A DNA stretch of 64,000 bases from contig NZ_CP036265.1 in NCBI RefSeq assembly GCF_007743815.1, forward strand, positions 5,401,823 through 5,465,822, given 5' to 3'. Under the pieces are notes generated by a model, which made no database searches, had not been told where the DNA came from, and saw only the letters and a list, made by a program, of their open reading frames with translations. This document shows positions 1 through 64,000 of this stretch, piece by piece. A program made the translations under genes and the position numbers. Origin of the DNA: Alienimonas californiensis (GTDB lineage: Bacteria; Planctomycetota; Planctomycetia; Planctomycetales; Planctomycetaceae). Numbering within the stretch: the first letter of the stretch is position 1; every line of letters begins with the position of its first letter.

Positions 1-909
<909 letters not shown>

Positions 910-939
910 TTCCGGCCGTCTGACAATCAGGGATCGCCA

Positions 940-970
940 GCGTCCCGGACCCTCCGAGGGTCCGGGACGC
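940..970. terminator. Hairpin terminator between convergent fbaA and ruvA
   Basis: Bases 940-953 and 957-970 form a perfect 14-bp GC-rich stem with a 3-nt loop, 30 bp after the aldolase stop and 26 bp before the ruvA stop. There is no clear T tract on either side, so it would be a bidirectional, non-canonical terminator. Function is inferred from position and structure. Confidence 0.6.
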
Positions 971-996
971 TTCGCTGCGCCCTCTGCCGATCGTTC

Positions 997-1620
997 TCAG
1001 GTGCGTCCCAGCCGATAAATCTCCGTCAGCAACGTCTCGACGGTCTTGCCCTTCGCCCCGGCGTCGCGGGCGGCCTCGACCTTTTTGCGGGCCTCGACCT
1101 GCGAGTGGCCGAGGGCGACGAGGGCTTCGACGGTCTCCCGTTCCACGTCCGTCTTGGGCGATTCGCCGTCCGGCAGGTCGCGTTCGGGCATCAGGGCGAA
1201 GCGGGTCATTTTGCGGCGGAGCTTCGCCACAATCCGTTCCGCCATCGCGGCGCCGATGCCGGGGAGCGTGGTGATCTCCTGGACGTCCGATTCCTCGATC
1301 GCCGCGGCGACGTCCCGCACCGGGCGGACCATCGCCCGCAGGGCCTTCTTCACGCCGACGCCGTCGACGCTGCAGACCAGTTCGAAGAACTCCCGCTCCA
1401 CCGGCGTGAGGAACCCGATCAGCCGCGGCGTCAGCCGGCCCTTCTGCGGGTTGCCCTCAATGAACTCGATCGTCCGCAGCGTGACCTCTTCACCCCGCTT
1501 CGGGCCGAGTTGCCGGCGGACGAAGTCCGGCACGAACACCTCGTGTTCGACGTAGCCGCACTGGAGGTACGCCGCCGTCTCGGAGAGTTCCGTCAGGCGG
1601 CCGGTGATCTTGGTAATCAT
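997..1620 (-). CDS. ruvA: Holliday junction branch migration protein RuvA
   Basis: The 207-residue protein matches RuvA layout: an N-terminal OB-fold domain starting MITKITGRL, two helix-hairpin-helix motifs ([13 protein letters not shown] near residue 85 and [13 protein letters not shown] near 120), and a C-terminal domain III ([18 protein letters not shown]) that contacts RuvB. RuvA binds four-way junctions and loads the RuvB motor. It lies downstream of ruvC on the same strand but is separated from it by a long perfect inverted repeat, so the two may not be fully co-transcribed. No ruvB is seen in the window. The OB domain is divergent from the enterobacterial form. Confidence 0.9.
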
Positions 1621-1667
1621 GCAGCAACAGTAGCGACGAGGGCGGCGGCGGCCGTTGGATGAAGCAT

Positions 1668-1740
1668 CAAGACCAAGAACTCAAGAACCAAGGCCCCGGC
1701 AGCGGGACGCTCCTTTTTGGTTCTTGAGTTCTTGGTCTTG
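1668..1740. repeat. 24-bp perfect inverted repeat between ruvC and ruvA
   Basis: Bases 1668-1691 are the exact reverse complement of 1717-1740, with a 25-nt spacer. The arms (core CAAGAACTCAAGAACC) are strikingly AT-richer and purine/pyrimidine-biased compared with the surrounding ~70% GC sequence, which suggests a separate origin. On transcription it would form a very stable hairpin between the ruvC stop at 1753 and the ruvA start at 1620. It could act as terminator, attenuator or mRNA processing site. Confidence 0.85.
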
Positions 1741-1752
1741 GAATTTGACCTT

Positions 1753-2307
1753 CTACGCCGCGACGGCCCGCAGGCGGCCGAAGACGCACAACGCGGCGGC
1801 GGCGGCGTCGGCCACGTCGTTCGGCTCCAGCACGGCTTTCAGGCCCAACTCGGCGCTGACGGACCGCTGCATCTGGGCCTTGTCCGCTCGGCCGTTGCCG
1901 CAGGCGCGGGCCTTGATCGCGGTCGGGGCGAGGGCCTCCACCGGCACGCCCTCCTCGCCGGCGGCGAGCAGGATGGCGCCGCGGCAGTGAGCCAGTTTCA
2001 GGCTGCTGGCGTAGTTCCGACCGTGGGCGAACACCTGTTCGACGGCGATCAGCCGGGGGGCGAACTCGCGGATCAGCTCCCGCACCCCGCCGCCGATCTC
2101 CGCGACGCGGACGGACAGCGGGTCGTCGGGATTCGACTTCAACACCCCGCCCTCCACCAGACGCGGGCCGCGGGGGGTGAGTTCGAGGACGGCGTACCCG
2201 GTGCGGTTCAGCCCGGGATCCAGCCCCAGGCAGCGGGCCGGCCCGGCCGGCTGGGCGCGAGACGCCGCGGCGCCGGTGGGCAGCGGGAGCACGGCGGCGG
2301 GTTTCAT
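1753..2307 (-). CDS. ruvC: Crossover junction endodeoxyribonuclease RuvC
   Basis: I chose the ATG at 2307, giving 184 residues, because it overlaps the ispF stop codon (ATGA) and the open frame upstream has no RuvC similarity. The four acidic active-site residues are visible: D30 in LGLDPGLNRTGYAV, E90 in LIAVEQVF, and D164/D167 in NDVADAAAAALC. Their spacing matches E. coli D7/E66/D138/D141. RuvC cuts Holliday junctions at matched positions after branch migration by RuvAB. There is a short Ala/Pro-rich N-terminal extension of about 23 residues. The one-base overlap with ispF suggests translational coupling. Confidence 0.93.
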   Translation of the reverse strand: MKPAAVLPLPTGAAASRAQPAGPARCLGLDPGLNRTGYAVLELTPRGPRLVEGGVLKSNPDDPLSVRVAEIGGGVRELIREFAPRLIAVEQVFAHGRNYASSLKLAHCRGAILLAAGEEGVPVEALAPTAIKARACGNGRADKAQMQRSVSAELGLKAVLEPNDVADAAAAALCVFGRLRAVAA

Positions 2308-2819
2308 CGTTCGTCCCTGAACAGCAGAACGACGGCGTCCGCCGTCAGCGCCTCGCCGCGGCCGACCGGCCCGACGGCCTCGCCGCTTTTCGCCTTCACG
2401 TTGACCACGTCCGGCGACACTCCCAGCAGCTCCGCCAGTCGGGCGGCGATGGGCTGTTTGAACTCGCTGAGCTTCGGCCGCTCCGCGTGCACGGTGCAGT
2501 CGAGGTTGCCGATCCGCCAACCGCGGTCGGCGGCTTGGCGGACGGCTTCGCGGAGGAAGTCGGCGCTGTCGCGGCCGGCGTTCGCCGGGTCGGTGTTGGG
2601 GAAGAGTTCGCCGATGTCCCCCGCCCCGCAGGCGCCGAGGATCGCGTCGGTCACCGCGTGGGCCAGCACGTCGGCGTCGCTGTGTCCGACGAGGTGAAAC
2701 GCCACCGGCACCTCCACCCCGCCGAGCAGCAGCGGCTTGGCGATGTCGCTGTCCCGGGCGACGCGGTGCGTGTCAGACCCCGCCCCGACGCGGTACGGCG
2801 GGGGGCTGGGAGGCGACAT
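2304..2819 (-). CDS. ispF: 2-C-methyl-D-erythritol 2,4-cyclodiphosphate synthase IspF
   Basis: The ATG at 2819 gives 171 residues, normal for IspF; an upstream in-frame start at 2897 would add 26 residues without family character. Metal-binding residues are present in GAGSDTHRV and in the later HSDADVLAHAVTDAILGA block, and the GDIGELFPNTDP loop and C-terminal VNVKAKSGE segment are conserved. It makes the cyclodiphosphate intermediate in the non-mevalonate isoprenoid pathway, in the cytoplasm. It is the first gene of an ispF-ruvC-(ruvA) run. The region 2820-2976 separates it from a divergent lipoprotein gene and must hold its promoter. Confidence 0.95.
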   Translation of the reverse strand: MSPPSPPPYRVGAGSDTHRVARDSDIAKPLLLGGVEVPVAFHLVGHSDADVLAHAVTDAILGACGAGDIGELFPNTDPANAGRDSADFLREAVRQAADRGWRIGNLDCTVHAERPKLSEFKQPIAARLAELLGVSPDVVNVKAKSGEAVGPVGRGEALTADAVVLLFRDER

Positions 2820-2976
2820 GGGTACAGTCTTCGGTGCGGCCGACGCACGAATCGGCGTCGCATCGCGGACCCTAGTCCCCGCCCGCAGAACCGGCAAGAT
2901 CGACCGTGCTGCCGACGCCCGACCCCCGAAAGGTCCGTTGACCGCCGGCGACGTCCGAACCTAGCGTCGCCGTCGC

Positions 2977-3930
2977 ATGCGCCGCCCCCCGTCCCGCCGC
3001 CGCTTCGCTCGTCTCGTGCCGGGGACCGCGGCTGGATTGATGGCGGTTTGCGGAGCCGTACTCGGCTGCGGACTGACGGCCGGCTGCGCCCTCTTCGATC
3101 AATCCGTCGAGGCGATGACCACCGGCGGCTACGACGAGAGCCCCGTCGACGACCCGCGGATGGCGGCGTTTCGGCCCGTCATCGATCAGATTTTGCTCGA
3201 CGTCGTGCTGGTCGAACGCCCGGCGGACGACCCGCTGCTGGGCCGGGCGCTGTGGGACTCCGTCGGCGAGATCGGCGCCGTGGACGCCGACCGGGCCGGC
3301 CGGCTGCGCTCCGCCGGCTTCCGCGTCGGCGTGGCCAGCGCCGACCCGCCGGAGGCGGTGCGGGCCCTGATCGAACGGCAGGAGGTGATCGGCACCCCCC
3401 TGCCCAACAGCCGCACGACCCGCCTGGGAGCCGGCGACCGCGACAACGAGGTTCAGGTGAACCGGATCACCCTGCGCGTCGGCGGCGACACGACACTTCC
3501 CACCGCCCCGCGTCAGAGCGATCTGCTGGTCGTAACCCCCGCGGCGAACGGCAAACCGAGCCGCACCGAATCGTTCGACACCGCCACCGGACAGATGCGC
3601 ATCGGCTGCCGCACGCCGCAGAAGGGTTGGGTCACCTTCGACCTCACCCCCGAAATTCACCACGGCCCGCAGGCGATGCGGGCGGTGCCGGGTCCGGCGG
3701 GGCTGGAGACCGCCCACGGCCAGCGGGTGCGGGCCTGGCCAGACCGTTCCTTCGAAGTGACGCTGACCGTGGGCGACAGCGTGATCTTGGGCCTGCGGAA
3801 CGACGCCGCCCCGGACAGCCTCGCCGCCGCCCTGCTCGCCGCGGAGAAGAACGGCCACGCCACCGACCGCGTGCTGGTCGTCCGCCTCGCCGACATCCGC
3901 CAGATCGAAGGCCGCAGCGAGGGGCGGTAG
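2977..3930 (+). CDS. Secreted lipoprotein of unknown function
   Basis: The 317-residue protein has an Arg-rich N-terminus, a hydrophobic stretch, and a lipobox-like LTAGC ending near residue 37, so it is probably exported and lipid-anchored. The rest (VDDPRMAAFRPVIDQILLDVVLVERP and a later EIHHGPQAM block) resembles no family I recognise; similar proteins are common in planctomycetes (from memory, not searched). Its stop codon lies inside a 71-bp inverted repeat shared with the convergent ubiX gene. The C-terminal segment, VLVVRLADIRQIEGR, looks like a folded beta-rich end rather than a membrane anchor. Confidence 0.75.
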   Translation: MRRPPSRRRFARLVPGTAAGLMAVCGAVLGCGLTAGCALFDQSVEAMTTGGYDESPVDDPRMAAFRPVIDQILLDVVLVERPADDPLLGRALWDSVGEIGAVDADRAGRLRSAGFRVGVASADPPEAVRALIERQEVIGTPLPNSRTTRLGAGDRDNEVQVNRITLRVGGDTTLPTAPRQSDLLVVTPAANGKPSRTESFDTATGQMRIGCRTPQKGWVTFDLTPEIHHGPQAMRAVPGPAGLETAHGQRVRAWPDRSFEVTLTVGDSVILGLRNDAAPDSLAAALLAAEKNGHATDRVLVVRLADIRQIEGRSEGR

Positions 3931-3997
3931 GGTCCGCACTGCGGACCGTCGCCCGTTTCGCCAATCCTCTTGGAACGGTCCGCAGAGCGGACCCTAC
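3927..3997. repeat. Inverted-repeat element, GGTCCGC family, copy 1
   Basis: Arms 3927-3949 and 3975-3997 are 23 bp long and pair with one mismatch around a 25-nt spacer. Each arm is itself a smaller inverted repeat (GGTCCGC..GCGGACC). The outer edges carry the TAG stop of the lipoprotein gene (3928-3930) and the TAG stop of ubiX on the other strand (3994-3996), so the element exactly fills the gap between two convergent genes. A close relative lies at 19405-19477. It is probably a bidirectional terminator, and may be a mobile palindrome. Confidence 0.85.
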
Positions 3998-4638
3998 GTG
4001 CCCCAGCGGGTCATCAGATCCCGGTCGATCCCGAGTTGATCGACGATCCGGGCGACGACGAAGTCGACCAGGTCGTCCACCCCGTTCACCCCGTGGTAGA
4101 AGCCCGGCATCGCCGGCAGCAGCACGGCCCCGGCGGCGGCGACGGTTTGCATATTGCCGAGGTGAATCGCCGACAGCGGCGTCTCCCGCGGCACGACGAT
4201 CAGCTTGCGGCGCTCCTTCAGATGCACCGCGGCGGCCCGGTGGATCAGGTTCGAACAGAGCCCCCCGGCGACGCTCGCCAGCGTGCCCATCGAACAGGGG
4301 CAGATCACCATCCCGCCGGTCCGAAACGACCCGCTCGCCGGCCCCGCGGACCAGTCGACGTGCCGGTGAACTGTCAGCGCGCCGCATCCCTCCGGCACGG
4401 GTTCGAGCGGCCGGTCCGACCACGGGAACCGCATCGTGAACAGTGCTTCGACGTCGAGTGTCACCGGGCTGAGGTCCGTGTGCAGTTCATCGCGGAACAC
4501 CTGCACCGCCGCCGGGCTGAACACCGCGTGCACGTCCCGCCCCGCGGCCAGCAGGACCCGCAACAACCGCACCGCATAGGCGGCGCCGCTGGCCCCGGTG
4601 ACGCCGACGACCAGCGGAGGTTCGCGCGGCTCCGTCAT
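3994..4638 (-). CDS. ubiX: Flavin prenyltransferase UbiX
   Basis: The 214-residue protein shows the UbiX/Pad1 flavoprotein pattern: GVTGASGAAYAVRLL at residues 13-27, the CSMGTLASVAGGLCSNLI segment near 110, and a C-terminal ETPLSAIHLGNM block with the GF-H-GV end. UbiX makes prenylated FMN for UbiD-type decarboxylases, in the cytoplasm. It sits downstream of ubiE/menG on the same strand, so the pair probably belongs to menaquinone synthesis. UbiX- and UbiD-type proteins also serve the late futalosine route; I infer that use but see no other pathway gene here. Confidence 0.93.
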   Translation of the reverse strand: MTEPREPPLVVGVTGASGAAYAVRLLRVLLAAGRDVHAVFSPAAVQVFRDELHTDLSPVTLDVEALFTMRFPWSDRPLEPVPEGCGALTVHRHVDWSAGPASGSFRTGGMVICPCSMGTLASVAGGLCSNLIHRAAAVHLKERRKLIVVPRETPLSAIHLGNMQTVAAAGAVLLPAMPGFYHGVNGVDDLVDFVVARIVDQLGIDRDLMTRWGT

Positions 4639-4639
4639 A

Positions 4640-4728
4640 CCAGCCCGAACCGCAAGCGTCGGCCGTCGGCAGAGCCGGCGGCGGGAAGCGTCAGGTGACG
4701 CACGGCCGAGGCTTGCGCCTCGGGCTGG
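4640..4728. repeat. Inverted-repeat element, AGCCCGA..CGCAAGC family, copy 1
   Basis: Arms 4640-4666 and 4702-4728 are 27 bp and pair with about three mismatches around a 35-nt spacer. The core resembles the element at 9485-9602. It fills the gap between ubiE/menG (stop at 4739) and ubiX (start at 4638) on the minus strand, so any transcript running between these genes would fold here. Confidence 0.8.
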
Positions 4729-4738
4729 GACTTTTCAC

Positions 4739-5488
4739 TCACGGCTTCCTCGCCGTGTAGAACGTCGCCGCGCCGAAGCCGAGGGGTTGAAAGTTGCAAT
4801 CCGCGAAGCCGGCCTCGCGGAACAGGTCGCACAGTTCCTCGCCGTCCGGGAAGACCGCGGCGCTGGCGGGGAGGTAGTCATAGGCGCTCTCCGGGTTCCC
4901 CGCGGCCCAGCGGCCGAGCACGGGGACGACGCCGCGGAAGTAGAGCTTGAACAGCGGGGCGAGCAGCGGGTTCGTCGGCCGGGAGGTTTCGAGGATCAGC
5001 AGCACGCCGCCGGGGGCGAGAACGCGGTAAAACTCCGCGAGGCCGCGGCGGGTGTCGGCGACGTTGCGGAGCCCAAAACCCACCGAAACCGCGGTGAACG
5101 CCGCGTCGGCGAACGGCAGGGCCTCGCCGTCGCCCTCGACCCAGGCGATCTCCCCCCGGCGGTCTTTGCGGGTCGCCTCGGCGAGCATCTGGTGGGTGAA
5201 GTCCGCCCCGACCACCCGCAGGTCCGGCCGCCGTTTGCGGAGGGCGAACGCGAGGTCGCCGGTGCCCGTGCAGCAGTCCAGCGCCGGTCCGGCCCCGAGA
5301 TCCGCCCGGCTGATCCGCCGGCGCCAGAGCACGTCGAGCCCGCCGGTCATCAGGCGGTTCATCAGGTCGTACCGCCCGGCGATCGCCCCGAACATCCGCC
5401 GCACGCGCTCGGTCGACTTGTCGACGGCCGGAGCGGCGGCCGGCATCGGCGACGGCGGGGGGGCGGGCGGAGGGGCGGTCGCGGTCAT
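4739..5488 (-). CDS. ubiE: Demethylmenaquinone/ubiquinone C-methyltransferase (UbiE/MenG)
   Basis: I chose the ATG at 5488, giving 249 residues; the frame stays open to 5590 but the extra 34 residues look like non-coding sequence. The class I methyltransferase core is clear: VRRMFGAIAGRYDLMNRLM near the start, the SAM-binding segment LDCCTGTGDLAFAL, VVGADFTHQML, and the UbiE signature NVADTRRGLAEFYRVLAPGG. It adds the last methyl group to the quinone ring. Planctomycetes use menaquinone, so MenG is the likelier role. An Ala/Pro-rich N-terminal tail precedes the domain. Confidence 0.92.
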   Translation of the reverse strand: MTATAPPPAPPPSPMPAAAPAVDKSTERVRRMFGAIAGRYDLMNRLMTGGLDVLWRRRISRADLGAGPALDCCTGTGDLAFALRKRRPDLRVVGADFTHQMLAEATRKDRRGEIAWVEGDGEALPFADAAFTAVSVGFGLRNVADTRRGLAEFYRVLAPGGVLLILETSRPTNPLLAPLFKLYFRGVVPVLGRWAAGNPESAYDYLPASAAVFPDGEELCDLFREAGFADCNFQPLGFGAATFYTARKP

Positions 5489-5609
5489 CAGCGTCGAATC
5501 ATCCGCGATCGCCCCGGCCGCTTCACCCGTGCCGCCCGGTTCGCCGTCGCCGGTAGGCGGCGCGCGTCGTTCCAGGGTCGCGCCGCCCAACGGCGACGGC
5601 GAAGCGGGG

Positions 5610-5879
5610 CTAATCCGCGAGCAGTTCGTCGCGTTCGCGCTTGGTCATGTCGAGGTCGAACATCAGGTACTTGATGTCGAGCCGAAGCTGCGAAAGGGCC
5701 TCCTGCACGACGCCCAGGATCCGCCGACGCCGCCGGACGCTCTCCACGACCTGGGAGAACGGCTTTTCGAGGGCCGGCTGAAGCTCCGGGGGCAGCGCCG
5801 CGATCTGCCGGGCCAGTTCGACCAGTTCGTTCGGTAACTCGTCGTCGTGGCGGGGCAGCCGACTGCGGGAGCTGATCAC
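5610..5879 (-). CDS. Small conserved coiled-coil protein
   Basis: This 89-residue protein starts with GTG at 5879. It is rich in charged and leucine residues: a basic patch VVESVRRRRRILGVV in the middle followed by EALSQLRLDIKYLMFDLDMTKRERDEL, predicted by eye to be a helical or coiled-coil protein. I recall similar short proteins in other planctomycetes but cannot assign a function. It is first in a minus-strand run with ubiE and ubiX. No DNA-binding motif is evident. Confidence 0.7.
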   Translation of the reverse strand: MISSRSRLPRHDDELPNELVELARQIAALPPELQPALEKPFSQVVESVRRRRRILGVVQEALSQLRLDIKYLMFDLDMTKRERDELLAD

Positions 5880-6231
5880 GGTGACGGACCGGGCAGGAAT
5901 TTCGGAAAAATGAACTCCGGGGCGGCCGCCGGTCCGTCGTCGGTCGCATTCGTGAGCTATGCCGATGCTCGCCGGGCGACGGTGGGGCTGTCAACGGGGC
6001 GACCCGACGAAACCTCGTCGCCGATGCGGTCCGGTCGATCCCGCCGACCCCACCGTCCGGGTCGATCGGTGGCGTGGCGGCCTCACAGCTGGGGGATGTC
6101 CCGTTTGCGGGAGTCCTCGGCGAGCCGCCCGGCCGGCGAGCGGTCTTCCCCCGGACGGCCGACTGGAACTAGCGTCCCGACGGACCGCCGGCGCCCGCGG
6201 TTCGCGTTTCGTCCCCCGACCGTCGCTGCCC
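5880..6231. other. 352-bp divergent intergenic region
   Basis: This gap separates the small coiled-coil gene (minus) from the 1084-residue secreted protein (plus). The stretch near 5900-5920 (AATTTCGGAAAAATGAA) is the only AT-rich patch and is a plausible promoter location for the minus-strand operon. The frame of the plus-strand gene is open through the gap, but I see no signal peptide or family character before 6232. No RNA gene or clear repeat was found. Confidence 0.5.
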
Positions 6232-9200
6232 ATGCGTCGCCGCGATTCCCGCCGCCGACCCCGGCCGGTCCTTCCCGGCGCCCTGCTCGCCGCCATCGGA
6301 CTGCTGGGAGTGAGCGGCCTCCTGGGAGCGGGCCCCGCCCCGGCGCCGGCCCAGGAACCGGTCGAGCTGCGCATTCCCGAGGCGGCGGACCCCGCCGACG
6401 ACGCGACGACGACCGTCCCGGAGCTCCCCGACGCGGTGCCCGGCCGGCCACGGTTCTTCACCGATCCGTGCGGGGAAGCCTGTGCGGTCGAGTGGACGGC
6501 GACCGCCCCCGGCGACCTCACTCCGGCGCAGGTGAAGTTCTTTCCCGAAGACGGCGCCGCGGAGCCCGGGTGCGCCCAGGCGGTGTGGATCAAAACGCAA
6601 CCGGACATGGTGCTGCGGTTCGATCGGGCGCTGCCGCCCTCGGCGGCGATCGACGAACTGACGGCCTCTGTCGCCGTGTTCACGACGCTGCGGTGCGCCG
6701 CGGCGGTGCGGGTGTCGTTTCCGAACGCGATCGACCCGAACACCGGCCTGCCGGCCACGGCGTGGATCGCGGGCCGCCCGTCCCCCGCCGCGACGTTCGC
6801 CTGGCGGACGCTGACGACGGCGACCACGGAGGCGGCGCTGAACGACGCCCGCCGCCGGGTGCGGCTGTCGCTCGGCCCGGACCCGACCACCGGCGACGCC
6901 GCCGCGAACCTCACCGGCGCCGTCGTCGACCGGGCCGGCGTGCTGCTGTGGACCGACGGCGGAACCGGCGGCCCGGCGCCGTTGCGGGTCGACGATCTGC
7001 GCGTCGGCCCGCTGGTTCCCGTCGGAGCGTTGAACCTCGACGAGACGGCGGAGGCGTACGTCACCCCGCCGGATCCGAAGCGGCGGGTGATCGTCAACGG
7101 CGGCCGGGTCACGCTGGACGGCGAACCGTTCTTCCCGCGGCTGACGTTCGCCCATGAGGTCGATCCGGCGTTGCTGGCGATCTCCGGGTTCAACCTCATC
7201 CAGGTCCGGGACTGGCGGGATCGGGACCTGCTCGACGCGATCGCCGCGGCGGGCATGGGCGCCGCCGCCCAACCGCCCAGCCCGGGGGAGGCGGGCGCCG
7301 GGCCGGCCGATCTGAACGAACCCGTGGATGCCGGACTGGCGCCGTTCGGGCCGGGCACCGACGCGATCTGGCTGTGGAATCTCGGCCCGCGGATTCCCGG
7401 GGAGCCGGCGTGGGTGGCGGCGACGGAGGCTTGGGTGGACGCCGTACGGGCCGCGGACACCGCCCGCGATCGGCCGACGCTCATCGGCGTGACGGGGTCG
7501 GAGCGGGCCTACTCCCGCCTCGCGGACCTGTTGGGCGTCAGCCGGATGGTGCTGGGCACGGCGCTGCCGCTGTGGGAGCACACCGCGCTGCTGCGCGAGG
7601 TCGCCGACCGCAAGGCCCGACCGGGCGAGCCGCTGTTCACCTGGATTCAAACCGCCCCGCACGGTCGCACCGCCGCGATGCGCGAGGCGGCGGGGCTGGA
7701 ACCGGCCGTGCTGGAGCCGGAACTGATCACCCGGCAGGCGCTGGGGGCGGTCGCCGCCGGCGTGAAGGGGCTGGGCTACTGGATCACCGAACCGCTGGAC
7801 GACTCGACGCCCGGCCGGACCGAGCGCCGCCTGGCCCTCACGCTGACGAACCTGCAACTGGCGGCGGTCGAGCCAATTCTCGCCTCGGCGACAAACGTCG
7901 CCCCGCTGCGGATTCTGCCCGCCACGACCGGCGACCCGCGGGAGGCGAACCGGACGCGGGGGAGCTTCGGCGCGGTCACGAACCTGCTGGCCGGCTCGTT
8001 GGCCGGCGACGACGACACCCGCGGCGTGGGCACGGGCGGACAGTCGACCTTCGGCGGGGGCTTCGGCCGGACCGCCTCGCTGGACGGCGCCGCGATCGCC
8101 CGCGGCGGGACCGGCGCCACCGACGCCCGCCCCGCCGGCCAGGCGACCGGCGCCCTGCTCAGCGACGGGGCGGACCGGCTGGTCGTCGCCGTCTGGCACG
8201 GCGAGGACGATCAGTTCGTGCCCGGCCCGGCGCCCTTCACCTCCGCGACCTTCACCGTCCCCGGCGCCCTGGCGACCGCCACCGCCTGGCGGATCACGCC
8301 CACCTCCGTGAGCTCCCTCCCCCACGAGCAGGTCACCGGCGGGATGCGGGTGACGGTCCCGAACTTTGGCGACGGGGCCATCGTGCTGGTCACCCCGAAT
8401 CATCAGGGCGTGAACCACCTGCGGCGGCGGGTCGCCAAGCTGGCCCCCGGAGCCGCGACCGCCGCGGTGCACCTCGCCCGCTTGAAGATCGAACGCACCC
8501 GCGTCACCGACGTCCAACTGCGGCCCCGGGTGTTCGACGGCCGGGAGCTGGACGCCCTGCTCCGCAGCGCCGAATCGAAGCTCGACGACGCGGAGCGGAT
8601 GCTCAAACAGCACGACTGGGACCGCGCGTTCGTCGCCGCGGAACTGGCCCGGCGGTTCGCCCGCTCCGTGCAGCGGATTCACTGGGATCGGCTGGTCACG
8701 GAGAGCCGCCTCAACGGCATCCCGAACGCCAGCCCGCACCTGATCGCCTTCTCCACCCTGCCGGATCACGTGCTGATGATGCAGCGCGTCGGGTTCGCCG
8801 GCCGTGGGCGGCCCGTCGCCCTGCTGCCCGCGCCGCGGCGGGACCGCAGCGCCGGCGCCGCCCCCCTGCCCTCCTCTGAGGACGAAGACTCCGACGACCC
8901 CGCCGCACAGTTCGACGGCCGGGTGTACTACGGGGCGCCCGCGTCGATCGCCGCCGCCGCGGTGCTGGACGAGGGGGAACTGCAACTCAGCGCCCAACCC
9001 AAGACCGGCTACGACCGCCCCACGCTGCTCGACCGCGGTCTGGTCGTGGTGGAGACGGCCCCGGTGGACATCCCCGCCGGGCACGCGGCGGTCATCCGGG
9101 GCGAGGTGAAGATCAGCGGCCCGATCCTCGGTAACGGCGAGGGCGTGACCGTGCACGACAGCTGGGCCGAAGAACTGGGCGGCCTCCGCTGGACCGGCGA

Positions 9201-9486
9201 AGAACCGGCGTTCGAAGCGGAGGGGAACGACGGCTGGGCCCCCTTCATCCTGATCCGCCCGCTCCCGCCCGCCCCGGACCGCACGCCGCGGGCGAACCCG
9301 GACGGAACGCGGCCGATCACCGTGACCTTCGGCCTGCACGGCGTGGGCGTCGCCCGGTTCCGCGGCGTCACGGTGGAGGCGGCGAACCTGTCGCTCGCCA
9401 GCCCCGTCGAGGAAGCGCCAGAACCAGTTCCGGCGCCGATGCCGCGTCTGCTCGACCGCCTCGGCGGAGCCCTGCGGCGGTTCTGA
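6232..9486 (+). CDS. Large secreted protein with a probable TIM-barrel-like domain, function unknown
   Basis: The ATG at 6232 begins a good Sec signal peptide (Arg-rich start, a Leu/Ala core, APAPAQ cleavage region), giving a 1084-residue exported protein. Residues about 280-560 read like a glycoside-hydrolase-type barrel: VIVNGGRVTLDGEPFFPRL, GFNLIQVRDWRD, WLWNLGPRIPGEPAW, then VKGLGYWITEPLDD. I cannot point to a paired catalytic acid and base, so enzyme activity is unproven. Residues about 750-870 hold helical segments (LDDAERMLKQHDWDRAFVAAEL), and the C-terminal part looks beta-rich. It is probably periplasmic or cell-surface. The stop codon lies at the edge of an inverted-repeat element. 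Confidence 0.8.
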   Translation: MRRRDSRRRPRPVLPGALLAAIGLLGVSGLLGAGPAPAPAQEPVELRIPEAADPADDATTTVPELPDAVPGRPRFFTDPCGEACAVEWTATAPGDLTPAQVKFFPEDGAAEPGCAQAVWIKTQPDMVLRFDRALPPSAAIDELTASVAVFTTLRCAAAVRVSFPNAIDPNTGLPATAWIAGRPSPAATFAWRTLTTATTEAALNDARRRVRLSLGPDPTTGDAAANLTGAVVDRAGVLLWTDGGTGGPAPLRVDDLRVGPLVPVGALNLDETAEAYVTPPDPKRRVIVNGGRVTLDGEPFFPRLTFAHEVDPALLAISGFNLIQVRDWRDRDLLDAIAAAGMGAAAQPPSPGEAGAGPADLNEPVDAGLAPFGPGTDAIWLWNLGPRIPGEPAWVAATEAWVDAVRAADTARDRPTLIGVTGSERAYSRLADLLGVSRMVLGTALPLWEHTALLREVADRKARPGEPLFTWIQTAPHGRTAAMREAAGLEPAVLEPELITRQALGAVAAGVKGLGYWITEPLDDSTPGRTERRLALTLTNLQLAAVEPILASATNVAPLRILPATTGDPREANRTRGSFGAVTNLLAGSLAGDDDTRGVGTGGQSTFGGGFGRTASLDGAAIARGGTGATDARPAGQATGALLSDGADRLVVAVWHGEDDQFVPGPAPFTSATFTVPGALATATAWRITPTSVSSLPHEQVTGGMRVTVPNFGDGAIVLVTPNHQGVNHLRRRVAKLAPGAATAAVHLARLKIERTRVTDVQLRPRVFDGRELDALLRSAESKLDDAERMLKQHDWDRAFVAAELARRFARSVQRIHWDRLVTESRLNGIPNASPHLIAFSTLPDHVLMMQRVGFAGRGRPVALLPAPRRDRSAGAAPLPSSEDEDSDDPAAQFDGRVYYGAPASIAAAAVLDEGELQLSAQPKTGYDRPTLLDRGLVVVETAPVDIPAGHAAVIRGEVKISGPILGNGEGVTVHDSWAEELGGLRWTGEEPAFEAEGNDGWAPFILIRPLPPAPDRTPRANPDGTRPITVTFGLHGVGVARFRGVTVEAANLSLASPVEEAPEPVPAPMPRLLDRLGGALRRF

Positions 9487-9602
9487 CCCGTGTTGTGAGC
9501 CCGAAGCGCAAGCGAGGGGCGCGACCGGCGATCGACCGATCCCCGGCCGCGCAGATCGGCCGCGTCACCCGCCTCGCTTGCGCGTCGGGCTCACAACGGG
9601 TC
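9485..9602. repeat. Inverted-repeat element, AGCCCGA..CGCAAGC family, copy 2
   Basis: Arms 9485-9517 and 9572-9602 share the core AGCCCGAAGCGCAAGCGAGG (one arm has a C in place of an A) and differ by a 2-nt bulge; the spacer is about 54 nt. The left arm begins inside the stop codon of the secreted-protein gene and the right arm ends 13 bp before the topA stop. It therefore fills the gap between convergent genes and may terminate both. Confidence 0.85.
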
Positions 9603-9615
9603 CCCCGCCCCGCGG

Positions 9616-12303
9616 CTACTTCGCCGCGGCCTTTTTCCGCTTCGGGGCGGCCTTTTTGGCGGCGGTCGATTTCTTGGAGGCCTTCTTGCGGCCGCCGCCC
9701 TTGGCCTCCTTCTCGGCGATCAGGCGGACGGCCTCGTCCATGGACAGGTCCTTCGGATCGGCGTCCTTGGGCAGCGTCGCGTTCGTTTTGCCGTGCTTCA
9801 CGTAGGGGCCGTACTTGCCCTCGAAGATCTGCACCGGCTTGCCGTCCTTGGGGTGCTCGCCGAGGTCCTTCAGCGGGTCCGGGGCGGCCCGCTTCTTGGA
9901 CTGTTTGAGCATCGCCTCCGCGACCTCCAGGGTCACGTCGAACACGTTGTAGGCTCGGCCCTCGTGCTCGAAGGTGTGGGATTTCTTGTCAAAATTGCCG
10001 TACTTCTTGTTGTGGAGCACGTACGGCCCGTACGGGCCGACGCCCACCTTCACGACCAGGCCGTCCTCGCTGTGATGGCCCAGTCGACGGGGCAGCGCCA
10101 GCAGGGCGGCGGCTTCCTCGGCCGTAATCCGGTCCGCTTCGAGAAACTTGGGGATGCTGGACCGCTTCGGCTTCGGCCGCTCGTCAGTCGCCTCGCCGAG
10201 TTGCACGTACGGGCCGTACGGCCCGCTTTTGACATACATCTCCAGCCCCTCGTCGGGATGCACGCCCAGCGACTGCGGGCCGCGGCGCTTCTCCTCGATC
10301 AGTCGCTCGGCCAGTTCGTCGTTGAGGTCCGCCGGGGCCACGTCCGCCGGCAGGCTCGCGGTGAACTTCTGGCCGTCGAGTTCCGCCTCGAAGTACGGTC
10401 CGTAGCGGCCGACCCGCACGTCCGGGGTGACGTTGTCCAACCGCAGGGTGCAGGCGTCCCGGGGGTCGATGCTCTCCTCCTTGACCTTCACCTGCCGGTC
10501 CAGGCCCTGCTCGCCCTTGTAGAACTTCTCCAGGTAGGGCAGTCGCTTGCCTTTGCCGTCGGCGATCTCGTCGAGCTGGCTCTCCATCTGGGCGGTGAAC
10601 TGGTAGTCCACCAGATTGGGAAAGTTCCGTTCCAGCAACCGGTTCACCGCCAACGCGGTGAAGGTCGGGACGAGCTGGTTGCCCTGCTTCTCCGCGTAGC
10701 CCCGGTCCTGAATCGTGCTGAGGATGCTGGCGTAGGTGCTCGGCCGGCCGATGCCTTCGGCTTCGAGCCGCTTCACCAGGCTGGCCTCGGTGTAGCGGGC
10801 GGGCGGCTTGGTTTCGTGCTTCACGGCCTCCAGGGGGACCGGCTGCGGGCCGGGCAGCAGGGCGAGCGAATCGCCCTCGGCGAGCTTGGGCAGCAGCGAA
10901 TCCTGGTCGTCCAGCGCCTCGGCCGGGTCGTCGGAGCCTTCCACATAGGCCCGCAGGAAGCCGGGGAAGTCGATCCGCTTGCCGGTGGCCCGGAAGGTCA
11001 GCGGGGTCGATTTGTCCCCGCCGGTCGGGGCGGCGTCGATCAGGACCGTCTGGAAGGTGAACTGGGCCTCGGCCATCTGGCAGGCGACAGTCCGCTTCCA
11101 AATTAGGTCGTACAGCTTGCCCTCGGCACCGTGCAGGCCGATTTCCTTCGCGGTCTGCATCTTCGTACCGGCGGGGCGGATCGCCTCGTGGGCCTCCTGG
11201 GCTCCCTTGGCCTTCCCCTTGAACGTGCGGGGCGAGGGGCTGAGGAAGTTGTCGCCGTAACGCTTCTTGACGGTCTCCCGGGCGGCCGTGGTGGCCTCGC
11301 CGGAGAGGTTCACGCTGTCGGTCCGCATGTAGGTGATGTGCCCGTCCTCGTACAGCCGCTGGGCGGTCTGCATGGTGCGGCGGGCGGTCATCCCCAGCTT
11401 GCGGTTCGCCTCCTGCTGGAGGGTGCTGGTCGTGAACGGCGGGTAGGGCTTCCGGGTGGACTGCCGCTCCTCGACGCTTTTCACCCGCCAGTTCGCCCCG
11501 CGCTTCAGCACGTCGGCGATGCGGGTGGCCTCGGTTTGGTCGAGGTGGGTGACGTCCGCGTTCGGCTTGAGCCGGCCGGTCGTTTCGTCGAAGTCCCGGC
11601 CGCTGGCGACGCTTTTGCCGGCGGCCTCGGTGAGGGTGGATTCGATCGAGATCTCGTCCCCGGCCTTGCCCAGTCGGGCCGCGAGGTCCCAGTACTCGGA
11701 GCTGCGGAAGGCGAGCCGTTCCATCTCCCGCTCGGTGAGCATCCGCACCGCGACGCTCTGCACGCGGCCGGCGGACAGGCCGCTGCTGATTTTTTTCCAC
11801 AGCAGCGGGGAGAGGGTGTAGCCGTAGAGCCGGTCGAGAATCCGGCGGGTCTCCTGCGCCTCGACGAGGTCGGTGTCCAGCGCCCGGGTGTGGCCGACGG
11901 CCTTCTGAATGGCGTCCTTGGTGATCTCGGAGAACACCATCCGCTTGACCGGGACTTTCGGCTTGAGCAGTTGGATGAGGTGCCAGCCGATCGATTCGCC
12001 CTCGCGGTCTTCGTCCGTCGCGATCAGGAGCTCTTTGGCGCCCTTCATGGCGTCTTTGAGTTCGGTGACGCGTTTTTTCTTGTCGGCGGAGACGATGTAG
12101 AGCGGCTCGAAGTCCTTCTCCGTGTTCACGCCGAGGGTCGCCCAGGGCTCGCCCTTGACCGCCTTGGGAACCTCGGCGGCCTTGCCGGGCAGGTCGCGGA
12201 CGTGCCCGAAACTGGCGAGAACCTTGTAGTCGGAGCCCAGAAAGCCCTGAATCTTCTTGGCCTTCGCCGGGGACTCGACGATGACGAGAGTGTGGCCGGC
12301 CAA
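9616..12303 (-). CDS. topA: DNA topoisomerase I (type IA)
   Basis: The 895-residue protein has the TOPRIM domain at the start (LVIVESPAKAKKI, later ATDEDREGES with the metal-binding acidic residues), and the active-site Tyr at about residue 325 in ITYMRTDSVNLS, followed by the conserved Arg. The central DNA gate is complete (SAGRVQSVAVRML). The C-terminus has several short GPYGPYV-type repeats instead of Cys4 zinc fingers, and ends in a Lys/Ala-rich tail that should bind DNA non-specifically. It relaxes negative supercoils. Convergent with the secreted-protein gene and divergent from the SurA-like gene. Confidence 0.96.
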   Translation of the reverse strand: MAGHTLVIVESPAKAKKIQGFLGSDYKVLASFGHVRDLPGKAAEVPKAVKGEPWATLGVNTEKDFEPLYIVSADKKKRVTELKDAMKGAKELLIATDEDREGESIGWHLIQLLKPKVPVKRMVFSEITKDAIQKAVGHTRALDTDLVEAQETRRILDRLYGYTLSPLLWKKISSGLSAGRVQSVAVRMLTEREMERLAFRSSEYWDLAARLGKAGDEISIESTLTEAAGKSVASGRDFDETTGRLKPNADVTHLDQTEATRIADVLKRGANWRVKSVEERQSTRKPYPPFTTSTLQQEANRKLGMTARRTMQTAQRLYEDGHITYMRTDSVNLSGEATTAARETVKKRYGDNFLSPSPRTFKGKAKGAQEAHEAIRPAGTKMQTAKEIGLHGAEGKLYDLIWKRTVACQMAEAQFTFQTVLIDAAPTGGDKSTPLTFRATGKRIDFPGFLRAYVEGSDDPAEALDDQDSLLPKLAEGDSLALLPGPQPVPLEAVKHETKPPARYTEASLVKRLEAEGIGRPSTYASILSTIQDRGYAEKQGNQLVPTFTALAVNRLLERNFPNLVDYQFTAQMESQLDEIADGKGKRLPYLEKFYKGEQGLDRQVKVKEESIDPRDACTLRLDNVTPDVRVGRYGPYFEAELDGQKFTASLPADVAPADLNDELAERLIEEKRRGPQSLGVHPDEGLEMYVKSGPYGPYVQLGEATDERPKPKRSSIPKFLEADRITAEEAAALLALPRRLGHHSEDGLVVKVGVGPYGPYVLHNKKYGNFDKKSHTFEHEGRAYNVFDVTLEVAEAMLKQSKKRAAPDPLKDLGEHPKDGKPVQIFEGKYGPYVKHGKTNATLPKDADPKDLSMDEAVRLIAEKEAKGGGRKKASKKSTAAKKAAPKRKKAAAK

Positions 12304-12613
12304 GAGGTTCGTCCGTGAAGAGGGGGAGCGGGGCGGCGGGGCGAGATCGGCGGCGGAAGCGGTGGGGACGCCGGCTGCCTTGTCGGGCCGAATCGGGCGT
12401 CCTTATCATGCGCCGCTTCGGACCGGCCCCCGCCGGGCGGTCCGACGGGCCGGCATCGTTAGGCCGGCCCGAATCGACTGTCAAGCAGATTGGCGTCGAA
12501 CCCCAAGAGTACCGCCGACCACTTCCCCGGGATCGCCCCGGCGTCGCCCCCCGGAATTCCGGGTCGGGCCGGCGTCGCGCCGGCGCCGCCGCACGGACTG
12601 CCCAAAGGCTCAC
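12304..12613. other. 310-bp divergent intergenic region
   Basis: The gap lies between the topA start (minus) and the SurA/PpiD-like gene start (plus). It contains a perfect short palindrome around CCCGGAATTCCGGG near 12550-12565 and a candidate plus-strand promoter at 12380-12409. Open frames run through it but lack coding character. No RNA gene was recognised. Confidence 0.5.
12380..12409 (+). promoter_or_regulatory. Candidate sigma70-type promoter for the 12.6-24 kb plus-strand run
   Basis: TTGTCG at 12380-12385 and TATCAT at 12404-12409 are separated by 18 nt, inside otherwise GC-rich sequence, about 205 nt before the ATG at 12614. The match is only moderate and a planctomycete consensus is not established, so this is a suggestion. 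Confidence 0.3.
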
Positions 12614-15600
12614 ATGGCCTCCCCGTTCGAGATTTTTCGCCGCAACCAGTGGCTCGTCGTGGCCCTGTTCGGGCTCAGCATCTTCGCCTTCATCCTGCTG
12701 GACCCGCTGTCCAGCGGCGGGGGCGATAACGGTCTGTTTCCCATCGTGCTGGGCGTGCTGCTGGGCGGGGTCGCCGCCTGGCTGATCTCCAACACCACCG
12801 GCCGCGCCGCCGTCATGTGGGCCGCCGCCGGCGCCGTCGCCGGCGGACTGTTCGTCGGTCTGTCCGGCAACTTCTTCGGCGGCGACGTCGCCGTCCGGAC
12901 CACCGAGGGCGACCTCTCCCGCAACGACCTGTACGAACTCCAGCGGCGGAACCAGATCGCCAACCAGTTCTTCGTGGGACTGAAGGACAAGCTGGAAGAA
13001 CGCGAGCCGGAGAACGAGCAGCTCGCCCAGACGCCCCCGCCGAACTTCAACTACGTCGGCGTGCGGTCCGACCCCTTCGGGTTCCGCCAGTTCCGGAACG
13101 TCCTCAGCGAGTTCGACCCCAACGCCCCGGAGGAGTTCGGCCTGGTGTTCGCCTACCTGCTCGGCCAGGAGGCCGACGAGGCGGGGCTGGAGATCTCCGA
13201 CGATTACGTCAATGAATTCATCAAGTCGTACTACGGCGTCTCCCCGACGCGGGAAGAGTTCCGCGACCTCCGCACCCGGCTGGGCGTGGGCGAAACCGAC
13301 CTGTTCGACGCCATCCGGGCGGAGCTGCGGCACCGGCGGATGTTCGAACTGCTGGCCCCCAGCCCGACCTCCCTGCCCACCGACGCCTGGGAACTGTACC
13401 GCCAACTGAACCAGTCTGCGGACGTCGCCTACGTCGAACTGCCGGCGGACGCGTTCGTCGCCGGCGTCGCCGAGCCCAGCGACACGGAGGTCTCCCAACT
13501 GTTCGACGAGTACCGCGCCCAGCAGCCGGACCCCTCCACGGGGCTCGGCTTCATGCGGCCGGCTCAGATCTCGCTGGGTTACCTCACGGTCGACCGCGAC
13601 GCCGTGCAGAAGTCCGTCCCCGCCACCACCGAGGAAGAGGTTCGGGAGTACTACGAGGCCAACAAGACGGCGTTCCGCAATCCGGCCTACCTCGATTGGC
13701 TCGCCGAGCAGCGGCAGCTGGAGAACCAGACCGAGATGGACAGCCTGCTCGAAGGCGACGCCGGCCCGGGCCTGCCGACTCTCTCCCCGGACGGCCCCGC
13801 CGACGGTCCCGCCATGCCCGCGGAAACCCCGACGCCCGAATCGACGGACGAACCGCAGCCGCAGCCGGAACCGGCCGACGAACCGGCCGGCGAGCCCGCC
13901 ATGACCGCCCCGGCCGACGAGCCGGCCCCCGCGGAGCCTGCCGCCCCGGCCCCGACGCTGGCGGGCGGCGACGACGCCGCGGAGCCGGTCGCGACCGGCG
14001 AGAGCGACGAACCGGCCATGACGCCGGCCGCCGAACCGCAGCCCGAGGAACCGTCCTCCGAAAAACCGGCCCCGGCAGAGCCGAAGACCGAGGAGCCGAC
14101 CTCTGAGGAACCGACGAGCGAGGAGCCGGAGTCCGGTGAGGGAGAAGAGGAGCCGGAGTCCGGTGAGGGAGAAGAGGAGAGCGCCGCCGCGATGACGGCG
14201 TTCCAGGCCGAAGGCTTTGCCTCGCTGCCGCTCGACCCGCAGGAGGAGAACGGCGAACAGCCCCCCGCCGGCGAGGGCGAGGAAGCCGACGCCGAGACCG
14301 CCGCGGACAAGCTGAAGGCCGAAGCCGACGCGCCGGAATCCGAGCAACCGCCCGCCGAGCCGGCGATGACGGAGGAGCCCGCGGACGCCCCCGCCGAAAC
14401 GCCGGCCGCCGAGCAGCCGCCCGCGGAGGAAGAGGGTTCGACCGAGGAACCTGCCGCCGAACCGGCGATGACGGAGCAACCCGCCGACGCCCCGGCGGAC
14501 TCGCCCGCCGCCGGCGCCGACGCGCCCCCCGCCCCGGCCGCGGAGCCCGCCGCCGAGGAGCCGGCCGAAGGCGCCGACGCCCCGCCGACGCCGACCCGCG
14601 AAAAGCCGGAGGAGTTCCTCCCGCTGGACGCCGAACGCATCGCGGAGATCCGCGAACGCCTGCAGCGGGAGGCCGTCTCCGAGGAGATGACCCGCCGCAT
14701 CGACGCCGCCCGCGACTTCATGTTCGTGGTGGGCGAGGAAGTCTGGTCCGAGGTTCCCGATCCCACGGCCCCGGCCGCGGAGGTGTCCGAGGCGGATGCT
14801 GAGAAGCTCCGCACCGCCGCCCGGGCGAAGATCGCGGAGCGGATGGAGACCTACGCCAAGGAGAACGGCCTGACCTACAAGCGCCTGCCGTTCCTGGGCC
14901 TTAACGAGTTGGTCGACGGGGACTACCCGGTCGGCACCGCGGAGATCCCCGGCAGCGCCCAGTCCGGCCAGCCGCAACTGGCGATCGCCCCGCTGCTGGG
15001 CAACTTCCGCACGCCGCTGTTCAACGACGTGCGGATCGGCGAGACGCAGGACGGCTCCGCCCTGTACGCCATCTGGAAGGCCGACCAGCGGCTCCCCGCG
15101 GAGCAGGAACTGCGCGACGAGGGCGTGCGGGAGGCCGTCGTCGCCGCGATCAAACGGCAGAAGGCCGGCGAAGCCGCCGCCGCCCGGGCTGACGAACTCG
15201 CCAAGCAGGCCTCCGCCGAGGGCAAGACCCTCCAGCAGGTCGTCGAGGGGAAAACCGTCACCGGCAAGGAGGGCGGCGATCCGCTGGTGGTGAAGCAGAC
15301 CGGTCCGTTCCGCCGGCTGCGGGTCAACCGCCCGACCGGCTTCGAGGCCTTCCTGTCCGGCCCCAGCCCGGTTCGCAACCCGGTCCCGACGTTCGAGGAG
15401 GAGCCCGCCTCCGAGGAGTTCCTCGACGCCGCGTTCGACGAACTCGCCCCCGGCGAGGCGGCCGGCGTGCCCGGCTTCCGCCCGGGTCGCTCCTACACCG
15501 TGGAGCTGCAAAGCCGCGAACCGTCCGACGAGCGCCTCTCGGACCTGTACGAGACCTTCCTGGCGGAGGCCGCCGCCGAGCCCGGCCTCTACCGGCAAGC

Positions 15601-15706
15601 CGGAAACGAGGAACGCCGCGTCGCCCTGGAGGCGTTCATCAACGGGTTGTTCGAGAAGTACGGCGTCGACCGCGGGGCGATCGCGGCGATGGACCCGGAG
15701 AACTGA
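12614..15706 (+). CDS. Membrane-anchored SurA/PpiD-like folding factor with a long acidic linker
   Basis: The ATG at 12614 gives 1030 residues; earlier in-frame starts lack a membrane segment. Residues about 10-95 hold a short cytoplasmic FEIFRRNQ start and two or three membrane spans (LVVALFGLSIFAFILL; PIVLGVLLGGVAAW). Residues about 110-390 resemble the SurA/PpiD N-terminal chaperone helices. Residues about 395-675 are a Pro/Glu/Ala-rich linker with recurring EPAMT motifs and a perfect 27-bp tandem repeat. The C-terminal 350 residues are helical and charged (PAEQELRDEGVREAVVAAI). I see no parvulin active-site pattern, so isomerase activity is doubtful. It heads a plus-strand gene run and probably acts at the periplasmic face. 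Confidence 0.75.
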   Translation: MASPFEIFRRNQWLVVALFGLSIFAFILLDPLSSGGGDNGLFPIVLGVLLGGVAAWLISNTTGRAAVMWAAAGAVAGGLFVGLSGNFFGGDVAVRTTEGDLSRNDLYELQRRNQIANQFFVGLKDKLEEREPENEQLAQTPPPNFNYVGVRSDPFGFRQFRNVLSEFDPNAPEEFGLVFAYLLGQEADEAGLEISDDYVNEFIKSYYGVSPTREEFRDLRTRLGVGETDLFDAIRAELRHRRMFELLAPSPTSLPTDAWELYRQLNQSADVAYVELPADAFVAGVAEPSDTEVSQLFDEYRAQQPDPSTGLGFMRPAQISLGYLTVDRDAVQKSVPATTEEEVREYYEANKTAFRNPAYLDWLAEQRQLENQTEMDSLLEGDAGPGLPTLSPDGPADGPAMPAETPTPESTDEPQPQPEPADEPAGEPAMTAPADEPAPAEPAAPAPTLAGGDDAAEPVATGESDEPAMTPAAEPQPEEPSSEKPAPAEPKTEEPTSEEPTSEEPESGEGEEEPESGEGEEESAAAMTAFQAEGFASLPLDPQEENGEQPPAGEGEEADAETAADKLKAEADAPESEQPPAEPAMTEEPADAPAETPAAEQPPAEEEGSTEEPAAEPAMTEQPADAPADSPAAGADAPPAPAAEPAAEEPAEGADAPPTPTREKPEEFLPLDAERIAEIRERLQREAVSEEMTRRIDAARDFMFVVGEEVWSEVPDPTAPAAEVSEADAEKLRTAARAKIAERMETYAKENGLTYKRLPFLGLNELVDGDYPVGTAEIPGSAQSGQPQLAIAPLLGNFRTPLFNDVRIGETQDGSALYAIWKADQRLPAEQELRDEGVREAVVAAIKRQKAGEAAAARADELAKQASAEGKTLQQVVEGKTVTGKEGGDPLVVKQTGPFRRLRVNRPTGFEAFLSGPSPVRNPVPTFEEEPASEEFLDAAFDELAPGEAAGVPGFRPGRSYTVELQSREPSDERLSDLYETFLAEAAAEPGLYRQAGNEERRVALEAFINGLFEKYGVDRGAIAAMDPEN
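14123..14176 (+). repeat. Perfect 27-bp tandem duplication in the linker of the SurA-like gene
   Basis: Bases 14123-14149 are repeated exactly at 14150-14176, each encoding EPESGEGEE. Perfect identity at DNA level suggests a recent slippage duplication; the unit keeps the frame. Confidence 0.9.
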
Positions 15707-15776
15707 GCCGGCACCGGCTCCCGCCCCAACGCGTTCCCGTCCCAACGTCCCCCCGCGTGAGTACGTACCGCCCCGC

Positions 15777-16562
15777 ATGACCGTCGCCGCAGCGTCCCCC
15801 GCCCCCGCCGCCGAGTCTCCCGCCCCGGTCGCCGGGTCGGGGGCGATGATCGAGGCGAACGGACTGTCGAAGTTCTACGGCCCGTTCGCCGCGGTGCGGG
15901 ACGTCTCCTTCGCCGTGCCGCAGGGGCAGGTCTGCGCCTTCCTCGGCCCGAACGGGGCGGGCAAGAGCACGACGATGCGGATGCTGACTGGGTTTCTCGC
16001 CCCCAGCGCCGGCACGGCACGGGTGGGCGGGTTCGACGTGGCGGAGGACCGTATCCCCGCCGCCCGGACCCTCGGCTACCTGCCGGAGAACGGGCCGCTG
16101 TACCAGGAGATGAGCCCCGCCGGGTTCCTCAGCTACGTCGGCAAGGCCCGCGGGTTGGCTGCCGACCGGCTGAAAGCCCGGGCGGAGTACGTCAAGGAGG
16201 CGTGCAGCCTGGGTCCGGTCTGGGGCAAGCCGATCGCCAAGCTGTCCCGCGGCTACCGCCAGCGGGTCGGGATGGCCCAGGCGCTGCTCCACGACCCCAG
16301 CGTGCTGATCCTCGACGAACCGACCGGCGGGCTCGACCCGAATCAGGTGGCCGGCGTCCGGGAGCTGATCGGCCGGTTGCGGGGCGAGGGCAAAACGCTG
16401 CTGATCTCCACCCACATCCTCCGCGAGGTGCGGGCCGTCTGCGACCGCGTGCTGCTGATCAGCGCCGGCCGGTTGGTGTTCGACGGCCCCGCCGACGAAC
16501 TGGCCGGCAGCGAGGAGGAGATGGAGGCGAAGTTCCGCGAACTCACCGCCAAGCCGGCCTAG
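15777..16562 (+). CDS. ABC transporter ATP-binding protein, GldA-like
   Basis: The 261-residue protein has a complete nucleotide-binding domain: Walker A GPNGAGKST near residue 60, signature LSRGYRQRVGMAQAL, Walker B LILDEPTGGLDPNQ, and switch His in ISTHILREV. An Ala/Pro-rich 22-residue N-terminus precedes MIEANGLSKFYG; the ATG at 15846 is an alternative start. It is followed by a permease fused to GldG, so it should power that ABC-2 type exporter. In Bacteroidetes the Gld complex supports gliding and secretion; the planctomycete version has no proven substrate. Confidence 0.92.
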   Translation: MTVAAASPAPAAESPAPVAGSGAMIEANGLSKFYGPFAAVRDVSFAVPQGQVCAFLGPNGAGKSTTMRMLTGFLAPSAGTARVGGFDVAEDRIPAARTLGYLPENGPLYQEMSPAGFLSYVGKARGLAADRLKARAEYVKEACSLGPVWGKPIAKLSRGYRQRVGMAQALLHDPSVLILDEPTGGLDPNQVAGVRELIGRLRGEGKTLLISTHILREVRAVCDRVLLISAGRLVFDGPADELAGSEEEMEAKFRELTAKPA

Positions 16563-16571
16563 GCCCGCGGG

Positions 16572-16627
16572 GGGCGTGAGCCCTCTGTGTCAGTGTGTGG
16601 CTGCGAGGACACGGAGGGCTGACGCCC
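16572..16627. repeat. Inverted-repeat element between the ABC ATPase and permease genes
   Basis: Arms 16572-16591 (GGGCGTGAGCCCTCTGTGTC) and 16608-16627 pair over 20 bp with two mismatches and a 16-nt spacer. It starts 10 bp after the ATPase stop and lies 40 bp before the permease start, within what should be one operon, so it may reduce read-through or stabilise the upstream mRNA. Confidence 0.75.
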
Positions 16628-16666
16628 ACCGCTCGCCGAACGAATCATTGATGACTTTCTGATCCC

Positions 16667-19408
16667 ATGAGCACGCTCCTCACCGCCCTCCTGCTGCCCG
16701 CGGTCCTCGCCGCCGTGGGGTTCGTGATCCTTCGGTTCGTCGTCAGTCCGGCGTTGCGGGCGGTGTTCTGGCGGACCTTCGCCGGGTACTTCAGCGGGGT
16801 GCTAGGCTACCTGTTCATCGTGGCCTTTACGGTCGCGGCGAGCCTGATGGCCTTCAACACGACCTTCTTCGCGGCGAACCTCGCCACGCTGGACCAGCTC
16901 AGCGCCGGGTTCCCGGTCCTGCTGCTGTTTTTGGTCCCCGCGATCACGATGACGGCCTGGGCGGACGAGCGGAAACTCGGCACGGACGAGTTGCTGTTCA
17001 CCCTGCCGGCCAAGGAGGTCGACGTGCTGCTGGGCAAGTACCTGGCGACGCTGGCCGTCTATACGGTGGCCCTACTGTTCAGTCTGACGAACCTGCTGGT
17101 GTTGTGGGCGATCGGCACGCCGGACCCGGGGCCGATCTTCACGACGTATCTCGGTTACTGGCTGGTCGGGGCGGCGCTGTGCGCGATCGGGGTCCTGTGC
17201 AGTTCGCTGACGGCCAGCCCGGCGGTCGCCTTCGTGCTGGGGGTGGCGGCCTGTGCGATCCCCGTGTTCGTGGGCGACCTGCCGGCGAACGCCTTCGGGA
17301 TCTCGCTGCCGAGCGGGTTCTTCCAGTCGCTCAGCGTGCCGGAGCAGTTCCGCGACTTCACGCTGGGCCTCGTGCCGCTGGGCGGGGTCGTGTACTTCCT
17401 CAGCCTGGCGGCGTTTTGCCTGTATGCCAACCACGTCGTCATCCGCCGCCGGCTGTGGGCCGGGCGGCGGGCGGGGATGGGTTGGCAGTACGCGGTGCGG
17501 ACGGTCAGCCTCGCCCTGCTGCTGATTGCGCTGAACGTCCTCGCCGGCCGCACCACCGCCCGGGCGGACCTGACGGCGGACAACGTCTACACCCTCGCCC
17601 CCGTCACCAAAACGGCGCTGAGCGAAGTCAGCGCCGACCGCCCCGTCACCGTGCAGGCCTTCGTCTCCCCGGAGGTGCCGAGGGCGTATGCGTCGATCCG
17701 CAAGCAACTGGTCGGCCTGCTGCGGGAGTTCGACCGCCGCGGCGGGGACCGCGTGACGGTGCGGATCGTGGAGACCGAACCGTTCTCCGACGCCGCCGAG
17801 GACGCCCGGGCCTTCGGCATCGAACCGCGGGAGGTCGTCACCGTCCGCGACGGCCGGGCCGTGACGGACAGCGTGTTCCTCGGCCTGGTCGTGACCGGCC
17901 CCGGCGACGAGGTGGTCGTGCCGTTCGTCGGCCCCGGGGCGCTGCCGGAGTACGAACTGACCCGCTCCGTCCGCACCGTCTCCGGGGAGAAGCGCCTCAC
18001 CGTGGGCGTGCTGCGGACCGACGCGAACCTGATCGGCGGCCAGGGCGACTGGCAGATCGTCCGGGAACTCGAACTGCAGTACGACGTGCAGCCCGTCAGC
18101 CCGGACGGCCCGATCGACGCGGACAAGTACGACGTGCTGCTCGCCGTCGCCCCCTCCAGCCTCGAGGAGGAACAGGCGGCGAACTTCCTGAGCTACGTCG
18201 AAAGCGGCAAGCCGGTCTTGATCTTCGACGACCCGTACCCGCTGACGCTGAACCCGTCCGGGACGATCTCCAACGCCCCCCGCCTGCCCAAGCCGAGTCC
18301 GGGGGGGATGATGGGGATGTTCAACCAACAACAGCCCGTCCCCAAGGCGGACGACGGCCGGCTGACCCGCATTCTGGACGCCCTCGGCCTGCGTTGGCCG
18401 AACGACGTGATCGTCTACGACCCGTACAACCCGTACCCGGAGTTCGGCGATCGGGTGACGGACGAGTATCTGTTCGTCCGCGATCGGGAGGACACGCCGG
18501 AGGTCGCCGAGCTGAACCCCGACAGCCCGATCACCGCGGGGCTCGACCAACTGCTCCTCTTCTACGCCGGCCCGGTCTCCCCGGCCGACGGCGGCGAGAA
18601 GGGCTTCACCCCCCTGCTGACGACCGGCCCCGGCGGCGGGACGATCGAGTGGGACGAGTTCGCCCGGGCTAGCTTCGACCCGTTCGCCGGCGGGCAGGTG
18701 TTCGTGCCGAACCGCGATCCGCAGGGCCAGCCCACGCCCCAGCCCAGCGTGCTCGCCGCCCGCGTGCAGCGGCCGGCCGAGGGCGACGAGAAGGGCGTGA
18801 ACGCGGTGTTCGTGGGCGACGTGGACATGATCTCCGACCTGTTCTTCGCCCTGCGGGACGATCCGAACGCGCTGGAGCAGGGTCTGGCGTTCGACAACAT
18901 CGCCTTCGTCCTGAACGCGGTGGACGTGCTGGCCGGGGAGGACGCCTTCCTGCCGCTGCGGCGCCGCCGGGCCGACCGCCGCACGCTGACCGCCGTGGAG
19001 GCCGCCACCGCCCGGTTCCTCGAGGATCAGCGGGAGAAGACCGAGGCCGCCCAGAAAGCCCTGGACGAAGCCGTCGACGCCGCCCGCAACCGCTTCGATA
19101 AGGAACGCGAGGCGCTGGAAGCCCGAGACGACCTCTCCCCCCAAGCGAAGGCCCAACTGCTGGACGCCGCCGAGCGCGAGGAGCAGCGCCGGCTGGCGAT
19201 CGAGGAGGAGCGCCAGAACCAGGCGCTCCGCCAGGCGGTGAAGCGGGCGGAGGACGAAAAGGAGCGCCGCGTCGCCGCCGCCGAGGGCCGTTTCCGGGCC
19301 TACGCCGTCGCCCTGCCCCCGATCCCCGCGGTGGCGCTGGGGCTGTTCGTCCTGCTCGTCCGGTTGCTGAAGGAGCGCCGCGACCTCGACCCGGAACGGG
19401 TCGTGTAG
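16667..19408 (+). CDS. ABC-2 permease fused to GldG-type auxiliary domain
   Basis: This 913-residue protein joins two units normally encoded apart. Residues about 1-270 carry six or seven membrane spans of an ABC-2 permease (WRTFAGYFSGVLGYLF; NLLVLWAIGTPDPGPIF). A further span near 282-295 leads to a periplasmic GldG/ABC_transp_aux domain of about 450 residues (ADLTADNVYTLAPVTKTAL, then VQAFVSPEVPRAYASIRKQL and KYDVLLAVAPSSLEEEQ). A charged coiled coil follows, then a last span before LLKERRDLDPERVV. The coiled coil and C-terminal anchor match the usual planctomycete Gld-like form. The stop codon lies inside an inverted repeat. Confidence 0.9.
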   Translation: MSTLLTALLLPAVLAAVGFVILRFVVSPALRAVFWRTFAGYFSGVLGYLFIVAFTVAASLMAFNTTFFAANLATLDQLSAGFPVLLLFLVPAITMTAWADERKLGTDELLFTLPAKEVDVLLGKYLATLAVYTVALLFSLTNLLVLWAIGTPDPGPIFTTYLGYWLVGAALCAIGVLCSSLTASPAVAFVLGVAACAIPVFVGDLPANAFGISLPSGFFQSLSVPEQFRDFTLGLVPLGGVVYFLSLAAFCLYANHVVIRRRLWAGRRAGMGWQYAVRTVSLALLLIALNVLAGRTTARADLTADNVYTLAPVTKTALSEVSADRPVTVQAFVSPEVPRAYASIRKQLVGLLREFDRRGGDRVTVRIVETEPFSDAAEDARAFGIEPREVVTVRDGRAVTDSVFLGLVVTGPGDEVVVPFVGPGALPEYELTRSVRTVSGEKRLTVGVLRTDANLIGGQGDWQIVRELELQYDVQPVSPDGPIDADKYDVLLAVAPSSLEEEQAANFLSYVESGKPVLIFDDPYPLTLNPSGTISNAPRLPKPSPGGMMGMFNQQQPVPKADDGRLTRILDALGLRWPNDVIVYDPYNPYPEFGDRVTDEYLFVRDREDTPEVAELNPDSPITAGLDQLLLFYAGPVSPADGGEKGFTPLLTTGPGGGTIEWDEFARASFDPFAGGQVFVPNRDPQGQPTPQPSVLAARVQRPAEGDEKGVNAVFVGDVDMISDLFFALRDDPNALEQGLAFDNIAFVLNAVDVLAGEDAFLPLRRRRADRRTLTAVEAATARFLEDQREKTEAAQKALDEAVDAARNRFDKEREALEARDDLSPQAKAQLLDAAEREEQRRLAIEEERQNQALRQAVKRAEDEKERRVAAAEGRFRAYAVALPPIPAVALGLFVLLVRLLKERRDLDPERVV

Positions 19409-19477
19409 GGTCCGCTCCGCGGACCGTCTGAAACCCGTTCAGAGCCCCCAGAGAACGGTCCGCAGAGCGGACCCCAC
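19405..19477. repeat. Inverted-repeat element, GGTCCGC family, copy 2
   Basis: Arms 19405-19427 and 19455-19477 are 23 bp and pair with two mismatches around a 27-nt spacer. The right-arm core GGTCCGCAGAGCGGACC is identical to that of copy 1 at 3927-3997. The left arm contains the TAG stop of the permease/GldG gene (19406-19408), and the right arm ends 5 bp before the next ATG, so it sits inside an operon rather than at its end. Confidence 0.85.
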
Positions 19478-19482
19478 GCCCG

Positions 19483-21567
19483 ATGACCGAAACCGCCCGC
19501 ACCGCCGCCTTCGCCGCCGTCGCGGCCGTCGCCGTCGCGTTCGCCGCGATCCTCTCCTGGCCCGGCCCCACGCCCGAGACCGCCGGCTTCGAGCAGGTCG
19601 GCACGCCGTTCTTCACCGCCTTCGAGACGAACGCCGGCGACTCCGCCGGCAACCTGTCGAAGATCGGCCGATTCACGATCACGGCCTTCGACGCGGACAC
19701 CGGCGCGATCCAGGACTTCCGCATCCGGCGGGACGAGGAGACCGGCCTGTACGGCATCGCCCCCTACGACTACCCGGCCGAGGCCGCGGAGCAGTTGGCG
19801 GAGATCGCCTCGGCCCTCGGTTCGGTCGAACGCACCGCCCTGCAGAGCCGGCGGGCGTCGGACTGGGCGGACCTCGGCGTGGTCGACCCGGCCAGCGAGG
19901 ACGTCGCCCAGTTGGAGGGCCGCGGCCTGCGGATCGAAGTCCTCGGCGACGACGGCAATACGCTGGCGGACCTGATCGTCGGCAAGGCCGTCGAGGGTCG
20001 CGACGGCTACTTCTACGTCCGCGAGCCGCGGGACGACAGCACCTACATCGTCCAACTGGCGAACCTGGACCTGTCGGCCTCCTTCGTCGACTGGATCGAC
20101 CCGAAGGCGCTGGAGGACGTCGAACCGGCCGAACTCCGCCGGATCACGGTCCCGGACGAAACGGTCGACCCGCAGTCCGGCGAGCTGGTCTCCGGCGACC
20201 CGCTGGTTCTCTCCCGCGACGGCTCCGCCGGCGACTGGACTGCCGCCGATCCGCCGGCCGGCAAGAGCGTCGACCAGGCGAAGGTGAATCAGATCGCCAG
20301 CGCCGCCTCGGGTCTGATGATCGTCGGCGTGCGGCCCAAGCCGGCCGGACTCAAGCCGGACCTGACGCTGGACCCCGCCGTGGTGCGCAGCCAGGCCCAG
20401 TATCAGGCGATCGTGCGGGACGTGACCGGCAAAGGCTTCTCGATCCTGCCCACCGCCGACGGCGGCGGACAGGTGCTCGGCGAAGCGGGCCAGTTGACCG
20501 TCTCCACGGCCGAGGGCGTCGCCTACGACCTGGACTTCGGCGAACTGTTCACCGGCAACTCCTACGACTTCGCCGTCGGCGACGCCGGCGAGGGCTACAA
20601 GACGCTCGAAGCGAAGCCGGACGCCGCCGCCGCCGAGGGCGACGCCGGGGAAGGCGACGCTGGGGAGGAGGAGGCCGAGGAGGACGCCCGCGGGCGTTAC
20701 CTGTTCGTCACGGCCCGCGTCGACGCCGCGGCTCTCGGCGAGCCCCCCGTCGAACCGCAGGCCCCGGCGGAGGAGTCGGAAACCGACGAGCAGCCCGCCG
20801 ACGAGCCGCCCGCGGAAGACGCCGAGGCGTCCGAGGGCGAGGCCGAAGGCGAACCCGATGCGGCTCAGGCCCAGTATGAACAGGACCTCGCCGCCTACCG
20901 TACGGAGAAGGCGGCGTACGACCGCAAGCTCGCCGCCGCCGCGGAGCGGGTCGAGGAGCTGAACCGCCGCTACGGCGACTGGTACTACGTCGTGGACGCG
21001 GCGGACGTGGCGGAGCTCTCCCTCCGCCCCGCGGCCCTGCTGACCGATGCCCCCCCCGCCCTGCCCGCCGACGGCGCCGCGGGGGAGGCCCCGCCGCCGG
21101 GTTCCTCGCCGATCGAAGCGCCGGGCAATCTGCAGGACCTCATCAACGGCCTCTCCCCCGGCATGGGCGAGGGCTCCCCCGCCCCGGGCTCGGAACCGGC
21201 CGCCGACCCGGCGGCGGAGGCGACGGGCGAAGAGCCCGCAATGACGGGGGACGCCGCGGAGGCTCCGAACCCGCCCGCTCCGGCTGAAGCCGCGCCCGCT
21301 CCGCTGCCGAAACCGACGGCTCCCGCCGACGCGGAATCCGGGAACGCCGGGGCCGAGAACCCCGACGCCGCACGGTCGCCCGTCACCGCGCCGCGGCCGG
21401 ACCGCCCAACCGCCCCGCAGGCCGAACCGCCGCCGGGCAATCCGAAAGACACGCCCGACTCCGCCGACGGGGCGAGCGAAGCGGAACAGGCGGGTGAAAG
21501 CGGTTCACCGGAAGACGCCGATGACGCGGATTCCCCGGCCGAGGGCGGGACGGACGGGGATGAATAA
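19483..21567 (+). CDS. DUF4340-type membrane-anchored protein
   Basis: The 694-residue protein begins with one membrane segment (AAFAAVAAVAVAFAAILSW) and then a DUF4340-like exported domain: ITAFDADTGAIQDFRIRRD, a WADLGVVDP motif, the phrase LADLIVGKAVEGRDGYFYVRE, and a second similar unit later. The C-terminal 250 residues are a low-complexity Glu/Ala/Pro tail that includes the EPAMT motif also seen in the SurA-like protein upstream. DUF4340 proteins usually follow GldA/GldG-type genes, as here, and are thought to be part of that envelope complex. Function is unproven. Confidence 0.85.
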   Translation: MTETARTAAFAAVAAVAVAFAAILSWPGPTPETAGFEQVGTPFFTAFETNAGDSAGNLSKIGRFTITAFDADTGAIQDFRIRRDEETGLYGIAPYDYPAEAAEQLAEIASALGSVERTALQSRRASDWADLGVVDPASEDVAQLEGRGLRIEVLGDDGNTLADLIVGKAVEGRDGYFYVREPRDDSTYIVQLANLDLSASFVDWIDPKALEDVEPAELRRITVPDETVDPQSGELVSGDPLVLSRDGSAGDWTAADPPAGKSVDQAKVNQIASAASGLMIVGVRPKPAGLKPDLTLDPAVVRSQAQYQAIVRDVTGKGFSILPTADGGGQVLGEAGQLTVSTAEGVAYDLDFGELFTGNSYDFAVGDAGEGYKTLEAKPDAAAAEGDAGEGDAGEEEAEEDARGRYLFVTARVDAAALGEPPVEPQAPAEESETDEQPADEPPAEDAEASEGEAEGEPDAAQAQYEQDLAAYRTEKAAYDRKLAAAAERVEELNRRYGDWYYVVDAADVAELSLRPAALLTDAPPALPADGAAGEAPPPGSSPIEAPGNLQDLINGLSPGMGEGSPAPGSEPAADPAAEATGEEPAMTGDAAEAPNPPAPAEAAPAPLPKPTAPADAESGNAGAENPDAARSPVTAPRPDRPTAPQAEPPPGNPKDTPDSADGASEAEQAGESGSPEDADDADSPAEGGTDGDE

Positions 21568-21656
21568 TCGGGCGCACGGCAGATAACTCCGGTCGCCCGG
21601 CCGATGGGGAGGTCCCCGAGCCGGCCGCGTCGGGGTGCGGAGGTCGAAGCGTGGGA

Positions 21657-22322
21657 ATGACGCTCGCCCCCCGTTCCCCCGAGCATTGGAGCCCCGCCGT
21701 GACCCCCTTCGCCCCCGCCGCCCTCCTCCTCACCGCGTTCGTCCCGCCGACCGCAGTTCAGACTGCCGTCGTTCCGCCCGCACCGACCCCTGTGGGCCGG
21801 GTCGCGATCTCGTCGCCGGCCCCCGCGGCGACCGCCCTCCCCGTCGTGAAGGCGACGCCGGCGACCACGTCCGCGTCTGCGACCCCCGCCGTCAGCGCGG
21901 TCCGCGTCGTCCGCACGCCGGCCGCCGAACCGGTCTGGCGGACGGACCTCACCGCCGCCTTCGCCGAGGCCGGGCAGACCGGCAAGCCGGTGCTCGTGCT
22001 GTTCGGGGCGGAGTGGTGCCACTACTGCCACAAGCAGGACGATGAAACGCTGGCCGACGCCGGTGTGAAGAAGGCCCTCGCCGAAGGCTTCATCCCCGTC
22101 CGGCTGGACGTGGACGAGCACCGGAGGGTGTCCGAGATTCTCCAGGTCGACACGCTGCCGCAGGCGGTGATGCTGTCTCCGAAGGCCGATCTGCTGGGCC
22201 GGACGAAGGGCTATCACACGGCCTCGCAGTTCAAGACGGCGCTGACGCAGGCGAACGCCAAGCACGCCGCCGCCATGGCCAGCCGCGTCGCCGCCGCCCC
22301 GGCGGAATCGGCGACCTACTGA
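21657..22322 (+). CDS. Secreted thioredoxin-fold protein
   Basis: An N-terminal hydrophobic stretch (FAPAALLLTAFVPP) suggests export, and the C-terminal 130 residues form a thioredoxin fold: GKPVLVLFGAEWCHYCHKQDD carries a CxxC active site (CHYC), followed by a cis-Pro loop in VDTLPQAVML. It probably acts as a periplasmic disulfide reductase or isomerase. The frame also opens at GTG 21651, and a GTG at about 21700 directly before the hydrophobic stretch is an equally good start. The Ala/Pro/Thr-rich middle is a linker. Confidence 0.85.
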   Translation: MTLAPRSPEHWSPAVTPFAPAALLLTAFVPPTAVQTAVVPPAPTPVGRVAISSPAPAATALPVVKATPATTSASATPAVSAVRVVRTPAAEPVWRTDLTAAFAEAGQTGKPVLVLFGAEWCHYCHKQDDETLADAGVKKALAEGFIPVRLDVDEHRRVSEILQVDTLPQAVMLSPKADLLGRTKGYHTASQFKTALTQANAKHAAAMASRVAAAPAESATY

Positions 22323-22462
22323 CCGTCCCTGCGCCGCCCCGGCTCGGGCCGCCGGATCAGGCCGCCGGATTGACCGGTCGGACCGCCGAAACGGGGCCGC
22401 CGTGCCGGGCCGGAAACCGCCCGGCGGTTGAAGGTTTCGGGCGGCGGCGGTAGCGTTCCGAG

Positions 22463-24124
22463 ATGCCCGCGCCCGCCACCGGACCCGATTCTGACGACAG
22501 CTGGGAGGACCTCGCCGGGGACCTCTTCGGAATCGACCTGACAAAGTCCGCCGCCGCGGAGGAAGACGACGACGACTTCCTCGATCCGCCGGCGCCCAAG
22601 CGCGGCGCCGCCAAGGGCGCCGAGGTCACCGCCGCCGGCGAAATCGCCGCCCCCACGGCCGCCCGCGTGAACCACGTCGGCGACGCCCCCGCCCCGGACG
22701 AGGTCGAAGCCCTCGACGCCGCGGACGAAGACGACAGCGACGACGACGATCCGCTGGCCGATCTGGGCGACGGATTCTTCATCGACGAGGAGAAGCCGGC
22801 CCCCAAGAAGTCCGGCCCCCGCCGCTCGCAGCCGGCTAAGGCGAAGCCGAAGGCCGAGGAAGAGGAGCCGAAGGCCAAGCCTCGCCGCCGCTCCCGGGTC
22901 GCTGCCAAGAAGGATGAGGACGTCGCTGAAGACGTCGCGGAGGAGAAGCCCTCCCGCAGTCGCCGCGCCCCGAAGCCCGTCGCCCCGAAGCCCGTCGCTG
23001 CGAAGGCCAAGCCGCCGGTGAAGGACGACGACGACGCGGACTTCTTCGGCTTCGGCGACGACGACGAGGAGGAAGACGACGTCCTCGCCGAGGAGGCGGA
23101 GGCCGACGAGGACGACTTCGACGACGAGGAACCGGAAGACGACGGCGCCGACGCGGCCGGGGCGGACGAATTCTGGGAAGCGTTGGACGATTGGGATTGG
23201 GACGGCGGCGGTTCTTCGGCCGGCAGCGCCTCCAGCGCCAAGGCGTCCGACGACAAGCCGGCCGACCGCGGCGCCTCCGCCCGCTCCGGCGGCCGCGGCG
23301 CCGCGAAGTCGGACTCCGACCGCTCCTCCCGGGGTCGGTCGACCCGGGCCCGGAACACCGATCGGGACGACGAGGCCGGTTCCGCCCCCCGGCGCTCCCG
23401 CTCCTCCCGCGACGAACGCGTCGAATCGGAGGAGCCGAAACGCCCCGCCCGCCGCAGCGCGGCCGCGGCGGAATCCACCGAGGAAGAGGATCGCCCCAAG
23501 CGTCGTCGGGGCCGCGGCCGTGCGTCCGCCAAGGCGGAATCGTCGCGGCCGGAGGAGGCGGACGAATTCGCCGCCGCCTTGGACGGCGACGATGACGACG
23601 GGTTCTCCGCCGGCCTGGACAGCGATGACGTGGAAGCGGCGGACCGCTCTCCCCGCGACGCCGACGACGATTCCGACGACGACGCGGAACGCCCCCGCCG
23701 TCGGCGCCGCCGCCGCGGCCGCGGCGGTCGGTCCCGTGATCAGGAGGAGACCCGCACCGACCGGGATGAGGACGACGACGCGGACGAGGAACCCGCCGGC
23801 TTCGACGAAGACGCGGCCGACGAGGTCGCCTCGGACGAGGACGACGACTTCGGCGATCTCGGCTTCGACAGCGACGACGAGGCGGACGACGACGAGGACG
23901 AACGGCCCTCCCGCCCCCGCGGCCGGTCGCGCCGGGGCTCCCGTGCCTCCGGCTCCGGTTCCGCCCGCGACGAACGCCGCGACGGCGGCGAGGCCGTCGA
24001 CTACGGCGACGTCCCCACCTGGGCGGACTGCATCGCCGCGTTGAGCTTCGGCGGCGGCAACCCCGACGGCGGCAGCGGCGGCGGGAGCCGCGGCGGTCGC
24101 GGCCGCAGTCGCAGCCGGCGGTAA
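22463..24124 (+). CDS. Acidic, Ser/Arg-rich low-complexity protein with a conserved C-terminal patch
   Basis: This 553-residue protein is almost wholly disordered in appearance: alternating Asp/Glu blocks, Lys/Arg/Pro linkers, Ser-Arg dipeptides and a Gly/Arg tail ending RSRSRR. Two short ordered-looking islands stand out: ADEFWEALDDWDWDG at about residue 234, and VPTWADCIAAL near 515. From memory, the second resembles a C-terminal motif found in planctomycete proteins of this kind. The composition is like RNA-binding or condensate-forming proteins, but I cannot assign a function. Codon use is normal for the window and the frame is unbroken, so it is a real gene. Confidence 0.75.
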   Translation: MPAPATGPDSDDSWEDLAGDLFGIDLTKSAAAEEDDDDFLDPPAPKRGAAKGAEVTAAGEIAAPTAARVNHVGDAPAPDEVEALDAADEDDSDDDDPLADLGDGFFIDEEKPAPKKSGPRRSQPAKAKPKAEEEEPKAKPRRRSRVAAKKDEDVAEDVAEEKPSRSRRAPKPVAPKPVAAKAKPPVKDDDDADFFGFGDDDEEEDDVLAEEAEADEDDFDDEEPEDDGADAAGADEFWEALDDWDWDGGGSSAGSASSAKASDDKPADRGASARSGGRGAAKSDSDRSSRGRSTRARNTDRDDEAGSAPRRSRSSRDERVESEEPKRPARRSAAAAESTEEEDRPKRRRGRGRASAKAESSRPEEADEFAAALDGDDDDGFSAGLDSDDVEAADRSPRDADDDSDDDAERPRRRRRRRGRGGRSRDQEETRTDRDEDDDADEEPAGFDEDAADEVASDEDDDFGDLGFDSDDEADDDEDERPSRPRGRSRRGSRASGSGSARDERRDGGEAVDYGDVPTWADCIAALSFGGGNPDGGSGGGSRGGRGRSRSRR

Positions 24125-24156
24125 CGCGGGCCGATCCCCAGCAATCGTCCTGTCTG

Positions 24157-24876
24157 TCAGTCAGGCTCAGATTGGCTGCGAGCGGCCCTCACATTCGCGC
24201 GTAGCCACTTGGCCAGTCGTCTTGCGGCGGGGCGTCGGTGCGCGGTGAATAGGCGTTGGTCCAGGTCGATCGCCTGCCGCGCCGCCTCGGCCTTCGAGAG
24301 GCGGACGACGACCTCGAACCGGCGGGGGGCCTCCTCGTCCGACTCTTCGCGCACCTTGATCGACCGAACGTCGCGGAGCGGAACCGCGATCCGGCGGGTC
24401 CGCGGCCGTGTGATCGGCAGGGCGAGGACCTGCGTTTCCGAGTCGATGACCAGATCGTACCGGCCGGCATGTCTCCAACGGCGGACGCGGTCCCACCAAA
24501 AGAGCGACGCCCCGACGACCGTCGCCAGTCCGACCGCGGCGGTCCCGGGGGAGGCCGCAGGATCGGTCGTCGTCGGGAAGATGCAGGACACGACGAACGC
24601 GGAGATCGTCGCGGCCAACGTCCCGGCCTCCACCGGCCGAAGCGCCGACAGATCGACCCGCTGCCGCGGCCCGTCGTCGATCACGTTCAGACGCCCCCGC
24701 TCCCGCCAGATTCGCCAACCGAAGACCGCGGCGAAGCAGGGGGCGATCAAAAACGGCAGGGCCAGTTGCACGCATAAAAGCATCTCGCCGCGCGACGCCG
24801 TCAGATTGAAGAGCGATTCGAGGCGACAGAGCGGGGCGAAGCCGAGTGAGCCGTTAAGTACGTCGGAGATCGTCAC
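24157..24876 (-). CDS. Membrane protein of unknown function
   Basis: The 239-residue protein (GTG start) has about three membrane spans in its first 130 residues (LLCVQLALPFLIAPCFAAVF; ATISAFVVSCIF; TAAVGLATVVGASLFWW), then a soluble C-terminal half of PH-like beta character (YDLVIDSETQVLALPI, VPLRDVRSIKV). The RDVRSI-type strand is common in bacterial PH-domain membrane proteins; that is inference. It is convergent with the low-complexity gene, with a 32-bp gap. Confidence 0.65.
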   Translation of the reverse strand: MTISDVLNGSLGFAPLCRLESLFNLTASRGEMLLCVQLALPFLIAPCFAAVFGWRIWRERGRLNVIDDGPRQRVDLSALRPVEAGTLAATISAFVVSCIFPTTTDPAASPGTAAVGLATVVGASLFWWDRVRRWRHAGRYDLVIDSETQVLALPITRPRTRRIAVPLRDVRSIKVREESDEEAPRRFEVVVRLSKAEAARQAIDLDQRLFTAHRRPAARRLAKWLRANVRAARSQSEPD

Positions 24877-25005
24877 TTGTTTTCCCGTGAGCGGGGGCTC
24901 AGGGGGAGCGATTGAATCATTGAACGGCGGGGGCGATCCGCAGGTGGGGCGGTGGGAGCGAGGTGCCCGGAAACGTCGGGGCCGCCGCCACGGTTCAACA
25001 GAGCC

Positions 25006-26130
25006 TCAGGCGTCCGCCAAATGGGCCGCGACCGCCTCCGCGGTGGGGGACGGGATCACGCCGCGTTCGGTCACGAGGGCCGCGATCAGGTCGGCGGGGG
25101 TGACGTCGAAGGCCGGGTTGTAGGCCTCGGCGCCGTCGGCGGCGGTGCGAAGGCCGCCGTAGTTCAGCACCTCGGCGGCGTCCCGCTGTTCGATCGGAAT
25201 TTCCTTGCCGGAGGCCAGCTCCCGGTCGAAGGTGCTCGTCGGGGCGGCGATGTAGAACGGCACGTGGAAACGGTGCGCGAGCACGGCCAGCGGGAAAGTG
25301 CCGATCTTGTTGGCGGCGTCGCCGTTGGCGGCCACGCGGTCCGCCCCGGTGACGACCGCGTGCACCCGGCCGGTCGCCAGCAGGCTGGCGGCGGCGGAGT
25401 CGCACAGCACGGTCGTCGGCACGCCGCGGCGGGTCAGTTCCCACGCCGTCAGGCGGGCGCCCTGGAGCAGCGGGCGGGTTTCGTCCGCGTAGACCCGCAC
25501 CCGGCGGCCGGCGTCGGTCGCCCGGCGGTGGGCCTCGAACAGCACCGCCAGCGCCGTGCCGTCCCCGGCAGTCGCCAACCCGCCGGCGTTGCAGTGGGTC
25601 AGCAGCCCCAACTCCCCGTCCCCGGCGGGCTCCGGCAGCAGGTCGGCGCCGTGGCGGCCGATCGCCGCGCACATCGCCCGGTCCTCCGCCTCGATGGCCT
25701 GGGCCTCCTCCAGCAGGCGGACGAGGGCGTCCCCCGGGGAGAGGTCCGGTTCGGCGGAGAGAGCCCGACGGCAGCGGGCCAGCGCCCAGAACAGGTTCAC
25801 CGCGGTCGGCCGGCTGGCGGCGAGCTTCTCGGCGCTGGCGGCGAGGGCGGCGTCGAACGCCGCCCGGTCCCCCTTCATCGGACCGGGCGTCGGGGCGAGG
25901 GCCTGCCGCACCCCGAGCAGCAGGCCGAACGCCGCGGACACGCCGATGGCCGGCGCCCCGCGGACGCTCAGGCGCCGGATGGCGCCGAACACATCTTCGT
26001 CGGTGCGGCAGGAGAGCGTGACGACCTCCCCCGGCAGCCGGGTCTGGTCCAGCAGTTCCAGCGAGCCTGTCAGAGCGTCGCCGACCCACCGCAGGGTCGG
26101 GGGGGCGGCGGGGGGAGAAGACTCGGACAT
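25006..26130 (-). CDS. mtnA: S-methyl-5-thioribose-1-phosphate isomerase MtnA
   Basis: The 374-residue protein matches MtnA/eIF2B-like isomerases: RRLSVRGAPAIGVSAAFG near 53-69, catalytic Cys180 in LLTHCNAGGLAT, and catalytic Asp264 in TGADRVAANGDAANKIGT. It converts methylthioribose 1-phosphate to the ribulose form in methionine salvage. No other salvage gene lies in the window. A membrane-protein gene sits just upstream on the same strand with a 25-bp gap, so they may be co-transcribed. Confidence 0.95.
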   Translation of the reverse strand: MSESSPPAAPPTLRWVGDALTGSLELLDQTRLPGEVVTLSCRTDEDVFGAIRRLSVRGAPAIGVSAAFGLLLGVRQALAPTPGPMKGDRAAFDAALAASAEKLAASRPTAVNLFWALARCRRALSAEPDLSPGDALVRLLEEAQAIEAEDRAMCAAIGRHGADLLPEPAGDGELGLLTHCNAGGLATAGDGTALAVLFEAHRRATDAGRRVRVYADETRPLLQGARLTAWELTRRGVPTTVLCDSAAASLLATGRVHAVVTGADRVAANGDAANKIGTFPLAVLAHRFHVPFYIAAPTSTFDRELASGKEIPIEQRDAAEVLNYGGLRTAADGAEAYNPAFDVTPADLIAALVTERGVIPSPTAEAVAAHLADA

Positions 26131-26155
26131 GGGCGACTCTCCGTTCGTTCGATCG

Positions 26156-27094
26156 TCACGGGACGGCGGGGGCGGCGGCGGGAGCGTTGACCGTGCGTCC
26201 GCTGACGCGGGCCAGCGCGAGGGCCAGCAGCGCTCCGAAGCCGAAGAACATCAGCCCCTGCTCCCAGCGGCCCAGCGGCACCGGCCGGTGGAGGCCGCGG
26301 GCGTCGAAGGTGTTCGCCGTCACGCTGCCCAGCACCACGCCGACGATCGGCATCAGCATCCCGGAGACGACCCCCGCCGCAACGCCCGCCAGCGTCGGAC
26401 CGCCCATCGCCCCGGCCAACGACCACTTCGGCGCCTTTCCGAGCGAGAACCGCACCGCGATCCCGGCGGCGGCCCCGATCAGGCCCAGTTGGAAGGCGTA
26501 GGCGAACATCGCCGGGAACAGTTGTCGGTCGCCGACGGCCCCCCCCCAGCCGGAGACGGCGTCGGAAACGAGGATTTCCAGCGTCACGAGTGCGGCGAGC
26601 ACCCCGGCGGCGGCGCCCAACCCCAGCCCCGCCCCCGCCCCGCGGAGCGTGCGGCGACCGCGGGACGACGCGGCCGCCGCACCGGCGGGCGCACGGCACA
26701 GGCCGCCGGCGGCCCCCAGCAGGCCGGCCGTCAACGCTGCCGCCGCCGCCAACGCCGAGCAGTCCATCCACCGGATCCGGCGGCGGATCGATTCGAGTTC
26801 CAGCTGCCGCTGCTCGTCCGTCGCGTCGCGGGGAGCGATGTAGACGGGCGTCCGCACGTACATTTCGTACTGAATCTGCCGCGCCGACAGCAGGGAGAGC
26901 GACGCCGCGACGAGGGCGGCGACCACGAAGATCGGCAACCGGGCCCAGTCGGGCAGCCCGCGTCGGTCGGCGCCCGCCGGGGGCGGCCCGTTCGCCCCGG
27001 GGGGGCGGGGGGCGAACGCCCCAGGGGCCGTGCCGGCGACGGGCGTGGCCGGGGCGTTCGAATCAGGCGTCACGGCAGTCCGGGGAGAGGTCAC
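26156..27094 (-). CDS. Multi-span membrane protein of unknown function
   Basis: The 312-residue protein begins (GTG) with a Pro/Ala-rich tail of about 50 residues, followed by one span (LPIFVVAALVAASLSLL), a charged loop (DATDEQRQLELESIRRRIRW), and five or six further spans rich in Gly/Ala. It resembles no family I know. It is just upstream of mtnA in the same direction. No enzymatic motif is visible. Confidence 0.6.
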   Translation of the reverse strand: MTSPRTAVTPDSNAPATPVAGTAPGAFAPRPPGANGPPPAGADRRGLPDWARLPIFVVAALVAASLSLLSARQIQYEMYVRTPVYIAPRDATDEQRQLELESIRRRIRWMDCSALAAAAALTAGLLGAAGGLCRAPAGAAAASSRGRRTLRGAGAGLGLGAAAGVLAALVTLEILVSDAVSGWGGAVGDRQLFPAMFAYAFQLGLIGAAAGIAVRFSLGKAPKWSLAGAMGGPTLAGVAAGVVSGMLMPIVGVVLGSVTANTFDARGLHRPVPLGRWEQGLMFFGFGALLALALARVSGRTVNAPAAAPAVP

Positions 27095-27233
27095 ATATCG
27101 GAGCGTATGCGGCGAGCGAGGTCAGACTAGCCGCGTCCGGTCCCCCCGTCACTCGGCCGCCGGGCGCCGTGACCCATTGGTCCGCATTCGGGGGCCGCAT
27201 TCTGCCGGCGGCCGGCGAGATGCGGGCGGCGGC

Positions 27234-28385
27234 TCACAGGATCGAGGAGCCCTTCACGTTGATGCCCTTCAGAGCCATCTTGAGTTCCTCGGCGTTCGGG
27301 CTGACCTCGAAGGCGACGGCCCGGGAGATAAAGTCCTTCTCCACGAAATATTGCAGGGAGTCGTTGAATTTCTGCATGCCCTCCTGCTTGCCGAGGCTGA
27401 TGGCCTGGGCCAACTTCTCGTCCTTCTCCTCCATGATGAGTTTCCGCACCGTGGGGTTGAAGGTCATAATTTCCACGATCGGCACCCGCTTCGGGGCGTC
27501 TTCGCCTTCGAGAATCGTGGGCAGCAGTTTCTGGGCGACGATGGCCTTCATATTGAAGACCATCGAACTGCGGATCGCCGCGTGCATGTCCTGCGGGAAC
27601 AGGTCGAGAATACGGCCGATGGTCGACGGCGCCGTGCTGGCGTGGATCGTGCCGAACACAAGGTGGCCGGTTTCCGCGGCGTGAATGGCGGTCTCGAAGG
27701 TCTCGCGGTCGCGCAACTCGCCCACCAGCATGATGTCCGGGTCTTCCCGCACCGCGTGCTTCATGGCGACCTCGAAGTCGATCACGTCCTGCCCGATCTC
27801 CCGCTGATTAATCAGGCACTTCTCCGCCTCGTAAATATATTCGATCGGGTCTTCGATCGTCAGAATATGCTTCCGCATATTGTGGTTCACCCAGTTCAAC
27901 ATCGACGCGATCGTCGTCGATTTACCGGACCCGGTGACGCCCGCCAGCAGGACCATGCCCTGGTCGAACTTGCAAAGGCTCTCCATTACCGGGGGAAGGT
28001 TCAGATTATTGAAGTCGGGAATGAATCGCTCGATCCGCCGGGCGACCATGCCGGTTTTGCCCATCTGGGTGAGCAGGTTCACGCGGAAGCGCCAACTGTC
28101 CCCGTCCAAGTCCATGATCTTGGCGAAGTCCGCCCCGCCGTCCCGGTGGAAAATATCGAGGTTCCGCTGGTCCATCATCGGGAACAGCAGGTCGATCATG
28201 CCCTCCTCCGTGATGGGCGGCTGATCGAGTTCCCGCAGCGTGCCCCGGATGCGCAACACCGGGGGGCGACCGACCTGCAGGTGAATGTCGCTGGCCTTCA
28301 ACTTGATGGCCGCTTTAAAAATGCGGTCAATCTCCAGCGGGGCGCCCTGCTTGAAGGTCGATTCGGTCCACTCGCGGGCTAGCAC
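27234..28385 (-). CDS. pilT: PilT-type twitching motility ATPase
   Basis: From the GTG at 28385 the protein has 383 residues, normal for PilT; the frame is open to 28466 but the extra part is Pro/Arg-rich with no similarity. Visible motifs are SDIHLQVGRPP, Walker A GVTGSGKSTT at about 149-158, the Asp box with DPDIMLVGELRDRET (Walker B), and the His box GTIHASTAPSTIGRILDLFP. The helix MHAAIRSSMVFNMKAIVAQ follows. PilT family ATPases drive pilus retraction. No other pilus gene is in the window; the C-terminus has an unusual KGINVKGSSIL end. Confidence 0.93.
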   Translation of the reverse strand: MLAREWTESTFKQGAPLEIDRIFKAAIKLKASDIHLQVGRPPVLRIRGTLRELDQPPITEEGMIDLLFPMMDQRNLDIFHRDGGADFAKIMDLDGDSWRFRVNLLTQMGKTGMVARRIERFIPDFNNLNLPPVMESLCKFDQGMVLLAGVTGSGKSTTIASMLNWVNHNMRKHILTIEDPIEYIYEAEKCLINQREIGQDVIDFEVAMKHAVREDPDIMLVGELRDRETFETAIHAAETGHLVFGTIHASTAPSTIGRILDLFPQDMHAAIRSSMVFNMKAIVAQKLLPTILEGEDAPKRVPIVEIMTFNPTVRKLIMEEKDEKLAQAISLGKQEGMQKFNDSLQYFVEKDFISRAVAFEVSPNAEELKMALKGINVKGSSIL

Positions 28386-28652
28386 AGGTCGGGTCTCGCG
28401 GTCGGGGCGACGGGGAAGCGGGCCGAAGGGGCCGGGACGGAAGGAGCCGGGGCGGCCGAGGGGCACGGGCGACGGGTCCGCAGTTTACCGCCGCCCATCG
28501 GCGCAAACGAGGGGCGACGGCCGGCCCGCGAGGGCGCCGCGTCGACGCGTCCGCGGATCCCGCCGCCGCGGGGCGGTACAATCGGTCCCGTCCGTCGCCC
28601 GCCCGCCCCGCCCGGCCGTGTCGCTTTCGATCTCCCGCCGCGAAGAAGACCG

Positions 28653-29969
28653 TTGATCGGCGGGGAACGGGTCGCCGTCGTCGAGGACGGAACCGGCGTC
28701 GGCGCCGGTTCGGGGGAGGATCGTGACGGCGGCGGGCGGCTGATCGTCGCCGTGGCCGCCGCCGGGCCGCTGCGGACGGCCCGGGCGGGGGTGTTCGCGG
28801 TGGTGCTCAACGGGTTCGTGCTGAGCCTCGTCGTGGCCGTTTGGACTCAGAACCCCAACGCCTGGAATGGCCGGGCGATCGTCGGTCTGGCCCTGATGAG
28901 CGCCGGCGGGCTGGCGGTCGCGGCGCCCTTCCTGTGGGCTTGGGCGAAGCGGGCCTTCACGCGGACGCTGATCCTCGTGGACGACTCCTCGCTGGTCGTC
29001 CGCACCCGCTGGGCGTTGCCGTGGGTTGAGAAGAAGGCCCGCATCACCCGCGACCGCCGCGGCCCGACCGACCACGCCACCGCCCGCCGCCGCGGGGCGT
29101 GGTGGTGGCCCGGCGGGGCGGTGCGGACGGTGCGGGCGTTCGCCGGCGGCCCCGGCCGTACCGTCGCCGCCGCCCTGCCCCCGGAGGAGGAGCGGCGGTT
29201 GCTCGATCTGCTCAACGCCCGGCTGCTCTCGCCCACGGCGCCGGCGGTGGTGATCCGGGCGACCTTCGCCCCCGAGGTGCGGGCCGTGCTCCAGGGCGGC
29301 TGGCCGGTACGGCGCTCCATGAGCCCGGAGGCCCTGCGGAACGACGTCCGCCGAGGCCGCCTGCGGGTGACGGAGGAGAAGGACGAGGTCGGAACTCGCA
29401 CGGTGATTCGCACGCCGGCCTACGAACGCTGGGGGGACCGGCTGGCGACGGGGATGGTGCTGATCGGCTTCGGCGTGGTCGGCACGCTGACGCTCGGCTG
29501 CCTGGGGGCGGCCGGGTTGATGGGCGGATTGCCCTTGTGGTTCCAACTGGGCCTCGCCGCGGCGCCGGCGGCGCTGTTCACGGTCGTCCCGCTGATCTAC
29601 GGCGTGTGGGCCGGGCTGGGGCGGGTGACGGTGACGATCGGCACGCCGGTCGGGGCGGACCCGTTCCAGCCCCCGCCGCCGGCGGAAATCGTTTCCCGCT
29701 GGCATGTTGGTCCGTTCGGCGTGAGCTGGCGGGCGGAGGCGGCCGAGGTGCGGGCGGTCTGGATCAGCGGGAACGTGATCCGCCCCGGCCACCGGCAGGA
29801 AGGCGTGGGCGAGCCCCGCAAGGTGTGCGCCCTCACCCCGCACCTGGCGATCCCCGTGACCGGCGACTACCTCCGCGACTCCACCCGCGCCCAGACCGCC
29901 GCGGTGGTCCGCTGGGCACTGCTGAAACACGGCAGCGCCCTACCCGGCCTGCCGGGCGAGGAGCCGTGA
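28653..29969 (+). CDS. Four-span membrane protein of unknown function
   Basis: The 438-residue reading frame starts with TTG at 28653; a later start is possible since the first 35 residues are Gly/Asp-rich. It shows two spans near 45-95 (AGVFAVVLNGFVLSLVVAVW; LALMSAGGLAVAAPFLWAW), a basic cytoplasmic region with LVVRTRWALPWVEKKA, and two more spans near 270-325. The C-terminal half is soluble and beta-rich. The pattern is like planctomycete membrane proteins that follow no named family. It diverges from pilT across 267 bp that may hold both promoters. Confidence 0.6.
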   Translation: MIGGERVAVVEDGTGVGAGSGEDRDGGGRLIVAVAAAGPLRTARAGVFAVVLNGFVLSLVVAVWTQNPNAWNGRAIVGLALMSAGGLAVAAPFLWAWAKRAFTRTLILVDDSSLVVRTRWALPWVEKKARITRDRRGPTDHATARRRGAWWWPGGAVRTVRAFAGGPGRTVAAALPPEEERRLLDLLNARLLSPTAPAVVIRATFAPEVRAVLQGGWPVRRSMSPEALRNDVRRGRLRVTEEKDEVGTRTVIRTPAYERWGDRLATGMVLIGFGVVGTLTLGCLGAAGLMGGLPLWFQLGLAAAPAALFTVVPLIYGVWAGLGRVTVTIGTPVGADPFQPPPPAEIVSRWHVGPFGVSWRAEAAEVRAVWISGNVIRPGHRQEGVGEPRKVCALTPHLAIPVTGDYLRDSTRAQTAAVVRWALLKHGSALPGLPGEEP

Positions 29970-29981
29970 GGTGACGCCGCG

Positions 29982-30551
29982 TTAAGCACGGTGCTGGGTG
30001 ATCCAGTCGAAATACGCCGCCGCCAGAACGACTTGCGGAGTGGTTTCGAATGAGTCTGGCACAACCGTCGTTCGCCCGAACGATTGATGCAGCCACGCTG
30101 TCGGGTTGGTCCATCGCGTCCACCCACCGGGCGCCTGCCAAACGCAACCTTTCAACGGACTGACCCCCGAGTCATCGGCGTACCAGAGCCTGTCGCCAGC
30201 GAACGCCCCGAAGCGAAAAAGCCGGCCGACGTCCCGTCCCTCCACCTCCACCGTCAACGCCTGCTTCACCTGTTCGGCGTTCGGCGGGCGGGGGAACTCG
30301 TCGTCGCCTGCCGCGTCGACACCCGCCACGCAAGGAATGAGCGTTGCCGTGCGGCGGTCGAACCAGGGCTCGCCAACGCAGCGGACGACCGCCGTTCCGT
30401 CCGCCGCAGATTGAAACTGGAGTTCGTAAGCGTTTTGGCGGTCGCCCCACCGGCCGGTCCCCGGAACGGTGGCGAACCGGCCGCCGATGCGGAACGCGGG
30501 GCGGTCGCCCCGTTTCGGCGGCTCCGCGAGTTCGCGCGGCGCTTCGCTCAT
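29982..30551 (-). CDS. Soluble protein of unknown function
   Basis: The ATG at 30551 gives 189 residues. The frame is open far upstream, but that part overlaps the rhamnogalacturonan lyase gene and is not coding. It is Trp/Gly-rich and beta-like (RIGGRFATVPGTGRWGD, AVVRCVGEPWFDRR, VWQAPGGWTRWTNP), with no signal peptide and no family I recognise. Base use is slightly less GC-rich than its neighbours. It lies 12 bp from the convergent membrane-protein gene. Confidence 0.5.
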   Translation of the reverse strand: MSEAPRELAEPPKRGDRPAFRIGGRFATVPGTGRWGDRQNAYELQFQSAADGTAVVRCVGEPWFDRRTATLIPCVAGVDAAGDDEFPRPPNAEQVKQALTVEVEGRDVGRLFRFGAFAGDRLWYADDSGVSPLKGCVWQAPGGWTRWTNPTAWLHQSFGRTTVVPDSFETTPQVVLAAAYFDWITQHRA

Positions 30552-30592
30552 AGTCACTGTGGGGAGTAGGGCGACGAACGTCCCGACCGCCT

Positions 30593-32611
30593 TCAGCGGA
30601 CGTACCGCACCGCAAACGGCGGCTGGGGCAGCGGCATGCCGGGGCCGAGGTAGAAGCCCGTGTGGGCGGACTGGTTGTAGCCGACGTTCTGCCAGTCCAC
30701 CGACACCCGATAGTGCGGATCGTGCATCAACGTCCGCAGGCGATGCGGAGTGGGGATCGTGCTGACGAAAATCATCAACCGGCTGCTGTCCCGCGAGCGC
30801 AGGATCAGCTCCTCCCGCCAATCGCCCAGCACGTCCGCGGCCAGGCAGGGGTTGGCCTTCGTCCCGTTGTTGGCGGCGCCGTCGTACGGCTCCCGATAGC
30901 CCGTCACCAGCCGGATCTCGTCGCCGGTTTCGGGGTCCCATTTGTCGACGATCGTGCCGTTCAGCAGTTCGCGGGTGAGATCGCCGTCCCACCAGAGGCC
31001 CATGTTCGTCCAGCGAGGTTTGCGGGGATGAATCATGTCGCCGTGGACGTCGTACACGCCCGGGCCGCCGGAGCTCCAGAACTCGAAGCCGGGGGAGGCG
31101 GGGTCGACGTCGAAGGCGACGCCGCGGCCGACGTCCCGGCGGGGGAACTTCTTCCAGATCGCCGAGCCGTCCGCGGCCCGGAACTCCATGCCGGCGTCGT
31201 GGCCTTCGCCCTCGTGAATGTCGAACACCTCCAGCCCCGGGCGGCCCGGGTCCATATCGGTCACGTGCAGGGCGTCACCGTGGCCCAGGCCGGTGGTGTA
31301 GAGGCCGGTCCCGTCGTCGTCGATCGCGCAGGCGCCGAGGACGATCTCGTCGCGGCCGTCGCCGTCCAGATCGGCGACGGAGACCTGATGATTGCCCTGC
31401 CCCACGTACCCGGCGAGGTCCGGGCGGCCGAGGGTGTCGAAGGTCCAGACGTGCTCCAGCCGCCCGTCCCGCCACCGCCAGGCGGCCAGACAGGTCCGCC
31501 CGCCGCGGCCGCCGCGACCGCTGTAGTACCCGCGGCCGGTGACGAGGTGCGGGCGCTCCCCGTCCAGATAGGCGACGCAGGCGGAGAAGCGGTCCATCCG
31601 GTTCCCGTAGTCGTCGCCCCACACGTCCCAGATCTGATCGCCGGCGGGGCTGTCGGTCTCCGGGTGGCGTTGCGGGACGAAGAACGTCGAAGCGAGGGCC
31701 GCCCCGGTGCGACCGTCGAAGACCGTCAGGAACTCCGGCCCGCGGAGGATCGCACCGTCCCGGCCGCGGTGGTCGGCGGTCGGGTCGCCGAGAACTTCCC
31801 CCCGGCCGTCGACTGTCCCGTCGGCGGTTTTCAACACGACTTCGCCGCGGTCGTCGCCGTCGAGGTCGTAGGCCGTCATCTGCATGATGTGGGCGGAGGC
31901 GGCGACGTTCGGCCCCAGATCGATCCGCCACAGGCGTTCGCCGTCGAGGGTGAGGGCGTCGATCAGCACCGGCCCGGTCCCGCCGGGCCGGGCGCCGCCT
32001 CCGCCGCCGCGGGTGTTCGTCGGCTCCCACCGCAGCACGATCTCGTAGTCGCCGTCGCCGTCCAGATCCGCGACCGCGGCATCGTTCGCCGTGTAGCCGA
32101 ACGGTCGGCCGTTTCGATCGACCCCGTCCCCCGGCCGTTCGAGGGGCACGCTGAGGTACGGCCGCAGCGCCGCCCCCGCCGGCCGACGGAACGTCCCGCC
32201 GAGGTCCCCCTCCAACCCCGGCCCCACGGCCTCCACCCGCCAGATCGTCTCTGCGGCCGAGTCCCAATCCTCGTCGACGAACCAGGTGTCTCGCAGCGGT
32301 TCGTCGTGGAGGACCGTCTCCGGCCCGTCGCCGGTCGTGCGAGACAGGCGGAAGCGAACCGCCTCCGGATCGCGGCCCAACATCCGCCAACTGAGAAAGG
32401 CGCCGCCGCCGTCTTGAGGAATCGCGACCAACCCGCGGTCCAGCCGTTCGACCTGACGCAGGGGGGCGAAGGTCGGTCCGCGATCGGACGTCGTCTCGGC
32501 AGCGGGATCGCTCCCGTCCCGGGGCGTCTGAGCGACGGCCGGCGCGACGCACGGGAGGACGGAGAGTGCAGCAAGCGCGGCGAGGGCGAAGCGACGGGTC
32601 GTCCAAAGCAT
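30593..32611 (-). CDS. Secreted rhamnogalacturonan lyase, polysaccharide lyase family 11 type
   Basis: The ATG at 32611 starts a Sec signal peptide (TTRRFALAALAALSVL, cleavage near APAVAQ), giving 672 residues. The sequence fits PL11: a leading beta domain (VERLDRGLVAIPQDGGGAFLS), then an eight-bladed propeller with several calcium-binding DLDGDGxxE-type repeats (AVADLDGDGDYEIVLRW, SVADLDGDGRDEIVL) and the closing MIFVSTIPTPHRLRTLMHD block, which is typical of the family. It cleaves the rhamnogalacturonan I backbone of pectin outside the cell. No transporter or sulfatase genes lie nearby, so it stands alone. Confidence 0.93.
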   Translation of the reverse strand: MLWTTRRFALAALAALSVLPCVAPAVAQTPRDGSDPAAETTSDRGPTFAPLRQVERLDRGLVAIPQDGGGAFLSWRMLGRDPEAVRFRLSRTTGDGPETVLHDEPLRDTWFVDEDWDSAAETIWRVEAVGPGLEGDLGGTFRRPAGAALRPYLSVPLERPGDGVDRNGRPFGYTANDAAVADLDGDGDYEIVLRWEPTNTRGGGGGARPGGTGPVLIDALTLDGERLWRIDLGPNVAASAHIMQMTAYDLDGDDRGEVVLKTADGTVDGRGEVLGDPTADHRGRDGAILRGPEFLTVFDGRTGAALASTFFVPQRHPETDSPAGDQIWDVWGDDYGNRMDRFSACVAYLDGERPHLVTGRGYYSGRGGRGGRTCLAAWRWRDGRLEHVWTFDTLGRPDLAGYVGQGNHQVSVADLDGDGRDEIVLGACAIDDDGTGLYTTGLGHGDALHVTDMDPGRPGLEVFDIHEGEGHDAGMEFRAADGSAIWKKFPRRDVGRGVAFDVDPASPGFEFWSSGGPGVYDVHGDMIHPRKPRWTNMGLWWDGDLTRELLNGTIVDKWDPETGDEIRLVTGYREPYDGAANNGTKANPCLAADVLGDWREELILRSRDSSRLMIFVSTIPTPHRLRTLMHDPHYRVSVDWQNVGYNQSAHTGFYLGPGMPLPQPPFAVRYVR

Positions 32612-32702
32612 GGGCACAGGCTCTGCGAGGCGGCAATGTCCGGCGGCGACATCCGGCCGCCAGCGTCAGTCTATTCTCCCCTGCCTCGCCCGCCCCTGCC
32701 GC

Positions 32703-33506
32703 TCAGGCCGTGACGGCGGCATAGGCCGCGGCGACGATCACCCCGCGGTCGCACCCGTACAGACTTGCGCAGGCGAACGCTCCGACCTCCAACACGAACA
32801 GACTGCCCTCGCTTTCGCACAGATCCAGACACCACAGCGGATCCGGCGCGTAGCCGGTCGCGGCCGCGGCGTTCGCCAGCCGTCGCACCGCCGCCGGCAA
32901 CTCCGGTTCAACGCGCGGTCCGGCCGGGTCGCGGTAGAGGCACCCGGCAACGACCGCTCCCGCGGCGATCACCGCCCGCCACTCTCGCTCCACCCTCCGC
33001 GGCCGACACGCCAGCACCGGCTCGGAGGGCGGCACGTCGTAGAACGCGAGCCGCTCGACGTCGGCCTGCCAGGTCGCGGCCCGCAGCAGCGTCCCGCCGA
33101 ACGGTTTCGACGCGGCGTCCGGTCGAACGAAGACCTCTCCCCCCGCCCCGACCGCATCCAATACAGCCTCCCGACGGTCGATCAGCTCCGCGAGTGCGAG
33201 CCGCACCGGCTCCGCGTTGAGCAGCCACGGCCCCAGCGGTCGGGAGTAAACCTCGAATCGGAGTGCTGGAAAGTTCGCCCACACCCCGGCCGGGGCGCCG
33301 GCCGCAGTCCACGCCGCGGCGGCCTCCACCGAACCGCGGAACACGACCGGTCCGCCCCCGGCAACGCGGTTCAGCGCTTCGGGATCGGTCGAGTCACACT
33401 CCGTCAGCGTGCCGCCCGCGGCCGCGACGGCGGCGGGTAACGGGTCGTCGGGCGGGAGCACGTCCGGATCGACCATCCACCGCACCAGGCGACCGTGTTC
33501 CTGCAT
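32703..33506 (-). CDS. ATP-grasp domain protein (DUF4343/R2K-like)
   Basis: The ATG at 33506 shares one base with the hisF stop (TGATG), so translation is probably coupled; a GTG one codon earlier is possible. The 267-residue protein lacks a signal peptide. Its middle and C-terminal parts carry an ATP-grasp-like layout: EVFVRPDAASKPFGG (nucleotide contact), REWRAVIAAGAVVAGCLYR, and LDLCESEGSLFVLEVGAF ending in the metal-binding acidic segment. Such proteins ligate amines to carboxylates, but substrates of this clade are unknown. Coupling to hisF may reflect convenience rather than histidine metabolism. Confidence 0.7.
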   Translation of the reverse strand: MQEHGRLVRWMVDPDVLPPDDPLPAAVAAAGGTLTECDSTDPEALNRVAGGGPVVFRGSVEAAAAWTAAGAPAGVWANFPALRFEVYSRPLGPWLLNAEPVRLALAELIDRREAVLDAVGAGGEVFVRPDAASKPFGGTLLRAATWQADVERLAFYDVPPSEPVLACRPRRVEREWRAVIAAGAVVAGCLYRDPAGPRVEPELPAAVRRLANAAAATGYAPDPLWCLDLCESEGSLFVLEVGAFACASLYGCDRGVIVAAAYAAVTA

Positions 33507-34429
33507 CACGCCGCCTCAACCAACCGCACGTTGACCCCCCGCTTCGCCAGCGCCCGTTTGCAGTCGGGGACGGGGTGGGTGCCGTCGTGGAAGATGCTGG
33601 CGGCGAGGACGGCGTCGGCGTGGCCGTCGGTGAGGGCGTCGTACAGGTCGTCCGGGGAGCCGGCGCCGCCGCTGGCGACGACGGGGATGCCCACCGCCCG
33701 GCTGACCGCCTCGGTGATCTCCAGGTCGTAGCCGGTTTGGGTGCCGTCGGCGTCCATGCTGGTCAGCACGATCTCGCCGGCGCCGCGGTCGGCCATCTCG
33801 ATCGCCCAGGCGACCGCGTCCAGTCCGGTCGGCAGACGACCGCCGTTGATGTGGACGTCCCAGGCGCAGGTGGGGAGGGGGGAGGAGTGAGGGGGGAGGA
33901 GACAGCTCTCCGCCCACCGCTTCCGGAAGCCCGGCTGCGTCGGAGCGGGGCGTTCGATCGTCCGCAAGCGGTTCGGCCAATCGAACGTTTCCCCCCCTCC
34001 CTCCTCACTCCTCCCCCCTCTCCAAGCAACCCTGCGCGGGTCGATGTTCACCACGATGCACTGGGCCCCGAAGCGTTTGGAGGCTTCGCTGATGAAATCC
34101 CGGTCGCGGACAGCGGCGCTGTTGACGCTCACCTTGTCCGCCCCGGCGTTCAGCAGGGCCCGCACGTCGTCGCAAGTGCGGACGCCCCCGCCGACGGTCA
34201 GCGGCATGTGGACCTCGTCGGCGGTGCGGCGGACCACGTCCAGGATTGTGCCGCGGCCCTCGTGACTGGCGGTGATGTCGAGGAAGACCAGTTCGTCGGC
34301 GCCGTCCTGCTCGTAGCGGCGGGCGACGTCGACCGGGTCGCCGGCGTCGCGCAGGTTGACGAAGTTCACCCCCTTCACCACCCGCCCGCCGTGGACGTCG
34401 AGACAGGGAATTATGCGGGCGGCGGGCAT
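33506..34429 (-). CDS. hisF: Imidazole glycerol phosphate synthase HisF with a palindromic insertion
   Basis: The ATG at 34429 begins [14 protein letters not shown], the usual HisF start, giving 307 residues against the family's ~255. Catalytic D11 and D130 (VVNIDPRR) are at the same numbers as in Thermotoga HisF, but the next landmark, TSMDADGT, has its Asp at 226 instead of 176, so 50 extra residues lie in the loop after strand 5. Residues ~137-185 are encoded by the inverted repeat 33875-34020. The remainder ([40 protein letters not shown]) is well conserved. HisF cyclises PRFAR with ammonia from HisH. The enzyme is probably active since all key residues remain, but this is unproven. Confidence 0.92.
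33875..34020. repeat. 146-bp palindromic element inside the hisF coding sequence
   Basis: Arms 33875-33899 and 33996-34020 (core GGGGGGAGGAGTGAGG) pair over 25 bp with one mismatch. The 96-nt interior has its own structure: CGTTCGAT pairs with ATCGAACG, and there is a GCTTCCGGAAGC palindrome. The element keeps the hisF frame with no stop codon, and its length matches the 50-residue excess of the protein. It resembles in form, not sequence, the intergenic palindromes elsewhere in this window. Confidence 0.88.
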
Positions 34430-34509
34430 GAGCGGGGCGAACGAACGGGAACGACGGTCGGCGGCAGAATAGCGACGGGCGTGCCGAGTGCGGATTCGCC
34501 CGGACGGGC

Positions 34510-35970
34510 TCAGGTCTTGAAGGCGACGAAGCCGGCGGCGAGCAGCAGGCCGAGGGAGGCCGCCCAGGCCCACAGCGTGGAGCCGCGGCCGCCGACCGGT
34601 TCGGGCTCCTGTTGCAGGGTCCTCCGCGTGCTCTGGGCCGCCTGCCGCACGCGTTCCTCCAGATCCTCCTTCTGCACCCGGTTGAGGATCGAATCCAGCT
34701 CGCCCCGCTGGGAGGGAAAGGCGACGAGGGCCTGCGCCGCGGCGGCCCGAACCGTCAGGTCGTCGCTCTCCAACGCCTCAAGAAGCGCGTCGTAGTTCGC
34801 GGAGCCGTCCTCGCCCAGTTGGCCCAGGGTGGCGGCGGCGTCGACGCGCTGGAGCGGGTCGCCGCTTTCCAGGCGTTCGATCCAGCGGGCCTCGGCCCGG
34901 TCCAGGGCGGCGCTGTCGGTCTGCCAGCGGGCCGCGGCCGGGAGCAGCAGACCGCAGAGGGCCAACGCCCCCGCGGCGGTCCACTTGACCCAGGGCGTCG
35001 GCGCCGCGACCCGGCGGGGCGGGGGCGGAATCGTCAGGTCGTCGTCGGAGATCTGGCGTTCCCGGTCGCGGAGCGAGGGGACGTCCATCGTCATCGTCGG
35101 CGTCCGCTGCCGCAGGGCGACGCGTTCGTCCAGCGCGTTCAGCCGTTCGCCCACCGCCGTCGCGGTCGCCGGGCGATCCTCGATGCGTTTCTCCATCAGG
35201 TCCGCCACCAGCGCGTCTAGCCCGGGAGGACAGTGCGGCTCCCGGGAGATGACCCGCGGGGCCGGCCGTTTCAGGTGCATCTGAAGAGTTTCGGCGGGCG
35301 TTTCCCCGGCGAAGGGCGGCACGCCGGTCAGCAGTTCGAATAGCACCACGCCCAGGGCGTACAGGTCCGTCTGCGGACAGGCCGGGGGACGGCCGCGAAT
35401 CTGCTCCGGCGCCATGTAGCGGAAGGTGCCCATCGTGCGGCCCTCCGCGGTGAGTTTGTTTCCCTCCCGCACCGCGGCGAGGCCGAAGTCCGCCAGCTTC
35501 AGCGTGCCGTCCTCGGCCAGCAGGAAGTTGCCCGGCTTGAGGTCCCGGTGAATCACGCCGCGATCATGGGCGAACGCCAGCGCGGCGCAGATCTGCTTGG
35601 CGTACTGCACGACCGTCTCCGGCCCGAGCCGGCCGTCGCGTTCCAGCAGATCCTGCAGGGTGCCCCCGGTCAGGTACTCCATCGCATAGAAGCGTCGGTT
35701 GGGCGACTTGCCCGGGCCTTTGTCCCCGTCGGTCATCCCGCCGAACGTGTGGACGATGTGCGGGTGCCGCATGTCCCGCAGCAGGCCGACTTCCCGCTCG
35801 AACCGGGCGAGTACAGTCTCGTCGGTGACGTCCGAGGGGAGCAGTTTGACCGCCACGATGCGGTCGTTTTTGACGAAGCGGGCCTTCCAGACCTCGCCCA
35901 TCCCCCCCTGCCCGATCCGTTCGAGCAACTCGAACGGCCAGATCCAGCGATTTTCGACGGTCTCGGGCAC
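34510..35970 (-). CDS. Membrane-bound Ser/Thr protein kinase with HEAT-like repeats
   Basis: The 486-residue protein (GTG start) has a complete Hanks-type kinase domain: glycine loop [11 protein letters not shown] at 20-30, Lys42, HRDLKPGN with catalytic D143, DFG at 161-163, and MAPEQ at 186-190. After a linker, one membrane span lies near 329-347, then HEAT-like helical repeats ([27 protein letters not shown]) at about 370-425, and a second span at the C-terminus ([19 protein letters not shown]). The two spans place the repeats outside or anchor the chain twice. Such kinases are abundant in planctomycetes; the substrate is unknown. It precedes, on the opposite strand, the hybrid histidine kinase. 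Confidence 0.93.
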
Positions 35971-36060
35971 AGGCCTGCGGCGAACGGGGGAAGGCGCGGG
36001 CGAGAGTATATCCCGGCCGCGGCCCCAATCTCCCCGTCGCAGCCTGGTTCGCCCCGGCCC

Positions 36061-36163
36061 CGGTTCGGCTCCGGCGGTCTCGGTTCGGTTTGTCCGGTCC
36101 CGCTTCGGATCGCCGAGGACGCGGTTCGCATCGCTCCGGTTTCGGTTCGGAGGCCACGTCGCC
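36061..36163. repeat. Five helically phased CGGTTCG repeats
   Basis: CGGTTCG or a one-base variant begins at 36061, 36081, 36101 (CGCTTCG), 36122 and 36143: spacings of 20, 20, 21 and 21 bp, close to two helical turns. A weaker unit (TGGTTCG) is at 36045. Sequence between the units is not conserved, which fits repeated protein-binding sites better than a simple tandem duplication. Confidence 0.65.
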
Positions 36164-36296
36164 CGTCCGCCCCCGCGGAGGCGCCCCGGCCGCGGACGCC
36201 GGCGGTCGGCATTCGCGGGGGAGAATCGTGCTGCACAGGCTTGCCCCTTCTTGCTGCCCGCGTCAACGATGCATGCAGCGTCCCGAGGCTGGGGCG

Positions 36297-36325
36297 AAAA
36301 AGGCCCGGAGTCGCGCGCCGGGCCT
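36297..36325 (-). terminator. Intrinsic-terminator-like hairpin on the minus strand, with no gene before it
   Basis: AGGCCCGG (36301-36308) pairs with CCGGGCCT (36318-36325), 8 bp with a 9-nt loop. Read on the minus strand it is followed at once by five T residues (36301-36297), the classic layout. No minus-strand gene ends here: the next one upstream starts beyond 38 kb and the plus-strand kinase lies between. It could end an antisense transcript. Confidence 0.5.
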
Positions 36326-36383
36326 CTCGTCTCACAGATCCCGGAGGCGGTCGCCGACGACCACCGGCACGGGCGCCCGCGGC

Positions 36384-37352
36384 ATGAACTGGCTCTTCGG
36401 AACGGACGGGTTCCCCCCGCGCTGGCGTTGCGGGACCGGATGGGAGGCGGAGCCCTGGGTGGGGTGGCTGCACGTCGTGGGCGACTCGCTGATCGCCGCG
36501 GCCTACACCTCCATTCCGCTGTTGCTGATTTATCTGGGCAGCAAGCGGAACGACGTGCCGTTCCACTGGCTCGGCGGGCTGTTCGCGGCGTTCATCCTCG
36601 CCTGCGGGGCCACGCACGCGCTGGACGCGTTCATCTTCTGGGAGCCGCTGTACCGGCTGTCCGGACTGATGAAGGCCCTCACGGCGGCGGTCTCCTGGGC
36701 GACCGTGGCGGCGTTGCTGCTGGCGCTCCCGGCGATCCTGCACCTGCCGGGCCGGGCGAAGCTGGCGGACTCGCTGGAGGCGGAGATCGCGGAGCGGCGC
36801 CGGGCCGAGGCCGCCGAACGCACCGCCCGCGAGGCCGCCGAGGCGGCCAACGTCGCCAAGACGCAGTTTCTCGCCGCCATGAGCCATGAACTCCGCACCC
36901 CGCTGACCGCGGTGCTGGGCTACGCGGACCTGCTCGCCCGGGCGCTGGAGAATCCGGACCGCCGCGACATGGCCCGGCAGATTCGCGCCAACGGCAATCA
37001 TCTGCTCACCCTGCTGAACGATTTGCTGGACCTCTCCAAGGTGGAGGCGGGCAAGCTGGAGATCGACCGGCGCCCCGTCGAACTGGTGCCGCTGCTCGAG
37101 GAGGTGCGCTCGCTGATGAACGTGCAGGCGCTCGACCGCGGGTTGAAGCTGGAGGTCCGGTACCTCGGCCCGGTCCCGCGGTTCGTCATGACGGACGCGG
37201 TCCGTCTGCGGCAATGCCTGCTGAATCTGCTCTCCAACGCGATCAAGTTCACCGATCGCGGCCGCGTACGGATGGAGGTTCGCTTCCTGCCCGACGCCCC
37301 GGCCGACCTGACCGCGGACGCCCGAGTCCCGGCCGCCGCGGGTGCGATTTGA
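36384..37352 (+). CDS. Hybrid histidine kinase with ethylene-receptor-like sensor, N-terminal part (frame interrupted)
   Basis: The ATG at 36384 begins a 322-residue product. Residues 28-120 form three membrane helices like plant ETR1: D34, Y41, P45, I71, C74 and H78 correspond to ETR1 D25, Y32, P36, I62, C65 and H69 with a constant offset of nine, including the CGATH motif that binds Cu(I) and ethylene. A coiled segment ([19 protein letters not shown]) leads to the phospho-acceptor H168 in MSHELRTPL, the dimerisation helices, and the N box LLSNAIKF near 280. The frame then stops at 37350 before the G1 box. The next reading frame, overlapping by 11 bp, completes the domain. Confidence 0.85.
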
Positions 37353-38166
37353 CGTGTCGGACACCGGCGTGGGCATGACCGCGGAGCAACTCGCCGGGCT
37401 GTTCCGGCCGTTCGGGCAGGTGGACGCGGAAGCGACCCGGCGGGCCGGCGGCACCGGGTTGGGGCTGGCGATCACCAAACGGTTGGCGGAGATGCTCGGC
37501 GGCGACGTGCGGGTCGAGAGCGAACCGGGGGCCGGGTCGACCTTCACCCTCACCGTCGCCGCCGGGGAGAACGCTGACGGCGAGTTCGTCGAACCGGTCG
37601 GCCAGGAGACCGGCGAGTTCCCCGTGGGCGGGGCCTCGAACGCCGCGGCAGACGAAGCGGCGGACGAAGTGGCCGGCGGGGCGACGCGGGAGCGGGTTCC
37701 CCACGCACTTCCCGCCGGCGCCGGGCCGGATCGAGCGTTCCGGGAGGCGTCGGCGCCCCTGCCCCGCGCCGGCACGCCGGTGCGGGTGCTGTTGGCGGAG
37801 GACACCCGCGCGCTTCGAAAACTCACGACCCGCCTGCTGACCGCCGCCGCCCACGAGGTGACGGAGACCGAGGACGGGCGAGCGGCGGTGGAGGCCTGGA
37901 CGGCGGATCCGGAGGCGTTCGACGTGATTCTGCTGGACATGCAGATGCCCCGGCTGGACGGCTTCGGAGCCGCCGCCGAGCTGCGGGCCGCGGGCTGCAC
38001 CGCGCCGATCGTCGCCCTGACCGCCGGGGCGATGGCCGACGACCGCGAACGCTGCGCCGCGGTCGGCTGCGACGCCTACCTCGCCAAGCCGTTCGAGGCG
38101 GAGGTCCTGCTCCGCACCGTCGCCGAGTTGGCGGCAGGCGGGACCGCCCGCCAGTCGGCGGACTGA
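37342..38166 (+). CDS. Hybrid histidine kinase, C-terminal part: rest of ATPase domain plus receiver
   Basis: In the +1 frame relative to the preceding part, this 274-residue segment starts [11 protein letters not shown] (G1 box) and continues with FRPFGQVD and GTGLGLAI (G2 box, about residues 37-44), exactly the pieces missing upstream. After a Gly/Glu/Ala-rich linker, a receiver domain begins at [14 protein letters not shown] with phospho-acceptor D199 in [13 protein letters not shown] and the closing [11 protein letters not shown]. It is not a stand-alone kinase. Either a single-base insertion splits one gene, the sequence has an error, or two subunits assemble. A GTG at 37342 could serve as a separate start. 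Confidence 0.82.
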
Positions 38167-38197
38167 CGCGGCGGCGGCTTTCTCCCCCGGTGCCGGG

Positions 38198-39622
38198 TCA
38201 GCCGGCGGCCAACGCTTCGGCTTCGTCCCGCACGGCGGCCAGCGGGGCGGCGACGTCCTCCCACCGCACATCATGCGGCATCACGCTCCGCTTCGAGGCG
38301 ACCGCCGCGGCGACGCCCGCGGCCTCGCCGGTCGCCACGGCGTTGCCGGTCACCCGGTAGCTGGCGTGGGCGAAGAAGTCGCCGCTCAGGCAGCGGCCGG
38401 CGGTCAGCAGGCCGTCCACGTCCGCCGCCACCAGCGCCCGCAGAGGGATGTCGAACGGCTTCGCCTTCACGCCAGCCGAGCCGTAGGCGGATTTGTCCCC
38501 CTGCTCCTTCGTCGTGGCGTGCACGTCCACGCAGAAGCCGGAGCGGCAGACGGCGTCGTCGTGCCGCACGCCCGATTTCACGTCCTTCACGTCGACCTCG
38601 TAACGCCCGCGGATGCGGCGGCCGTCGCGGACGCCGATCTGCTCCGCGGTGGTCACCAGCCGCGTCTCCGCCCAGCCGCCGCCCAGCGACCGCAGGGCGT
38701 TCGCCAGTTGGAACAGCTCCCGCCGGGCGTTGAACGTGGCGGCGGTAACGGCCGCGGCGTCGGTGGGGTCCACGCCGTATTCGTGGTTTAGCATCACCGC
38801 GGCGACCGGCCCGCCGAGGTGCCACAGCGTCGGCTTGGTGTAGCTCGGCGTGATTCCGGCCCGCTTCAGTTCAGCCAGCAGTGCCTCCTTGCGGTCGGAG
38901 CCGAGGGAGGTGTTGAAGGAGGCCAGCGTCTCCGGCTCCCCGCTGAGGACGCCCATCAGCGACATCGGCTGACAGGGACAGCCCTCGCCCAGCGCCTCCG
39001 AGGACCGGGCCTCGCCCAGTTCCCAGCGGCAGCCGGCGAGCGCGGCGAAGTCGCCGTCGCCGGTGGCGTCGATGAAGGCGTCCGCCGTCCAGGCCTGCCG
39101 GCCGCTCTTGGACTCCGTGAAGGCCCCAACGACCTGGCGGCCCTCCTTCGCCACGCCGGCGACCCGGGTGTGCAGTTGGACCTCGATGCCGAGGGCGGCA
39201 CAGAGGTCCTCCAGCGTGAACTTCATCGCCTCCACGTCGTAGAGGTAGTTGCGGAGGGATGACTGCCGGGCGTTGGCCCGCTGGGCGTCGAGCCGCTCCA
39301 GCCGGGCGAGCAGTTCGTTGTTGAAGCCCGGTTTGCCGGCGTCGATGACGTACGACAGCATCCCGCTGGTCCAGACGCCGCCCAGGCAGCCGTGCAGTTC
39401 CAGCAACCGCACGCGGGCCCCGGCTCGGGCCGCAGAGATCGCCGCCGCCACCCCTGCCGGCCCCCCGCCGCAGACCAGCACGTCCGAATACCCCGCGATC
39501 GGCACGCTGCGGGCCGGTTCGTGCAGCGTCCCCGCCGCCGCCGGTTCTCCTTCGGCGGCCCAGCCCAGCCCCCCCGGCAGAGCGAGAGCGGCGGCGGCTC
39601 CGAACAGTTCGCGGCGATGCAT
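38198..39622 (-). CDS. Secreted FAD-dependent oxidoreductase
   Basis: The ATG at 39622 gives 474 residues beginning HRRELFGAAAALALPGG, a possible Tat (twin-arginine) or Sec signal. The FAD-binding dinucleotide fold follows: VLVCGGGPAGVAAAISAARAG near 46, then RVRLLELHGCLGGVWT and the later DAFIDATGDGDFAALAG. The C-terminus has the closing VDGLLTAGRCLSGD segment that contacts FAD. Such proteins are frequent in planctomycetes; the substrate is unknown and may be a sugar or sterol-like compound. Export with a folded cofactor would favour Tat. The upstream gene on the plus strand starts 127 bp away. Confidence 0.88.
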   Translation of the reverse strand: MHRRELFGAAAALALPGGLGWAAEGEPAAAGTLHEPARSVPIAGYSDVLVCGGGPAGVAAAISAARAGARVRLLELHGCLGGVWTSGMLSYVIDAGKPGFNNELLARLERLDAQRANARQSSLRNYLYDVEAMKFTLEDLCAALGIEVQLHTRVAGVAKEGRQVVGAFTESKSGRQAWTADAFIDATGDGDFAALAGCRWELGEARSSEALGEGCPCQPMSLMGVLSGEPETLASFNTSLGSDRKEALLAELKRAGITPSYTKPTLWHLGGPVAAVMLNHEYGVDPTDAAAVTAATFNARRELFQLANALRSLGGGWAETRLVTTAEQIGVRDGRRIRGRYEVDVKDVKSGVRHDDAVCRSGFCVDVHATTKEQGDKSAYGSAGVKAKPFDIPLRALVAADVDGLLTAGRCLSGDFFAHASYRVTGNAVATGEAAGVAAAVASKRSVMPHDVRWEDVAAPLAAVRDEAEALAAG

Positions 39623-39748
39623 GAGCGAGACCTGAGGACAGAGGGCGGGCGGCCCAGCGTAACGAACGGAGCGGGCTATCGGGCGCCCCGCGGCAGGCGT
39701 CGCATCGGTATCCTCAAAGGAGTCCCCCCCCCCGCTCGGACCTCTCCG

Positions 39749-40507
39749 ATGTTCGCCCTCGCCGCCGCCCTGCTCGTCGCCCCCGCGTTCGCTCCCCAGC
39801 CGCCGGGGGTGGAGGTGATTATCGAACCGCATCCGCCGGGCGGCGGGTTCGGCTTCGGCGGCGGGGGTTTCGGCTTCGGCGGGAGGATGGCCCCCGCGGG
39901 ATCGCCGACGGGCGAAACGTTTCTGCACGGACAGGGCGCCGGCGTGCTGATCTCGCCGGACGGCTCGCAGATCTGGGGATGGTCCGCCGCCGTCGGCGAC
40001 CTGGTGCCGCTGCCCGTGGCCGTGCCGGAGGCGGACCGCGGCAACGTGCAGCCGGTTGTCGGTCAGGGGGTGGTGATGTTCGTGACCGGCGGCTCCGTTT
40101 ACGCCTTCGGCGGGGCCTCCGGCGAATGGGGCTCGCACCCGATCGGCGAGCGGGCGACCGCCACGCCGATCGTCGGTTCCCACGTCGCCGCGATTCGCAC
40201 GGCCGACGGCGTGTACGCCTACAGCGGCTTGACCGGCTCCGGCGGCCTGCACCCGCTGGACGCGGACGAGCGCATCGACGGGCCGGCGGTCGGCGGCAAC
40301 TACGTCCGCGTCGCGTCCGAACGAGCCTTCGGCCTGTTCAGCGCCAAAGCCGGCAAGTGGGGCTCCGTCCGCTACGAGCGGGCCGAACCGCAACCGACCC
40401 CAGAGGTTCCCGGCCAGCCCGGCCCCGGCGAACCGAACGATCCGGAGATCGACCGCAGCTCCAGCGATCCCAACGCCGACGAGCCGTCGGTCGATCCCGA
40501 GGCGTGA
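39749..40507 (+). CDS. Secreted beta-rich protein of unknown function
   Basis: The ATG at 39749 starts a signal peptide (ALAAALLVAPAFA), giving 252 residues. After a Gly/Phe-rich segment (GFGFGGGGFGFGG) come short repeating beta units such as GAGVLISPDGSQIWGWSA, GGSVYAFGGASGEWGSH and DGVYAYSGLTGSGG, like propeller or beta-strand repeats. The tail is Pro/Asp/Glu-rich. I do not recognise a family. Its stop lies 3 bp from the convergent DUF1501 stop. Confidence 0.7.
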   Translation: MFALAAALLVAPAFAPQPPGVEVIIEPHPPGGGFGFGGGGFGFGGRMAPAGSPTGETFLHGQGAGVLISPDGSQIWGWSAAVGDLVPLPVAVPEADRGNVQPVVGQGVVMFVTGGSVYAFGGASGEWGSHPIGERATATPIVGSHVAAIRTADGVYAYSGLTGSGGLHPLDADERIDGPAVGGNYVRVASERAFGLFSAKAGKWGSVRYERAEPQPTPEVPGQPGPGEPNDPEIDRSSSDPNADEPSVDPEA

Positions 40508-40510
40508 GGC

Positions 40511-41941
40511 TCAGCCGACGAGCTTCTGGAAGAACTTACCCTCGTTGATCGTCGGGCGTTCGGGGCGGCCCTTGTATTCGTAGGTCAGGTCGAGCCGGTC
40601 CAGGCCGAGCAGGTGCAGGATGCTGGCGTGCAGGTCGTGGACGTGCAGCCGGTCCTCGACGGCCCGCAGGCCGAGTTCGTCGGTGGAGCCGAGCGTCTGG
40701 CCGCCCTTCACGCCGCCGCCGGCCATCCACATCGTGAAGCCGGTCGGGTTGTGGTCGCGGCCGTTGCCCTGCTCGCTCATCGGGGTGCGGCCGAACTCGC
40801 CGCCCCAGACGACCAGCGTTTCGTCCAGCAGGCCGCGGCGCTTCAGGTCCTTCAGCAGGCCGGCGACGGGCTTGTCCATGCTCTTGCAGAGCTTGGAGTG
40901 GTTCCCCTCGATGCCGCTGTGGGCGTCCCAGCGGGAGCCGGGGCCGTGGTAGAGCTGAATGAACCGCACGCCCCGCTCCGCCAACCGGCGGGAGAGCAGG
41001 CAGAGTCGGCCGAAGGATTCGGTCTCCTTGTCGTCCATCCCGTAGAGGGCGCGGGTCTCGGCGGTCTCCTGGGCGAGGTCCACGGCCCCGGGGGCTTCGG
41101 CCTGCATGCGGAAGGCGAGTTCGTAGCTGTCGATCCGGGCGTCCAACTCCGACTGCTCCGGGTGGGCGGCGGCGAAGTTCCTGTTCAACTTGCTGAGCAA
41201 ATCGAGCTTCCCTTCCTGCCGGAGCCGGCCGACGGCCTCCGGCGTGGAGAGGTTCGGCACCGGGTCGCCGACCTCCTTCAACCGCACGCCCTGGTAGGAG
41301 GCGGGCATGAAGCCGGCGCTCCAGTTCCGCGGGCCGTTGACCACGCTGCTGCCGCCGTCCTGCATCACGACGAACGCCGGCAGGTCCTTGTTCTCGGTGC
41401 CCAGGCCGTAGCTGACCCAGCTGCCGAGGCTCGGCCGACCGCCCAGCGGGCTGCAGGTGTTCATCTGGCAGACGCCGGCGCTGTGGTTCACGCCGTCGGT
41501 GTGACAGCTCCGCAGGACGGCGATGTCGTCCACGCAGGTCGCGATCTCCGGCAGCCAGTCGGAGACCCAGGTGCCGGCCTCGCCGTGCTGCTTCCACTTC
41601 CGCTGGCTGGCCATCAGCGGGGCGTTCGCCTCGCCCATCGCCAGGGCGACCGTGCCGAAGCTCTCCGGCAACGGCTGGCCGTCGAGGCGGTTCAACTCCG
41701 GCTTGGGGTCGAAGGTGTCCATGTGGCTCGGCCCGCCCTCCATGAACAGGAAGATGACCGACTTCGCCGTCGGGGCGTGGTGCTGGAACGATTCCGCCAC
41801 CTTCGACCGGCTCTCCGCGGACAGTGCGGAGTCCGCCAACAGCCCGGACAGGGCGGTCGCCCCGAACCCGGCGCCGCTGCGGGCGAGGAACTCGCGGCGG
41901 GACTGCGGGATCGAAACGTGCGGGAGTCGGGGGACGTTCAT
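40511..41941 (-). CDS. DUF1501 (sulfatase-fold) secreted protein
   Basis: The 476-residue protein begins with a Tat-type signal (SRREFLARSGAGFGATAL). It has the DUF1501 landmarks: SVIFLFMEGGPSHMDTFDPKPELN near 60-83, MNTCSPLGGRPSLGSW in the middle, and GGEFGRTPMSEQGNGRDHN with the metal-binding residues near 375-400. DUF1501 belongs to the alkaline-phosphatase/sulfatase superfamily, but no substrate is established for this planctomycete group. It is last in the run sigma, FecR, DUF1549, DUF1501. Its first codons overlap the CGGGAGTC repeat array. Confidence 0.92.
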   Translation of the reverse strand: MNVPRLPHVSIPQSRREFLARSGAGFGATALSGLLADSALSAESRSKVAESFQHHAPTAKSVIFLFMEGGPSHMDTFDPKPELNRLDGQPLPESFGTVALAMGEANAPLMASQRKWKQHGEAGTWVSDWLPEIATCVDDIAVLRSCHTDGVNHSAGVCQMNTCSPLGGRPSLGSWVSYGLGTENKDLPAFVVMQDGGSSVVNGPRNWSAGFMPASYQGVRLKEVGDPVPNLSTPEAVGRLRQEGKLDLLSKLNRNFAAAHPEQSELDARIDSYELAFRMQAEAPGAVDLAQETAETRALYGMDDKETESFGRLCLLSRRLAERGVRFIQLYHGPGSRWDAHSGIEGNHSKLCKSMDKPVAGLLKDLKRRGLLDETLVVWGGEFGRTPMSEQGNGRDHNPTGFTMWMAGGGVKGGQTLGSTDELGLRAVEDRLHVHDLHASILHLLGLDRLDLTYEYKGRPERPTINEGKFFQKLVG

Positions 41942-42015
41942 GGCGGGAGTCTGCGGGAGTCAGATGCGAGAGATACGGGAGTCGGCGGGAGTCCCGGGCG
42001 GCGACCGCGGGAGTC
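41921..42015. repeat. Six CGGGAGTC repeats spaced alternately 22-23 and 10 bp
   Basis: CGGGAGTC occurs at 41921, 41944, 41954, 41976, 41986 and 42008. The gaps run 23, 10, 22, 10, 22 bp, so pairs of sites recur every 32 bp, close to whole helical turns. The array covers the start codon of the DUF1501 gene (41941) and the gap to the upstream DUF1549 gene. It may bind a regulator or, as the complementary GACTCCCG in the mRNA, form structure around the ribosome site. Confidence 0.75.
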
Positions 42016-42044
42016 GCCGCCCGGTCGGACTCACGTCGCCTGGG

Positions 42045-45000
42045 TCACTGCACGTAGAGGAACTCGCTGCTGTTGAGCAGCACGTGGCAGAGGTCCACCA
42101 GCGCCTGCCGCCGCGGTTCCGCCGTGGAGACGGCGGCCCGGTGCGGCGTGAGGTCCAGCCCCTTGCCGGGCTCGGCGGCGGCGTCGCGGAAGGGTCCGGG
42201 GGTCTTCTCGAAGGTCCAGTGGGCCAGCGTGGCGTCGCTGGGGGACTCGTCGGTAATCAACGCGTCCTCCACGCCCAGGGCGCCGCGGGAGAGCCGCACC
42301 TCGTCGATCAGTCCGTCGAACAGGTTCGCGCTGGGCGAGGTCCCCCGCCGGCCGATCGCCACCGGGGTGGCGTTGCCGGCCTCGGCGAGCGGGTGTTCGT
42401 GGGTGACGACGGACAGCGGCACGTCGTTGTTGGACAGGTCCTTGAGGATGAACGTCACCGTGCCGGGCTGGCCCTCCGTCGCCGGGACGACGGCGGCGGC
42501 GACGTAGTAGGGCTTATTCAGGTCGATGTGCTGATCGCTGAAGATCGCCGCCTCCCGCACGGCCCCGCCGCCGAACGGGCGGCCGTACATCTGCATGACG
42601 AGGGTCTGCGGCTTGCGACGGGAGCCCTTCCCGGTCACGCCGAAGCCCCAGCCGGGCTCGCCGCTGCCGCCGTTCCACTTGGAAACCAGCGTCCGCACCG
42701 AGCCGGTGGCATAGACGCTGTCGATCTGGAAGAAGGCCTCGACCGTGAAGCCGCCGCCGGCCAGCGGATCGCCGAGGCGGTCCACGTGCGGGGCGAACAG
42801 CGGGGCGGGTTCGCGTTCCGTGCTGACGACCGCCCGGCCGTCGCGGGTGGGGAAGTCGGCGAACTTCAGACCGGATTCGTCCGGCTCGCCGCCGTCCTTC
42901 TCGGCCGCGGCCTTGGCCCGGCGGGCCTGTTCACGCAGGAACTCCACGCAACTCGCTAGTTCCCCGTCGGTCGGTTCGCGGCCCAGCACCGCCCGCCACG
43001 CGGCGGCGGCGAGGGCGGCCTCGCCGTCGGCGGACTGACCGGCGGAGCCTGCCTCCGCGGAGACCCGCGCGGCCAGCTTGGCGGCGTGGCCGAGCACGTC
43101 GTCCGAGTTAATCAGATACAGGCTTTGCAGCGGGCTGGTGGTGGTGTCCCGGTTCGAGGCGCTGATGAAGAACTGGGGCAGGTCGAACAGGTCCATTAGC
43201 GGCTCGCGGCTGTTCCGCTTCACCTGGAGGTAGACGCTCCGCACCGGCGTGCCGTGGCCGGCGCCGGGGCCGCCGTCCTTTTCACGCAGCGAGCCGGTCA
43301 CGGACAGCAGCGCGTCGCGGACCTGCTCCGCGGCGAGGCGCCGGACGTCCGCCCGCCAGTACCAGTCGTTCTGCGGGTCGATGCTGGCGTACGCCGCGGC
43401 CTGCGGGTGCGTCGCGGCCTGCCGGTAGGCGGCGGAGGAGACGATCAGGCGGTGCAGCGGTTTGAGCCGCCAGCCCTCGTCGAGGAACCGCACGACCAGC
43501 CAGTCCAGCAGTTCCGGGTGCGACGGCGGACCGCCCAACCGGCCGAAGTCGCTGCCGTTGGGGGCCAGCCCGCGGCCGAAGTGCCCCTGCCAGACGCGGT
43601 TGACGATCACCCGGGTGGAAAGCGGATTCTCCGGGTCGGTGATCCACTTCGCGAGCGCCGTCCGCCGGCCGGTCGTGCCGTGGCCGTTCACGCCGGGCAG
43701 CGGCTTGCCGTCCAGAAGGGGCGGCTCGATCTCCATCGGCTCCTCGGACAGCAGCGCGATCTTGCCCGGTTGCACTTCCAGCTTCCGCTTCGGCACGACC
43801 GTCGGCGGGGGGACGGCGTCGGCGTCCCCGGCGATGCGGCCGGTCGGCAGCGGGGCCGGCTTGAGGTGGTCGAACTCGGCAATCTTCTTCCGCAGTTCGA
43901 CCGCCTTCGGCTTCAGGTCGGACGGGATGCGGTTATCCAGCCGGTTCCACTCGAACAGCACCTGATCGTGGACCAGCCAGTAGACCTGACGGTCATAGGC
44001 CGTCTTTTCCGCGTCCGGCTTGTAGTAGATCGCCTGGACGTCTTCCGGGAAGCGCCCGACGCCCGACTTCAACGCCTTCTCACGGGCGGGGCCCTCGATC
44101 TCCTCTAATTCGGCCCGCAGGTCGGCGGTGGCTTCCTCCCACTGCTTCATCGCGGCGGCGTGAGCGGCCTGCTCCTCCTCGGTGGCCAGCGGGACGTCGT
44201 CCCGGAACAACACCGGCTCCAGGAACGCCCGCAGTCGGTAGTAGTCCGTCTGCGGGAGCGGGTCGAACTTGTGGTCGTGACACTTTGCGCACTGCAAACC
44301 CAGGCCGAGGAACACGTCCGCGGTAGTGTCCGTCAGTTCGTTCAGCATGAGCTCCCGCTGCCCGGGGGCTTCGCGGGAGTTATATTCGTAGATCCCGTGC
44401 CGCAGGTAACCGAGCGCGACCTGGGCGTCCACGTCCTTCGGGTACAGCTCGTCGGCGGCGAGTTGCTCCTTGACGAAGGTGTCGTAGGGCTTGTCCTCGT
44501 TGAACGATTCAATGACGTAATCGCGGTAGCGCCAGGCGTTCGAGCGGTAGCCGTCGGCCCGGTAGCCGTCGGAATCGGCGTACCGCACCAGGTCCAGCCA
44601 GTGCCGGCCCCAGCGCTCGCCGTAGGCGTCGCTGGCCAGCAGGCGGTCGACCAGTTGGTCGTAGGCGCCCGGAGACTCGTCCGCGACGAAGGCGTCCACC
44701 TCCTCGGGCGTCGGCGGCAGGCCGGTCAGGTCCTGCGTCAGCCGGTGAATCAGCGTGAGGCGGTCGGCCTCCGGCGCCGGGGTCAGGCCGCGCTGCTCCA
44801 TCTGAGCCAGCAGGAAGCGGTCGACGTCGTTGCGGCCCCAGTCGCTGTTCGTGGCGGGAACCTCCGGTTCGACGACCGGTTGCAGGGCCCACCAGGCGCG
44901 GTCTTCCGCGGTGAACGTCGGGCCGCGTTCGCTCGCCGGGCGGACCGGCGGGCTATCCTCAGCGCCGGGCCAGGGGGCGCCGAGTTCGATCCAACGGGCC

Positions 45001-45392
45001 AGCACGGCGATCTCCTCGGCCGGTAGCTTGCCGCTGGGGGGCATCTCGTAGGACTCGTACCGCACGGCCTCCATCAGCAGGCTGTCGTTCGGCTTGCCGC
45101 GTTCCAGGGCGGCACCGCTCCACCCGCCGGCGAGGATGTGGTTCATCGAATCCAGCCGCAATTCGCCCTCCTGCTTCGCCTCCCCGTGGCACTCGAAGCA
45201 GCGCTTGGCCAGCAGCGGGCGGACCTCGTTCTCGAAGAAGCGGGCCTTCGCCGCTTCCAGGTCCTTCTCCTGCGGCTCCGCCGCCCCGGCCGGCATCGCG
45301 CCGGCGAGGGACAGGCAGACGGCCAGCGGGCCGGCGAGCAGCAGGCGGGCCGGCCGCGGGCGAACGGGCGACAGTCGGGCGAGCGGCGTCAA
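42045..45392 (-). CDS. PSCyt1-DUF1549-DUF1553 protein with a LamG-like insert
   Basis: The TTG start at 45392 overlaps the FecR stop by 4 bp; 1115 residues follow a signal peptide (RLLLAGPLAVCLSLAGAMPAGA). Domains in order: planctomycete cytochrome C type 1 with haem motif CFECH near 63-67, DUF1549 (RDYVIESFNEDKPYDTFVKE, QCAKCHDHKF), DUF1553 (TRVIVNRVWQGHFGRGL; YLINSDDVLGHAAKLA), and near the end a LamG-like sandwich (GGGFTVEAFFQIDSVYATGS). The set is typical of planctomycetes, where it is thought to handle polysaccharide or sulfated compounds outside the cell. Probably co-translated with the FecR gene. Confidence 0.93.
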   Translation of the reverse strand: MTPLARLSPVRPRPARLLLAGPLAVCLSLAGAMPAGAAEPQEKDLEAAKARFFENEVRPLLAKRCFECHGEAKQEGELRLDSMNHILAGGWSGAALERGKPNDSLLMEAVRYESYEMPPSGKLPAEEIAVLARWIELGAPWPGAEDSPPVRPASERGPTFTAEDRAWWALQPVVEPEVPATNSDWGRNDVDRFLLAQMEQRGLTPAPEADRLTLIHRLTQDLTGLPPTPEEVDAFVADESPGAYDQLVDRLLASDAYGERWGRHWLDLVRYADSDGYRADGYRSNAWRYRDYVIESFNEDKPYDTFVKEQLAADELYPKDVDAQVALGYLRHGIYEYNSREAPGQRELMLNELTDTTADVFLGLGLQCAKCHDHKFDPLPQTDYYRLRAFLEPVLFRDDVPLATEEEQAAHAAAMKQWEEATADLRAELEEIEGPAREKALKSGVGRFPEDVQAIYYKPDAEKTAYDRQVYWLVHDQVLFEWNRLDNRIPSDLKPKAVELRKKIAEFDHLKPAPLPTGRIAGDADAVPPPTVVPKRKLEVQPGKIALLSEEPMEIEPPLLDGKPLPGVNGHGTTGRRTALAKWITDPENPLSTRVIVNRVWQGHFGRGLAPNGSDFGRLGGPPSHPELLDWLVVRFLDEGWRLKPLHRLIVSSAAYRQAATHPQAAAYASIDPQNDWYWRADVRRLAAEQVRDALLSVTGSLREKDGGPGAGHGTPVRSVYLQVKRNSREPLMDLFDLPQFFISASNRDTTTSPLQSLYLINSDDVLGHAAKLAARVSAEAGSAGQSADGEAALAAAAWRAVLGREPTDGELASCVEFLREQARRAKAAAEKDGGEPDESGLKFADFPTRDGRAVVSTEREPAPLFAPHVDRLGDPLAGGGFTVEAFFQIDSVYATGSVRTLVSKWNGGSGEPGWGFGVTGKGSRRKPQTLVMQMYGRPFGGGAVREAAIFSDQHIDLNKPYYVAAAVVPATEGQPGTVTFILKDLSNNDVPLSVVTHEHPLAEAGNATPVAIGRRGTSPSANLFDGLIDEVRLSRGALGVEDALITDESPSDATLAHWTFEKTPGPFRDAAAEPGKGLDLTPHRAAVSTAEPRRQALVDLCHVLLNSSEFLYVQ

Positions 45393-47095
45393 GGCGTGTC
45401 CCTCCGCGGGCGCGGGTGAGAGGAAGAGGCGGGAATGCGGGGCGGGTCGGCCGGCAGGCCGACGATCAGGGTGGGATCGATGTATTTCGGGTCGTCGCGG
45501 GCGTCCTGCACGAACAGGGCGTCCGCTGTCTCCCCCGCCGCGTAGCCGAGGTCCGACAGGTCCACGACCACCGCGTTCGCGGTGAATCCCAGCGAGGGGA
45601 CCAGCCGCGGCGTCTCGTCCGTGAGCCGCACGGCGTCCAGCGTCGGCCCGACGGCGGCGGCCGGGTCGGGCTTCGGCAGGACGAACGGGGCGACCACGGT
45701 GGAACCGGGATCGCCGACCGTCAGATCGTATCGACGGACGGTGATGGACCGTAGACCGGGGCGAAATTCAACCGGCGAAAGGTGAAAAGCATCGCCGTCC
45801 GGGGGATCCACGACGGATTGAATGTCGAACAGGACCAGATCCGGTCCCGGAGCGTTCGTCACAGGCGTCGTGAACCGCATCGCCAGACCGGGGGTGCGAT
45901 TCGGCCCGTCGAGGACCGGATCGCCCGTCAGCGGTTCCCGGGAGCCGCCGGGGTTGATGTGCCCGGCGTTCAAGAGGAACGGTTCCGTCAGCCAGCGCCC
46001 CAGACTGCCGTCGGCGCCGCTCGGCACGGCGTACGGATAGCCGCCCTCCGGGGCGTGAAACGCGGTGACGACGGAGGGAATCAGGTCCGCGGCGGGGTAC
46101 GAGAGCGTCTCGCCGGCCCGTTGCACGGTGAGCGCCGTCAGCCGGGTGGCGTCGTGCGGGTCGGTCTGGGCATCGTAGGCGATGACGCGGTCCGGCAGAA
46201 TTTCGCGGTAGACGGCGGGATCGAACGCCAGCGGCCCCTTCCCCGCCCCGCCCACGGCCGTCAGCCGGCGGGCCTGCCCGGTGACGAGCCGGTCCGGCGA
46301 CTCCGTGCCGTCAGACCTGGAGACGCAGTGCAGCTCCGCGGCGCCCTCGACGACGTGCACCTCGGTTCCGCCGTCGGCTTCGCCGTCCCCTTCCCGCACC
46401 CGCACGGCGAAGCGGGTGCCGAGGTCCAGCACCTGCCCGTCCGGCGTGTCGACGCGGAACCCCTCCGCCCCGTCCGGGGCGTGCACGCTGCACCGGCCCG
46501 CCTTCAAAATCAGGCGATCGGCAGCGGCGACCTCGAACACCGCGGGCCCCTCCAGCACGGCCTCGGCCCCGTCGGCGAACCGCAGCCGCACCCACCCGCG
46601 GAGCAACGCCTGCTCCCGCCCCACCGGCGCCGCGGCCCCGATCGTGGGGGCCGCCTCGCCGAACAGTTCCGCCCCGGCGCTCGCCGCCCACACCGCCGCC
46701 GGCGGGGCGGGCGCCGTCGCCGCGGAGATCGGGGCCGTCTCACGGGCGATCTGCTCTGTAACGAACACCCACAACGCCGCCGCACACGCCACGAGCGCGG
46801 TGTGAACGGCCACCCATGGCCAAAGCCGGCGGCGGGGACGGTCCGGCGGCGGGGGAGACGCGGCTTCGACCGCTTCCCCAATTCGCAGGGGCGCCAGTTC
46901 GCCGTCGCCCCAGGCGAGCGTGGCCTCCTGATCGGCCAGTTCGACGTATCGCCGCCGCAGCACTGGGGAGTTCAGCACGAACCCCTCCAGCCGGGCGACC
47001 TGCTCCGCGGAGGCGGCGCCGTCGAACACCGCGTCGCAGAGGGCGTCGAACTCCCGCAATTCCGCGGGCGTGGGATTGGTCAGGGTCTCAGACAA
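45389..47095 (-). CDS. FecR-type anti-sigma or sensor protein with a C-terminal exported domain
   Basis: The 568-residue protein (TTG start) overlaps the sigma-factor stop by 8 bp. The N-terminal 70 residues resemble the anti-sigma cytoplasmic part (PAELREFDALCDAVFDG), then one span (LWPWVAVHTALVACAAALWVFV), a periplasmic FecR domain (LRGWVRLRFADGAEAVLEGP; FRVDTPDGQVLDLGTRFAVRV), and a C-terminal ~270 residues that read like a secreted beta-sandwich ending LFVQDARDDPKYIDPTLIVGLP. FecR proteins carry signals from outside to a sigma factor; the coupling here strongly suggests that pairing. The added C-terminal domain may bind the signal. Confidence 0.88.
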   Translation of the reverse strand: MSETLTNPTPAELREFDALCDAVFDGAASAEQVARLEGFVLNSPVLRRRYVELADQEATLAWGDGELAPLRIGEAVEAASPPPPDRPRRRLWPWVAVHTALVACAAALWVFVTEQIARETAPISAATAPAPPAAVWAASAGAELFGEAAPTIGAAAPVGREQALLRGWVRLRFADGAEAVLEGPAVFEVAAADRLILKAGRCSVHAPDGAEGFRVDTPDGQVLDLGTRFAVRVREGDGEADGGTEVHVVEGAAELHCVSRSDGTESPDRLVTGQARRLTAVGGAGKGPLAFDPAVYREILPDRVIAYDAQTDPHDATRLTALTVQRAGETLSYPAADLIPSVVTAFHAPEGGYPYAVPSGADGSLGRWLTEPFLLNAGHINPGGSREPLTGDPVLDGPNRTPGLAMRFTTPVTNAPGPDLVLFDIQSVVDPPDGDAFHLSPVEFRPGLRSITVRRYDLTVGDPGSTVVAPFVLPKPDPAAAVGPTLDAVRLTDETPRLVPSLGFTANAVVVDLSDLGYAAGETADALFVQDARDDPKYIDPTLIVGLPADPPRIPASSSHPRPRRDTP

Positions 47096-47741
47096 GGTTC
47101 GCCTCCGTGCGTAAGCCGTCGCCGGGCGCCGAGAGGGTCCGCGAGACGCAGTCGTGCAGCGTGCGCCGGATGCGGGAGAGCATTCGCAGCACCGCGTCGG
47201 GGCTCTTGCCGAGCCGTGCGGCCAGTTCCTCCGTGCCGCCGTCCCGCTCGCCGAGGTAGCGGCGGCGGACCAGTTCGCGGTGGTGGTCCGGCAGGCGATT
47301 TAAACAGTCGGCGAGGGCGGCCCGGCGCTCCTCAAGACCGTCGGCCTCGCGGGTGAGTTCCTCGTCGACGGCGGTGAGGAACGCTTCGCTGAACACCAAT
47401 CGGTCCCGACCCCGCTTGGCCCGATGGGCTCGCACCTGATTGAAGGCGACCCGGCAGCTCCACGCGGTGAAGTTCGTGCCCGGTTCGAACTGCTCGAACT
47501 CCCGCCACAGCACGAGGTTGGTCTCCTGAAGCACGTCCTCCGCGGCCGTGCGGTCGCCCAGCAGACCCATCAGATAGAGGAACAGCCGCCGTTGCGCCCC
47601 GCCCAGCAGCCGGGCGAAGTCGTCCATCCGGCTGCGCTCCGCGGCCGGTTCGACCGCGGCCGGATCGGCGTTCGGGGCGGCGGCAGGCGGGGCTTCGGTC
47701 ACGCGGCGGGACAGCGGGGAGAGCGGGCGGTCCCCCACCAA
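47088..47741 (-). CDS. ECF-like sigma factor of the planctomycete/verrucomicrobial type
   Basis: The frame gives 217 residues from GTG 47741; an ATG at 47627 (residue 39, start of MDDFARLLGG) is an equally good start since the leading part is Pro/Ala-rich. Sigma region 2 is clear (FLYLMGLLGDRTAAEDVLQETNLVLWR), as is region 4 (LPDHHRELVRRRYLGERDG, EELAARLGKSPDAVLRMLSRIR). Sigma factors of this subfamily sit next to FecR and DUF1549 genes in related phyla. It is first in a run of four genes and probably regulates them. Confidence 0.92.
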   Translation of the reverse strand: MVGDRPLSPLSRRVTEAPPAAAPNADPAAVEPAAERSRMDDFARLLGGAQRRLFLYLMGLLGDRTAAEDVLQETNLVLWREFEQFEPGTNFTAWSCRVAFNQVRAHRAKRGRDRLVFSEAFLTAVDEELTREADGLEERRAALADCLNRLPDHHRELVRRRYLGERDGGTEELAARLGKSPDAVLRMLSRIRRTLHDCVSRTLSAPGDGLRTEANLV

Positions 47742-47865
47742 GAGCGATTGGGCACCGAATCGGACGCGAAAAGTTCGATGGAAGGAGAAATTCGCTCAAA
47801 TCTCTGCCGATGGTCCGCTTTTCGCTCTCTCCCGCGGGAGCGCTACCCATTCGCCAAAGCCAATG

Positions 47866-47871
47866 TATAGT
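47866..47871 (+). promoter_or_regulatory. Candidate -10 element in the divergent sigma/DUF1549 region
   Basis: TATAGT lies 45 nt before the GTG start at 47916 in the only clearly AT-rich stretch of the 174-bp gap (47742-47915), followed by ATTTTTAACT. No good -35 hexamer is found at the right spacing, so an alternative sigma factor, such as the neighbouring one, may be needed. The reverse strand also reads as a weak -10 for the sigma gene. Confidence 0.3.
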
Positions 47872-47915
47872 GGGGGAACGTACATTTTTAACTGCTTCTC
47901 GAGGTTCCCATCACC

Positions 47916-50900
47916 GTGACGTCCTCCGCCGCCCTGTTGGCCCTCGCGTTCCTCGCCCCGTCCGCCGCCCCGGCGGAGGCGGAGGCACTGCCCGGCGTGA
48001 CCTGGGACTGGTCCCAGCCGTCGGACGGGATGGCGGTGGGAATCGCCTCGGCAGGCGAGTACAAGGTTCCGATCGCCGGGACGCTGGAGAACGACGCCGC
48101 CGTCGCCGCCACGCCGACGCCCCGGCTGAACGTCGGGCAGTCCGGCTACCTGCGGGTCCGCGACACCGGCCCCGGCAGCCTGCTGACGCTGGGGAACGGC
48201 GAGGCGCTGTCCGTGCTCGTCACCGTTCACCCGCAACCGAAAGCCGGCGGCGGCTTCGGGCACATCCTCAGCAAGGGCCGCACCAACGCGAAGGGCCGGG
48301 CGCCGAACAACCTGAACTACGCCCTGCGGCTGGCGGGCGAAGGGAACCGGGCGGCGCTCTCCTTCCTGTTCGCCGACAAGGCGGGCGAGTTCCACCGCTG
48401 GACTTCCCACGACACGATCCCCTGCGACGGCCGCGAGCGCCGGATCGCCTTCACCTACACCTTCGGCCAGCCGGACAGCCTGCGGGCGTTTCTGGACGGC
48501 AAGGAGACCGCGGGCGTCTGGGATATGGGCGGGGCCACGGACAAAGCTCCGATCACCGATAGCGACGACCTGTGGATCGGTTCGTCGATGGGCGGCAGCG
48601 CCGGCAGCACCTTCGAGGGGGCGATCGGTTCGCTCCGACTGCTGCGGGGCACGCTGTCGGAAAAAGAGCTGACAGCCCGCCCGCCGCTGGTCGCCGCCCG
48701 CCCGGCCCCCCGGGCGCCGGAGGGCCGGGCTCTGGTCGAGGTGATCGACGACGTGGACGGCAAGGCCCGGTCGTGGAACTTCACCCTGCCCCGCCTCGCG
48801 AACGACACGTACGTCCAAGACTCCTTCGCCGTCCCGCAGATCGCCCACGCCTACGGCCCGACCGGCGTGCGGGTGGATCGCGGGCAGGCGGTCGTGGTGC
48901 GGGTCCGCGGTCGGGCGACGCTGCCGGCCGGCGAGTGGGAACTGCTGGTCCGCAGCCGCAGCGGGGCGCGAGTCTCCCTGAACGGCGAACCGGCCGCGAA
49001 CGTGCGGTTCTTCGACCGCAGTTCCAGTGCCCACCAGCCCCTGTACCCGGCGGGCGAGGTGAAGGCCCCCGGCCTGCGGAGCCTGCGGCCCGGCGACGCC
49101 GAGGCCACCTATCGCTTCACTGCGGACGGCGAACCGATCAGCGTTCTCGCCGAGTTCTACGCCGGCGGCAGCGGCCGGCGGCGGGAGACCGGCGAAGCCG
49201 GCCTGTTTGTCCGCCCGGCCCCGGCCGAGGGTGAAGAAACTCTGGGCGAGGCGTTCCGCCTGCTCCTGCCCGGCGACGACTCCCTCGGCCCGGCGCTGAC
49301 CGACGGCGAATGGGTCGTCTTCACGGAGAGCTACGCGGACTGGCTGCGGAAGCTCGATCAGACTCGCCGGCGGTCCGCCGCCGCCGGGGAGATCGCCCGC
49401 TGGAACGCCCGTCACGACTTCACCCGCGACGCCTACACGCCCCGGGCCGAGGTTCCCGCCCCCACCGAGGGCCTGCCGGAGAAGAACGCGGTCGACCGCT
49501 TCATCAACGCGAAGCTGGCCGCCGAGGGCATGGAACCGCGGCCGGAAGCGGACGACGCGACCTTCCTCCGCCGGGCGGCGCTGGACGTGGTCGGCCGCAT
49601 CCCGACGCCGGAGGAGATCGACCAGTTCCTCGCCGATCCCGCGGACGAACGCCGGGCCAAGGCGGTCGATCGCTACCTCGCCGACGACCTCGGCTGGGCG
49701 GACGGCTGGGTCGGCGAGTGGCAGGACGTGCTCGCGGAGAACCCGACGATCGTCAACCCGACGCTGAACAACACCGGCCCGTTCCGCGACTGGCTGCACG
49801 AAGCCTTCTTCGACAACCTGTCCGCGGACCGCTTCGCCACGGAGCTGATCCGCATGAACGGCTCCGAGTACAGCGGCGGGCTGGGCGGGTTCGCCCTGGC
49901 CAGCCAGAACGACGCCCCCTTCGCCGCGAAGGCCCACGTGCTGGGTCAGGCGTTCCTCGCCTCGGACATGACCTGCGCCCGCTGTCACGACGCCCCCAGC
50001 CGGCCGTTCCTGCAAAAGGACCTGTTCGGCATGGCGGCGATGCTGAAGCGCTCCTCGCAGACGGTCCCGCCCGGCAGCAGCCTGCCGCCGGAGCTGGTGG
50101 AGAACTCCGTGGTCAAAGTGACACTCAAGCCGGGCGAATCCGTGCCGCCGGCGTTCACCCTCCAGGGCCTGCGGGACGGCGATCCGGCCCCGGAGCTGGT
50201 GGACCTGTTCAACGCGGAGCAGGACACCCGCGAACGCCTCGCCCTGCTGGTGACCGACTACCAGAACCGCCGCTTCGCGGAAGTGATGGTGAACCGGCTG
50301 TGGACCCGCTACCTCGGCCGCGGGATCGTCGACACGCCCCACGACTGGAGCTTCGGCGAGCCCTCCCACCCGGAGTTGCTGGCCTATCTGGCGGACGAAC
50401 TGATACTGTCCGGCTACGACCTGAAGCACGTGGCCCGGCTGATTCTGAACTCCCACGTCTACGGGCGTCAGATCGCCGAGGAGTACGACGAGCGCGAGCT
50501 GTTCGCCGGGCCGACGCGGGAGCGGATGACGGCGGAGCAGTTGGTCGACAGCCTGTTCTCCGCCAGCGGCAAACGGCTGAAGGCCGGTCTGGTGACGATC
50601 GACGCCGACGGCGCCCGCAACGAAAAGCAGGGCCAGAACTTCGGTCGTCCGCGGCGGGCCTGGGAGTTCGTCAGCCTCTCCACCGACCGCGACCGCGAGA
50701 GCCTGACGGTGCCGCGGGCCGAGCCGTTCGTGGAACTGCTGGGCGCCTTCGGCTGGCGGGGCTCACGGCCCGACCCGCGGAACGTGCGGGACGACAGCCC
50801 GGACGTCACCCAGCCGGCGCTGCTGGAGAACGGCGTGCTGGGCGAACGCTTCACCCGCCTCTCCGACGACAGCCGCTTCACCGAGTTCGCCCTCGCGGCC

Positions 50901-51236
50901 GACTCGCCGGAGGAACTGGCGGAACGTACGGTCCGGACGATCTTCACCCGCGGCCCGAACGCGGAGGAAGTCGCCCTGTTCAAGGACCTGCTGGCCGACG
51001 GTTGGTCTGAGCGGAAGTCCGGCGAGCCGGCCAACCCGCCGCACTTCCTGGAGAACCCCGGCGTCACCTGGACGAACCAGTTCATCTCCGAAGCGGCAGC
51101 CCGACAGATCGAGTTGCGGAAGCAGGTCGAGGCCGGCGATCCGCCCTCGGCCCGGCTGACCGACGACTGGCGGCAGCGTTACGAGGACGTGCTTTGGGCG
51201 CTGCTCAACAGCCCCGAGTTCCCCTTCGTGCCGTAA
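47916..51236 (+). CDS. DUF1549-DUF1553 protein with N-terminal LamG-like domain
   Basis: The GTG start at 47916 begins a signal peptide (SAALLALAFLAPSAAPAEA), giving 1106 residues. Unlike the minus-strand paralogue it has no CxxCH cytochrome module at the N-terminus; instead a LamG-like sandwich occupies about residues 60-250 (YTFGQPDSLRAFLDGKETAG) and a PA14-like stretch follows. Then come DUF1549 (NAVDRFINAKLAAEGM, DMTCARCHDAPSRPF with a single CxxCH) and DUF1553 (EVMVNRLWTRYLGRGI; HVARLILNSHVYGRQ). It is divergent from the sigma factor and upstream of another DUF1501 gene. It probably works outside the cell with that partner. Confidence 0.9.
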   Translation: MTSSAALLALAFLAPSAAPAEAEALPGVTWDWSQPSDGMAVGIASAGEYKVPIAGTLENDAAVAATPTPRLNVGQSGYLRVRDTGPGSLLTLGNGEALSVLVTVHPQPKAGGGFGHILSKGRTNAKGRAPNNLNYALRLAGEGNRAALSFLFADKAGEFHRWTSHDTIPCDGRERRIAFTYTFGQPDSLRAFLDGKETAGVWDMGGATDKAPITDSDDLWIGSSMGGSAGSTFEGAIGSLRLLRGTLSEKELTARPPLVAARPAPRAPEGRALVEVIDDVDGKARSWNFTLPRLANDTYVQDSFAVPQIAHAYGPTGVRVDRGQAVVVRVRGRATLPAGEWELLVRSRSGARVSLNGEPAANVRFFDRSSSAHQPLYPAGEVKAPGLRSLRPGDAEATYRFTADGEPISVLAEFYAGGSGRRRETGEAGLFVRPAPAEGEETLGEAFRLLLPGDDSLGPALTDGEWVVFTESYADWLRKLDQTRRRSAAAGEIARWNARHDFTRDAYTPRAEVPAPTEGLPEKNAVDRFINAKLAAEGMEPRPEADDATFLRRAALDVVGRIPTPEEIDQFLADPADERRAKAVDRYLADDLGWADGWVGEWQDVLAENPTIVNPTLNNTGPFRDWLHEAFFDNLSADRFATELIRMNGSEYSGGLGGFALASQNDAPFAAKAHVLGQAFLASDMTCARCHDAPSRPFLQKDLFGMAAMLKRSSQTVPPGSSLPPELVENSVVKVTLKPGESVPPAFTLQGLRDGDPAPELVDLFNAEQDTRERLALLVTDYQNRRFAEVMVNRLWTRYLGRGIVDTPHDWSFGEPSHPELLAYLADELILSGYDLKHVARLILNSHVYGRQIAEEYDERELFAGPTRERMTAEQLVDSLFSASGKRLKAGLVTIDADGARNEKQGQNFGRPRRAWEFVSLSTDRDRESLTVPRAEPFVELLGAFGWRGSRPDPRNVRDDSPDVTQPALLENGVLGERFTRLSDDSRFTEFALAADSPEELAERTVRTIFTRGPNAEEVALFKDLLADGWSERKSGEPANPPHFLENPGVTWTNQFISEAAARQIELRKQVEAGDPPSARLTDDWRQRYEDVLWALLNSPEFPFVP

Positions 51237-51323
51237 CCCGCCGCGCCGATCCCTGCGCCGAACCCCGCCCCAGACGCCTCACGCGTCCGGGCACCGCCCC
51301 CTCCCCCCGCCCTCCCCGCCGCC

Positions 51324-52625
51324 ATGTCGCTGACCCGCCGTTCGCTGCTGACTTCCGCCGTTGCCGCGACCGCCGCCGCGGCCCTGCCCCGGGTGCGGGT
51401 GGTGGGCGAGGAGAAGGCCGCCGCCGCCCTGCGGGACGGCACGGCGGAGCATTGCGTGGTGCTCTGGCTGGGCGGCGGGGCCAGTCAGATCGACACCTTC
51501 GACCCGAAGACGCTGGGCGACCCGAAGGAGCGGAAGGCCGGTTCGGCCTACCCCTCCATCCCCACGGCGATCCCGGGGGCGGAGTTCTGCGAGCACCTGC
51601 CGATGCTCGCCGACCGGGCGGACCGGCTGGCCGTGGTGCGGTCGACGAATCACGACGTGATCGACGAGCACGCCCGGGCCGTCAACCGCATGCACACCGG
51701 CCGGAACACGACCGGGACGGTGGTGTACCCCTCGATCGGCAGCGTGATCGCCTACGAACGCGGCGCGGTGAACGACAAGGTGCCGGCCTACGTGCTGATC
51801 GGCATGCCGTCCGTCAGCCGCGGGCCCGGCTTCCTGGGGCCGACCGCGAACTTCGTCTACCTGACCGACACCAGTCGCGGCCCCTCCGGCCTGACGGTGC
51901 CCGGCAGCCTGTCGTCGGAACGTCGCGCCCGCCGGGAACGGCTGCTCGGCCGCGTGCGGGAGGACGCCCTCGCCCGCACCCCGGAGGGCGCCGACGCCAT
52001 CCGGGCCTACGACGAAACGATCGCCGAGGCCCTGCGGCTGGCCGGGCCGGAGTTCGCCCGGATCTTCGACGCCTCCGACGAGCCCGCCGACCTGCGGAAC
52101 GCCTACGGCTCCGAGTTCGGCCAGCGCTGTCTGCTGGCCCGCCGCCTGATCCAGAACGGCGTGCGGTTCGTGGAGGTCTCCCACAACATTGCCTTCACCA
52201 ACGGCACCGGCTGGGATACCCACAACGAGGGCCAGGAGAAGCAACACCTGCTCATCCGGGAACTCGACGCCGCCCTGGCGACGCTGACGGACGACCTCGA
52301 ATCGCACGGCCTGCTGGACAAGACGCTGATCGTCGTCGCCTCCGAGTTCGGGCGCCCCGCCGGTTTCGATTCCGGCGGCGGCCGCGGCCACCACGGCGGG
52401 AGCTTCACCACCGTCCTCGCCGGCGGCGGCCTGAACCTCGGCAAGGCGATCGGCGAAACGGACGAACTCGGAATGTCGGTCGTCGCCGATCCCGTCGGCG
52501 TCCCGGACCTGCACGCCACGATTTATCACGCCATGGGCATCGACCCGCACACAGAGTTGTACGCCGGCGAGCGCCCCGTCCCCGCGACCGACGGCGGCCA
52601 CGCGATTCGGGAATTGTTCGTCTGA
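51324..52625 (+). CDS. DUF1501 (sulfatase-fold) secreted protein, second copy
   Basis: The 433-residue protein starts with a Tat-like signal (LTRRSLLTSAVAATAAAAL). DUF1501 landmarks are present: CVVLWLGGGASQIDTFDPKT, VVRSTNHDVIDEHARAVNRM, and SEFGRPAGFDSGGGRGHH near the end. It lies 87 bp after the DUF1549 gene on the same strand. Together they mirror the minus-strand DUF1549/DUF1501 pair around the sigma factor. Substrate unknown. Confidence 0.92.
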   Translation: MSLTRRSLLTSAVAATAAAALPRVRVVGEEKAAAALRDGTAEHCVVLWLGGGASQIDTFDPKTLGDPKERKAGSAYPSIPTAIPGAEFCEHLPMLADRADRLAVVRSTNHDVIDEHARAVNRMHTGRNTTGTVVYPSIGSVIAYERGAVNDKVPAYVLIGMPSVSRGPGFLGPTANFVYLTDTSRGPSGLTVPGSLSSERRARRERLLGRVREDALARTPEGADAIRAYDETIAEALRLAGPEFARIFDASDEPADLRNAYGSEFGQRCLLARRLIQNGVRFVEVSHNIAFTNGTGWDTHNEGQEKQHLLIRELDAALATLTDDLESHGLLDKTLIVVASEFGRPAGFDSGGGRGHHGGSFTTVLAGGGLNLGKAIGETDELGMSVVADPVGVPDLHATIYHAMGIDPHTELYAGERPVPATDGGHAIRELFV

Positions 52626-52652
52626 CGAACCCGCCCGCCGCGCACGCAGCGA

Positions 52653-52675
52653 CCCGGACGCTCTCCGCGTCCGGG
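52653..52675. terminator. Hairpin terminator between convergent DUF1501 and ABC permease genes
   Basis: CCCGGACGC (52653-52661) pairs perfectly with GCGTCCGGG (52667-52675) across a 5-nt loop; the plus strand continues CCGTTTCGTTT, a partial T tract. It lies 28 bp after the DUF1501 stop, in the 88-bp gap between the two genes. Confidence 0.65.
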
Positions 52676-52713
52676 CCGTTTCGTTTGCGGCCGCACCGGA
52701 CTGCCGCGGGCGG

Positions 52714-53598
52714 TCAGATGATGTCGGCGAAGGTGCGTTCGGTGCGGGTGAAGTACATCGCGCCGCCGATCAGCAGGATCACGGTCGCCGCCGCGGAGAG
52801 GGCCACGTAGCCCCAATCGGGCGGATCGGTCCCCAGCACGCTCCACCGCACGCCCTCGATCGCCCCGGCCATCGGGTTGAGGTAGTACAGCAGGCGGTAG
52901 TCCGGCGGGATGATGGTCGGCGGGTAGATCACAGGGCTGAGGTAAATTCCCGCCTGGATCATGAAGGGCACGGCGTACTTCACGTCGCGGTACTTCACGT
53001 TCAGCGCCGTGAGCCACAGCCCGCCGGCCAGCGCAGCGGCGGCGGCGAGCAGCAGGAACGCCGGCAGGGCCAGCGCCTCCGGACCGGGGGCGAAGCGGTA
53101 GATCGCCAACACCCCGACGAGCAGCACGAGCTGGATCGCCAGGTCCACCGCCGCCACGCCGAGGTTCGACAGCGGCAGCACGATTCGGGGGAAGTAGACC
53201 TTCGTCAGCAAACCCTGGTTCGTCACCACGCTGTCCGTCGCGCCGGTCAGCGCCGCCGAGAAGAACATCCACGGCACCAGTCCGCAGAAGGCGAACGCGG
53301 CGTAGGGCACGCCCGCGGGCAACTGATCTTCGAGCCCCACGGCCTTGCCGAAGATCAGGGTGAAGATGGCCATGCTGATCAGCGGCCGCACGACCGCCCA
53401 ACCGATGCCCAGCACGCTTTGCCGGTAACGGGCGGCGACGTTGCGGCTGGTCAGCAGGACCAACAGGTCCCGATACCGCCACAGTTCGGCAAAGTCCGGC
53501 AGCGGCCAGCCGCTGGGGGGACGAATCACCGTCCGGCTGAGGCCGGTCGGGGACGCGGCGACGGAGGCCGGCGGGGAGGTGGCGGGGGCGTGCGTCAT
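52714..53598 (-). CDS. Polysaccharide export ABC-2 permease (Wzm/TagG-like)
   Basis: The ATG at 53598 gives 294 residues; the long open frame upstream overlaps the kinase gene and is not coding. About six membrane spans follow a cytoplasmic start with RYRDLLVLLTSRNVAARYRQSVLGIGW-like family residues (only part shown here: LLTSRNVAARYRQSVLG). The conserved end DYRLLYYLNPMAGAIEGVRW is typical of Wzm/TagG permeases. It exports a polymer in the ABC-dependent way. The ATPase partner (Wzt) is not in the window. It follows the Wzc-like kinase on the same strand with a 122-bp gap. Confidence 0.9.
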   Translation of the reverse strand: MTHAPATSPPASVAASPTGLSRTVIRPPSGWPLPDFAELWRYRDLLVLLTSRNVAARYRQSVLGIGWAVVRPLISMAIFTLIFGKAVGLEDQLPAGVPYAAFAFCGLVPWMFFSAALTGATDSVVTNQGLLTKVYFPRIVLPLSNLGVAAVDLAIQLVLLVGVLAIYRFAPGPEALALPAFLLLAAAAALAGGLWLTALNVKYRDVKYAVPFMIQAGIYLSPVIYPPTIIPPDYRLLYYLNPMAGAIEGVRWSVLGTDPPDWGYVALSAAATVILLIGGAMYFTRTERTFADII

Positions 53599-53720
53599 GA
53601 TGCGGCGTCCCGGGCGGCCGGGGCGAGGTTCGTCCAATGCACCGGGTTCTGGTGCGCCGGGTTCTAGATCGCCGCCCGTTCGACCGAAAGGCCGACCGCC
53701 GAGCGCGGCCCGCCCCCGCC

Positions 53721-56192
53721 TCACCGCGAGCGGGCGGCGTCCGGCGTCCGGGTCGACCTGCGGGCGGTCGCGGCGTCCCCGTCGGCCGGCGTCGCGGCGA
53801 TGAGGGCCGGGGCGGCGGGGGCACTGGTTCCCTCGTCGGAGTAGTAGGCGTCGCGGCCCGCCATCGCCCCGTACCCGTAACCGCCGTAGTACCCCCCCTG
53901 CACCTCGCGGGTGTACTCGCCGCCGGCCGGCACGGCGTTCACCACCAGGCCCAGCACCCGGGCGCCGGCCTGATCCAGCGTGTCGAGGCACTCGCCCAAC
54001 CGGCGCCGGGTGCGGGGGTGCAACCGGGTCACGACCACCACGCCGTCCGCCAGTCGGGCCGTCGCCGCGGGGTCGGACACCGCCAGCACCGGGGGGCTGT
54101 CCAGCAGGATGAAATCGAACTTCTGGCGGAGCACATCCAGGAACGTTTCGTAGGCCTCGCTGCTGAGCAGCTCCGCCGGGTGATCCGGCCGGGCGGCGCA
54201 GGGGAGCAGCCATAGGCCAGGCTGGCCGCTCTCGACGAGAGCTTCGTCCAGCTTGTCCGGATCGGCGATCACCTCCGCAGTGCCCACGCCCGGGTTGTCC
54301 GCGGCGACCTGGGGCAGTCCGAACATCCGCCGGACGCGGGGGCGGCGCAGGTCCACGTCGACCAGCACCGTCCTCTTACCGACCCGCCCGAGGGTCACGG
54401 CGACGTTCGCCGTCAACGTGCTCTTACCGTCGCCGCGGTCCGGACTGGTCACCTGCACGACCTTCACGCCGTTGCGGGCCGCGGACAGCAGCCCGGTCCG
54501 CACCGCACGGTAGGACTCCGCCAGCTGGCTTTTCGGTCGCAGGACGGTGGAGAGCCCCGCGTCCGGCACGCCCTCCCGAATGCGTTTCCCCTCCTTGAGG
54601 GTCCGGGGCGGGATCTCCGGGACGTGGCCGAGCAGCGGCAGGCCGAACTCCGCCCGCAGTTCCGCCGGGCCGGTGAAGCGGCGGTCGGACTGCTCGAGCA
54701 GATAAGAGAGGCCGAACGCGACCGCCAGCCCCAGCGCCCCGCCGGCGGCGAGCGCCCGGATCAGCGGCGCCCGGGCCGGCCGGCCCGGGCCGGGGGGCAC
54801 GATCGGGGTGACGCGGACGGTGTCGGCGTCCTTCAGCAGGTCGAGTTGATCCACGTCGGCCACTAGCGCCGCGTACAGGTCGGCGTGCCGGTTCCGGCGG
54901 TCGCGCAGCTCCCGCTCGCGCGATTCGGCGTCGCGTACGTCCTCGGCGGCCTCGCGGGTTTCGGCGTACCGCTCGTCCAGTTTGTCGATCTGCGACTGCA
55001 GCACGCGGGCCCGCTCCACCCGGGCGGCGACGTACAGGTCCAAGAACGACGACGGCCCCTCCGTCCCGTCGGGACCGGCCTGCAACCCCGCCCGGTCCGC
55101 CTCGATCCGCCGCAGGGCCGCCACGCGGTTCTCCAGCCGCTTGATGTCCGGGTGATTCTCCCCCTTCGTCTCCCGAGCCTCTTCCAGTTGGAGGATGAGG
55201 TCGAGGTGTTGCTCCTCGAAGCCCAGCTCGGCGATGGCCGGGTTCTCGCCGGCGCTTTCCCGCTTCAGGGAGGCCATCTGGGCCAGCGCCGCCCGCCGTC
55301 CGCCGACCTCCATGGAGGAGCGGATGGACTCCACCTCCGCGGTCAGGTTCGACAGTTCCAGGCTCAGTTCGTCCCGGGCCCGGTCCAGCGCGAGCAGGTC
55401 GGCGGCGTGCGGGTTGAGCGGCTGGCCGTCCGGCCCGCGGACCAGCGGGCTGGTTCGCTCGAACTCGCGGTGGGCGGCCTCGGCGGCCTCCAAGTCGCGG
55501 AGCACCTGATCGCGGGCCTCGCTGATCAGCCGGATCGCCTCGCGGATGCCGGACTGCCCCTCCTCGCGGACCTCCTCGACGAAGGTCGCGACGACGGCGT
55601 CCAGCACGGCGCCGGTCTCCTCCGGGCTCCCGCCGCTGTAGGTGAGTTGCAGCACGCGCGTGCCGGGCACCTGCCCGCCCTCCAGCCCCTTGAGGATGCG
55701 ACCGACCGGGGAGCCGGCCCCCTTGAAGGCCGGCAGTTCGTCCAGGCGCCGCTCGCGGACCGCCCGGGCCACCAGCGGCCCGGTCTGGGCGCGGTACAGG
55801 TAGTTGCCGAGCGCCTCGCCGGCGAGTTCCTCCGGTTCGCCCCCGCCGCCCTCGGACCCCGGCAGCGCCGTCCGGCGGGCGGAGACCGTCAGTTCCGCCA
55901 CGGACTGATACACCGGCGGCTGGTACAGGTCGTACAGGTAGCCCCCGCCCAGCCCGGACGCGAGCCCCAGCAGCAGAACCCACCAGCGTCGGCGGAGCAG
56001 TCGGCCCAGCTGGAAACCCTCCTCCGTGGCGGCGTCTCCGCCCGCCGACTGGGCGCCCCAGCCGCCGTTCGCGTCGTAACCGGTGACGGCATGCGACCGC
56101 GGGGCGTTCGGACCGTCGCCGCCGCGGCCGTATCCCTCAGCCTGCGGGTCTTCGCCGGGAAACGACGAACCAGAAGCGGCGAACGAGGGCAC
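53721..56192 (-). CDS. Wzc/EpsB-like polysaccharide tyrosine autokinase
   Basis: The 823-residue protein (GTG start) has an N-terminal cytoplasmic tail, a first span (WWVLLLGLASGLGGGYLYDL), a Wzz-type periplasmic region with long coiled coils (about 150-480), a second span near 505, and a BY-kinase domain: Walker A SPDRGDGKSTL near 585, Walker A' VLVDVDLRRP near 615, and FDFILLDSPPV as Walker B. The C-terminus has a Tyr cluster (GGYYGGYGYG, later DAYYSDEG) for autophosphorylation. It controls chain length and export of exopolysaccharide. It lies between the ligase/polymerase and permease genes. Confidence 0.93.
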   Translation of the reverse strand: MPSFAASGSSFPGEDPQAEGYGRGGDGPNAPRSHAVTGYDANGGWGAQSAGGDAATEEGFQLGRLLRRRWWVLLLGLASGLGGGYLYDLYQPPVYQSVAELTVSARRTALPGSEGGGGEPEELAGEALGNYLYRAQTGPLVARAVRERRLDELPAFKGAGSPVGRILKGLEGGQVPGTRVLQLTYSGGSPEETGAVLDAVVATFVEEVREEGQSGIREAIRLISEARDQVLRDLEAAEAAHREFERTSPLVRGPDGQPLNPHAADLLALDRARDELSLELSNLTAEVESIRSSMEVGGRRAALAQMASLKRESAGENPAIAELGFEEQHLDLILQLEEARETKGENHPDIKRLENRVAALRRIEADRAGLQAGPDGTEGPSSFLDLYVAARVERARVLQSQIDKLDERYAETREAAEDVRDAESRERELRDRRNRHADLYAALVADVDQLDLLKDADTVRVTPIVPPGPGRPARAPLIRALAAGGALGLAVAFGLSYLLEQSDRRFTGPAELRAEFGLPLLGHVPEIPPRTLKEGKRIREGVPDAGLSTVLRPKSQLAESYRAVRTGLLSAARNGVKVVQVTSPDRGDGKSTLTANVAVTLGRVGKRTVLVDVDLRRPRVRRMFGLPQVAADNPGVGTAEVIADPDKLDEALVESGQPGLWLLPCAARPDHPAELLSSEAYETFLDVLRQKFDFILLDSPPVLAVSDPAATARLADGVVVVTRLHPRTRRRLGECLDTLDQAGARVLGLVVNAVPAGGEYTREVQGGYYGGYGYGAMAGRDAYYSDEGTSAPAAPALIAATPADGDAATARRSTRTPDAARSR

Positions 56193-56317
56193 GGGCGGCC
56201 TTCTGGAGGGAACGGGCGACGGCAGGCGAGCCGCGCGAGGAAAATAGTCGGGACCGGGACTGTCCCGCTCGGACCGGGGCGGCGACGTCGACTGTGCCCG
56301 CCGCCTCGTCGCCCACT

Positions 56318-59194
56318 CTACGGCCGGCGGTCGGCCCCCTTCAAGACGCCCCGACCCTCCCGTCTTGCCCCGCCCCCGTCTTTCGTCGAATCGGACTCAC
56401 GACCGGACGACCGCCCCGCCCGGCGCTCGGCCTCGCGGACCCGGTCGAGCCGTGCCGACAGCGACCGCACCGCCCCCGAGTCCGGCTCCAGGGCGTTGAG
56501 GATCGCGAGTTGGTCCGCGGCGTCGTCCGGTCGCCGGTCGGTGATCAGCCAGTCAATCAGCCGCACCCGGGCCTCGCGGTCCCGCGACTGCACGGCGAGG
56601 TGCTCCTCCAGCGCCGCGACTGCCTCCGCGTCGCGTCGCGTCAGCCGCAGGGCGGCCGCCCGCACGTTCGCCGGCAGGGGCGGCCCGTCCGCATCCGCCG
56701 CGGCGAGGGCGGCGTCGGCGACGAGCGAAGCCAGCCCGGCGTCGACCGCCGCCGCCGCGTCCGCGACGGCGATCTGGGCGGCGAGATCCTCCGGCAGCAA
56801 TCCGCGGAACCGCCCTGCCACGCCGAGCGTGGCGCCGTCCGCCGCCAGCGCCGCCGCCAGAACCGGGTCGCGCGTCGCCCGCTCGTCCGCCGCCGCCAAT
56901 CCAGAAGCGACCTCTGCGGCCCGCTCCGGCTGCATGGCGAGGACGGCGGCCCAGCCGGCGTTCGCGGTCGCCGTCAGCCCCAGTCGATCGGCCCGCCGGG
57001 CGGCGGCGATCTGGGCCGGCACGTCGGCGGGAAAGTTGCGTCGCAGAGCCGTGAGGAACCGCTCGCCAGTCGGGTCCGCCGACGGCTCCGTCCAGGCGAG
57101 GCGGGCGAGGTTCAGGTCCAGCCGAGGGATGAACGGGCAGACCCGTCGGGCCGCGAGCAACCGACCGTACGCCGGCCGGAGGTACCGACGGACCCGCTCG
57201 TCCGCCCGCAGAGTCGCCAGTCGCTCCCCGCCCCCCGGCCCCAGCGCCAGCAGGGCGCCCAGGCCGGGATCGGTCAGGCGATCGAGTTGGGACGGGGTCA
57301 GGTCCGCGGCGGCCGGGTCGGCCGCCAGCGCCTCCGCGGCGGCGTCGCGGTACTGCCTGATTTGCAGTCGGGCCAGGGCGACGCCGGCTTCGGCGTCGTC
57401 CGGTCGGGCGGCCAGCGCCGCTTCCAACCGGGCGACTTCCGCCTCGACCTCCGCGGCGCTCCAGCCGGCCGGATCGGCGACGAGCAGGTTCGGCTCCCGA
57501 TAGATGGTCGCCGGTGCCGCCCGGGCCGTCTCCCACGCCGCCCACCCGCCGACGAGGGCCGTCGCCCCGGCGACCCCGACGGCGAGGAACCGGGTCCCGT
57601 TCGTCGTCTCCCGACCGGCCGCAACGCCGGTCGAACCGGCTGCCACCGCGGCGCCGAACAGCGCCGTCGCCGCCAGCCAGACCGGCGCGCGGGTAATGCC
57701 GTAGTCGAACCCGCCCTGCACCCCCAGCGCCGCGGCGGCGAAGGCCGCCGCGGCGACGGCGTCCGCCGCCCCGGCCCGTCCCGCCCGCCGCACGCCCCAG
57801 ACCAACGTCCCCGCCGCCGCGATCAGCAGTGCGACGCCGACGGCGCCGCCCTCGACCAGCAGTTCGACGTACTGATTGTCCGCGTGGGTGAACCAGGCGG
57901 GGTTCGGCCGGGTGAGGTAGGGCGGCGTCGCGTACCGGTGCGTGCCGAGGCCGGCGCCGAACAGCGGCAGATCGCCGGCGACGCGGACCGCGTCCGCCCA
58001 GTGCTCCCGGCGCTCCCGCAGGGATTCCCACACGCCGCGATCGCGGGTGCCCTCCCACCGGCCCAGCACGGTGCCCTCCACGCCGAGGCCCCACAGCGAC
58101 AGCAGCGCCCCCGCCGTCGCCACCCCCGCCCCGATTAGGCTGAACCGCACCGCCCGCGGCGCCCCGCGGCCGTCCCCGACGGGGCCGGCCGCGGGCGATT
58201 CTCCCTCACGGGGGCGAACGAAGGCCGCGAGCGCCGCGGCGCTCAGCAGCAGACCGAGCGGCGCCGCGGCCAGCCCGCCCCGGCTGCCCGTGACGAGCAG
58301 CCCCGCGGCGATCGTCGCCCCGCAGGCCCACGCCGTCTTTCCGCCCCCGCGGGCCAGCAGCGCCAGCGCCGCCGCCAAGCCGACGTTCAGCAGTTGGGCG
58401 GCGTGATTGCGGTTGAAACCGGCAAAGAACGCCCCCGTCAGCCCCGCGTCGCCCTCCAGCGAAGCGACGAGCCCCCAGTCCGCGGCCCGGCCGATCCGAC
58501 CCAGCACGCCGACGACCGCGAAGGCGCAGGCCGTGCCCGCCACGCCCCACCAGATCACCCGCCGCCCCGCCGCGAACCGTCCGGCCTGAGCGGCGAGAAA
58601 CAGAATCGCCAACCCCGCGGCGAGCCACGAGGCGGTCTGGCGGGTGGAAGGCCGGCAAACCGTCACCGGCGTCCAATGCGGCGCAAGAGTGCCGGCGGCG
58701 GTTTCGAGGTCCCCCCCGCCCGTCGGCGACAGCGCCTGCACGATGCCCAGCGCCAACAAACCTGCCAGCGGGGCGAGCGCCGCCGGCAACGCCAAGGCGC
58801 CGGTCGTCCGTCCGGCCCACTCTCGCACCGCGAAGGCGGCAACGACGAGGGCCGCTCCGCCGGTCACGGCGGCAAGTTGCCAGGCGCCCCAACGGCCGTC
58901 GAGCCACGGTGCCGAGGCCACCGCGGCGACCGCCGCCGCCGCCGCCAGCGAGGGGAGCAAACCCGGCGGGGCCTCGGCCGGCGTGGGTTTCCGGGACGAA
59001 GCCTTCCGCACCGGCGGGACCGGGTCCGACCGACGGGGGACGCGGCGCCGCTGGAGCGCCGCCCGGCGGGCGGCGCCGGCCGCGTCCGCGCGGCGGATGA
59101 AGTCCCGACCGATCGGCCGTGAACCGGCGGCGGCGCCGGCGTCAGGCGCGGCGGGGGCCAAGGCGGGCGGGTCCACCGGGTCGGGGCTGGGCAA
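56318..59194 (-). CDS. O-antigen ligase/polymerase-type membrane protein with a C-terminal TPR-like region
   Basis: The 958-residue protein starts at TTG 59194; an internal start is possible because the first 80 residues are Pro/Ala/Arg-rich and carry no fold. About 10-12 membrane spans follow, including the O-antigen ligase (Wzy_C) signature region around FGAGLGTHRYATPPYLT and ADNQYVELLVEGGAVG. The last 400 residues are soluble helical repeats (PDDAEAGVALARLQIRQY; AEVASGLAAADERAT) like TPR. It probably joins or polymerises polysaccharide units at the outer face of the inner membrane. Upstream of the Wzc-like kinase gene. Confidence 0.87.
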   Translation of the reverse strand: MPSPDPVDPPALAPAAPDAGAAAGSRPIGRDFIRRADAAGAARRAALQRRRVPRRSDPVPPVRKASSRKPTPAEAPPGLLPSLAAAAAVAAVASAPWLDGRWGAWQLAAVTGGAALVVAAFAVREWAGRTTGALALPAALAPLAGLLALGIVQALSPTGGGDLETAAGTLAPHWTPVTVCRPSTRQTASWLAAGLAILFLAAQAGRFAAGRRVIWWGVAGTACAFAVVGVLGRIGRAADWGLVASLEGDAGLTGAFFAGFNRNHAAQLLNVGLAAALALLARGGGKTAWACGATIAAGLLVTGSRGGLAAAPLGLLLSAAALAAFVRPREGESPAAGPVGDGRGAPRAVRFSLIGAGVATAGALLSLWGLGVEGTVLGRWEGTRDRGVWESLRERREHWADAVRVAGDLPLFGAGLGTHRYATPPYLTRPNPAWFTHADNQYVELLVEGGAVGVALLIAAAGTLVWGVRRAGRAGAADAVAAAAFAAAALGVQGGFDYGITRAPVWLAATALFGAAVAAGSTGVAAGRETTNGTRFLAVGVAGATALVGGWAAWETARAAPATIYREPNLLVADPAGWSAAEVEAEVARLEAALAARPDDAEAGVALARLQIRQYRDAAAEALAADPAAADLTPSQLDRLTDPGLGALLALGPGGGERLATLRADERVRRYLRPAYGRLLAARRVCPFIPRLDLNLARLAWTEPSADPTGERFLTALRRNFPADVPAQIAAARRADRLGLTATANAGWAAVLAMQPERAAEVASGLAAADERATRDPVLAAALAADGATLGVAGRFRGLLPEDLAAQIAVADAAAAVDAGLASLVADAALAAADADGPPLPANVRAAALRLTRRDAEAVAALEEHLAVQSRDREARVRLIDWLITDRRPDDAADQLAILNALEPDSGAVRSLSARLDRVREAERRAGRSSGRESDSTKDGGGARREGRGVLKGADRRP

Positions 59195-59244
59195 TCGGTC
59201 GCCGACGGTCAGTCGTCGTCATCGCCTGTCGCGATTGATGAGGA

Positions 59245-60537
59245 CTACGGGGCCTGGGGAGTGGCCGCCCGGGGGGCGGGGACGAAGACGCGCTGGACGT
59301 CGTCGTCGTCATCCCCGTTGTTCAGCCCGATGGCCAGGCCGCCGCCGATGCCGATGGCCAACGGCAGCAATGACCCGCCGAGCGCCCCTCCCCCGCCGCC
59401 GCCCGCGGCCCCGCCGCCGCCGCCAACCGGCCCGCCAGCGAGGGGACCGGGGGGGCCGGGGGGAAGCGGCGGGCCGATGACGGCGAAGTCGTCCGGATCC
59501 GCCCCCGGCGGGCCGATCGGCGCCTGCTTGAGCACGCGGCGGACGACCGTCCGGAACGGACCGTCGACGTTCTGCTGCACCACGGGCCGTTCCTTCACCA
59601 CGTTCAGGCCGACCACGCTCGCCCCGTACAGCGGCGTGCCGGTCGCGTCGCCGGGCAGCGCCGAGGCGGGGGAACTGACCATCACGTGCGTGTACAGGCC
59701 CGGCTCCAGATCCTTCGGCAGCCGGTAGCGGCCCTCGCCGTCGGCGGTCAGGGAGGCGACCTGGTCCCCATTGCGGATCAGGAAAATCTCGGCGCCCGGA
59801 AGCGGCTGGAGGAGGCCGTCGGCGTCGAACATCCGGGCGAGGCCCTCGGCGCCAGCGGGCGTGCCGCCAAGGAGGGCGGTCCGCAACGCTGCGGGGCGGA
59901 AGACGGGCTCTTGGCCGCCGGCGGCCACGTTCGCGGGCAGGTCCGCCGGCTCGACAGCCGCGGCCGGGGCGACGGGAGCCGGGGCGGCGGACGCCGCGGC
60001 GGGCGAGACCGGGCCGGCGGCGGCGCCGAACTGTTCCGGGAACCGACGGGCGAGGATCGCCAGCGCCAGCGCCCGGTCGGACGGCGGGGCCAGCAGGCGG
60101 ACCGAGGAGGCGTCCTCAGACAGCGGCTCCGCCTCAATCTTCTGGGAGAAGATCGCCATCGCCTCGCCGGCGACGCCGATCACGCTGTAAACGCCCGGCG
60201 GGACCGAACCGCTCTCCAGCGAGCCGTCCGTCCCCAGCAGGCCGGTGGCGACGACGGCTCCGTGACGGACCAGTCGCACCGACGGCCGGACGCCGTCGCC
60301 CTCGCCGGACGCCACCAGCGGCACCCGCACGCCGCGGTTCGCAGGCGGGGCCGGTTCGGCGACGTCGGCCGGTTCGGCCGGCTCGTCGAAGAGGTCGGCG
60401 CCGACCGGGTCGTCGAAGGCGGCGTTGTCGGACAAATCCAACGCGGGCGCCTCGGGGAGGGCGGGCTCCTGGGCGACGGCGGATCCGCCGACCAGGAGAA
60501 CCGCCGCCAGCAAGAGCGACGTGCGGGTGAAGATCAT
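59245..60537 (-). CDS. Secreted Gly/Pro-rich protein of the polysaccharide locus
   Basis: The ATG at 60537 begins a signal peptide (SLLLAAVLLVGGSAVA), giving 430 residues. The middle has beta-sandwich segments (VRPSVRLVRHGAVVATGLLG, PGVYSVIGVAGEAMAIF and a second YRLPKDLEPGLYTHV unit), perhaps carboxypeptidase-regulatory-like folds. The C-terminus is Gly/Pro-rich, then a hydrophobic stretch (LLPLAIGIGGGLAIGL) followed by Asp residues, which is unlike PEP-CTERM tails. It may line or anchor the surface polymer. It is divergent from the exosortase gene. Confidence 0.7.
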   Translation of the reverse strand: MIFTRTSLLLAAVLLVGGSAVAQEPALPEAPALDLSDNAAFDDPVGADLFDEPAEPADVAEPAPPANRGVRVPLVASGEGDGVRPSVRLVRHGAVVATGLLGTDGSLESGSVPPGVYSVIGVAGEAMAIFSQKIEAEPLSEDASSVRLLAPPSDRALALAILARRFPEQFGAAAGPVSPAAASAAPAPVAPAAAVEPADLPANVAAGGQEPVFRPAALRTALLGGTPAGAEGLARMFDADGLLQPLPGAEIFLIRNGDQVASLTADGEGRYRLPKDLEPGLYTHVMVSSPASALPGDATGTPLYGASVVGLNVVKERPVVQQNVDGPFRTVVRRVLKQAPIGPPGADPDDFAVIGPPLPPGPPGPLAGGPVGGGGGAAGGGGGGALGGSLLPLAIGIGGGLAIGLNNGDDDDDVQRVFVPAPRAATPQAP

Positions 60538-60788
60538 CTCAGACGCGTGCGGACGGAAGACTGGGAGGACTGGGGAAGGATCGCGGGGAGCTGGCGGGGG
60601 CGCCGTCAGAGCCGACCCATCTTACCACTGTACCCTCACGATCGATCCGACACACACGAAACGCACGGTCGTTTCTCCAACCGCCCCAGTTTCAGTAACC
60701 CCCCGGCGTTCCGGGGGGCCGCCTCCCGGGGAAACGCCGCGGGGGCGCGGTTCGCAGTGCCCTTGCCGGATAGGGTTCAAAGCGGATC
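60538..60788. promoter_or_regulatory. 251-bp divergent region upstream of the exosortase gene
   Basis: The region between two locus genes contains a GC-rich imperfect palindrome around 60700-60750 (CCCCCGGCGTT with AACGCCGCGGGGG) and AT-richer stretches near 60625-60690. Promoters for both divergent genes should be here, but no consensus match is convincing. Confidence 0.4.
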
Positions 60789-62600
60789 ATGCCGACCTTC
60801 CCCGCCCCCGCGTCCGTCCGTTTGGCAGGCTCCGTGATCGCCGTTCGTCCCGCCCGCCGCCCCCGCGGCGCGACGTTCGCGGCGGGGGCCGCGGCGTTGG
60901 CGGGGCTGCTCGCGCTCGGGCCGCTGCTGGCGGAGATCGTCGTCCGGCTGTGGACCAGCCCGCGGTTCGAGCACGCCCCGCTGATCTGGCTCGCCGCCGC
61001 GGCGCTCGGCGGCTGGCGGCTGCGGGAATCCCTCGTCGCTCGGCAGGAGGAACCCGTCGAACTCGGCGAACCCGCCGCGTCGCCGCGGCCCTGGGCGGAG
61101 GCCGTCCTCTGGCTCCTCGCCCTGCTGCCGACAACCGCGGCGATTCTGCTGGGCAGCGGCTGGCTCGCCCTGACGGCGGCGTTCCTCGTGGTCCCGGCGG
61201 CGACGTACTCGGCTGGCGGCGGAGCGACGCTGCGGCCGATCCTGCCGGCGTGGGCCGTGCTGTGGACGACCCTCCCCCCGCCCTTTCACACCGACGCCGA
61301 CCTCGTCCTGCGGCTCCAGGGGCTCGCGGCGAAGCTGGCCAGCGCGGCGCTGGACATGCTCGGCCGGCGGCACCTGCCGGCGGGGGTGACGGTCGAACTG
61401 CCGGGGCGAAGCTACTTCGTGGAGGAGGCGTGCAGCGGGGTGAACAGCCTCTACGCCCTGCTGGCCGTCGCGGCGCTGGGGCTGGCGTGGGGCCGGCGGA
61501 GTTGGTGGCGCTGGCTGATCGTGCTGCCCGCGGCGGTGGGCTGGGCGGTGGCGGCGAACGCGGCCCGGGTGACGGCGGCGGTGGAGTTGTCCGCGGGCCT
61601 CGGCTGGCCGGTCGCGGAGGGCTTCGGCCACGATCTGCTGGGCATGCTGACCTTCGCCGCCGCCGGGCTACTGACCCTCAGCGTGGACGCTCTGCTGCGG
61701 TTCGCGGTGCCCCCGGCGGAGGCGGTTCCGGCCGAGTTGGACGAACCGAACGCCCCGCTCGCCCCGTCCGCCGATCCGCCGCCCCCGCCGCTGGCGGCGG
61801 AGCCGGCGACCGAGCGCCGCCCGGTCCCCCGTGCGGCGGCGTGGGGGGCGGCGGCGGTCGCCTTCGGGCTGCTCGCCGGCTGGCGGCTGGCGGTCGGTCC
61901 GGCGGTCGACGTGGCGGCAGTGCCGGCCTCGACCCTGCTCACACCCGCGGCGCTGAAGCCGGTGGGCGAAGACTCCTTGCCCGCCGAGTGGAACGGCTGG
62001 CGGCGAGGGGAGTTTCGCACCGTCACCCGCGATCGGGACCACCTCGACGGGCCGTTCTCCGCCCAATGGGTCTACCGCCGCGGTCCGCTGGAGGCGACGA
62101 TCTCGATGGACGGTCCCTTCGCCGAGGGCTGGCACGACCTGCGCACCTGCTACACCGCCGGCGGCTGGGCCTGCACCGACGCCGTTGATCGCGTCGTGAC
62201 GTCTGCTGAGGAGGAAGAAGGCGGGAGCGAAGCTGACGGCGACGTGATCACCCGGCTGGACCTCGCCCAACCGCTGGGGCGGCGGGGGGTGGTGTTCTTC
62301 ACGTCTTATGCGGTGGACGACGACGCGAACCTGGGGGCGGACCTCGCCGCCCGGACCGGGTCGAGTTGGACGCGGCGGTTCGAGGCGTTTCGAGACCGCT
62401 CCGCCCCGGACGCAGGGCACGCCGCCGCGGAGCCGGCCTACCAAGTGCAGGTTCTGGCCTCCGGCTACCGCACGTTGAGCGACGAGGAAAAGGAGGCCGT
62501 GGAGGCCCTGTTCCACGCGATGCGCCGTCGCCTCGCTGCCCTGCCCCGCGACGCCGCTCCGCCCCGCGAGTCCGCCTCCCGTAGGACGGCCGCCGACTGA
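60789..62600 (+). CDS. xrtU: Exosortase (XrtU-like) with EpsI-type C-terminal domain
   Basis: The 603-residue protein has about eight membrane spans and the exosortase triad: C215 in VEEACSGVNSL, R260 in NAARV, and H281 in GFGHDLLG, the same order as in EpsH-type exosortases. After residue 310 comes a linker and a span, and then a soluble EpsI-like domain (WNGWRRGEFRTVTRDRDH, GWHDLRTCYTAGGWACTD). Exosortases process proteins with C-terminal sorting signals together with exopolysaccharide export. No cognate sorting signal is visible in this window. Its stop overlaps the next gene start (TGATG), so the two are coupled. Confidence 0.88.
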   Translation: MPTFPAPASVRLAGSVIAVRPARRPRGATFAAGAAALAGLLALGPLLAEIVVRLWTSPRFEHAPLIWLAAAALGGWRLRESLVARQEEPVELGEPAASPRPWAEAVLWLLALLPTTAAILLGSGWLALTAAFLVVPAATYSAGGGATLRPILPAWAVLWTTLPPPFHTDADLVLRLQGLAAKLASAALDMLGRRHLPAGVTVELPGRSYFVEEACSGVNSLYALLAVAALGLAWGRRSWWRWLIVLPAAVGWAVAANAARVTAAVELSAGLGWPVAEGFGHDLLGMLTFAAAGLLTLSVDALLRFAVPPAEAVPAELDEPNAPLAPSADPPPPPLAAEPATERRPVPRAAAWGAAAVAFGLLAGWRLAVGPAVDVAAVPASTLLTPAALKPVGEDSLPAEWNGWRRGEFRTVTRDRDHLDGPFSAQWVYRRGPLEATISMDGPFAEGWHDLRTCYTAGGWACTDAVDRVVTSAEEEEGGSEADGDVITRLDLAQPLGRRGVVFFTSYAVDDDANLGADLAARTGSSWTRRFEAFRDRSAPDAGHAAAEPAYQVQVLASGYRTLSDEEKEAVEALFHAMRRRLAALPRDAAPPRESASRRTAAD

Positions 62601-64000
62601 TGTTCCGCCGCGACTTTCACGACGACGTCGACGCCCCGACGCGGCGCCGGCTCGACCCCACGGGGCTGCTGCGGGCGCCCGCGGCGCTGGGGCGGGGAAT
62701 CGGCCACGGGTCGGCCGTGCTCTGGGCGGGCCTGCGGGGGCGGCTGGCCGGCGGAGGGCGGCGGAGCCCGTGGACGTTGCTCGCCGGGCTGCCGGCACTG
62801 CTGGCGGCGGCGGGGCTGGCGGCGTTTCTCGTCGCGGCCCGGCAGCAGAAGGACGATCTGCGGGGGGCCTACGCCGCCGCCGCGGACCGGGCGGCGGCGG
62901 CGGGGGAGACCGACGCCGCCGTGCTGCACCGGCGGCGCCTCGGCCAACTGGGGGACGGCGACGCCGCCGCCCGGTTCCGCCTCGCCCAGGCCCTCGCCGC
63001 GGCCGGCCGCGACGCCGAAGCCCGCGACGTGCTGACGGGCCTGCTGGCGTCGGCTGACGGCCCCGGCCACGCCCCGGCCCACCTGCTCCTCGCCAGTCGC
63101 CTGCTGACGTTCGAGGAGCCTGACGCCGAGAACCCCGAGGGGGGAAACGCCGAGGGATCGAGCGCACCGCCGTCGGAGGCGGAACGGGCCGCCCGCCGGT
63201 CCGAGGCGCTGCGGCACCTGGCGGCGGCCCGGCGGGCGGCCCCCGCGGACAAGACCGTCGCCCTGCGGATCGCCGAGTTATCGATGCAGGCCGGCGACGC
63301 CGACGCCGCCGCGACGACATTCGAGGAGATCGCCCCCTCCACGCCCGTGGTCTGGCCGGATCTGGTGCGGGTCTACGCCGCTCAGGGCCGCACCGCCGAG
63401 GCCGCCGCCGCCGCCGCGGAGGCCGTGCCGGTGTTGCGGGGACGGCTCAAACGCGACCCGCTGGATCTGGACAGTCGCCTGCGGCTGACCGACGCCCTCG
63501 CCCGCACCGGGAACTTCACCGCCGCCGAGGCGGTTCTGACCGACGGCCTCCCCCTGCACCCGAGCGCGGCGATCCCGCAGCGACTCGCGGAGTTGCACGT
63601 CGCCGAGTACGACCGCGCCGCCCGCCGGGCCCGCCCGCCGGCGGAGCGGCTGGCCCTGCTGGGCAAGGCGCTGGGCCGCCATCCGCGTTCGGCCGAGGCG
63701 CTGGTCCGGCTGATCGCCTTCAGCGGCGCCGCCGGCTCCACAGACGACGGCGAACCCCCGCCCGTCGTCGCCGAGGCCCGGGAACTGTTGGAACGCACGC
63801 TCGCCAGCGGGGAGGTGCCCGCCCTCGCCCACTTCGCCCTCGGGGTGAACGCCCTGGCGGCGGGCGACCGGGCGGACGGTCTGTTCCACTTCGAGCGGGC
63901 CCACGCCCTCGACCCGTCGCTGGCCGCGGCGGCGAACAACCTCGCCTTCCTCTACTTCAAAGCCGATCCTCCCCAGCCGGAGCGGGCGCTGGGCCTGGCG
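62600..64000 (+). CDS. Membrane-anchored TPR protein, 3' end outside the window
   Basis: The ATG at 62600 overlaps the exosortase stop, and the frame is open for 467 residues to the window edge. A cytoplasmic basic start is followed by one span (TLLAGLPALLAAAGLAAFLVA near 56-76) and helical TPR-type repeats: LAQALAAAGRDAEARDVL, HLAAARRAAPADKTVALRI, LTDALARTGNFTAAEAVL, and FHFERAHALDPSLAAAANNLA. TPR proteins coupled to exosortase genes probably help assemble the polysaccharide export complex. The C-terminus is missing. Confidence 0.85.
   Translation, partial: MFRRDFHDDVDAPTRRRLDPTGLLRAPAALGRGIGHGSAVLWAGLRGRLAGGGRRSPWTLLAGLPALLAAAGLAAFLVAARQQKDDLRGAYAAAADRAAAAGETDAAVLHRRRLGQLGDGDAAARFRLAQALAAAGRDAEARDVLTGLLASADGPGHAPAHLLLASRLLTFEEPDAENPEGGNAEGSSAPPSEAERAARRSEALRHLAAARRAAPADKTVALRIAELSMQAGDADAAATTFEEIAPSTPVVWPDLVRVYAAQGRTAEAAAAAAEAVPVLRGRLKRDPLDLDSRLRLTDALARTGNFTAAEAVLTDGLPLHPSAAIPQRLAELHVAEYDRAARRARPPAERLALLGKALGRHPRSAEALVRLIAFSGAAGSTDDGEPPPVVAEARELLERTLASGEVPALAHFALGVNALAAGDRADGLFHFERAHALDPSLAAAANNLAFLYFKADPPQPERALGLA

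Follow-up and report, generated by a model that had tools for sequence, protein, structure and literature searches.

The window, as we call the whole stretch of 64,000 nucleotides analysed here, encodes what we judge, with a probability of roughly two in three, to be a bacterial hybrid sensor kinase of the ethylene-receptor type that would hold its ligand through Cu(I), split as sequenced by a +1 change of frame. The sensor domain belongs to the ethylene-receptor family, its site residues are intact and the kinase is split. By analogy with characterized receptors the protein is probably a Cu(I)/ethylene sensor, the kinase output being doubtful as sequenced. The locus and its neighbours consist of the following features:

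34510..35970, minus strand: divergent neighbour, a HEAT-repeat Ser/Thr protein kinase (Pfam Pkinase, E 9.5e-54)
36384..37352, plus strand: ORF 1, 322 aa, with ETR1_N, a linker, HisKA and the N-terminal portion of HATPase_c with its N box (ORFs, Pfam)
36384..36743, plus strand: ETR1_N domain, residues 1-120, predicted three-helix membrane domain (Pfam PF25487, alignments, AlphaFold2 model)
37312..37349, plus strand: interval in which the coding frame moves +1 (three-frame translation of 37200-37420, GC3 switch, tblastn with uninterrupted relatives)
37342..38166, plus strand: ORF 2, 274 aa, with the rest of HATPase_c and a receiver domain (Pfam)
38198..39619, minus strand: FAD-dependent oxidoreductase gene, convergent neighbour (Pfam FAD_oxidored, E 1.1e-95; start unsettled)

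Residues 26-120 match the ETR1_N family (Pfam PF25487) with 116.5 bits against a curated cut-off of 27 (E 6.5e-34). In MAFFT alignments D34, Y41, P45, I71, C74 and H78 align with ETR1 D25, Y32, P36, I62, C65 and H69, I44 falls in the column of I35, and K97 falls in that of K91 after a 3-residue gap. The set DYIPICH (positions 34, 41, 44, 45, 71, 74 and 78), corresponding to the seven ETR1 residues needed for ethylene binding, is complete. PMC11819568 gives seven ETR1 residues as required for ethylene binding and names D25, C65, H69 and K91. The domain is predicted by AlphaFold2 (47 related sequences supplied; mean pLDDT 92) to fold into three transmembrane helices at residues 24-52, 61-83 and 90-119. 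The preliminary description had proposed a three-helix membrane domain with a complete ethylene-receptor copper site and had listed six of these residues; their numbers and ETR1 columns proved correct, and the profile match and the aligned sites, all eight of which are shared with the Azospirillum receptor AzoEtr1, uphold its reading of the site and the family.

If the 42 identities with ETR1 were scattered by chance over the 122 aligned positions, agreement at all seven sites would have a probability of 4e-4; for the 57 identities with AzoEtr1 among 133 positions the corresponding value is 2e-3. The real cause of the agreement is homology. The idea that an unrelated membrane protein came to carry these residues by chance or convergence draws on the short length of the domain alone and is hardly conceivable against the Pfam E-value, the 307 related stretches described below and the AzoEtr1 alignment; a chance match was rejected on these three grounds.

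Three characterized receptors were compared with the window protein. Azospirillum brasilense Sp7 was recovered in the plasmid search, and its ORF (L153) carries D35, C75, H79 and K98 by manual count, in agreement with the numbering reported for AzoEtr1 in PMC11819568. According to the same paper, the first 130 residues of AzoEtr1, expressed in Pichia, bind 14C-ethylene. AzoEtr1 shares with the window protein the three-helix N-terminal domain (57 of 133 positions identical), the alignment of all eight sites, with K98 corresponding to K97, and the histidine kinase output; unlike the window protein, which has an RW-CG N-terminus, a receiver in the other frame of the locus and no adjacent regulator gene, it has a PHG-C-type N-terminus and an adjacent response-regulator gene (PMC11819568). 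SynEtr1 (Slr1212 of Synechocystis), compared by its description in PMC6682694, likewise combines a bacterial ethylene-binding domain and one N-terminal cysteine (C16 in the window protein) with kinase output, but also carries a cyanobacteriochrome. Arabidopsis ETR1 has 42 of 122 positions identical, all seven binding residues and a hybrid kinase with receiver; it differs in having two N-terminal cysteines versus one, and no GAF domain was found in the window protein with Pfam.

Domains of this kind occur widely among bacteria. A search with the window domain gave matches in 38 of the 98 other genomes searched as relatives, and the Pfam family was found in 41 of 391 other genomes of the phylum and in none of 14 control genomes. 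In genome_contigs, a relative is encoded in 307 of 369 pattern-matched stretches, and the titles of the best 80 of these 307 include Planctomycetota, Verrucomicrobiota, Bacteroidota, Chlamydiota, Hydrogenedentota and others. Plasmid records rarely match (18 of 72,556), none of 50,697 phage records matches at E 1e-5, and viral_contigs yielded one relative, with two of the seven residues missing, among 61 pattern matches. That relative, a divergent one on an IMG/VR virus-collection contig (L152 3093-3566), keeps C74 and H78 and has G for D34 and S for P45. On an Acaryochloris plasmid (L155 2974-6264), an ETR1_N frame precedes an IS1-family transposase, beyond which lies a gene for an ATP-binding protein, an order that would fit an interrupted sensor kinase. 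The preliminary description had suggested a search for the same domain in related genomes, which succeeded, and had implied that the domain is rare, which these counts contradict. The window domain is another member of a known bacterial sensor family and not an unusual one.

The conservation of the site was assessed after reducing 158 hits to 132 distinct rows (133 with ETR1); identical cores were removed, near-duplicates may remain, and fragment L020, with a stop in the domain within its frame, was dropped from the counts. DYIPICH is complete in 115 of the 132 aligned rows reaching helix 1, a set that counts both the window copy and ETR1; C74 and H78 occur in all 132. Among the 55 rows from whole-genome homology searches without the motif pattern (the window copy among them), 47 have all seven residues; the share for genome_contigs is 61 of 69, where the fetching pattern favours I71 and C74. 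A special conservation of the site in the window protein was considered and rejected, as members of the family generally carry all seven residues.

A tree was built from 75 of the 133 rows and 119 columns, without an outgroup and with 22 of its 72 inner branches open. In this unrooted tree the window domain groups with domains of planctomycetes, verrucomicrobia and Bacteroidota, away from AzoEtr1 and three cyanobacterial domains, and ETR1, on a long branch, sits between the cyanobacterial rows and the planctomycete/verrucomicrobial/Bacteroidota part. The window row lies on a long end branch with no starred set around it, so that, with no outgroup in the tree, its placement is approximate. We know of no receptor in the planctomycete/verrucomicrobial/Bacteroidota part that has been assayed experimentally for ethylene or copper. 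This position is one of two observations in favour of a different ligand, the other being that the window domain departs at four of the 24 positions identical in ETR1, AzoEtr1 and the three cyanobacterial domains (S33G, F51L, T84I, A108V). Under such a reading the domain would bind copper but respond to the metal, redox state, CO, O2 or an alkene other than ethylene, and binding of ethylene would be limited to the cyanobacterial, proteobacterial and plant branch. We consider it unlikely, since the seven residues needed for ethylene binding persist in 47 of the 55 rows from searches free of the motif pattern, and the window domain shares 20 of the 24 positions; a different ligand might have loosened some of these. 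Sensing of ethylene or another small ligand through copper, as the preliminary description had put it, is a reasonable possibility.

The kinase is encoded in two frames. ORF 1 begins with ATG at 36384 and ends with TGA at 37350-37352, inside the ATPase domain. It contains HisKA at residues 158-223 (Pfam, E 1e-20), with the phospho-acceptor histidine in SHELRTP, and a HATPase_c piece covering profile positions 2-33 of 111 with 20.7 bits, under the cut-off of 26.4. ORF 2, whose length is counted from a mechanical GTG start, continues HATPase_c at profile positions 39-107 (Pfam, E 1.4e-18) and ends with Response_reg (Pfam, E 3.3e-23); DTGVGM, GGTGLGL and the receiver lie in the second frame, downstream of the frame change. 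The first frame holds the N box and the second the G1, F and G2 boxes; within the HATPase domain, the stop together with the +1 frame change separates the N box from the G1 box. The interval of the change is bounded upstream by the last stop of the new frame (37309-37311) and downstream by the stop of the old one. The sequence as given does not place HisKA, a complete HATPase_c and the receiver in one polypeptide, and a full kinase could be made only if the frame shifted. The preliminary description had the signal pass to a kinase with its own receiver; the sequence as it stands does not support this, the receiver being in the second frame beyond the split.

GC3 is 0.92 before the frame change and 0.91 after it. 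Since both the motifs and the GC3 are intact on either side, a sequencing error or a recent mutation is suggested, and the gene appears from its sequence to have been normal until recently or to be broken only in the present sequence. By judgement rather than computation, we assign about half of the weight to a sequencing error as the cause of the +1 change, about two fifths to a recent inactivating mutation and about a tenth to programmed frameshifting. With the gene otherwise under constraint, error or recent mutation is most likely the cause in preference to programmed frameshifting. In the case of an error the protein would be an ordinary hybrid sensor kinase, and in the case of a mutation the products would be the sensor and part of the kinase alone.

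A full-length kinase would also result if translation were programmed to shift by +1 at the TGA or ahead of it. Both frames are coding-like up to the junction, and the stop context, ATT TGA C, only loosely resembles the RF2 frameshift context. We nevertheless regard such recoding as very improbable: frame +1 is already family-like before the stop, which places the shift farther upstream; relatives, L015 among them, are uninterrupted and read in one frame; and the search of one congener, G001, found no orthologue with the same junction. L015, from a planctomycete (genome G076), has the sensor, kinase and receiver in the same order as the window locus (47% identity over the first part and 40% over the second in tblastn) but, unlike it, in a single uninterrupted frame of 611 codons. 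A second copy in the same genome as the window (L003 5360-8578; genome 3823722-3824132) is a hybrid kinase of 1072 aa with an ETR1_N domain 48% identical to that of the window; it differs in that V replaces I71, the first loop is longer by about 13 residues, and the whole protein is longer. In the tree this copy pairs with the sole G001 match to the window domain (support 100/99).

The genes nearby, which the preliminary description had proposed to inspect, are the Ser/Thr kinase and FAD oxidoreductase genes that adjoin the window gene, and no separate response-regulator gene adjoins it among the window ORFs. Near relatives of the domain in genome_contigs, 261 neighbouring ORFs were collected mechanically (137 upstream, and 124 downstream from 72 of 80 loci), and among the 124 downstream ORFs, which were scanned, 28 contain a receiver domain. 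In the congener G001 the orthologue of the Ser/Thr kinase (76% identical; G001:C235:491-1942) forms the left border of a missing segment. An ORF beginning 334 bases beyond the start of this kinase appears to correspond to the window gene at 39749, agreeing with it in 18 of its first 20 residues, but the contig ends after 52 residues and the pairwise E-value is a weak 0.14. In the window the same interval spans about 3.8 kb, occupied by the sensor kinase and the FAD-dependent oxidoreductase, neither of which was found at this place in G001; for the oxidoreductase there is no close match anywhere in G001 (best 27%). The sensor kinase and the oxidoreductase (36384-39619) form a two-gene segment absent at the G001 locus, and the two genes were probably gained in the window genome or lost in G001 together, with some doubt left by the division of G001 into 360 contigs. 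It counts against the preferred reading that the sensor kinase gene, missing from this locus in the congener, is not one that the genus requires.

A further feature of this neighbourhood is an in-frame insertion of about 50 residues (about 33871-34024) in hisF (33506-34453, minus strand), flanked by 29-nt inverted repeats that are 93% complementary. The repeat arm occurs at 10 genomic places with at most 3 mismatches, two of them in the hisF insertion, and a reversed control gave 0; the insertion is a short palindromic element, dispersed in the genome, that here lies within a protein-coding sequence.

The absence of the segment in G001 also bears on whether the locus is a decaying accessory gene in which a true frameshift killed the kinase and left the sensor as a remnant not yet eroded. 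Besides this absence, such decay is favoured by the stop and frame change within HATPase in an assembly that forms a single contig of 5,475,215 bases, of which the window covers 5,401,823-5,465,822, and by the other frame changes examined in the window, which split no recognised domain and so argue mildly against a high error rate. The codon-usage path flagged 14 same-strand frame changes across the window, of which 11, including the present one, are covered by the ORF lists (those near 26159, 53604 and 62597 are left out). Eight of the other ten fall between separate ORFs, as judged by eye from their protein families, and the remaining two, near 4641 and 5615, were not so placed. Against decay, both halves keep recognisable motifs and codon-position bias, and 29 of 30 conserved sensor columns are intact, the window domain departing at a single one of the 30 columns that are at least 90% conserved among 123 relatives. 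Relaxed selection on the sensor was not seen at these columns. The end branch of the window domain in the tree is 0.82 versus a median of 0.22, and given this length some drift of its sequence may have occurred. We hold decay to be a serious possibility that falls somewhat short of an even chance; it concerns the output alone and is compatible with a copper-binding sensor.

Returning to the preferred reading of a Cu(I)-dependent sensor kinase, we infer copper binding, ethylene as the ligand, and signalling from AzoEtr1, SynEtr1 and ETR1. Cu(I) would be held by Cys74 and His78 of helix 2, with Asp34 of helix 1 helping to position it, and the metal would in turn capture ethylene or some other small pi-acceptor ligand. 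With the ligand bound, helix 3 would move via Lys97, and both the autophosphorylation of the HisKA histidine and phosphotransfer to the receiver would change. Because of the frame change the present copy is a poor choice for tests of signalling, for which genes of the L015 type or the second genomic copy are better suited.

A literature search joining planctomycetes with ethylene receptors found nothing on the subject among the matches listed, and PMC4558063, in the portion available, names ETR1 for Arabidopsis only. Putative ethylene receptors are reported from other bacterial phyla in PMC11819568; planctomycete members may therefore already be in print. Searches for a solved structure of a domain of this type were negative: by sequence, the PDB yielded only a synthetic protein (E 0.005), and a fold search gave nothing under E 0.001. 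A 2024 paper states that ETR1 crystals still need improvement (PMC10968091), and stable bacterial versions of the domain could help structure work. More speculatively, and with more doubt than confidence, the planctomycete-verrucomicrobial-Bacteroidota branch, with its one N-terminal RW-CG cysteine, might represent a large group of copper-based gas sensors through which bacteria living on macroalgae, such as the kelp-forest strain that carries the window, would detect host-derived ethylene or a different alkene. Should the domain bind ethylene, sensing of this gas would extend to bacterial groups beyond cyanobacteria and proteobacteria, including groups with cultured strains.
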